Virus record (IMG/VR): IMGVR_UViG_3300021141_000296
Coordinates: 1 to 25,465 of that record
Reading direction: 5' to 3' (one strand)
Length of the DNA stretch: 25,465 nt
From: a virus
Positions 1-25,465 of the stretch are shown here, in pieces (the stretch's first letter is position 1; every line of letters starts with the position of its first letter). The notes under the pieces are model-generated. The model was not told the DNA's origin. It saw only the letters and a program-made list of their open reading frames with translations, and did not search any database. A program made the position numbers and the translations under genes.

Positions 1-54
1 AGTGGAGACCTATGGTCAGTCGATACTAAGACCGTTAAACGTGGTTGGATGTAA
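1..54 (+). CDS. C-terminal end of an upstream ORF (partial, unidentified)
   Basis: Frame 1 is open from the first base to a TAA at 52-54 and would give the last 17 residues (SGDLWSVDTKTVKRGWM) of a protein starting outside the window. It stops 11 bases before the late promoter of the sheath gene, which is what one expects for the preceding gene. By T4-like synteny the gene upstream of 18 is usually the large terminase 17, but 17 residues are too few to identify it. Frame 2 is also open through this stretch to about position 70, so even the frame is not certain. Confidence 0.35.
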   Translation, partial: SGDLWSVDTKTVKRGWM

Positions 55-65
55 AGTAAGCATTT

Positions 66-73
66 TATAAATA
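66..73 (+). promoter_or_regulatory. T4-type late promoter for gene 18
   Basis: Exact TATAAATA, the T4 late promoter core recognised by gp55-bearing RNA polymerase, with no -35 element. It lies 57 bases upstream of the sheath ATG (131) and downstream of the stop of the preceding ORF. A gp55 homologue is encoded in this window at 11078. Confidence 0.85.
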
Positions 74-130
74 ACCTTATAAGCAAAAAGACAGTGGTTT
101 TTGTCAGTTTTTATATACAAGGAGAAGAAA

Positions 131-1804
131 ATGGCATTTCAATTATCGCCAGGAGTCCTAGTTACTGAAAAGGATCTAACTAGCGTCGTACCAGCAGTCT
201 CAAGTTCTGCTGGTGGGTACGCTGGTTACTTCCTCTGGGGACCTGTAAACGAAATTCAAACAATTTCGTCAGAAAACCAACTCGTTCGCGAGTTTGGTAA
301 ACCAACAAGCACAACAACAGTTCACTTCCACACTGCTGCTAACTTTCTTGGTTACGGCAACAACCTGCAACTAGTTCGCACAGTTGGCACAGCAGCAAGA
401 AATGCTGTTTCAACAGGTACGGCAATTGCGATTAACAATCAAGATGTATATGATGCATCTTATGCTGCAGGCGAAGCAGCAGTAGGAACTTGGGCGGCCA
501 AGTATCCAGGAGCTATTGGTAATTCTCTGAAGGTTGGTATTGCTGATGCTGCAACATTCGGTGAATGGTCATACGTTGCACAGTTTGATGGTGCTCCAGG
601 AACCTCTGAATATGCAGCAAATTACAATTCATCTGGTGATGAAGTCCACGTAATTGTTGTCGATGAAGATGGCGCATTTACTGGTGTTGCTGGTACTGTT
701 CTAGAAAAGTTCCCATTCGTTTCTAAGGCATCTGATGCTAAGAATTCTGATGGTTCTTCGAACTACTATAAGAACGTAATTAACGCACAATCAAAATATA
801 TTTGGTGGATGGATCACCCATCATCGATGACTGATTGGGGATCAACAGCAGCAGTTGCAGGCGCATTTGTCGGACTGAATGCACCAGAAAACGTTTCTCT
901 CACAAGTGGTGTTGATGCTGCTCCATCTTCTGGTGACCTTCAAACAGGTTACGATCTGTTTGCTAACAAGGAACTTGTTGACGTTTCGCTTCTTCTGACT
1001 GGTGGACATGCTGTTGCTGTCGCTCAGCACGTGATCGACAACGTTGTCCTTGATCGTCTTGACTGTGTTGTTTTCCTTTCACCACCACTTGCAGCAGTTC
1101 AAAACAATGCTGGTGATGAAGCAGATGACATCGTAACATACAGAAATACAACTCTCGATCGTTCGACTTCATACGCTGTTATGGATTCAGGTTGGAAGGT
1201 TCAATACGACAAGTATAATGACACATATATCAATATTCCTTTGAATGCTGATACTGCAGGTCTATGCGCACGTACTGACAATACCAACGATCCATGGTGG
1301 TCGCCTGCTGGTTTCAATCGTGGCGCAATCAAGAACTGCGTGAAACTTCTGTATTCGCCAAACCAAACAGACCGCGATACTCTTTACAAGAATGGTGTCA
1401 ACCCAGTTGTATCATTCCCAGGACAGGGTGTTGTTCTTTATGGTGACAAGACACTTCTTGCGAAACCATCGGCATTCGATCGTATCAATGTTCGTCGTCT
1501 GTTCATCGTTCTTGAGAAGGCAATCGCGACTGCTGCTAAGTTCCAGTTGTTCGAATTCAACGATGTCTTCACTCGTTCGCAGTTCAAGTCACTAGTTGAA
1601 CCATTCCTCCGCGATGTTCGTGGTCGTCGTGGTATATATGACTTCCGTGTCGTTTGCGACGAATCAAATAACACTGGCGAAGTAATTGACCGTAATGAGT
1701 TTGTTGCAGATATCTACATCAAACCTGCTAAGTCAATCAACTTCATCTACCTAAACTTCATCGCAACACGTACCTCGGTATCGTTCGAAGAAGTTGGTGC
1801 CTAA
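131..1804 (+). CDS. 18: Tail sheath protein (gp18-like)
   Basis: Contractile tail sheath subunit; rings of it surround the tail tube and contract during DNA injection. The N-terminus (LSPGVLVTEKDLTSVVPAVS, then a GYAGYFLWGP stretch at about residues 30-40) is the typical start of myoviral sheath proteins. The C-terminal part (about residues 440-550, with ENDVFTRSQF-like and VEPFLRDVRGRRGIYDFRVV-like segments) is the conserved sheath core. The start is ATG 131 because AAGGAG (119-124) sits 6 bases upstream; an in-frame TTG at 101 lacks such a site. This gives 557 residues, shorter than T4 gp18 (659) but close to marine T4-like sheaths. It has an exact late promoter at 66-73 and is followed 36 bases later by the tube gene. 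Identification rests on recognisable sequence and on synteny. Confidence 0.95.
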   Translation: MAFQLSPGVLVTEKDLTSVVPAVSSSAGGYAGYFLWGPVNEIQTISSENQLVREFGKPTSTTTVHFHTAANFLGYGNNLQLVRTVGTAARNAVSTGTAIAINNQDVYDASYAAGEAAVGTWAAKYPGAIGNSLKVGIADAATFGEWSYVAQFDGAPGTSEYAANYNSSGDEVHVIVVDEDGAFTGVAGTVLEKFPFVSKASDAKNSDGSSNYYKNVINAQSKYIWWMDHPSSMTDWGSTAAVAGAFVGLNAPENVSLTSGVDAAPSSGDLQTGYDLFANKELVDVSLLLTGGHAVAVAQHVIDNVVLDRLDCVVFLSPPLAAVQNNAGDEADDIVTYRNTTLDRSTSYAVMDSGWKVQYDKYNDTYINIPLNADTAGLCARTDNTNDPWWSPAGFNRGAIKNCVKLLYSPNQTDRDTLYKNGVNPVVSFPGQGVVLYGDKTLLAKPSAFDRINVRRLFIVLEKAIATAAKFQLFEFNDVFTRSQFKSLVEPFLRDVRGRRGIYDFRVVCDESNNTGEVIDRNEFVADIYIKPAKSINFIYLNFIATRTSVSFEEVGA

Positions 1805-1811
1805 TAACCCG

Positions 1812-1819
1812 AATAAATA
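1812..1819 (+). promoter_or_regulatory. Degenerate late-promoter-like motif before gene 19
   Basis: AATAAATA differs from TATAAATA at the first base only and lies in the 36-base gap between genes 18 and 19, 21 bases before the ATG. It may be a weak late promoter, or chance in an AT-rich gap; gene 19 can also be read through from gene 18. Confidence 0.35.
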
Positions 1820-1840
1820 GAATTATAGGAGAAATCTAAT

Positions 1841-2359
1841 ATGGATATTTCAAAGTTTAAAGGGTTACTAGGTGCTGGTGGTGCAAGACCAAACCAATTC
1901 CGTGTATTACTCAACTGGCCTGGATATGTAACATCCGTTCCTGATAGAGAATATGCGCTGTTGGTAACTGGTGCTGCCCTTCCTGCATCAACAGTAAACC
2001 CAACTCTCGTTCAGTATCGCGGACGCGAAGTGAAACTCGCTGGTGAGCGTATCTTCGATCCGTGGACAGTAACAATCATCAATGACACTGAAATGTCGCT
2101 CCGTAAACCATTCGAAGAGTGGATGACAGGAATGAATGATCTGGAATTGAACACAGGTGTTCTTACACCAACTGAATATCAAGCAGATATTATCGTTCAG
2201 CATCTCGATCGTAATGATGAAGTTCTGATGGAATACACACTGTATAACTCATTCCCGATTAACATGTCGGAAATTGGTTTGCAATATGGTCAGAATGATG
2301 TAATCGAAGAGTTCACAGTAACATTCAATTACTCACACTACCTAACTAACACACTTTAA
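1841..2359 (+). CDS. 19: Tail tube protein (gp19-like)
   Basis: Subunit of the inner tail tube that is stacked inside the sheath and through which DNA passes. The 172-residue product carries the gp19 family pattern: an N-terminal NQFRVLLNWP strand, a middle 'VKLAGERIFDPWTVTIINDT' segment (about residues 65-85), and a C-terminal 'GLQYGQNDVIEEFTVTFNYS' strand (about 147-166). T4 gp19 is 163 residues. AGGAGA (1827-1832) places the start at ATG 1841. It follows the sheath gene and precedes the portal gene, as in T4. Confidence 0.95.
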   Translation: MDISKFKGLLGAGGARPNQFRVLLNWPGYVTSVPDREYALLVTGAALPASTVNPTLVQYRGREVKLAGERIFDPWTVTIINDTEMSLRKPFEEWMTGMNDLELNTGVLTPTEYQADIIVQHLDRNDEVLMEYTLYNSFPINMSEIGLQYGQNDVIEEFTVTFNYSHYLTNTL

Positions 2360-2374
2360 GAGTAATCTAATATT

Positions 2375-3907
2375 ATGGAAATTTTTGGTTATAAGATTAC
2401 ACGATCTTCGGAGCCACCAACGGAAAAATCGTTCGTGGCTCCGACAGACGACGGTGGCACAGATGAAATTAAAGCAGGTGGTTACTACGGAACCTATCTA
2501 GATTTAGATGGGACTGCCAGCACAGAACAAGAACTGATTAGACGCTATCGTGACATTGCTGGAATGGCAGATGTCGACACAGCAATTGATGATATTGTTA
2601 ATGACTCCATATCAAATCTTGATGACGAAGATCCAATTAGAATTAATCTGGATAACGTAGAGGTTTCTGCGGGCATCAAGAAAGATATCGAAAAAGAATT
2701 CGAAGAAATCTTAAGAATCTTAGATTTTAAACTAAGAGCGCACGATTACTTCCGTCGTTGGTATGTTGATGGGAGATTATTCTTTCACAAAGTTATCGAC
2801 ACAGCAAACCCAAAGCAGGGTCTAACTGATGTTCGATACATCGATCCACGGAAGATTAAAAAAGTTCGTGAGATCATCAAAGAAAAAGACACAAAGACTA
2901 ATGTCGATTTCATCAAACGTATTGATGAGTATTTTCTCTTTAACGAGAAAGGTGTAGTACACCAAAAGTCAGCAAGCGCGAATGATTATTCAACCAGCGC
3001 GAATGCACTTAGAATCACAAAGGACGCTATCTGCCATGTTCCTTCTGGTCTTGTTGATCAGGATAAGAACGTGGGATTGTCGTATCTCCATAAAGCAATA
3101 CGTCCAGCAAACCAACTCCGCATGATGGAAAACGCACTGGTGATTTATCGTATCACTCGTGCTCCTGAGCGTCGAGTATTTTATGTTGACGTTGGTAACC
3201 TACCTAAGATTAAAGCGGAACAATACCTCAAGGGTATTATGAACCAGTATCGTAACAAGATTGTTTACGATTCAAACACTGGTGAAATCCGTGACGATAA
3301 GAAATTCATGTCAATGCTTGAAGACTTCTGGTTGCCTCGCCGCGAAGGTGGTAGAGGAACACAGATCGAAACACTTCCTGGAGGGGAAAACCTTGGGCAG
3401 ATCCAAGACGTTGAATACTTCCAAAAGAAACTATATCAAGCATTGAATGTTCCAATCTCGAGACAGCAACAGCAATCAGGTTTAAACTTTGGTCGTGCTG
3501 CTGAGATTAATCGTGACGAATGGAAGTTTACAAAGTTTATTGCTAGACTTCGTCGTCGCTTCTCGTTAATTTTTGATGACCTCCTAAAGACACAGTTGAT
3601 TCTCAAGGGAATCATAACTGAAGCAGACTGGGAAGCAATCAAATATAAGATTCAATACAACTATGCAACTGATGCATATTACACAGAATCAAAAGAACAG
3701 CAAATCCTTCAGTCTCGTATCGAGATTCTGAATGGAATGGCGAATTATATTGGTTCGCTCTACAGCAAGGAATATGTCCAAAAGAATATTCTGAAACTTA
3801 CTGATGATGAGATAGCAGAAATCGAAGCAGCGAATGAAGCAAATCCACCAGAAGTTCCACCTGCAGAAGAGCAACCGCCACAACCAGAACAAACTGAACA
3901 AGGATAA
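2375..3907 (+). CDS. 20: Portal vertex protein (gp20-like)
   Basis: Dodecameric portal at the unique head vertex; it initiates prohead assembly and is the channel for DNA packaging and ejection. At 510 residues it is close to T4 gp20 (524). Recognisable portal segments include the acidic DVDTAIDDIVNDSI region (about residues 68-82), 'FFHKVID...VRYIDPRKIKKV' (about 136-165) and the 'LPGGENLGQIQDVEYFQKKL' block (about 330-350) followed by the conserved LNVPISR. The C-terminus ends in a Pro/Glu/Gln-rich low-complexity tail (about 487-510). The ATG is 15 bases after the gene 19 stop; the upstream Shine-Dalgarno (AAGAG) is weak, so coupling to gene 19 translation is likely. Confidence 0.95.
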   Translation: MEIFGYKITRSSEPPTEKSFVAPTDDGGTDEIKAGGYYGTYLDLDGTASTEQELIRRYRDIAGMADVDTAIDDIVNDSISNLDDEDPIRINLDNVEVSAGIKKDIEKEFEEILRILDFKLRAHDYFRRWYVDGRLFFHKVIDTANPKQGLTDVRYIDPRKIKKVREIIKEKDTKTNVDFIKRIDEYFLFNEKGVVHQKSASANDYSTSANALRITKDAICHVPSGLVDQDKNVGLSYLHKAIRPANQLRMMENALVIYRITRAPERRVFYVDVGNLPKIKAEQYLKGIMNQYRNKIVYDSNTGEIRDDKKFMSMLEDFWLPRREGGRGTQIETLPGGENLGQIQDVEYFQKKLYQALNVPISRQQQQSGLNFGRAAEINRDEWKFTKFIARLRRRFSLIFDDLLKTQLILKGIITEADWEAIKYKIQYNYATDAYYTESKEQQILQSRIEILNGMANYIGSLYSKEYVQKNILKLTDDEIAEIEAANEANPPEVPPAEEQPPQPEQTEQG

Positions 3908-3912
3908 TTATT

Positions 3913-4152
3913 ATGGAAAACAATGTAGCAGATTTAATAAATAGCATTGAAAGCGGTACTCTTGCCGATGCAGAACAAGTATTTAATGATATTATGGACA
4001 TTAAAGCGGGAACTGCATTAGATGCATACAGACAGCAGATTGCCATGAACGTTTTTAATGGTCAAGAATCAGAACCTGAAGAAGAATCTGATACTGACAC
4101 CCAAGACGAATCAGATGAAGACTTTACGGGAGAAGAAGATGCTGAAGTTTAA
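3913..4152 (+). CDS. 67: Prohead core protein (gp67/pip-like)
   Basis: Small internal core protein that in T4 helps shape the prohead and is degraded by gp21. The 79-residue product has a helical N-terminal half (DLINSIESGTLADAEQVF, then KAGTALDAYRQQIAMNVFNG) and a very acidic C-terminal tail rich in Glu/Asp from about residue 52. T4 gp67 has the same length (80), the same helical-then-acidic layout and the same position directly after gene 20. AAGGAT near 3899-3904 supports ATG 3913. The assignment is by size, composition and synteny rather than by a catalytic motif. Confidence 0.8.
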   Translation: MENNVADLINSIESGTLADAEQVFNDIMDIKAGTALDAYRQQIAMNVFNGQESEPEEESDTDTQDESDEDFTGEEDAEV

Positions 4153-4324
4153 AGATTTAATGGAAAGAATCAATGAAACTCGCTCATTGAATCTTGAAGA
4201 AGTTGAGCAGACCGACGAAGCACTAAAGGGTAATCAACATAAGATTGATGCCAATAAGAATGGTAAGGTTGACGGACACGATTTCAAGATTTTGCGTAAT
4301 GCAAAGAAAGCAAGATACCAGTAA
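4139..4324 (+). CDS. Small protein with an EF-hand-like calcium-binding loop
   Basis: Sixty-one residues. The frame is open further upstream, but ATG 4139 is chosen because GGGAG (4128-4132) lies 6 bases before it; the gene then overlaps the end of gene 67 by 14 bases in another frame. The C-terminal part contains the twelve-residue loop DANKNGKVDGHD (about residues 38-49), which matches the EF-hand/dockerin loop pattern Dx[DN]x[DN]Gx[ILV]xxx[DE] at every ligand position, followed by a basic helix (FKILRNAKKAR). The N-terminal half (KFKDLMERINETRSLNLEEVEQTDEAL) looks helical. Placed among head-assembly genes (67, 21, 22), it may be a core or calcium-responsive head protein; that role is inference, and I know no function for it. 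Confidence 0.75.
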   Translation: MLKFKDLMERINETRSLNLEEVEQTDEALKGNQHKIDANKNGKVDGHDFKILRNAKKARYQ

Positions 4325-4334
4325 GGAATAACAG

Positions 4335-4712
4335 ATGGCGACTAAAGCAGTTCTCAAACTAACACAGGTTCATGGTGTTGTAAAGGTGCGTGGTACTGGG
4401 TCAGCCACAATTGCACTTGCTACGGACTTGAAGAAAGCATCAGAAACCCAGTCTTCACCAAAGGCAAATATTCGCACTCTTCATTGGGCACTATCGGTAG
4501 GTTCTACTGCTACTATTACTAGAAATAGTGTTGTCCTATACTATCTTTCTGGTTCAGGAAAGATGGAATTTATGGGATGGTCAGACAATGAAGAAAATGG
4601 ATCCGACGTTGTTGTCGATTTCTCATCGGGCACTGGATCTGTAGTTCTGGAACTCGCTAAGATCTCTGGTTATGGTCCGCAGCAACATCAAGACCAAGGA
4701 GATCTAGGATAA
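4335..4712 (+). CDS. Conserved small beta-rich protein of the head gene cluster
   Basis: One hundred and twenty-five residues, with no catalytic motif. The sequence alternates short hydrophobic strands with Gly/Ser/Thr turns (for example VVKVRGTGSATIALA at about residues 15-29, STATITRNSVVLYYLSGSG at about 57-75 and GTGSVVLELAKISGYG near 98-113), which suggests a beta-sandwich. Proteins of this look occur next to gene 21 in marine T4-like phages without known function; a structural or capsid-surface role is possible but unproven. AAGGA (4323-4327) supports ATG 4335. The stop overlaps the gene 21 start as TAATG (4710-4714), so the two are probably translationally coupled. Confidence 0.7.
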   Translation: MATKAVLKLTQVHGVVKVRGTGSATIALATDLKKASETQSSPKANIRTLHWALSVGSTATITRNSVVLYYLSGSGKMEFMGWSDNEENGSDVVVDFSSGTGSVVLELAKISGYGPQQHQDQGDLG

Positions 4713-5380
4713 TGAAACTTATTACTGAAGTCGTTGAAGACGTAAACCTATTAGTCGAAGAAACAAACGGCAAGAAAACACACTTCATTGAAGGTGTGTT
4801 TCTACAATCCAATTTGGCAAACCGAAATGGTCGTGTTTATCCAAAAGAGATTATGTCAAAAGAAGTTGAAAGATATAATGAAAGTTATGTCAAATCAAAT
4901 CGTGCTCTTGGCGAACTCGGTCACCCAGATGGTCCATCGATCAATCTAGATCGTGTTTCTCACATGATCGTTTCTCTCAGAGAAGACGGTGATAATTATA
5001 TTGGTAAAGCAAAACTCATGGATACTCCAATGGGTAATATTGCTAAAGGTCTTATCGAAGGTGGTGCTAAACTTGGTGTTTCATCCCGTGGTATGGGTAC
5101 ATTGAAAGCAAACAAAGACGGTATCAATGAAGTCCAGGACGACTTCTATCTTGCCACTGCTGCTGACATTGTGGCAGATCCTTCTGCTCCTGACGCATTC
5201 GTCCAGGGCATTATGGAAAATAAAGAATGGGTTGTGGTTAATGGTGTATGGACTGAGCAAGCATGCGACATGTCTAAGAAGTTGATCAAGAAAGCATCCA
5301 GAAAAGAATTGGAAGAAGCGAAGTTGAGAGTATTTGAATCTTTCTTAAATCGTATCTCCCGTAAAACAAAAGTTTTATAA
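4712..5380 (+). CDS. 21: Prohead core protease (gp21-like)
   Basis: Serine-type prohead protease (U9/herpes-assemblin-like fold) that cuts scaffold, core and capsid proteins during head maturation. The 222-residue product (T4 gp21 is 212) shows the catalytic His segment GELGHPDGPSINLDRVSH (about residues 67-84) and the nucleophile segment LGVSSRGMG (about 121-129). The start at ATG 4712 overlaps the preceding stop by one base; AAGGAG at 4696-4701 is about 10 bases upstream. Substrates in this window would be gp22, gp67 and gp23. The gene ends inside the late promoter of gene 22. Confidence 0.93.
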   Translation: MKLITEVVEDVNLLVEETNGKKTHFIEGVFLQSNLANRNGRVYPKEIMSKEVERYNESYVKSNRALGELGHPDGPSINLDRVSHMIVSLREDGDNYIGKAKLMDTPMGNIAKGLIEGGAKLGVSSRGMGTLKANKDGINEVQDDFYLATAADIVADPSAPDAFVQGIMENKEWVVVNGVWTEQACDMSKKLIKKASRKELEEAKLRVFESFLNRISRKTKVL

Positions 5381-5383
5381 ATA
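5376..5383 (+). promoter_or_regulatory. T4-type late promoter for gene 22
   Basis: Exact TATAAATA that overlaps the TAA stop of gene 21 (5378-5380) and lies 30 bases before the gene 22 ATG. It gives the abundant scaffold its own transcript. Confidence 0.85.
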
Positions 5384-5413
5384 TTATATAATCTCGAATT
5401 CTAGGAGAAGCAA

Positions 5414-6556
5414 ATGAATGTAGAAAACAAGATCAGAGAGTTGCTTAATAAAAAGCAACTATCCGAGGAAAATGCTGGTCCAATGGGCGCAGCAAAGGGT
5501 AAGGATACATCAATTCCAGCGAAAACTGCAGGCGATACAAAAAATCCTCGCCAAGGTTCTTCGGAAGATGCAACCATTTCAAGCGAACGTGATCAGGAAA
5601 CTGATAATCCAGGTGCTAAAGAAGCAGCACCAATCGCTGACAACAAGAGCAAGATTTCGCAATCAGGCGCTGGCGCTGCACCAAACTTCAGCACTGTTGC
5701 TGATCCAACATCAGTTGTAAATCAAGCATCGTCAAAGGGTAATGTTCACCAAGAAGAATTCGACCCAGAAGATGACGCAGATCTAGACGATGCTGAAGAT
5801 GCAGATCTAGAAGATGACGCAGATCTAGATCTTGAAGAAGATTTTGCTGCCGATCTAGCAACTCTTTTTGATGGCAATGAAAATCTAACAGAAGATTTCC
5901 GTAGCAAGGCATCATCGCTCTTTGAAGCAATGGTTGTTGCTCGTGTAAGTAACGAAGTAGGACTCATCGAAGACCGTCTGGTTTCAGAAGCCGCTGAGTT
6001 AATGGAAGAATATAAGTCGGAACTCGTAGAGAAGGTTGATTCTTATCTCGGTTACGTAATTGAAAATTGGATTCAAGAAAATCAACTAGCAGTGGAAAAC
6101 GGTCTCCGTACTGACATTGCTGAAGATTTCATTGAAGGTCTAAAGACACTTTTCGCAGAGCATTATGTTGATGTCCCAGAAGACAAATACGATGTTCTAG
6201 GTGAAATGCAATCACAGATTGAAGAAATTTCTTCGAAACTGGATGAAGCAATCGCTGCTAATGTAGAACTACACAATGCTAATATCGAACTCAACAAAGA
6301 AAGTGTTCTTTCTGTCGTTGCAGAAGGTTTAGCAAAAACAGACGCTGAGAAATTCAAGTCGTTGGTCGCTGATGTAGAATTCGAGAATGCAGATATCTTT
6401 GAAGAAAAACTGAATGTCATCAAGGAAAATTATTTCCCTAAGACTAGAACTCTTTCAGAAGAGAAGTTTGACGATGGAGTTGAAAATGACTTCAGCGAAT
6501 CATCAACGGTAAGTCAGTATATCAAGGCACTTGACGTACTTTCTGCTAAAAATTAA
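5414..6556 (+). CDS. 22: Prohead scaffolding core protein (gp22-like)
   Basis: Major internal scaffold on which the gp23 shell assembles; it is later digested by gp21. The 380-residue product is strongly acidic and alpha-helical, and clearly longer than T4 gp22 (269). Residues 1-115 are low-complexity (Ala/Ser/Gly/Lys/Asn, probably disordered). About 116-145 is an Asp/Glu/Ala/Leu repeat encoded by a tandem DNA repeat (5771-5829). About 150-330 is helical with coiled-coil-like heptads (for example 'SQIEEISSKLDEAIAANVEL' near 272-291). AGGAG (5403-5407) fixes ATG 5414. Placement between 21 and 23 and its own late promoter support the call more than primary sequence does. Confidence 0.88.
   Translation: MNVENKIRELLNKKQLSEENAGPMGAAKGKDTSIPAKTAGDTKNPRQGSSEDATISSERDQETDNPGAKEAAPIADNKSKISQSGAGAAPNFSTVADPTSVVNQASSKGNVHQEEFDPEDDADLDDAEDADLEDDADLDLEEDFAADLATLFDGNENLTEDFRSKASSLFEAMVVARVSNEVGLIEDRLVSEAAELMEEYKSELVEKVDSYLGYVIENWIQENQLAVENGLRTDIAEDFIEGLKTLFAEHYVDVPEDKYDVLGEMQSQIEEISSKLDEAIAANVELHNANIELNKESVLSVVAEGLAKTDAEKFKSLVADVEFENADIFEEKLNVIKENYFPKTRTLSEEKFDDGVENDFSESSTVSQYIKALDVLSAKN
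5771..5829 (+). repeat. Short tandem repeat inside gene 22
   Basis: The 17-base unit GATGACGCAGATCTAGA occurs at 5771-5787 and again at 5813-5829, with a shorter copy (GCAGATCTAGA) at 5801-5811 between them. It encodes the DDADLD/EDADLE repeats of the scaffold's acidic linker and is in frame, so copy-number change would lengthen or shorten the linker by whole residues. Confidence 0.85.
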
Positions 6557-6561
6557 TTTTA

Positions 6562-6569
6562 TATAAATA
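6562..6569 (+). promoter_or_regulatory. T4-type late promoter for gene 23
   Basis: Exact TATAAATA in the 45-base gap between genes 22 and 23, 32 bases before the major capsid ATG. Confidence 0.87.
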
Positions 6570-6601
6570 AATCTATTGAACACCTAAAAGGGGAAAACTA
6601 A

Positions 6602-7894
6602 ATGTTTCTTTCAGAGCAACTAACAAAAAAGTGGGAACCAGTTCTCAACCATGACGGACTTGGCCAGATCTCAGACAAATACAAGCGTGCAGTTACTGCT
6701 GTAGTTCTTGAAAACCAAGAGAAGGCACTTCGTGAAGAGCGTACTGCTCTTTTCGAAACTCCAGCAAACAACATCGCTGGTACTGGTGATAGCAACATCG
6801 ATCGCTACGATCCAATCCTAATCTCGCTCGTTCGTCGTGCGTTGCCAAACCTAATGGCATACGACGTTGCTGGCGTTCAACCTATGACTGGTCCAACTGG
6901 TCTTATCTTCGCGATGAAGTCGAAGTATTCGACACAGGCAGGAGCAGAAGCACTCTTCAACGAAGCAGATACAGACTTCTCTGGTGCGGCATCGCCTGCA
7001 CACGATGGTTCGAACCCAGTTGATGGTACTTACACCACTGGTCTTGGTATCGCAACAGTAGACGCTGAGCAACTTGGCGAAACTGGTGGAACTGACTTCA
7101 ACGAAATGGCATTCTCGATCGAGAAAACAACTGTAACTGCTAAGACACGTGCGCTAAAGGCAGAATACACAGTAGAACTCGCTCAAGATCTCAAGGCAAT
7201 TCACGGTCTTGACGCTGAAGGCGAACTTTCCAACATCCTTTCACAAGAAATTCTTGCTGAAATCAACCGCGAAGTTATCCGTACGATCTACAAGGTTGCT
7301 AAGACAGGTGCTGCTTCGACTGCAACTGCTGGTACTTTCGATCTTGACGTTGACTCAAACGGTCGTTGGTCGGTTGAGCGTTTCAAGGGTCTTCTGTTCA
7401 ACATCGAACGTGACGCTAACGTAATCGCTCAAGACACCCGTCGTGGTAAGGGTAACTTCATTATCTGTTCGTCAGACGTTGCTGCTGCTCTTGCAATGGC
7501 AGGTATGCTTGACACAGGTGGTGCACTTAATGGTTCGCCAACTCTTCAAGTTGATGACACAGGCAATACCTTCGTTGGTACGCTGAACGGTCGTTACAAG
7601 GTATTCGTTGATCCTTACTCAGCAAACACTGGCGCTGCATCGCAGTTCTATGTTGTTGGTTATAAGGGTGCTAATGCTTATGACGCTGGTATCTTCTATT
7701 GCCCATACGTTCCACTACAAATGGTTCGTGCTATCGACCCTAACACCTTCCAACCAAAAATTGGTTTCAAGACTCGTTACGGCATGATCGCTAACCCATT
7801 CGTAACTCAGTCGAACGGTACAACTGACGGTGATACATTCACTGCCAACCGCAACCAATACTATCGTCGCGTTAAGGTTACTAACCTTATGTAA
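6602..7894 (+). CDS. 23: Major capsid protein (gp23-like)
   Basis: HK97-fold hexameric shell protein. The product is 430 residues, shorter than T4 gp23 (521) and a little shorter than most marine T4-like gp23s. The conserved N-terminal block from NIDRYDPILISLVRRALPNL (about residues 65-84) through VQPMTGPTGLIFAMKSKY (about 93-110) is diagnostic, as are the TVTAKTRALKAEYTVELAQD segment (about 176-195) and the C-terminal IGFKTRYGMIANPF. A plausible gp21 cleavage site is LFE52/T53 (T4 consensus [L/I]xE), which would remove a basic and acidic N-terminal peptide. AAAAGGGG (6586-6593) sets ATG 6602. The gene has its own late promoter and is followed by two hairpins, consistent with a very abundant, discrete transcript. 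Confidence 0.97.
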   Translation: MFLSEQLTKKWEPVLNHDGLGQISDKYKRAVTAVVLENQEKALREERTALFETPANNIAGTGDSNIDRYDPILISLVRRALPNLMAYDVAGVQPMTGPTGLIFAMKSKYSTQAGAEALFNEADTDFSGAASPAHDGSNPVDGTYTTGLGIATVDAEQLGETGGTDFNEMAFSIEKTTVTAKTRALKAEYTVELAQDLKAIHGLDAEGELSNILSQEILAEINREVIRTIYKVAKTGAASTATAGTFDLDVDSNGRWSVERFKGLLFNIERDANVIAQDTRRGKGNFIICSSDVAAALAMAGMLDTGGALNGSPTLQVDDTGNTFVGTLNGRYKVFVDPYSANTGAASQFYVVGYKGANAYDAGIFYCPYVPLQMVRAIDPNTFQPKIGFKTRYGMIANPFVTQSNGTTDGDTFTANRNQYYRRVKVTNLM

Positions 7895-7900
7895 TCGATA

Positions 7901-7919
7901 CCTCTCCGTTAGAGAGAGG
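7901..7919 (+). terminator. Small hairpin after gene 23 (first of two)
   Basis: CCTCTC (7901-7906) pairs with GAGAGG (7914-7919) around a seven-base loop, seven bases after the gene 23 stop. It has no T-run, so on its own it is more likely an RNA 3'-end or processing stem that assists the stronger hairpin just downstream. Confidence 0.45.
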
Positions 7920-7933
7920 GTTGCTAAGAAACT

Positions 7934-7962
7934 GGGGGGAGCAGAAATGCTCTCCCCATTTT
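7934..7962 (+). terminator. Terminator hairpin after gene 23 with a GAAA tetraloop
   Basis: GGGGGGAGCA (7934-7943) pairs with TGCTCTCCCC (7948-7957) over ten base pairs with one G-T wobble, closed by a GAAA loop (7944-7947) and followed by ATTTTC. It separates the capsid transcript from the next late promoter at 7966. Confidence 0.85.
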
Positions 7963-7965
7963 CAT

Positions 7966-7973
7966 TATAAATA
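7966..7973 (+). promoter_or_regulatory. T4-type late promoter for the tube-like gene
   Basis: Exact TATAAATA directly after the gene 23 terminator and 22 bases before ATG 7996. Confidence 0.85.
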
Positions 7974-7995
7974 GTATGAAACAAATGAGGGTAAC

Positions 7996-8580
7996 ATGGT
8001 ATTAAAAACATCACTTGGTGTAACAGAAGCGAACTGGGTTAATCAACAACCCAGTGATCTCGATTATCTGAAACCAAATGGATTTAAATTCCAGATTCAC
8101 AATCTACCAAACGTTTCGTATTTCTGTCAGGCAGCAAATATTCCAGCGATACAACTTGGTTCGCCTACATTCCAAACACCATTGTCAGATATTCCAGTTC
8201 CAGGCGATAAACTAGCATACGGCGATCTGGTGATCAGGTTTCTTGTTCAAGAAAATATGAGCAACTACATCGAATTGTATAATTGGTTAATCGGTCTTGG
8301 GTTCCCAACAGATCGTCAGCAATACAAAGATTGGAACGAGGGTCAAAGATACAGATTCCCAGCAGTTTCTGATAAAAGACTTGGCGCACTAGGTAACTTC
8401 TCTGATGCAGACTTCTTTATTCTCGACTCTGATAATAATCCAAACGTAAAGATCTCATACTATGATGTGTTTCCCGTGAGTCTAGAGGGTCTTGACTTTG
8501 ACATCAGTACTGGTAGAGCAGACTTCCTACAAGGTATCGCCGCATTTAAATATCGACATTATGAAATTACACCACTTTAA
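7996..8580 (+). CDS. Tail tube-fold protein (gp3-position / gp19-like paralogue)
   Basis: One hundred and ninety-four residues, in late transcription. The N-terminal half has the tube-family pattern: FKFQIHNLPNVSYFCQAANI (about residues 31-50), a 'VPGDKLAYGDLVIRFLVQEN' segment (about 67-86) and then NYIELYNWLIGLGFP (about 89-103). The C-terminal strand block (ISTGRADFLQGIAAFKYRHY) resembles the last strands of gp19. In marine T4-like phages the gene between 23 and uvsY is commonly annotated as gp3, tail completion/sheath stabiliser. The gp19-like pattern also fits a tube cap or initiator such as gp48/gp54. I am confident that it is a tail-tube-type structural protein, not which T4 protein it replaces. 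GAGGG (7987-7991) sets the start. Confidence 0.75.
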   Translation: MVLKTSLGVTEANWVNQQPSDLDYLKPNGFKFQIHNLPNVSYFCQAANIPAIQLGSPTFQTPLSDIPVPGDKLAYGDLVIRFLVQENMSNYIELYNWLIGLGFPTDRQQYKDWNEGQRYRFPAVSDKRLGALGNFSDADFFILDSDNNPNVKISYYDVFPVSLEGLDFDISTGRADFLQGIAAFKYRHYEITPL

Positions 8581-8583
8581 GTA

Positions 8584-8612
8584 TTGACTTTCGCGCAATT
8601 TTATAGTATGAT
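8584..8612 (+). promoter_or_regulatory. Sigma70-like promoter for uvsY-uvsW
   Basis: TTGACT (8584-8589), a 17-base spacer, TATGAT (8607-8612). The base before the -10 is G, as in all members of this promoter family in the window. The predicted start near 8619 leaves a short leader with GAGGG (8630-8634) before ATG 8639. Confidence 0.85.
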
Positions 8613-8638
8613 TATATTATTTTTCTATTGAGGGCATT

Positions 8639-9079
8639 ATGAAACTATCTGAAATCCAAGAGTCATGGTCTAATGACTGTAAGATCGACCAATTAAATCT
8701 TGGTCCGGAATCAACTAAGACACCAGAGTTGCATTCCAAGTATCTTAACATACTATCAAATTCCAAACTGCAGTTGCGCAAGGCAGAGGCAGATTATTAT
8801 CGCTTGCGCAGAACTAAGATGCGGTATTATCGCGGAGAACTTACACGCGAAGAACTAGAAGAACATGGATGGAATCAATACCAAGGTCTCAAACCACTAA
8901 AGAATGAGATGGATGATGTTCTTCAATGTGATGAAGAGATGATCAAACAGCAAGATAAGATTGATTATATCAAAGCAGTCCTATACCAATTAGAGCAGAT
9001 TCTGCGGTCACTAAATAGTAGGACATGGGATATTAAGTCCGCGATTGAGTGGACCAAGTTTACAAATGGATTAATGTGA
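8639..9079 (+). CDS. uvsY: Recombination mediator (UvsY-like)
   Basis: UvsY loads the UvsX recombinase onto gp32-covered single-stranded DNA in T4-type recombination-dependent replication. The 146-residue product matches T4 UvsY (137) in size, in its basic, helical composition and in its opening (MKLSEIQESWSNDCKIDQ, then LHSKYLNILSNSKLQL at about residues 32-47), followed by a charged region with RRTKMRYYRGELTREELEEH (about 57-76). The gene sits directly before uvsW, as in marine T4-like phages. Its TGA (9077-9079) overlaps the GTG start of uvsW. There are no enzymatic motifs, as expected for a mediator. Confidence 0.85.
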   Translation: MKLSEIQESWSNDCKIDQLNLGPESTKTPELHSKYLNILSNSKLQLRKAEADYYRLRRTKMRYYRGELTREELEEHGWNQYQGLKPLKNEMDDVLQCDEEMIKQQDKIDYIKAVLYQLEQILRSLNSRTWDIKSAIEWTKFTNGLM

Positions 9080-10578
9080 CCGATCTAACCATCACTAAAA
9101 AAGATGAAGTGTATCTGAATGTGGAATGCGACCCTAGCATTGCACAGGAACTCAACGACTACTTTACGTTTGATGTTCCAGGAGCAAAATTCATGCCGAC
9201 CTATCGTGCAAAGATATGGGACGGTAAAGCACGTTTGTTCAACATGTGGACTAAAGAACTTTACGTGGGTCTTCTTCCATATCTAAGAGAATTTTGCCAG
9301 CGTAATGATTATGAGATGGACGTTCAGATCGAACGTATCGGCGATCCAATAACCTACGAAGAACTGGTTGAATATGCTGACTCGTTGAATCTTCACTCGC
9401 AGGGTCAACCGATCGAGGCGAGAGACTACCAGTTAGATGCTGTCAAGTATGCGATTCGCATCGGCAGAACTCTGCTACTGTCACCAACTGCATCTGGTAA
9501 GTCATTGATCATATATCTGCTAATGCGTTACCACCAGAAGTTTGGGCGCAAGCAATTGATTATCGTTCCAACAACTTCCCTAGTTGAACAAATGTATAAG
9601 GACTTCCAAGATTATGCCTCGGAAACAGACTGGAAAGCAAGTTATAATTGCGCGAGAATCTATTCAGGGTTCGAGAAGTCGAATGAGTATCCCATTACTA
9701 TATCAACGTGGCAATCCATCTACAAATTACCTAAAAAGTTTTTTGATGAGTTTGATGTTATATATGGAGACGAAGCGCATCTTTTCAAAGCGAAATCGCT
9801 GACGTCAATCTTCAATAAGTGCACCAAGACTAAGTTTCGCATCGGAACTACTGGTACTCTCGACGGGACTAAGACGCATAAGTTAATTCTCGAGGGTCTG
9901 TTCGGTAAGGTGCATAAGGTTATCTCGACCAAAGAATTAATGGATCAGGGATCCGTCGCAGATCTAGACATAACTTGCATCGTATTGGATTATGCAGATG
10001 AAGAGAAGAAAGCACTAACGAAGTATACCTACCAAGAAGAAATGGACTGGTTGGTAACACACCAAAAACGCAACAACATAATCAAGAATCTAGCAACCAC
10101 ACAAAAAGGCAACACGCTGGTGCTATTTCAGTTTGTTGAGAAACATGGTGCGGTGTTGTATGACTTGATCAATGAGAAGGTCGGAAAGTCTCGTCAGGTT
10201 TTCTTTGTTCATGGTGGAACTGACACTCAACAACGCGAGAAGGTTCGAGAGATTACCGAGAAAGAAAAAGATGCAGTGATCATCGCATCATACGGCACGT
10301 TTTCGACGGGAATAAATATAAGGAATCTACATAATGTCATATTCGCTTCTCCCTCGAAATCTAGAGTAAGAAATCTCCAGTCGATTGGTAGAGGATTGCG
10401 TAAGGGGGATGACAAAACTTCCTGTCGTCTTTTTGATATTGGTGATGACTTGTCTTGGAAAAGCAGAAAGAATTACACCCTACTACACATGATAGAGAGA
10501 ATTAAGTTATATAATGAAGAAGGTTTTAGATACAAACTCGTGAGGATATCTACTGATGGAAACACCAAAGGTAATTAA
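9076..10578 (+). CDS. uvsW: SF2 DNA helicase (UvsW-like)
   Basis: RecG-like branch-migrating helicase that unwinds R-loops and recombination intermediates and switches T4 from origin- to recombination-dependent replication. The GTG at 9076 is preferred because it forms a GTGA overlap with the uvsY stop and gives a start (MTDLTITKKDEVYLNVE) of normal UvsW length (500 residues; T4 503). An upstream in-frame GTG at 9049 would lie within uvsY. Visible motifs: an N-terminal double-stranded-DNA-binding domain (about residues 1-110), motif I PTASGKS (137-143), motif II DEAH (232-235), a 'TGTL'-type motif III, and motif VI QSIGRGLRKG near residue 445. Transcription comes from the promoter at 8584-8612. 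Confidence 0.95.
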   Translation: MTDLTITKKDEVYLNVECDPSIAQELNDYFTFDVPGAKFMPTYRAKIWDGKARLFNMWTKELYVGLLPYLREFCQRNDYEMDVQIERIGDPITYEELVEYADSLNLHSQGQPIEARDYQLDAVKYAIRIGRTLLLSPTASGKSLIIYLLMRYHQKFGRKQLIIVPTTSLVEQMYKDFQDYASETDWKASYNCARIYSGFEKSNEYPITISTWQSIYKLPKKFFDEFDVIYGDEAHLFKAKSLTSIFNKCTKTKFRIGTTGTLDGTKTHKLILEGLFGKVHKVISTKELMDQGSVADLDITCIVLDYADEEKKALTKYTYQEEMDWLVTHQKRNNIIKNLATTQKGNTLVLFQFVEKHGAVLYDLINEKVGKSRQVFFVHGGTDTQQREKVREITEKEKDAVIIASYGTFSTGINIRNLHNVIFASPSKSRVRNLQSIGRGLRKGDDKTSCRLFDIGDDLSWKSRKNYTLLHMIERIKLYNEEGFRYKLVRISTDGNTKGN

Positions 10579-10924
10579 ATTTAAGAATGGCGATTTAGTA
10601 ATCGCATCGATAAGAGACAGTGAATCGAACGATTTATTCTGGATGGATAATCCCATTGCGGTGGTTCCCTATCCTATGATTCAAGAAGATGTTGTCGGGG
10701 AAACGTTTCTTCTGAAACCATGGATTGGTATTACAACAGAGAAGATTTTCCTCGTACCCAAGTCTGAAGTAATTACTGTCTGTCTTTTGAGAGAGAACCT
10801 TCTAGAACAGTATCAAAAATATATTTCCGGAGAAGTAAAACTTCCCGAGGAGACCCAGGAGGGAAACTTAGATCTCGACCTGCTCCACTCCCGACTGCTC
10901 AGAAGCAGAAACCTACTCAATTAA
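10556..10924 (+). CDS. Conserved hypothetical protein downstream of uvsW
   Basis: One hundred and twenty-two residues, overlapping the end of uvsW by 23 bases; GAGGA (10542-10546) lies 9 bases before ATG 10556. The N-terminal half (KVIKFKNGDLVIASIRDSES, then NPIAVVPYPM, then LLKPWIGITTEKIFLVPKSE) reads as a small five-strand beta-barrel of the kind found in Sm-like phage proteins. The C-terminal helix (LLREN LLEQYQKYISG) and an Arg/Leu-rich tail follow. Similar small ORFs accompany uvsW in marine T4-like phages without known function. The Sm-like suggestion is inference from pattern only. Confidence 0.7.
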   Translation: METPKVIKFKNGDLVIASIRDSESNDLFWMDNPIAVVPYPMIQEDVVGETFLLKPWIGITTEKIFLVPKSEVITVCLLRENLLEQYQKYISGEVKLPEETQEGNLDLDLLHSRLLRSRNLLN

Positions 10925-11025
10925 GCAGTAGTAAAGCTATTATTCATCATACTCGACATAGTCATTATACCTCGAATCGCGAGTGTTGTCAAGCTATATA
11001 CTGAAATAATAGTGAAAAAAAATCA

Positions 11026-11054
11026 TTGACTAATAAGAAAAAATATAGTATAAC
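11026..11054 (+). promoter_or_regulatory. Sigma70-like promoter for gene 55
   Basis: TTGACT (11026-11031), a 17-base A-rich spacer ending in TATAG, then TATAAC (11049-11054). The predicted start near 11061 lies 17 bases before the gp55 ATG. It sits in the longest non-coding gap of the window (10925-11077), whose first 100 bases show nothing else I can name. Confidence 0.85.
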
Positions 11055-11077
11055 GGTATGTATAGATGGAGTTATAA

Positions 11078-11689
11078 ATGACTGAAATACCAGAAAAGAA
11101 TGTGAAAAAACCATTCAAAAAGAATAAGAAAAACAACATACATTATGTAGATAACTCTAAGTTTTTAGAAGAGATTACTAAGTATAGAGATAGTGTTCTT
11201 GCTGCAAAAGAAGCAGGTACATTGAAACCACGTGTCCCGAACTATATCGGAGAATGCTTCCTAAAGATTGCAACTCACTTGGCATACAAGAGTAACTTTA
11301 TCAACTACACATATCGAGAAGAAATGGTATCAGATGGTATCGAAAATTGTATTACTTACATCGACAATTTCAATCCTGATAAATCCAAGAATCCCTTCGC
11401 GTATTTCACACAGATAACATACTATGCCTTTCTGCGACGCATCGCTAAAGAGAAACGTCAGCAACAAACTAAGTATCGATACATGAGAAACATTGATGTT
11501 CATGACTTGATTACTCAAGACCACGATACAGGTGACTATGGTAATGAGTTTATTGACTATGTCAAGAAGCAAATGGACATGATTGATGAGTTCGATAAAC
11601 CCGATGCACCAAAGGTCAATAACTTACCGAAGCGTCGACCGAAATATTTAGACCAAAAAATCATTGACAATTCTCTTGATATAGAGTAG
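11078..11689 (+). CDS. 55: Late-transcription sigma factor (gp55-like)
   Basis: Divergent sigma70-family factor that directs host RNA polymerase to TATAAATA late promoters, activated by the gp45 clamp (encoded here) and gp33. The 203-residue product (T4 gp55 is 185) has the diagnostic region-2 block: 'PNYIGECFLKIATHLAYKSN' (about residues 55-74), YREEMVSDGIENC (about 81-93), then FNPDKSKNPFAYFTQITYYA with the basic FLRRIAKEKRQQ (about 98-130). The first 25 residues are Lys-rich. TGGAG (11067-11071) sets ATG 11078. Its stop codon lies inside the -10 of the next promoter. Confidence 0.95.
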   Translation: MTEIPEKNVKKPFKKNKKNNIHYVDNSKFLEEITKYRDSVLAAKEAGTLKPRVPNYIGECFLKIATHLAYKSNFINYTYREEMVSDGIENCITYIDNFNPDKSKNPFAYFTQITYYAFLRRIAKEKRQQQTKYRYMRNIDVHDLITQDHDTGDYGNEFIDYVKKQMDMIDEFDKPDAPKVNNLPKRRPKYLDQKIIDNSLDIE

Positions 11690-11692
11690 AAT
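11664..11692 (+). promoter_or_regulatory. Sigma70-like promoter overlapping the end of gene 55
   Basis: TTGACA (11664-11669), a 17-base spacer, TAGAAT (11687-11692). The TAG of the -10 is the stop codon of gene 55. The predicted start near 11699 is 26 bases before ATG 11725. It probably drives the whole run from the membrane protein through 47, 46, def and clpP. Confidence 0.82.
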
Positions 11693-11724
11693 GGATTTAT
11701 TAAAGTTTGTTAAAGGAGTTGTAT

Positions 11725-12054
11725 ATGACTGAAGTAAAAACTAACAAGTACGTTGCATGGTTTACAGAGAATGGGTTTACGGCAGGGTTGGCGATTTTAT
11801 TTTTTGTGATCATTGGGTCACTGGTGGGTGATGTCATCAGTCACAGGAATAGTGTTCAGGATGTTTCTAAGCAGAATGCAGGGTGCATCTATCTGGAGTC
11901 AAGCGATCTTGGTGCCGAACAACACTACATGATCTGTGACGGCCAGATTGTTCTTAAGCGTCGCACCGAAGAAGGTGATGTAGAAACAACGACTGAAGAA
12001 AAGTTGGAAGAAGTAGTTCCTACTGAAGCGAAACCTACTACACCTGTAAAGTAA
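11725..12054 (+). CDS. Small single-span membrane protein
   Basis: One hundred and nine residues from ATG 11725, chosen over an in-frame TTG at 11707 because AAAGGAG (11712-11718) lies between the two at proper spacing to the ATG. Residues about 20-38 (GLAILFFVIIGSLVGDVI) form one transmembrane helix. Before it is a short polar segment; after it is a soluble domain with two Cys (in AGCIYLES and YMICDGQIV), then a Glu/Thr/Pro-rich tail. The topology could be N-in with the domain in the periplasm. No family recognised. It is the first gene of the recombination-nuclease transcript, 15 bases upstream of gene 47. Confidence 0.75.
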   Translation: MTEVKTNKYVAWFTENGFTAGLAILFFVIIGSLVGDVISHRNSVQDVSKQNAGCIYLESSDLGAEQHYMICDGQIVLKRRTEEGDVETTTEEKLEEVVPTEAKPTTPVK

Positions 12055-12069
12055 TTAGAAAGTTCGAGT

Positions 12070-13125
12070 ATGAAGGTTGCGTTGATCACAGACACTCACT
12101 TCGGTGCTAGGTCTGATTCTATTCCGTTTGATAACTTCTTCGCGAAGTTTTATACTGAGGTGTTTTTTCCTCATCTAGAACGGGAAGGAATCAAGACTAT
12201 TATCCATCTTGGTGATGTCTTTGATCGACGCAAGTTTATCAATTACAATACGCTGAAGAAGTGCCGCGAGTATTTCTTTGACAAGACTCGCGATCTTGGT
12301 ATTGATGTCCACATGATTGCAGGTAATCATGACACATTCTTCAAGAATACCAACGAAGTAAACTCTCTAGATTTGCTGCTGCGCGAATACGAGAATGTTA
12401 TCACATATTCCAGCGCAGAAGAAATCGTTCTGGGTGGTAAGAATCTATTGCTGGTGCCATGGATTTGTTCTGGTAACTATGATGAAACCATGGAGGTTGT
12501 AGATAAAAGTAATGCACAAGCAGTATTTGGACACTTTGAATTTTCAGGTTTTGAAATGTATCGTGGGCACAAAAATGATCACGGAATGGGCACTGAACGT
12601 TTTGATAGATTTCCTCTCGTATGTAGTGGTCATTTCCACCATCGCAGTCGTACTGGTAATATTCTGTATCTTGGTAATACCTATGAGTTTACTTGGTCTG
12701 ACTATAATGATCCTCGAGGGTATCACATATATGAGACGGAAACTAATGAGGTAGAGTTTTGTGAAAACCCATTTAAAATCTTTCATAAGTTGTACTATGA
12801 TGATACTACTGGCGATCCTAATAGTATGGACCTTGGAGCAATTAGTGGCAGTTGTGTAAGACTAATCGTAGTCAAAAAAGCAGACTTCTATAAGTTCGAT
12901 CGCTTTGTGGATAAATTGTATGACTTGAATTTAATCGAATTGAAAATCATCGAAGACTTCTCTGAGTTCGAAGCAGATGTAATTGAAGAAGATAAACTAG
13001 ATGTAGAAGATACGATGACTGTTCTCTCTGATTTTGTTGACACCGTCAGTACCGATCTCGATAAAGATAAGATTAAGAACATGTTAAGGACTTTGTATAT
13101 TGAGGCACAGCACGTTTCTGTATGA
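12070..13125 (+). CDS. 47: Recombination nuclease subunit (gp47/SbcD/Mre11-like)
   Basis: Metal-dependent nuclease subunit that with gp46 resects double-stranded DNA ends for recombination-dependent replication and host DNA breakdown. The 351-residue product (T4 gp47 is 339) shows all calcineurin-like phosphoesterase motifs in order: DTHFG with D8/H10, GDVFDRR with D49, GNHD (85-88), GHFEFSG (154-160) and GHFHHR (187-192). The upstream Shine-Dalgarno is weak (GAAAG), so expression may be modest or depend on read-through from the preceding gene. Its stop overlaps gene 46 as ATGA (13122-13125). Confidence 0.96.
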   Translation: MKVALITDTHFGARSDSIPFDNFFAKFYTEVFFPHLEREGIKTIIHLGDVFDRRKFINYNTLKKCREYFFDKTRDLGIDVHMIAGNHDTFFKNTNEVNSLDLLLREYENVITYSSAEEIVLGGKNLLLVPWICSGNYDETMEVVDKSNAQAVFGHFEFSGFEMYRGHKNDHGMGTERFDRFPLVCSGHFHHRSRTGNILYLGNTYEFTWSDYNDPRGYHIYETETNEVEFCENPFKIFHKLYYDDTTGDPNSMDLGAISGSCVRLIVVKKADFYKFDRFVDKLYDLNLIELKIIEDFSEFEADVIEEDKLDVEDTMTVLSDFVDTVSTDLDKDKIKNMLRTLYIEAQHVSV

Positions 13126-14837
13126 TTAATTTTAAAACAATTCGTTGGAAGAATCTTCTTTCGACAGGTAATGCTTTCACTGAAATAAAACTCAATCGTT
13201 CGCCTAGCACTTTAATTGTTGGTGAGAATGGTGGTGGTAAATCCACTCTGCTCGATGCTCTTTGCTTTGGATTGTTTGGTAAACCTTTCCGTAGTATTAA
13301 TAAACCACAACTGTTGAATTCAATCAATAAGAAAAACCTTCTGGTTGAAATTGAGTTTGATATTGGCGGTAAAGATTATAAGATTATTCGTGGTATTAAA
13401 CCTAACATCTTTGAGATTCAATCTGGTGGTGAAGTAATCAATCAGGATGCTGCTGCTCGTGATTACCAGAAGTATCTCGAGGAATCAGTTCTCAAACTTA
13501 ATTACAAGTCGTTTACTCAGATTGTTATTCTAGGGTCAGCATCATTCACACCATTCATGCAGTTGCCACCATTTGTTCGTCGTGAAATTATTGAGGACAT
13601 TCTTGATATTCAAATCTTCACGACAATGAATACTGTTCTGCGTGACAAGATGAACGAACTTAAAGACAGTCTCCATGATGCTGACAGTAAACTGGAAGTC
13701 CTAAAGCAGAAGGCAACCATTCAGAAAGAGTATGTCGATACGCTTGAAGCAAACAAAGAGAAGAGAGTTGATGAAATATTGGGGCGCATTGACGAGGGCG
13801 AAAGGCAGATTGAGACTCTTACCAATCTCACCAAGGACTTGGAGGTGGAGAAAGTCTCTGTTGAAGAAACCCAAAAAAGTCTCGGAGATCTCGTCACTAA
13901 GCAAAAGAAACTCGAATCTTTTAAAACCAAGTTTTCCACCCAACTCCGAGATCTCAAAAAAGAGATTTCGTTCTACAATGAAACAGATGAATGTCCGACG
14001 TGTCAACAAGGCATTGCTCACGATCATAAAGAAACCATCGTATCATCCAGACAAGAGAAAATCGAAGAACTATCTTCGGGAATGGATAAGTTACAAGAAG
14101 AGTTTACAAAACTTGAGGAACTTATCGCGGAAAATGAAACTCTTTCCGAAGAGATTTCAGGATTGAACAAAGAGATTATCGCTAACAATAATGAGATGAT
14201 TGTCCAACAGCGTCTAATCCAAGCACTAAATCTAGAACTGAACGACATCACTACTAAGACTGCAGATATTGATGAGGAAAAGAAGAAACTCAAGTCATAT
14301 GCCAAGGAAGTTCTAACACAGAACGAAGAGAAGGCGAGACTGAATGAAGAAAAGCATTACATGGAAGTTGTCTCGACGCTGCTCAAAGACACTGGTATTA
14401 AGACTAAGATTATTCGTCAGTATCTTCCAGTTATCAATAAGTTGGTGAATAAATATCTACAAGCAATGGACTTCTTCGTGCAGTTTAATCTTGATGAGAA
14501 GTTTGATGAAACTATCAAGTCTCGGCATCGTGATGACTTTAGTTATGCTTCGTTCTCAGAAGGTGAAAAGCAACGTATCGACTTGGCGCTTCTCTTTACC
14601 TGGAGAACAATTGCTAAGATGAAGAACAGCGTAGCAACTAATCTGCTTATTCTAGATGAGGTGTTTGACTCCTCGTTGGATAATAATGGCACCGATTATG
14701 TTATGACATTGCTTGATACTGTGGGCGAAGATACTAATGTGTTTGTTATCAGTCACAAGGGTGATCAACTGTTTGATAAGTTCCGTAGTTTGATTAAGTT
14801 TGAAAAGAAAAATAATTACAGTGAAATGGTGGTATAA
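13122..14837 (+). CDS. 46: Recombination nuclease ATPase subunit (gp46/SbcC/Rad50-like)
   Basis: ABC/SMC-type ATPase partner of gp47. The 571-residue product (T4 gp46 is 560) contains Walker A GENGGGKS (34-41), long coiled-coil arms (about 180-285 and 300-430) separated by a zinc-hook CPTC (C291/C294), the ABC signature FSEGEKQ (478-484) and Walker B LLILDE (508-513) followed by the D-loop-type SLDNNG. It starts within the gene 47 stop (ATGA) and ends in TAATG with def, so 47-46-def are translationally linked. The architecture is complete. Confidence 0.96.
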   Translation: MINFKTIRWKNLLSTGNAFTEIKLNRSPSTLIVGENGGGKSTLLDALCFGLFGKPFRSINKPQLLNSINKKNLLVEIEFDIGGKDYKIIRGIKPNIFEIQSGGEVINQDAAARDYQKYLEESVLKLNYKSFTQIVILGSASFTPFMQLPPFVRREIIEDILDIQIFTTMNTVLRDKMNELKDSLHDADSKLEVLKQKATIQKEYVDTLEANKEKRVDEILGRIDEGERQIETLTNLTKDLEVEKVSVEETQKSLGDLVTKQKKLESFKTKFSTQLRDLKKEISFYNETDECPTCQQGIAHDHKETIVSSRQEKIEELSSGMDKLQEEFTKLEELIAENETLSEEISGLNKEIIANNNEMIVQQRLIQALNLELNDITTKTADIDEEKKKLKSYAKEVLTQNEEKARLNEEKHYMEVVSTLLKDTGIKTKIIRQYLPVINKLVNKYLQAMDFFVQFNLDEKFDETIKSRHRDDFSYASFSEGEKQRIDLALLFTWRTIAKMKNSVATNLLILDEVFDSSLDNNGTDYVMTLLDTVGEDTNVFVISHKGDQLFDKFRSLIKFEKKNNYSEMVV

Positions 14838-15352
14838 TGGAATTACTTAAATTTACAGACCCTGCTTTGCGCAAGGTTCCAGAAATATTTGACTTTGAAA
14901 ATGCAAATGCACAGGAACTCGCCGATACTTTGTGGGAAGAATGCCGTCGCCTACAGGGACTTGGACTTTCTGCCAATCAGGTTGGTATCGACTCTAAGGT
15001 TTTTGTGATGGGATCTGATGAAACGAATCGTAAGAATGTTTTTAATCCTCAAGTAGTTTCTGTCTCCAAGGATACAGAACTTGCACGGGAGGGTTGCTTA
15101 TCATATCCTGGATTGTGGTTGTCTGTAAAACGCCCTAAGCAAGTTACTCTTTCATATCAAACAGTTGATGGAACCCATGTTGTGGAAACTTTTGTTGGTC
15201 TTCAAGCGAGGATCGCCCAGCATGAATTTGATCATATGGAAGGATTGAATTTCTCTGATCATGTATCACAGTTGAAACTCGATATGGCACTCAAGTCTTT
15301 AAACAAACGAGCAAGAAAGTATCTGAGGAAATATGTCAAACACAACCTATGA
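14837..15352 (+). CDS. def: Peptide deformylase
   Basis: Removes the formyl group from the N-terminal Met of nascent proteins, using a bound metal ion. All three family motifs are present: GLGLSANQVG (41-50), EGCLSYPG (85-92, metal ligand C87) and QHEFDH (128-133, ligands H129/H133, catalytic E130). At 171 residues it is of bacterial length and keeps a basic C-terminal helix (about 145-171), which some phage deformylases lack. It starts by a one-base overlap with the gene 46 stop and shares 20 bases with the next ORF. Deformylases are recurrent auxiliary genes of T4-like phages, probably sustaining N-terminal processing late in infection. Confidence 0.95.
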   Translation: MELLKFTDPALRKVPEIFDFENANAQELADTLWEECRRLQGLGLSANQVGIDSKVFVMGSDETNRKNVFNPQVVSVSKDTELAREGCLSYPGLWLSVKRPKQVTLSYQTVDGTHVVETFVGLQARIAQHEFDHMEGLNFSDHVSQLKLDMALKSLNKRARKYLRKYVKHNL

Positions 15353-15698
15353 TTTTGGATTCACATTTGAAGATCCAATCGAAGTAAACAATCCAACAGC
15401 AACAACCACACAAGTAACAGTTGATACTGGTGATCTCAAAGATGAGATTATGGCAAAACTTTACGACATCGAGTCTCGCATTCTGACTGCAGACCAGTCA
15501 CCAATGATCTCTGAACACAAACGACTCGTTGAAATGGAAGTATCAGAGAAACTAAAACAAGTCGAAGATCTGATTCTTCCCTTACTTTACAACCTGATGA
15601 AGAATCCTGAGAAGGAGTATATTCATTGGCCAAACAGGATACCAATTATTGATGCACAAATTGACAAAATCACCGCGATCACGCGACACTATGAGTGA
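15333..15698 (+). CDS. Conserved hypothetical protein between def and clpP
   Basis: One hundred and twenty-one residues; GAGG a few bases before ATG 15333 supports a start inside the end of def. The first 45 residues are polar and Thr/Asn-rich. About 48-85 is helical. The C-terminal segment 'LILPLLYNLMKNPEKEYIHW' followed by PNR and a helix (about residues 81-116) is the most conserved-looking part and resembles small ORFs of unknown function in marine T4-like phages. No catalytic motif. It overlaps the clpP-like start by 8 bases. Confidence 0.75.
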   Translation: MSNTTYDFGFTFEDPIEVNNPTATTTQVTVDTGDLKDEIMAKLYDIESRILTADQSPMISEHKRLVEMEVSEKLKQVEDLILPLLYNLMKNPEKEYIHWPNRIPIIDAQIDKITAITRHYE

Positions 15699-16299
15699 GA
15701 ATGACCTGCCCTTTTTTCCCAAACCTAAGTTCTTCCAGCAACCAGTAGCAACTGCTGTAACATTTTATCTCTGTGGTGAAATTAAACCAGCGGAAGATTA
15801 TGTTGAATGGTTCCAGATTCTCCGAGCAGCAGGTGAAACAGATATAATCTACATTCGCATTAATAGTGAAGGTGGTGACTTGTTCTCTGCTTTACAACTG
15901 GTTCGTGCGATGCAGGAATCAAATGCCACTATCGTCTGTTCGGTTGAAGGTATTTGTATGAGTGCTGCGACTTTGATATTCTTATCGGCAGACAGGTTCG
16001 AACTCTCTGACCACACCATGTTCATGTTCCACAATTATTCCAGTGGCACAATCGGTAAGGGTGGTGAGATGTATGATCAAATCACACACTTCAGGTCTTG
16101 GTCAGAAAAATTGTTCGACTCATTCTATAAGGACTTCTTGACTCCTGAAGAAATTAAGTCGATGCTTGACAACAAGGATATCTGGTTGGATGCCGACGAG
16201 GTCGCGAAGCGTCTAGAGAAGCGTATCGTGGCACAAGATCCGCCAGAAGAAACTCAACAACCAAAACGTGCAAGAAAAAAACCAGTAACGAATAAATAG
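15691..16299 (+). CDS. ClpP-like serine protease
   Basis: ClpP/crotonase-fold protease of 202 residues. The candidate catalytic triad is Ser91 in GICMSAAT, His114 in FMFHNY and Asp163 in NKDIWLDADEV, and the RINSEGGDLFSALQLVRAM block (about 56-74) is the ClpP substrate-strand region. The frame is open upstream to a TTG at 15649, but ATG 15691 is chosen because it overlaps the previous stop by 8 bases and starts a normal ClpP N-terminus. No good Shine-Dalgarno is present, so coupling is likely. The basic C-terminal tail (about 180-202, rich in Lys/Arg/Pro) is unusual for ClpP. No ClpA/ClpX partner is encoded here. It could work with a host unfoldase or as a stand-alone peptidase. Confidence 0.88.
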   Translation: MSENDLPFFPKPKFFQQPVATAVTFYLCGEIKPAEDYVEWFQILRAAGETDIIYIRINSEGGDLFSALQLVRAMQESNATIVCSVEGICMSAATLIFLSADRFELSDHTMFMFHNYSSGTIGKGGEMYDQITHFRSWSEKLFDSFYKDFLTPEEIKSMLDNKDIWLDADEVAKRLEKRIVAQDPPEETQQPKRARKKPVTNK

Positions 16300-16301
16300 G
16301 C

Positions 16302-16330
16302 TTGACTTTTACGGAAAAAGCAGGTATAGT
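16302..16330 (+). promoter_or_regulatory. Sigma70-like promoter for the HAD-like gene (leaderless)
   Basis: TTGACT (16302-16307) preceded by GGC, a 17-base spacer, TATAGT (16325-16330). The predicted start six to eight bases after the -10 falls on or beside the A of ATG 16337. Confidence 0.85.
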
Positions 16331-16336
16331 AATTCT

Positions 16337-16942
16337 ATGATTGGTTTTAAAGATTATATTTACGAACGCGAAGAGGGTGCTGGTCTGACCATTTGGGACA
16401 TAGACGAGACCCTCTTCAACACTAAGGCACTCATCTATGTAATGAAGGGTGGCGAACTGGTTCGTAAACTTTCAAACCAAGAGTTTAACACCTACAAACT
16501 GGGTGCTGGTGAGTCCTTTGACTTCCGCGAGTTTCGCGATGCCAAGCACTTCCGCGATACATCTGAACCTATCGCGAAGGCAATTAATAAGTTGATTGCC
16601 ATCCACAAGAACGTCAAAGCAAAAGGCAGCAAGATGATTGTTATCACTGCTCGCGCTGACTTTGATGACCGTGACGTGTTCCTAGATACCTTCCGCAAAC
16701 AAAACATCGACATTGACGATATCCACGTGCATCGCGCTGGTAATCTTAATGCTCCGAACTCTGCAGAAGGCAAGAAAATCTACATCAAACAATATCTCGA
16801 TACAGGCAAATACGCTCGCGTTCGCCTGTTCGATGATGCCGCATCAAATCTTGAAATGTTCAAGGGTCTTGCTAAAGAATATCCGAACATCAAGTTTGAA
16901 CCCTACCTCGCTCATCACGACGGAACGATGACGAAATATTAG
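16337..16942 (+). CDS. HAD-superfamily phosphatase-like protein
   Basis: Two hundred and one residues. Motif I is WDIDETLFNT (about residues 19-28; nucleophile D20 and acid/base D22 of DxDxT). Motif II is the Thr in MIVITAR (about 99-105). Motif III/IV is the acidic RLFDDAASN (about 164-172). Lys in the 'EGKKIYIKQYL' segment (about 141-151) could be the conserved lysine. The fold is therefore a small aspartate-nucleophile phosphohydrolase; the substrate is not readable from sequence (nucleotide 5'-monophosphate or nucleic-acid 3'/5'-phosphate are options). ATG 16337 has no Shine-Dalgarno and coincides with the predicted transcription start, so it may be translated from a leaderless mRNA. A downstream in-frame start is not better supported. 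Confidence 0.85.
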   Translation: MIGFKDYIYEREEGAGLTIWDIDETLFNTKALIYVMKGGELVRKLSNQEFNTYKLGAGESFDFREFRDAKHFRDTSEPIAKAINKLIAIHKNVKAKGSKMIVITARADFDDRDVFLDTFRKQNIDIDDIHVHRAGNLNAPNSAEGKKIYIKQYLDTGKYARVRLFDDAASNLEMFKGLAKEYPNIKFEPYLAHHDGTMTKY

Positions 16943-16945
16943 GGC

Positions 16946-16974
16946 TTGACATTTCATTCGTTTTATAGTAGAAT
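16946..16974 (+). promoter_or_regulatory. Sigma70-like promoter for the small secreted protein
   Basis: TTGACA (16946-16951) in the context AGGGCTTGACA, a 17-base spacer, TAGAAT (16969-16974). It lies four bases after the stop of the HAD-like gene and 23 bases before ATG 16998. Confidence 0.85.
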
Positions 16975-16997
16975 GGAATAATAGAAGGAGAAAGTGT

Positions 16998-17345
16998 ATG
17001 ATTAAGAATATTGTTTCAAGTTTGATTGCTCTCGCTGTGATTGCAACTCCTGTTGCTGCTGAAGCACGTCATCGTGATGGTAATGGTTGGGAACAAGGCA
17101 GGAATGATCGCCAACATAGACGTTCGCGTATTAGCACTGGTGAGGCAATCGCTATCGGCGTAGGTGCCTTCATCCTTGGTGCTGCTGCAAGTCGCAGACA
17201 ACCCGACGAACGTGCGACCGATCGCGAAGTCTTTGAGCGCGAATATGATTATCACTATCGTCGTCCTGTCTGCCGTGAAATTTTTACCAGCGGTGTAGAC
17301 AGATATGGTGACTACTACGAAAAGCGCATCACCCGCTGTAATTAA
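16998..17345 (+). CDS. Small exported, Arg-rich protein
   Basis: One hundred and fifteen residues. The first 21-22 form a classic Sec signal (Lys near the N-terminus, hydrophobic IVSSLIALAVIATPVA, cleavage probably after AAEA or VAA). The mature part is rich in Arg/His/Asp. A second hydrophobic, glycine-rich stretch (AIAIGVGAFILGAAA, about 50-64) resembles glycine-zipper segments of outer-membrane-associated proteins. Two cysteines near the C-terminus (CREIF and ITRC) could form a disulfide in the periplasm. AAGGAG (16985-16990) gives a strong start. Own promoter, single-gene unit. The look is of a bacterial periplasmic protein, perhaps host-derived; no function is assigned. Confidence 0.8.
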   Translation: MIKNIVSSLIALAVIATPVAAEARHRDGNGWEQGRNDRQHRRSRISTGEAIAIGVGAFILGAAASRRQPDERATDREVFEREYDYHYRRPVCREIFTSGVDRYGDYYEKRITRCN

Positions 17346-17370
17346 TTTATCCTGAAAGTAATTTTAGGGC

Positions 17371-17399
17371 TTGACTTTTGCCTCGTTTCGAGGTAGAAT
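17371..17399 (+). promoter_or_regulatory. Sigma70-like promoter for the VWA gene, with spacer palindrome
   Basis: TTGACT (17371-17376) in the context AGGGCTTGACT, a 17-base spacer, TAGAAT (17394-17399). The last 13 bases of the spacer, CCTCGTTTCGAGG (17381-17393), are a perfect palindrome around TTT, placed where a repressor or activator could act. Confidence 0.85.
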
Positions 17400-17427
17400 G
17401 AAATATATTAATTGATGAGGTTTCGTG

Positions 17428-19677
17428 ATGTCTATTTCCCATAAGTCTACCCTTGCTAAATTGCTCGCTACTGAGAACCTTCGGATTGAACACCAGAAGG
17501 TTCCGACCGCGATGTTCGACCTGAAGAATCGCACCCTTATCCTCCCTATCTGGAAAGATATGTCGACCGACCTTTATGACCTGCTTATCGGTCATGAGGT
17601 TGGTCACGCATTGTTCACACCTGCTCAGGGTTGGCACGGTGAAATCGATCAGCGTGGTATGGGCATCAAGTCCTTCCTCAACGTTCTTGAGGATGCTCGT
17701 ATTGAGCGTAAGATTAAGGACAAGTTTCCTGGTATTCGTAAGAACTTCTTCGCTGGTTATCAGGAATTGTTCAACAACAACTTCTTCGGCGTTAAGGGAT
17801 ATGACCTCAGCAAGTTGCGTCTCATTGACCGTATCAACCTGCATTACAAGGTTGGTTCCTTACTTGCTGCTCCCTTCAGCGACGATGAGCGTAAGTATCT
17901 TGCTCGCGTTGATGCGTTGGAAACATGGGATGATGTTGCTACGCTCGCAGTAGAACTCTACGAACTCGCTAAGTCTGAACCTGAGTATGACTTTGATTCG
18001 TCAACGTTCATGGGTGAAATGATGGAAACATCAGGCGACGATGATGCTGCTGGTGATGTTGATAAGTGGATTTCAGAAATGGATTCTGACCAGTCAACTG
18101 GTGATAGTGCCGCCGATAGCGATGGTGAAACTGCTGATAAACCTGCCGACGATGCTGATGCTGATTCTGGTAAGAATGCTGCTGGTGATACCGACTCTGA
18201 CGGTGACACTGGCGAAGACGATGCTGATGCTGGTAAACCTAAAACTGGTGTGAAACTTCCAGGTTCGAACGATGTGCCAGTGTTCGATGAAGACCCTATT
18301 TCTATCACTGATCAGATGTTCCGTGAGAAGGAAGAAGAATTCATTGACTCGAAGTCGCGTCCGTATGCTTATGGCATTCTCCGCAAGGTTGAACTCAAGG
18401 ATTATGTCATTCCTATGGATTGGGTCATTGATAACATGCGTCCTACAGTATACAGTGATCGCTGGTTGACAAAAACAATTGACTATGATACGACTGCCAA
18501 CGAAGTTTATTCTGACTTCCGCAACAAGAACCAGAAGTATATCAACCTGATGGTGCAGGAATTTGAACTGCGTCGTCGCGCTTCTCAGTTCGCTCGTGCG
18601 CAGGTTGCTAAGACTGGTCGCCTAGACGTTGACCGTGTGTGGGCACATAAAATTAGCGAAGATTTGTTTGCTCGTAACACAGTTGTTCCTGATGGCAAAA
18701 ACCATGGTATGCTTTTGTTCCTCGACATGTCTGGTTCTATGGCATCGAACATGCGTGGCACGATTGAGCAGTTGGTAACTCTCATGATGTTCTGCCGCAA
18801 GGTTCGTATCCCATTTGAAGTCTATGGTTTCACCAACAACGGTATGATCACTGACAGTTTCCCCCTAGGAAATGAAATGCGCGACCGTCGCGATGCTGAG
18901 GCACGAGCAAGTGGCAAAGAACTTGTCATTGGTGACAACTCGTTCAATCTACTACAGTTCCTTTCCGATAATTGTTCTTCGGGTAAGTTTAATGAGGTAG
19001 TTCGCAATCTTCTTATGTGCGGCATGGGATATGATTATCGTATTCGTCGCAAGAATGAAGAAAAATTCTTCCGCAATTCTAATATCATGGGTCTAGCATC
19101 GACTCCTCTTGAGGAATCAATCATGGTTGCTCGTTCGATTGCTGACAAGTTTCGTGCTAAGAATCGCGTTGAAGTTTTGAACACTATCTTCCTGACTGAC
19201 GGTGATGGTGACGGTAATATCAGCATCCAAGGTTCGCGCTATAGTGCTAACCATGTAAATATCACCGATTCTACCACTGGTGCTGTTACGATCGTTAAGT
19301 ATGATGATAATAATTCGTACCAGATGCAAACTGCACTTCTCAACTTGTATCAGAAGGCAACTGGTTCGCGGACTATCAACTTTTTCATCGCCAGTTACAA
19401 TCAAAAGTGGGCTGCTAAACGTATGCATAACTCTGCCGCAGATTTCGATACGAAGTGGAAAGAGGAATGGAAGCAAAAGTATTTTCACACTAAAAATTCT
19501 TTCGGTTTCAATGACCGCTTCCTGATTCCAGGTGGCGAAGACTTGAGCATCGAGGAAGATGTTCTGGAGTCTGAAGATAATTCTCCTAAGAAACTTCGTC
19601 AAGCATTCAAGAAGTTTCAGAACAAAAAGCAGACCAACCGTGTTCTGTTGAACAAAATGATTCAAGCAGTTGCTTGA
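17428..19677 (+). CDS. Large HExxH + VWA-domain protein (CobT/MoxR-partner-like)
   Basis: Seven hundred and forty-nine residues from ATG 17428 (GAGG at 17417-17420 is 7 bases away; the adjacent GTG 17425 is too close). The N-terminal domain has a zinc-peptidase-like H56-E-V-G-H60 and a downstream NVLEDARIE (about 85-93) that can supply the third ligand. About 190-290 is a long Asp/Ala/Gly/Glu-rich acidic linker. The C-terminal VWA domain has the MIDAS motif D433-M-S-G-S437 and a later LTDGDGDG (D591). This order (HExxH, acidic linker, VWA) resembles partners of MoxR-type AAA+ ATPases; CobT of cobalt chelatase also has an acidic linker plus VWA. The next gene is such an ATPase. No CobN-like chelatase subunit is present, so a cobalamin role should not be assumed. 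The likely role is a chaperone or protease module. Confidence 0.88.
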   Translation: MSISHKSTLAKLLATENLRIEHQKVPTAMFDLKNRTLILPIWKDMSTDLYDLLIGHEVGHALFTPAQGWHGEIDQRGMGIKSFLNVLEDARIERKIKDKFPGIRKNFFAGYQELFNNNFFGVKGYDLSKLRLIDRINLHYKVGSLLAAPFSDDERKYLARVDALETWDDVATLAVELYELAKSEPEYDFDSSTFMGEMMETSGDDDAAGDVDKWISEMDSDQSTGDSAADSDGETADKPADDADADSGKNAAGDTDSDGDTGEDDADAGKPKTGVKLPGSNDVPVFDEDPISITDQMFREKEEEFIDSKSRPYAYGILRKVELKDYVIPMDWVIDNMRPTVYSDRWLTKTIDYDTTANEVYSDFRNKNQKYINLMVQEFELRRRASQFARAQVAKTGRLDVDRVWAHKISEDLFARNTVVPDGKNHGMLLFLDMSGSMASNMRGTIEQLVTLMMFCRKVRIPFEVYGFTNNGMITDSFPLGNEMRDRRDAEARASGKELVIGDNSFNLLQFLSDNCSSGKFNEVVRNLLMCGMGYDYRIRRKNEEKFFRNSNIMGLASTPLEESIMVARSIADKFRAKNRVEVLNTIFLTDGDGDGNISIQGSRYSANHVNITDSTTGAVTIVKYDDNNSYQMQTALLNLYQKATGSRTINFFIASYNQKWAAKRMHNSAADFDTKWKEEWKQKYFHTKNSFGFNDRFLIPGGEDLSIEEDVLESEDNSPKKLRQAFKKFQNKKQTNRVLLNKMIQAVA

Positions 19678-19684
19678 AAATAAT

Positions 19685-19732
19685 TACCCCGAAACGAAAG
19701 AAAGGGCTTGACTTTTTCCACGTTTCGGGGTA
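19685..19732 (+). promoter_or_regulatory. Inverted repeat flanking and entering the AAA+ promoter
   Basis: TACCCCGAAACG (19685-19696) and CGTTTCGGGGTA (19721-19732) are perfect 12-base inverted arms separated by 24 bases. The right arm covers the end of the promoter spacer and the first two bases of the -10; the left arm lies just upstream of the -35. A dimeric or looping repressor site is plausible. As RNA it could also form a stem at the end of the VWA message, but no T-run follows. Confidence 0.8.
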
Positions 19733-19736
19733 TAGT
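19708..19736 (+). promoter_or_regulatory. Sigma70-like promoter for the AAA+ gene
   Basis: TTGACT (19708-19713) in the context AGGGCTTGACT, a 17-base spacer, TATAGT (19731-19736), lying between the VWA and AAA+ genes and embedded in a 12-base inverted repeat. Confidence 0.87.
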
Positions 19737-19769
19737 GGTTATATTGATTGATGATGTGAGGATATTTTT

Positions 19770-20909
19770 ATGATGAATCGTGATGCTTTGGTTGAGTACC
19801 TTTCTAACAACAACACCAACGGTGGTGTTTTCCGTAAACGCGACGTTGTCGCCGCTGCCCAATCCCTCGGTATGAAATATCCTGGTTGGATTTTTCAGCG
19901 TGACCGTATGATCAAGCGTGGTACTTATGACTTGTCGCCGCTGATGGCAGGTGCTTCTGCGTCTGTCACACAACTCCCCGTTGCTGCCCCCAAGATGGTC
20001 ATCCAACCTAAGTTGCAGACTGTCGTTGACAACCTTGTTCCGTCGGTTGATCCGACCTATGTTCCATTCGGTTTCTACAAGGATCTGACGAAGGTTCTGA
20101 AGTCTTTGAACTTCTATCCGACGTTCATCTCTGGTCTTTCTGGTAACGGTAAGACCACCATGGTTGAACAGGCATGCGCTAAGTTGAAGCGCGAATGTCT
20201 GCGTGTCAACATCTCGATTGAAACTGATGAAGATGACCTGATTGGTGGTAACACCCTCGTTGACGGTAACGTTGTTTACCGCGAAGGTCCAGTTCTCACT
20301 GCTATGAAGCGTGGTGCTATCCTCATCCTCGACGAAATCGACCGTGGTTCGAACAAGATGATGTGCCTTCAGGCAATTCTTGAAGGTAAACCATACTTCA
20401 ATAAGAAGACTGGTGAGACCGTTCACCCGAAGCGTGGTTTCAACGTCATCGCCACTGCTAACACCAAGGGTAAGGGTTCAGACGACGGTAAGTTTATGTC
20501 TGCCCAGATTCTCGACGATGCGTTCCTTGAGCGTTTCGCCATCACTGTCGAGCAGGAATATCCCTCGCTGAAGATTGAGAAGCAAATTATCCTCAACAAG
20601 ATGGAAAAGGTCGACAGTGTTGATGACGAATTTGCCGACAAGTTGGTAACATGGGCGGATATTATCCGTAAGACCTTCTATGAAGGTGGCGTCGAGGAAC
20701 TCATCTCGACTCGTCGTCTCGAGCACATCGTAAATGCTTTCGCTATGTTCGGTTCGCGTTCTAAAGCAATCGAACTCTGCGTCAATCGCTTCGACTCTGA
20801 CACCAAGAGTGCTTTCCTAGACCTCTATAAGAAGGTTGACGATGGCACCAATGATGTAGTCGAAAATGATGACGCATATTTCAACCAAATGGAAGAAGTA
20901 CCATTCTAA
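19770..20909 (+). CDS. MoxR/CobS-like AAA+ ATPase
   Basis: Three hundred and seventy-nine residues; GAGGA (19758-19762) precedes ATG 19770, and a second ATG follows at once. Residues 1-60 look like a small winged-helix or other nucleic-acid/protein-binding domain (FRKRDVVAAAQSLGMKYPGW). The AAA+ core has Walker A GLSGNGKT (122-129), a MoxR-type ETDEDDLIGGNTLVDG segment (151-166), Walker B ILILDEID (184-191), sensor 1 in NVIATAN (225-231) and an arginine-finger-like DDAFLERF (249-256). This pattern matches the MoxR clade including CobS. Lying next to a VWA+HExxH gene, it probably remodels a protein target together with it. T4-like phages often have it annotated as CobS; that name should not be read as proof of cobalamin synthesis. 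Confidence 0.92.
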   Translation: MMNRDALVEYLSNNNTNGGVFRKRDVVAAAQSLGMKYPGWIFQRDRMIKRGTYDLSPLMAGASASVTQLPVAAPKMVIQPKLQTVVDNLVPSVDPTYVPFGFYKDLTKVLKSLNFYPTFISGLSGNGKTTMVEQACAKLKRECLRVNISIETDEDDLIGGNTLVDGNVVYREGPVLTAMKRGAILILDEIDRGSNKMMCLQAILEGKPYFNKKTGETVHPKRGFNVIATANTKGKGSDDGKFMSAQILDDAFLERFAITVEQEYPSLKIEKQIILNKMEKVDSVDDEFADKLVTWADIIRKTFYEGGVEELISTRRLEHIVNAFAMFGSRSKAIELCVNRFDSDTKSAFLDLYKKVDDGTNDVVENDDAYFNQMEEVPF

Positions 20910-20918
20910 GGAGACATA

Positions 20919-21419
20919 ATGACAATTAATTACAAGTATGATGAGGGTGATCTCCTTCGGGAGATTACCCAGTATATTGATGCCACCTATGGTGAGCATT
21001 ACTCACAGAATCAATATCAGGCAACCGAGTTTATTATCGATGGTGGTCATGGTATTGGTTTTACTGTGGGGAATATCCTGAAGTATGCTCAACGCTATGG
21101 TCATAAAGGAACACCTGAAGATTGGCGTAAGGATTTGTTGAAGGTCATTCACTATGCAATCATTGCGATGCATGTGCACGACAAGGAGCAACAGACTAGT
21201 ATACCCGAAAAATCTGAAAAAGTCAATACTAAAGTCTATGAATTGAAGACCTCGTTGTCGCTTTCAGATACTATTAATATCAACCCAGAATATACGATTG
21301 CTCCCAACTGGAATGAATATAACATGGGAACCACTTCTCTATTGACTTCCGACACTATTCCAGGTATAATTGATTTTACTGCAGAAAACAGTAAGAAAAC
21401 TAAAAAGAAAAAGGACTAA
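20919..21419 (+). CDS. DUF3310-like protein with an extended tail
   Basis: One hundred and sixty-six residues, starting 9 bases after the AAA+ stop with AAGGAG (20908-20913). Residues about 32-85 carry the DUF3310-like signature (QATEFIIDGGHGIGFTVGNI, then KYAQRYGHKG, then DWRKDLLKVIHYAIIAM), a small helical phage family sometimes called SaV-like or nucleotide-kinase-like without firm biochemistry. Residues about 95-166 are polar, with a Lys-rich end (KKTKKKKD), and look disordered. The DNA encoding that tail contains a consensus promoter for gene 45 (21342-21370), which may explain why the tail is kept. Confidence 0.75.
   Translation: MTINYKYDEGDLLREITQYIDATYGEHYSQNQYQATEFIIDGGHGIGFTVGNILKYAQRYGHKGTPEDWRKDLLKVIHYAIIAMHVHDKEQQTSIPEKSEKVNTKVYELKTSLSLSDTININPEYTIAPNWNEYNMGTTSLLTSDTIPGIIDFTAENSKKTKKKKD
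21342..21370 (+). promoter_or_regulatory. Consensus sigma70-like promoter for gene 45, inside the DUF3310-like ORF
   Basis: TTGACT (21342-21347), a 17-base spacer, perfect TATAAT (21365-21370). It lies within coding sequence; the predicted start near 21377 gives a leader of about 50 bases before gene 45. It has the best -10 of the ten family members. Confidence 0.87.
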
Positions 21420-21425
21420 TATATT

Positions 21426-22085
21426 ATGAAGATTTCATCCGACACTCTTGCGCTCTTGAAGAACTTTGCAAGTATCAATACCAATATCCTCGTTCGTCAA
21501 GGGAATGTTCTTTCCACTGTCAGTGCAGGTAAGAATATCCTCTCTCGCGCAACAGTCGCAGAAACTTTCGACCGTGAGTTTGCGGTATATGACTTGAACA
21601 ACTTCCTTGCGTTGCTGAGTCTCTGGGAAAATCCTGAGATTGACTTTGAAGAAACAGGTATGTTCCTTCGTGAAGGTAAGTCTGAGTTCGAGTATGGTTA
21701 TGCTGATCCCAGTGTAGTTACTGCTGCTCCAGACAAGACTCTCGAGATTGATCCATTCTTCGACTTCACTCTATCTGCTGCTGACATTAGCATGGTGCAG
21801 AAGGCAGCGAACGTTCTCTCGGCACCAACCATGAGCATTGTTTCTAAGGATGGTAAGGTTACTCTCAGTGTCAGCGACCCAAGCAATCCACGTGCGAATG
21901 CGTATCGTAAGGAACTGACTACAACTGATGTTGGTGACTTTGATTGCCGACTCAAGGTTGAGAATCTGAAGGTCATTACTGATGACTATACTGTTGCTCT
22001 CGGTCGCAAGAAGGCAATGCATTTCAAGCATGGAACCAAGAACCTTGAGTATTGGTTGGCAATGGAACCATCGTCAGTAGTTTAA
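21426..22085 (+). CDS. 45: DNA polymerase sliding clamp (gp45-like)
   Basis: Trimeric ring that tethers the replicative polymerase and, with gp55 and gp33, activates late promoters. The 219-residue product (T4 gp45 is 228) opens with MKISSDTLALLKNFASINTN, nearly the T4 start, and has the 'EFAVYDLNNFLALLSLWENP' strand-helix (about 51-70) and a YADPS segment as in T4. AAGGA (21411-21415) is about 10 bases upstream of ATG 21426. In T4 this ribosome binding site is a RegA target; a regA homologue lies at 24974. In T4 gene 44 follows directly, whereas here three ORFs intervene. Confidence 0.95.
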   Translation: MKISSDTLALLKNFASINTNILVRQGNVLSTVSAGKNILSRATVAETFDREFAVYDLNNFLALLSLWENPEIDFEETGMFLREGKSEFEYGYADPSVVTAAPDKTLEIDPFFDFTLSAADISMVQKAANVLSAPTMSIVSKDGKVTLSVSDPSNPRANAYRKELTTTDVGDFDCRLKVENLKVITDDYTVALGRKKAMHFKHGTKNLEYWLAMEPSSVV

Positions 22086-22098
22086 GTGGAGATTTAAT

Positions 22099-22281
22099 AT
22101 GAACAAGTTAGAAATTTCGTTTAGTTCGCGTGTACCTTATAACAATGACGATGAACATCTTAATCGTTCGACGAGTATGGATTTTGATTTAGATCTCAGT
22201 AATCCAGAAGAAGTTGTTCGTCAGTTTAATAAGTTTCTGCGTCTTAATGACATTGACATTATTGTATCTGGAGTGGAATAA
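22099..22281 (+). CDS. Small hypothetical protein after gene 45
   Basis: Sixty residues with a good start (TGGAG 22087-22091, 7 bases before ATG 22099) in the same orientation and tightly spaced with both neighbours. The sequence is polar in the first half (MNKLEISFSSRVPYNNDD). The second half contains SNPEEVVRQFNKFLRLNDID, which looks like one helix followed by a strand (IIVSGVE). No family recognised. Position suggests a clamp- or replication-associated accessory, but nothing in the sequence proves it. Confidence 0.7.
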   Translation: MNKLEISFSSRVPYNNDDEHLNRSTSMDFDLDLSNPEEVVRQFNKFLRLNDIDIIVSGVE

Positions 22282-22284
22282 ACT

Positions 22285-22872
22285 ATGGCAGAGAAGTTTA
22301 AATTTAAAAATAAGTGGGACGACGACACACGCGAAGAGGAACTGCCTGAGATTGTTCCTGCCGTAGTCTTCAAGACCCGTGTCCGTGATGACTCGATTGA
22401 AGGTCCAAACCCATTCCGTTGGGAAGATAAGACAACTTATGATTACTTTGCAGGTAAGCGTGTAGTTCTGTTCTCTCTTCCTGGTGCATTTACTCCAACA
22501 TGTTCGACCTACCAGTTGCCTGGATTTGAAAAGAACTTTGCTGAGTTTAAGGCACTTGGTATCAAGGACATCTACTGTGTATCTGTCAATGATGCCTTCG
22601 TCATGAATTGTTGGGCAAAGGATCAGAAGATCAAGAAGGTCAAGATGATTCCTGATGGTTCGTGTAAGTTTACCGACGCAATGAAGATGGATGTTCACAA
22701 GGACAATCTTGGATTTGGTGTTCGCTCGTGGCGTTATGCATGTGTTGTGAACAACGGTCAGATTGAGAAGTGGTTCATTGAAGGTGATGTTGTCGAGGAC
22801 AACTGCGCCGATGATCCCTATGGTGTAACTTCACCAGAAAATATTCTTGACTGGTTGCGTCAGAACTCGTGA
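22285..22872 (+). CDS. Peroxiredoxin (Prx5 type)
   Basis: Thiol peroxidase reducing H2O2 and organic peroxides. The 195-residue product has the PGAFTPTC motif (66-73, peroxidatic C73), the Prx5 arginine block GVRSWRYA (about 145-152) and the KRVVLFSLPGAF strand. The N-terminal part (VPAVVFKTRVRDDS, then GPNPFRWEDKTTYDYF) matches the Prx half of bacterial Prx-glutaredoxin hybrids, but no glutaredoxin domain follows, so an external thiol reductant is needed. Further cysteines (C98, C109, C127, C152 and one near residue 174) leave the resolving residue open. It sits in the replication clamp operon between 45 and 44. Its TGA overlaps the next GTG start (GTGA). Confidence 0.93.
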   Translation: MAEKFKFKNKWDDDTREEELPEIVPAVVFKTRVRDDSIEGPNPFRWEDKTTYDYFAGKRVVLFSLPGAFTPTCSTYQLPGFEKNFAEFKALGIKDIYCVSVNDAFVMNCWAKDQKIKKVKMIPDGSCKFTDAMKMDVHKDNLGFGVRSWRYACVVNNGQIEKWFIEGDVVEDNCADDPYGVTSPENILDWLRQNS

Positions 22873-23615
22873 TAATTTTACTTACTGGTCATGAAGGTTT
22901 TATTGGACGGAATGCTTTGCGCATTCTGTCCAAGAACCACACTGTTATTCCATTCGAAGGTAATATCTGTGAATGGGATATGTCTAATGATTATGGTGGA
23001 CCAGACGTTGTTTTGCATTTAGCAGCACTCGCTGGTGTTCGTAAGAGTTGGACTGATCCGGAAGGATATTGGAAAGTCAATGTTACTGCATCAAAGCGTA
23101 TATTTGAATGGGCAGATAGTAGACGATTAAAGACGATATATGCATCTTCCTCATCAGTGTATGAGTGGTGGATGAATCCATATGCTACCAGTAAAAAAGC
23201 AATGGAAGAACTTGCACCAGAGGGTTCAACTGGTATGCGATTCCATACAGTCTATGGTCCAGACAGTCGCCCCGACATGTTCTATGATATGATGCTGAAC
23301 GACAAGGTCGAGTATAAGACTGATCATCATCGTGACTGGACTCATGTTGAAGATGTTTGTTCTGCTATTGAAATTCTATTGACTAATCTAAATTATACGG
23401 GTATAGTGGATATTGGATCGAATGAACCGATCTCTGTTAGTGATGTATTAGATGCCTATGGTTATCGAGACATTCCCTTTAAAGATGTTGTTGGTGAGAG
23501 ACATATTACTCATGCCAACATTGATGAAATGCGGAGACTAGGTTGGTCTCCCAAGTATAACATTATGGAAGAAGTGAAAAATGAACGTATCAAAAGAACA
23601 GTTCCTCTGGGTTGA
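22869..23615 (+). CDS. Short NAD-dependent epimerase/dehydratase
   Basis: Extended short-chain dehydrogenase of the nucleotide-sugar epimerase/dehydratase family. It starts at GTG 22869, which overlaps the peroxiredoxin stop by four bases. The Rossmann motif GHEGFIG (7-13) binds NAD(P). The active site has SSSS (93-96) and Y105xxxK109 in NPYATSKK. 'RDWTHVEDVCSAIEILL' (about 155-171) is the conserved C-terminal cofactor-side block. At 248 residues it is about 60-80 shorter than typical family members (about 310-330), mainly because the substrate-binding part and the region before YxxxK are compact. The substrate is unknown; sugar modification of host surface or of phage components is possible. 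It contains an internal promoter and overlaps gene 44 by 35 bases. Confidence 0.88.
   Translation: MIILLTGHEGFIGRNALRILSKNHTVIPFEGNICEWDMSNDYGGPDVVLHLAALAGVRKSWTDPEGYWKVNVTASKRIFEWADSRRLKTIYASSSSVYEWWMNPYATSKKAMEELAPEGSTGMRFHTVYGPDSRPDMFYDMMLNDKVEYKTDHHRDWTHVEDVCSAIEILLTNLNYTGIVDIGSNEPISVSDVLDAYGYRDIPFKDVVGERHITHANIDEMRRLGWSPKYNIMEEVKNERIKRTVPLG
23379..23407 (+). promoter_or_regulatory. Sigma70-like promoter for genes 44-62-regA, inside the epimerase gene
   Basis: TTGACT (23379-23384), a 17-base spacer ending in GGG, TATAGT (23402-23407). The predicted start near 23414 lies about 167 bases before the gene 44 ATG, entirely within epimerase coding sequence. Confidence 0.75.
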
Positions 23616-24522
23616 AAAGTATCGTCCTCACAAACTTGATGACTGCATTCTCCCCGATGATCAACTAAAGACATTTCGCGAGTTCGTTGCGACTGGTGAA
23701 ATTCCTAACATGCTTCTCTGCGGTTCAGCAGGTGTTGGTAAGACTACCATTGCCCGAGCGATCTGCGAAGAACTTGAATGTGACTACATTATCATCAACG
23801 GTTCTGAGGAATCAGGTATTGATGTTCTCCGCACTAAGATTCGGGAGTTCGCCTCCTCTGTTTCCTTTGGCGGCAAGACCAAGGTAGTTATCCTTGATGA
23901 GGCAGACTATCTAAATCCAAACTCTACTCAACCAGCGTTGCGTGCATTTATTGAAGAGTTCGCAAACAACTGTCGGTTTATCTTCACTTGTAACTTTAAG
24001 AATCGAATCATTGCTCCTCTTCACAGTCGGACTGCTGTCATCGAATTTAAGTTGACAAAGGCAGACCGTCCTAAGATGGCAGGTCGTTTCATGAAGCGTC
24101 TCACTGACATCCTTGCTACTGAGAATGTGACATTCGATGAGAAGGTTGTTGCTGAAGTTCTCAAGAAGCACTTCCCTGATTATCGCCGTGTCCTGAACGA
24201 ACTGCAACGATACAGTGTCTCCGGAACTATTGATGAAGGTATCCTCGTCAACGTTCAAGAAGTAAACATGAAGGAACTGGTTTCTTCATTGAAGAGCAAG
24301 GACTTTAAGAAGATGCGTAACTGGGTAGTCGATAACATTGACAATGACCCAAATCTTATCTTCCGTAAGATCTATGATACCATTCTTGATGAAGTAAAGT
24401 ATCCTTCGCAGTTGGTTCTGTTGCTTGCAGATTATCAGTATAAGGCAGCGTTCGCTGCTAACCCTGAGATCAATCTGGTTGCTTGCCTTGCTGAAATTAT
24501 GGCAGGGATGGAGTGGAAATAA
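23581..24522 (+). CDS. 44: Clamp loader large subunit (gp44-like)
   Basis: AAA+ ATPase that with gp62 opens and loads the gp45 clamp. The 313-residue product (T4 gp44 is 319) begins with the clamp-loader signature LWVEKYRPHKLDDCILP (about 9-25) and has Walker A GSAGVGKT (48-55), Walker B VVILDEAD (102-109), sensor 1 in IFTCNF and the arginine-finger region LHSRT, where family members usually have SRC. GGAAGAAG (23567-23574) precedes ATG 23581. The start overlaps the end of the epimerase by 35 bases in another frame. Stop and gp62 start overlap as TAATG. Confidence 0.96.
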   Translation: MNVSKEQFLWVEKYRPHKLDDCILPDDQLKTFREFVATGEIPNMLLCGSAGVGKTTIARAICEELECDYIIINGSEESGIDVLRTKIREFASSVSFGGKTKVVILDEADYLNPNSTQPALRAFIEEFANNCRFIFTCNFKNRIIAPLHSRTAVIEFKLTKADRPKMAGRFMKRLTDILATENVTFDEKVVAEVLKKHFPDYRRVLNELQRYSVSGTIDEGILVNVQEVNMKELVSSLKSKDFKKMRNWVVDNIDNDPNLIFRKIYDTILDEVKYPSQLVLLLADYQYKAAFAANPEINLVACLAEIMAGMEWK

Positions 24523-24977
24523 TGACTGGAGTGCTCGATGGATTGGGTGCTCCGACTGTAGAATATGATGCTGAGGAGTATAAAGAAAAGAAAAAGGGTA
24601 TTTCTCCCTTCGATTTTATCAAAGATATAAACTATGAAAAGAAGAATCTGATTGTTGATGACTGGTCTGAGAAACAATACAATCCTTGGATCATTAATCG
24701 TGGGTTGACATTCAGTATTGATACTGTCCACCCTGCAAATGAAATGAACTGCCGTCCCCATCTCGATAAGAGCATGCAAAACATGTATCTTATAAATACT
24801 ATTCGCGCTAGAAAACGTTTTGACAAATGGATCAAAATCGAAGACGATGCCGAAGTGGAGATGGTGAAAGAGTATTATGGTTATAGCAATGACAAAGCTC
24901 GCCAAGCACTCACAATTCTCTCTGAAGAACAAAAAAAATATATAAAAGAGAAATTGTTTAAAGGTGGTAAAAAATGA
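24522..24977 (+). CDS. 62: Clamp loader small subunit (gp62-like)
   Basis: Non-ATPase partner of gp44 in the 4:1 clamp-loader complex. ATG 24522 overlaps the gene 44 TAA by one base and is preferred over an in-frame GTG at 24513; this gives 151 residues, shorter than T4 gp62 (187). The family hallmark is the block SPFDFIKDINYEKKNLIVDD, then EKQYNPWIINRGLTF (about residues 28-63), followed by an HPANEMN segment and a basic helical C-terminus. The stop overlaps regA as ATGA. A TATAAATA sequence at 24791-24798 lies within the coding region. Confidence 0.92.
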   Translation: MTGVLDGLGAPTVEYDAEEYKEKKKGISPFDFIKDINYEKKNLIVDDWSEKQYNPWIINRGLTFSIDTVHPANEMNCRPHLDKSMQNMYLINTIRARKRFDKWIKIEDDAEVEMVKEYYGYSNDKARQALTILSEEQKKYIKEKLFKGGKK

Positions 24978-25390
24978 GCGAAGATTTTTTTGACATTGAC
25001 TTTCCAGGGTATGCACCCTTGGAAGTCAACTTAAAGAATCCTGATGACTTCTTGAAAGTTCGCGAAACCCTTTCCCGTATTGGTGTTGCGTCAAGAAAAG
25101 AAAAGATTCTTTATCAATCATGTCACATTCTACACAAGCAGGGCAGATATTTTATTGTGCACTTTAAAGAACTCTTTGCCTTAGATGGTAAAGATGCAGA
25201 CTTTAGTGACAATGATTTACAACGTAGAAATACGGTAGCACATCTTCTTTCGGATTGGGGATTAATCACTATTCTAAATCCTGAGATTCATGAGGATAAA
25301 GCACCGTTGAATCAGATTAAAGTAATTGCGTTCAAAGAAAAGAATGAGTGGGAACTTGTTCAGAAGTATAACATTGGTCGCAAAAAATAA
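24974..25390 (+). CDS. regA: Translational repressor RegA
   Basis: RNA-binding protein that blocks ribosome access to early T4 messages, including 44, 45 and its own. The 138-residue product contains the T4 RegA core nearly intact: PDDFLKVRETLSRIGVASRK (about 23-42), KILYQSCHILHKQGRYFIVH (about 44-63), LLSDWGLI (about 91-98) and the C-terminal FKEKNEWELVQKYNIG. It carries about 14 extra residues at the N-terminus (MSEDFFDIDFPGYA) relative to T4 RegA (122). The start is inside the gp62 stop (ATGA), with GGTGG upstream. The order 45-44-62-regA is the T4 order. Confidence 0.96.
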   Translation: MSEDFFDIDFPGYAPLEVNLKNPDDFLKVRETLSRIGVASRKEKILYQSCHILHKQGRYFIVHFKELFALDGKDADFSDNDLQRRNTVAHLLSDWGLITILNPEIHEDKAPLNQIKVIAFKEKNEWELVQKYNIGRKK

Positions 25391-25421
25391 TTGACTTTCG
25401 TATAAAAATATAGTATAAATA
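25391..25421 (+). promoter_or_regulatory. Superimposed sigma70-like and late promoter after regA
   Basis: TTGACT (25391-25396), a 17-base spacer, TATAAA (25414-25419). The same bases form an exact late core TATAAATA (25414-25421). It follows the regA stop without a gap and runs directly into a terminator hairpin. Confidence 0.8.
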
Positions 25422-25453
25422 AAAGGTGCCATGCTTCGGATGGCACCTTTTTT
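25421..25453 (+). terminator. Strong intrinsic terminator after regA
   Basis: AAAAGGTGCCAT (25421-25432) pairs perfectly with ATGGCACCTTTT (25440-25451) around GCTTCGG, which can close as a C(TTCG)G tetraloop with one bulged G, followed by TT. The flanking A4 and T6 runs would let it also work in the reverse direction. It ends the 44-62-regA transcript. Confidence 0.92.
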
Positions 25454-25465
25454 AACACTCGCTTA

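Follow-up and report, generated by a model that had tools for sequence, protein, structure and literature searches.

The window analysed here is a 25,465-nucleotide stretch comprising positions 1 to 25,465 of record IMGVR_UViG_3300021141_000296, a 25 kb genome fragment of a T4-like phage. Two adjoining genes in it encode a protein combining a putative metallopeptidase domain with a VWA domain, and a MoxR/CobS-like AAA+ ATPase. The first gene can be read from GTG 17425 (750 aa) or from ATG 17428 (749 aa); residue numbers below follow the GTG start and are one higher than ATG-based numbers. The features of the locus, with the evidence for each, are as follows.

17371..17399, + strand: sigma70-like promoter of the VWA gene, TTGACT-17-TAGAAT (motif, relatives)
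17425..19677, + strand: metallopeptidase-VWA protein, phrog_459 "peptidase" (ORF, profile match, conservation)
17593..17607, + strand: HEVGH, putative zinc site, residues 57-61 (conservation)
17680..17706, + strand: NVLEDARIE, putative third-ligand helix, residues 86-94 (conservation, predicted helix)
18019..18279, + strand: acidic, probably disordered linker, residues ~199-285 (composition, predicted model)
18697..19524, + strand: VWA domain, residues ~425-700, MIDAS D434-S436-S438...T560...D592 (conservation, structure match)
19708..19736, + strand: sigma70-like promoter of the ATPase gene, TTGACT-17-TATAGT, a near copy of the promoter at 17371 (motif, relatives)
19770..20909, + strand: MoxR/CobS-like AAA+ ATPase, phrog_249, 379 aa, ATG start (ORF, profile match, motifs)

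Profile searches matched the VWA protein to phrog_459 over its full length (E 3.6e-182) and the ATPase to phrog_249 (E 1.7e-110). In all 68 related contigs with room to show it, the ATPase gene lies directly 3' of the VWA gene and in the same orientation; a survey for such co-occurrence had been suggested in an earlier, sequence-only reading of this DNA. Given the profile matches and this adjacency, the observation is not due to chance. In the window and in S-SSM5 alike, the pair sits between gp46 and the sliding clamp gene gp45, so that the window shows both the gp46-peptidase-cobS-gp45 synteny and the full-length profile match to phrog_459/phrog_249. The pair is usually labelled as vitamin B12 genes.

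These proteins belong to a kind already described. T4-like cyanophages carry full-length homologues annotated as "peptidase" (phrog_459, T4-GC 146) and "CobS" (phrog_249, T4-GC 150) in the same gp46-gp45 order, with ~28-33% identity to our VWA protein and 50-60% identity to our ATPase. The window's clade differs from these in being known from uncultured relatives only and in having a sigma70-like promoter for each gene. A MoxR ATPase paired with a VWA protein bearing an N-terminal metallopeptidase domain was published in 2021 for group 2.2 jumbo phages (ASV44728/ASV44729; PMC7824862), and that pair, compared by description only, has the same architecture. The sequence-only reading had called the locus the best candidate for an undescribed system, which these precedents contradict. 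ATPase relatives in Kayvirus (Staphylococcus) were rejected as instances of the same pair, as the locus examined held no HExxH partner.

In the N-terminal domain of the VWA protein, H57, E58 and H61 are invariant in alignments of 47-49 T4-like representatives, and equally so in a set of 45 sequences that includes chromosomal mobile-element homologues with 20-27% identity in this domain. N86, E89, D90, R92 and I93 are invariant in the same alignments, with E-D-x-R-I-E kept across the 45 sequences. The sequence-only reading had staked its peptidase on conservation of the His and Glu residues, and this holds both in the phage's own clade and among distant homologues. In predicted models, HExxH lies on helix 48-64 and E89 on helix 79-100. 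The N-terminal domain model (pLDDT 87.7, pTM 0.84) gave zincins as all nine of its top PDB matches in a Foldseek search, including jannalysin, abylysin, selecase and ArdC, each match being weak (E 0.1-0.9); the fold search thus points weakly to a zincin. A Pfam scan of the VWA protein returned no match above cut-off, and a sequence search of the family profile against solved structures gave only two insignificant matches, in and around the acidic linker. Judged from conservation, the zinc-peptidase site is apparently intact, and the putative peptidase is probably active. Pseudomonas phage hairong and Stenotrophomonas phage ANB28 have lost HExxH and keep the pair itself, so that some lineages seem able to do without the peptidase activity.

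The remaining elements noted earlier in the 749-residue version of this protein are likewise present. The linker contains 27 D/E against 6 K/R in residues 201-285, and AlphaFold2 assigns pLDDT <50 to residues 198-285. In the VWA domain, DMSGS occupies residues 434-438, and D434, S436, S438, T560 and D592 are all invariant, giving a full DxSxS-T-D MIDAS. The best solved-structure match of this domain is the NorD VWA domain in NorQD (9qh6, E 3.5e-4). The ATPase has largely conserved motifs (Walker A GLSGNGKT, Walker B ILILDEID, sensor 1, LERF and STRR), including those of arginine-finger and sensor 2 type, and matches Pfam AAA_5 (E 9.5e-18) and, above cut-off, CbbQ_C. By these motifs it is a MoxR-class AAA+ protein with intact sites, as had been read from the sequence, and the extra N-terminal part noted there is a poorly conserved segment of about the first 85 residues.

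We then asked how the pair relates to the cobaltochelatase CobS-CobT-CobN. Published readings of the VWA protein contradict each other: PMC7824862 describes a metallopeptidase, and a second 2021 paper (PMC8651126) takes the cyanophage protein for a CobT that had been "mistakenly annotated as a peptidase". On the latter view, found also in much cyanophage ecology, viral CobS and CobT borrow the host's CobN and yield more cobalamin, for instance for ribonucleotide reductase. The relationship is real: the ATPase and the N-terminal and VWA regions of CobT are distantly homologous to the phage proteins, with profile comparisons against CobT giving E 4e-7 for the T4-like VWA family (32 alphaproteobacterial CobTs, residues ~35-137) and E 1.7e-31 for the mobile-element family, and CobS is the best named NCBIfam model for the ATPase. 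The ATPase nevertheless scores 89.3 bits against the CobS equivalog TIGR01650, whose cut-off is 558.55, and the VWA protein has no match to the Pfam CobT model PF06213. An IncC plasmid homologue passes that model barely (27.6 bits, cut-off 26.1), which makes the CobT relation a distant one. CobTs lack HExxH at the aligned place, where the profile alignment puts "RGxxDxxAL" opposite the invariant phage motif. A CobT "HDxxxH" that we had paired with HExxH by eye was discarded on the same alignment, and an HExxH in one CobT (L142) was left uncounted because it appears to lie 5' of the true start, in a spuriously extended reading frame. CobN was found in none of 14 related or source records searched (including S-SSM5, S-CREM2, Rhizobium phage N1_15 and IncC pVC211), the window's own genome being represented by 25 kb only; its host may encode a CobN. 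Homologues also occur on elements of enterobacteria, which are not known to use CobN.

The search for zinc-peptidase and CobT relatives that had been suggested earlier thus gave weak zincin matches and a CobT homology that is genuine, though distant. Taken together, these results favour the peptidase over the CobT reading of the VWA protein. In keeping with the earlier preference for a chaperone or putative protease, which the invariant site residues, the CobN searches and the low CobS score support, we are fairly confident that the pair is a remodeller and not a cobaltochelatase; the chelatase reading itself we regard as very unlikely. In a tree, the HExxH-less CobT nests among HExxH-bearing mobile-element proteins, on long branches and with a midpoint root. 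That root is a guess, as is the direction of HExxH gain or loss it implies.

Each gene has its own promoter, as had been claimed, and the class of these promoters bears on function. The spacer of the promoter at 17371..17399 contains the inverted repeat CCTCG-TTT-CGAGG. The window holds 12 copies of the pattern TTGAC-N18-TANNNT, where 1.5 would be expected. Of the 10 nearest relatives that allowed the check, 9 keep a sigma70-like site 41-59 nt 5' of the VWA gene. Late TATAAATA boxes precede the sheath, scaffold, capsid and tube genes of the phage by 30-40 nt, whereas none was found before the pair in the window, or in relatives before any of 76 VWA genes or 77 ATPase genes. The pair has early-type promoters, unlike the virion genes, which makes a role in virion assembly less likely. 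In favour of such a role, phage head proteins undergo proteolytic processing. An assembly chaperone that processes structural proteins has been proposed for the jumbo-phage pair (PMC7824862), and that paper cites a report of a peptidase-less MoxR-VWA pair in tail assembly of an archaeal virus. Besides the promoters, two observations speak against such a role: the phage encodes its own prohead protease, separate from the pair, and HExxH homologues occur on conjugative plasmids, which make no virions. We consider virion assembly unlikely, and the virion target allowed for in the sequence-only reading is weakened by the promoter class and the plasmid homologues.

The plasmid homologues are part of a wider mobile-element family that matches the phage VWA family by profile (E 2.9e-27). 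Proteins of IncC and Pseudomonas plasmids and of chromosomal mobile elements share HExxH, N-x-x-E-D-x-R-I-E, the linker, the MIDAS and a CobS-like ATPase; on the plasmids the two genes are split by ssb-bet-exo or DUF3150 genes, unlike the adjoining pair of the window, where no DUF3150 match was found among the proteins scanned around the pair. Among the loci we chose, which are not a random sample, homologues lie beside ssb-bet-exo on the IncC plasmid, near an exonuclease or RecT on Pseudomonas plasmids, and near SSB, RecT, YqaJ and primase-like genes on chromosomal mobile elements. SSU5-like, Nickievirus, Stenotrophomonas, Acinetobacter and Zobellviridae elements have DNA polymerase III alpha, primase, ligase or DNA polymerase genes as neighbours. 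Loci L085, L110, L114, L118 and L119 have no clear recombination neighbour within reach. The phage contexts give a softer signal than the plasmid ones, because replication genes commonly adjoin any early phage gene. For a Vreelandella relative of the VWA gene, 41 genomes of the same family yielded just 2 matches, one of which is weak and covers part of the gene, a distribution as for a mobile element. What is new here is that HExxH-bearing homologues sit in replication and recombination modules, both on plasmids, IncC among them, and in several phages that are unrelated. We found no literature linking the IncC module to the VWA/ATPase pair; one IncA/C paper mentions ssb-bet-exo, and neither CobS nor VWA.

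Occurrence on both plasmids and phages, early-type promoters and an N-terminal domain that weakly resembles the antirestriction protein ArdC in structure would also suit a protease that removes a host protein, such as a defence component, early in infection. This we judge improbable. In PADLOC, a library of defence and not anti-defence systems, the VWA protein had no match and the ATPase none that was meaningful, and the core status of cobS and the kept synteny in T4-like cyanophages suggest housekeeping instead of a patchy arms-race role. An origin in a defence system was set aside on the same search, in which the ATPase had nothing better than weak matches.

We instead propose that the pair forms an ATP-driven machine for remodelling and proteolysis whose target belongs to phage DNA metabolism, a reading to which we give somewhat better than even chances; placing the target in DNA metabolism is, taken alone, an evenly balanced call. 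Site conservation, the putative zincin-like fold, the NorD-like VWA domain, the 68/68 pairing, the replication and recombination neighbours and the early-type promoters together point to a machine of the replication programme. The model follows NorQ-NorD (PMC13036017), in which a MoxR ATPase is likewise paired with a VWA protein whose linker leads to an N-terminal domain; that system works on nitric oxide reductase, and the description consulted mentions no HExxH peptidase domain. By analogy, the ATPase would assemble as a hexamer, the VWA domain would dock in its pore, and ATP turnover would pull the acidic linker and so remodel a MIDAS-bound target, which the N-terminal gluzincin-like domain may then cleave. 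From context and promoter class, the likeliest target would be a phage or plasmid DNA replication or recombination protein, or an obstructing host protein bound to DNA.

More broadly, this remodelling-protease family may serve replication and recombination in phages and conjugative plasmids by clearing or maturing DNA-bound proteins, and may have given rise to the cellular CobS-CobT through loss of the zinc site, a tentative proposal that we hold possible and rather doubtful. In T4-like cyanophages, "cobS" belongs to the core genes; it is regarded as a vitamin B12 gene and serves as a marker for communities (PMC3037559, PMC9983427). Should the pair prove to be a remodelling protease that works in the replication programme, the vitamin B12 reading of its ecology would be wrong, an uncharacterised gene pair of the widespread IncC resistance plasmids would belong to the same machine, and CobT would have a testable origin.

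Both reading frames that the sequence-only reading had claimed are present where it placed them, the second encoding a MoxR-class AAA+ ATPase (AAA_5, E = 9.5e-18; CbbQ_C above cut-off). With 750-residue numbering, the VWA protein carries HEVGH at residues 57-61, NVLEDARIE at 86-94 and DMSGS at 434-438.

17425 (GTG, 750 residues) or 17428 (ATG, 749 residues) to 19677, + strand: VWA protein gene
19770-20909, + strand: ATPase gene, MoxR-class AAA+
17371-17399 and 19708-19736, + strand: promoter-like sites that closely match each other (TTGACTTTTxCCxCGTTTCGxGG...); the spacer contains an inverted repeat

The window, 25,465 bases long, comes from a T4-like phage, and its genes run in the order sheath, tube, portal, prohead protease, scaffold, capsid, UvsY, UvsW-type helicase, late sigma gp55, gp47, gp46, the VWA/ATPase pair, DUF3310, clamp gp45, clamp loaders gp44 and gp62, and regA. 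Cyanophage S-SSM5 shows a closely similar order, and there the same two genes are named peptidase and cobS. A peptide deformylase gene (14837-15352) lies immediately 3' of gp46, a ClpP-like ATP-dependent protease gene (phrog_1827; 15649-16299) lies in the same region, and redoxin and NAD-dependent epimerase genes (22285-23615) separate the sliding clamp gene from those of the clamp loader. A small protein (16998-17345) with a signal-peptide-like N-terminus and no family match above cut-off is encoded between the VWA gene and a HAD-like phosphatase gene; its gene has its own promoter-like site at 16946.

A MoxR protein paired with an N-terminal-metallopeptidase-VWA protein is known from group 2.2 jumbo phages, where virion assembly was proposed (PMC7824862), a two-subunit MoxR system was noted in a Bacillus phage in 2007 (PMC2147016), and cobS is a core gene of cyanophages (PMC3037559). 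The pair, put forward from sequence as the best candidate for an undescribed system, therefore belongs to an already described kind. In the literature searched, with partial coverage, we found no link of the pair to plasmid recombination modules, no report of site invariance across plasmid modules, none of the site's absence from CobT, and no promoter-class argument.

The putative peptidase site is strongly conserved. Residues H57, E58, H61, N86, E89, D90, R92 and I93 do not vary in 49 representatives sharing <90% identity with one another; in a 45-sequence set that takes in chromosomal mobile-element homologues at 20-27% identity, P41, H57, E58, H61, T65, N86, E89, D90, R92, I93, E94 and G103 are invariant. 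The MIDAS residues D434, S436, S438, T560 and D592 are likewise invariant (alignment A1, 47 sequences). An AlphaFold2 model of the first 200 residues (pLDDT 87.7, pTM 0.84) has three strands, a helix (48-64) bearing HExxH and a second helix (79-100) bearing EDARIE. Its best nine Foldseek matches in the PDB are all zincins (jannalysin, abylysin, selecase, ArdC), with probabilities of up to 0.96, yet E-values of only 0.1-0.9. For the full-length model (pLDDT 78.1), the best match is the VWA domain of NorD in the NorQD structure (E = 3.5e-4).

The cyanophage protein has been described as CobT misannotated as a peptidase (PMC8651126). Profile comparisons give E = 2.9e-27 between the T4-like and mobile-element families, 1.7e-31 between the mobile-element family and CobT, and 4e-7 between the T4-like family and CobT. 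A PF06213 search found CobT in 41 of 58 alphaproteobacterial genomes; across 32 CobT sequences, the place aligned to HExxH reads approximately RG-x-x-D-x-x-A-L, with no HExxH, and the E-x-A-R-x-E motif is kept. The sole CobT regex match to HExxH (L142) apparently falls within a spurious upstream reading-frame extension. The IncC VWA protein passes the Pfam CobT cut-off while bearing HEAAH. PMC8651126 is thus correct on distant homology and, on these tests, wrong on the peptidase site. On a 48-row tree built with the site's own columns included, HExxH requires three changes, and CobT is placed within a cluster of phage and plasmid proteins that carry HExxH, with root and direction of change unsure. 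CobN (PF02514) was not found in any of 14 records searched (the window, six related IMG/VR contigs, S-SSM5, S-CREM2, Rhizobium phage N1_15, Gordonia phage Hanem and three plasmids), by a search that detected it in 5 of 14 well-known control genomes; a host genome could possibly supply it.

VWA protein homologues occur in 463 phage records (tblastn), nearly all T4-like cyanophages, and in 455 candidate IMG/VR stretches. The ATPase gene lies 3' of the VWA gene on the same strand in all 68 contigs with sufficient downstream sequence (median gap 91 nt). Pseudomonas phage hairong (6846-8924) and Stenotrophomonas phage ANB28 (5846-7831) have lost HExxH and kept a CobT-like/CobS-like pair. In Pseudoalteromonas phage XG4 (unverified record PP712099.1; 5688-9225), both genes are broken across frames, possibly through sequencing errors, and HEVSH and EDIRIE are readable despite the splits.

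IncC plasmid pVC211 carries the ATPase gene, then a hypothetical gene, ssb, bet, lambda-type exonuclease, DUF3150 and finally the VWA protein gene; Pseudomonas plasmids carry similar modules, and helicase and toprim genes lie nearby on an IncU-typed plasmid. HExxH is present in all four plasmid VWA proteins. Chromosomal loci have RecT, YqaJ, SSB, DUF3150 and primase-like genes among their neighbours. DUF3150 occurs in 11 of 13 of these genomes or records, and on plasmids and mobile elements its gene adjoins the VWA gene (L123, 13743-15020, and similar loci); none of the window proteins scanned near the pair matched it, and we found no paper on the family in partial literature coverage. The pair lies near DNA polymerase III alpha in SSU5, Nickievirus, ANB28, an Acinetobacter element (some also with primase and ligase) and a Klebsiella element, and near a DNA polymerase plus primase or helicase in Zobellviridae. 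The phages in this set include hairong and ANB28, the two without HExxH.

The T4 late box TATAAATA occurs six times in the window against 1.06 expected, four of these 30-40 nt upstream of the sheath, scaffold, capsid and tube genes. The pair is preceded not by this box but by TTGACT-17-TANNNT sites, whose inverted repeat is possibly an operator; sites of a similar kind also precede gp45 (21342) and gp44 (23379). Among relatives, the 180 nt preceding each of 76 VWA and 77 ATPase genes contain no late box, and the sigma70-like pattern is present upstream of 46 and 39 of these, respectively.

According to PMC13036017, a finger of the NorD VWA domain inserts into the pore formed by the NorQ hexamer, and twisting and stretching affect the linker that leads to the N-terminal domain; the suggested target-binding site is the MIDAS. 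By analogy, the phage ATPase and VWA protein would act as NorQ and NorD do, with an added domain at the VWA protein's N-terminus that may catalyze cutting. From gene neighbourhood and promoter class, a soft signal in phages, we infer that the target may lie in DNA metabolism.
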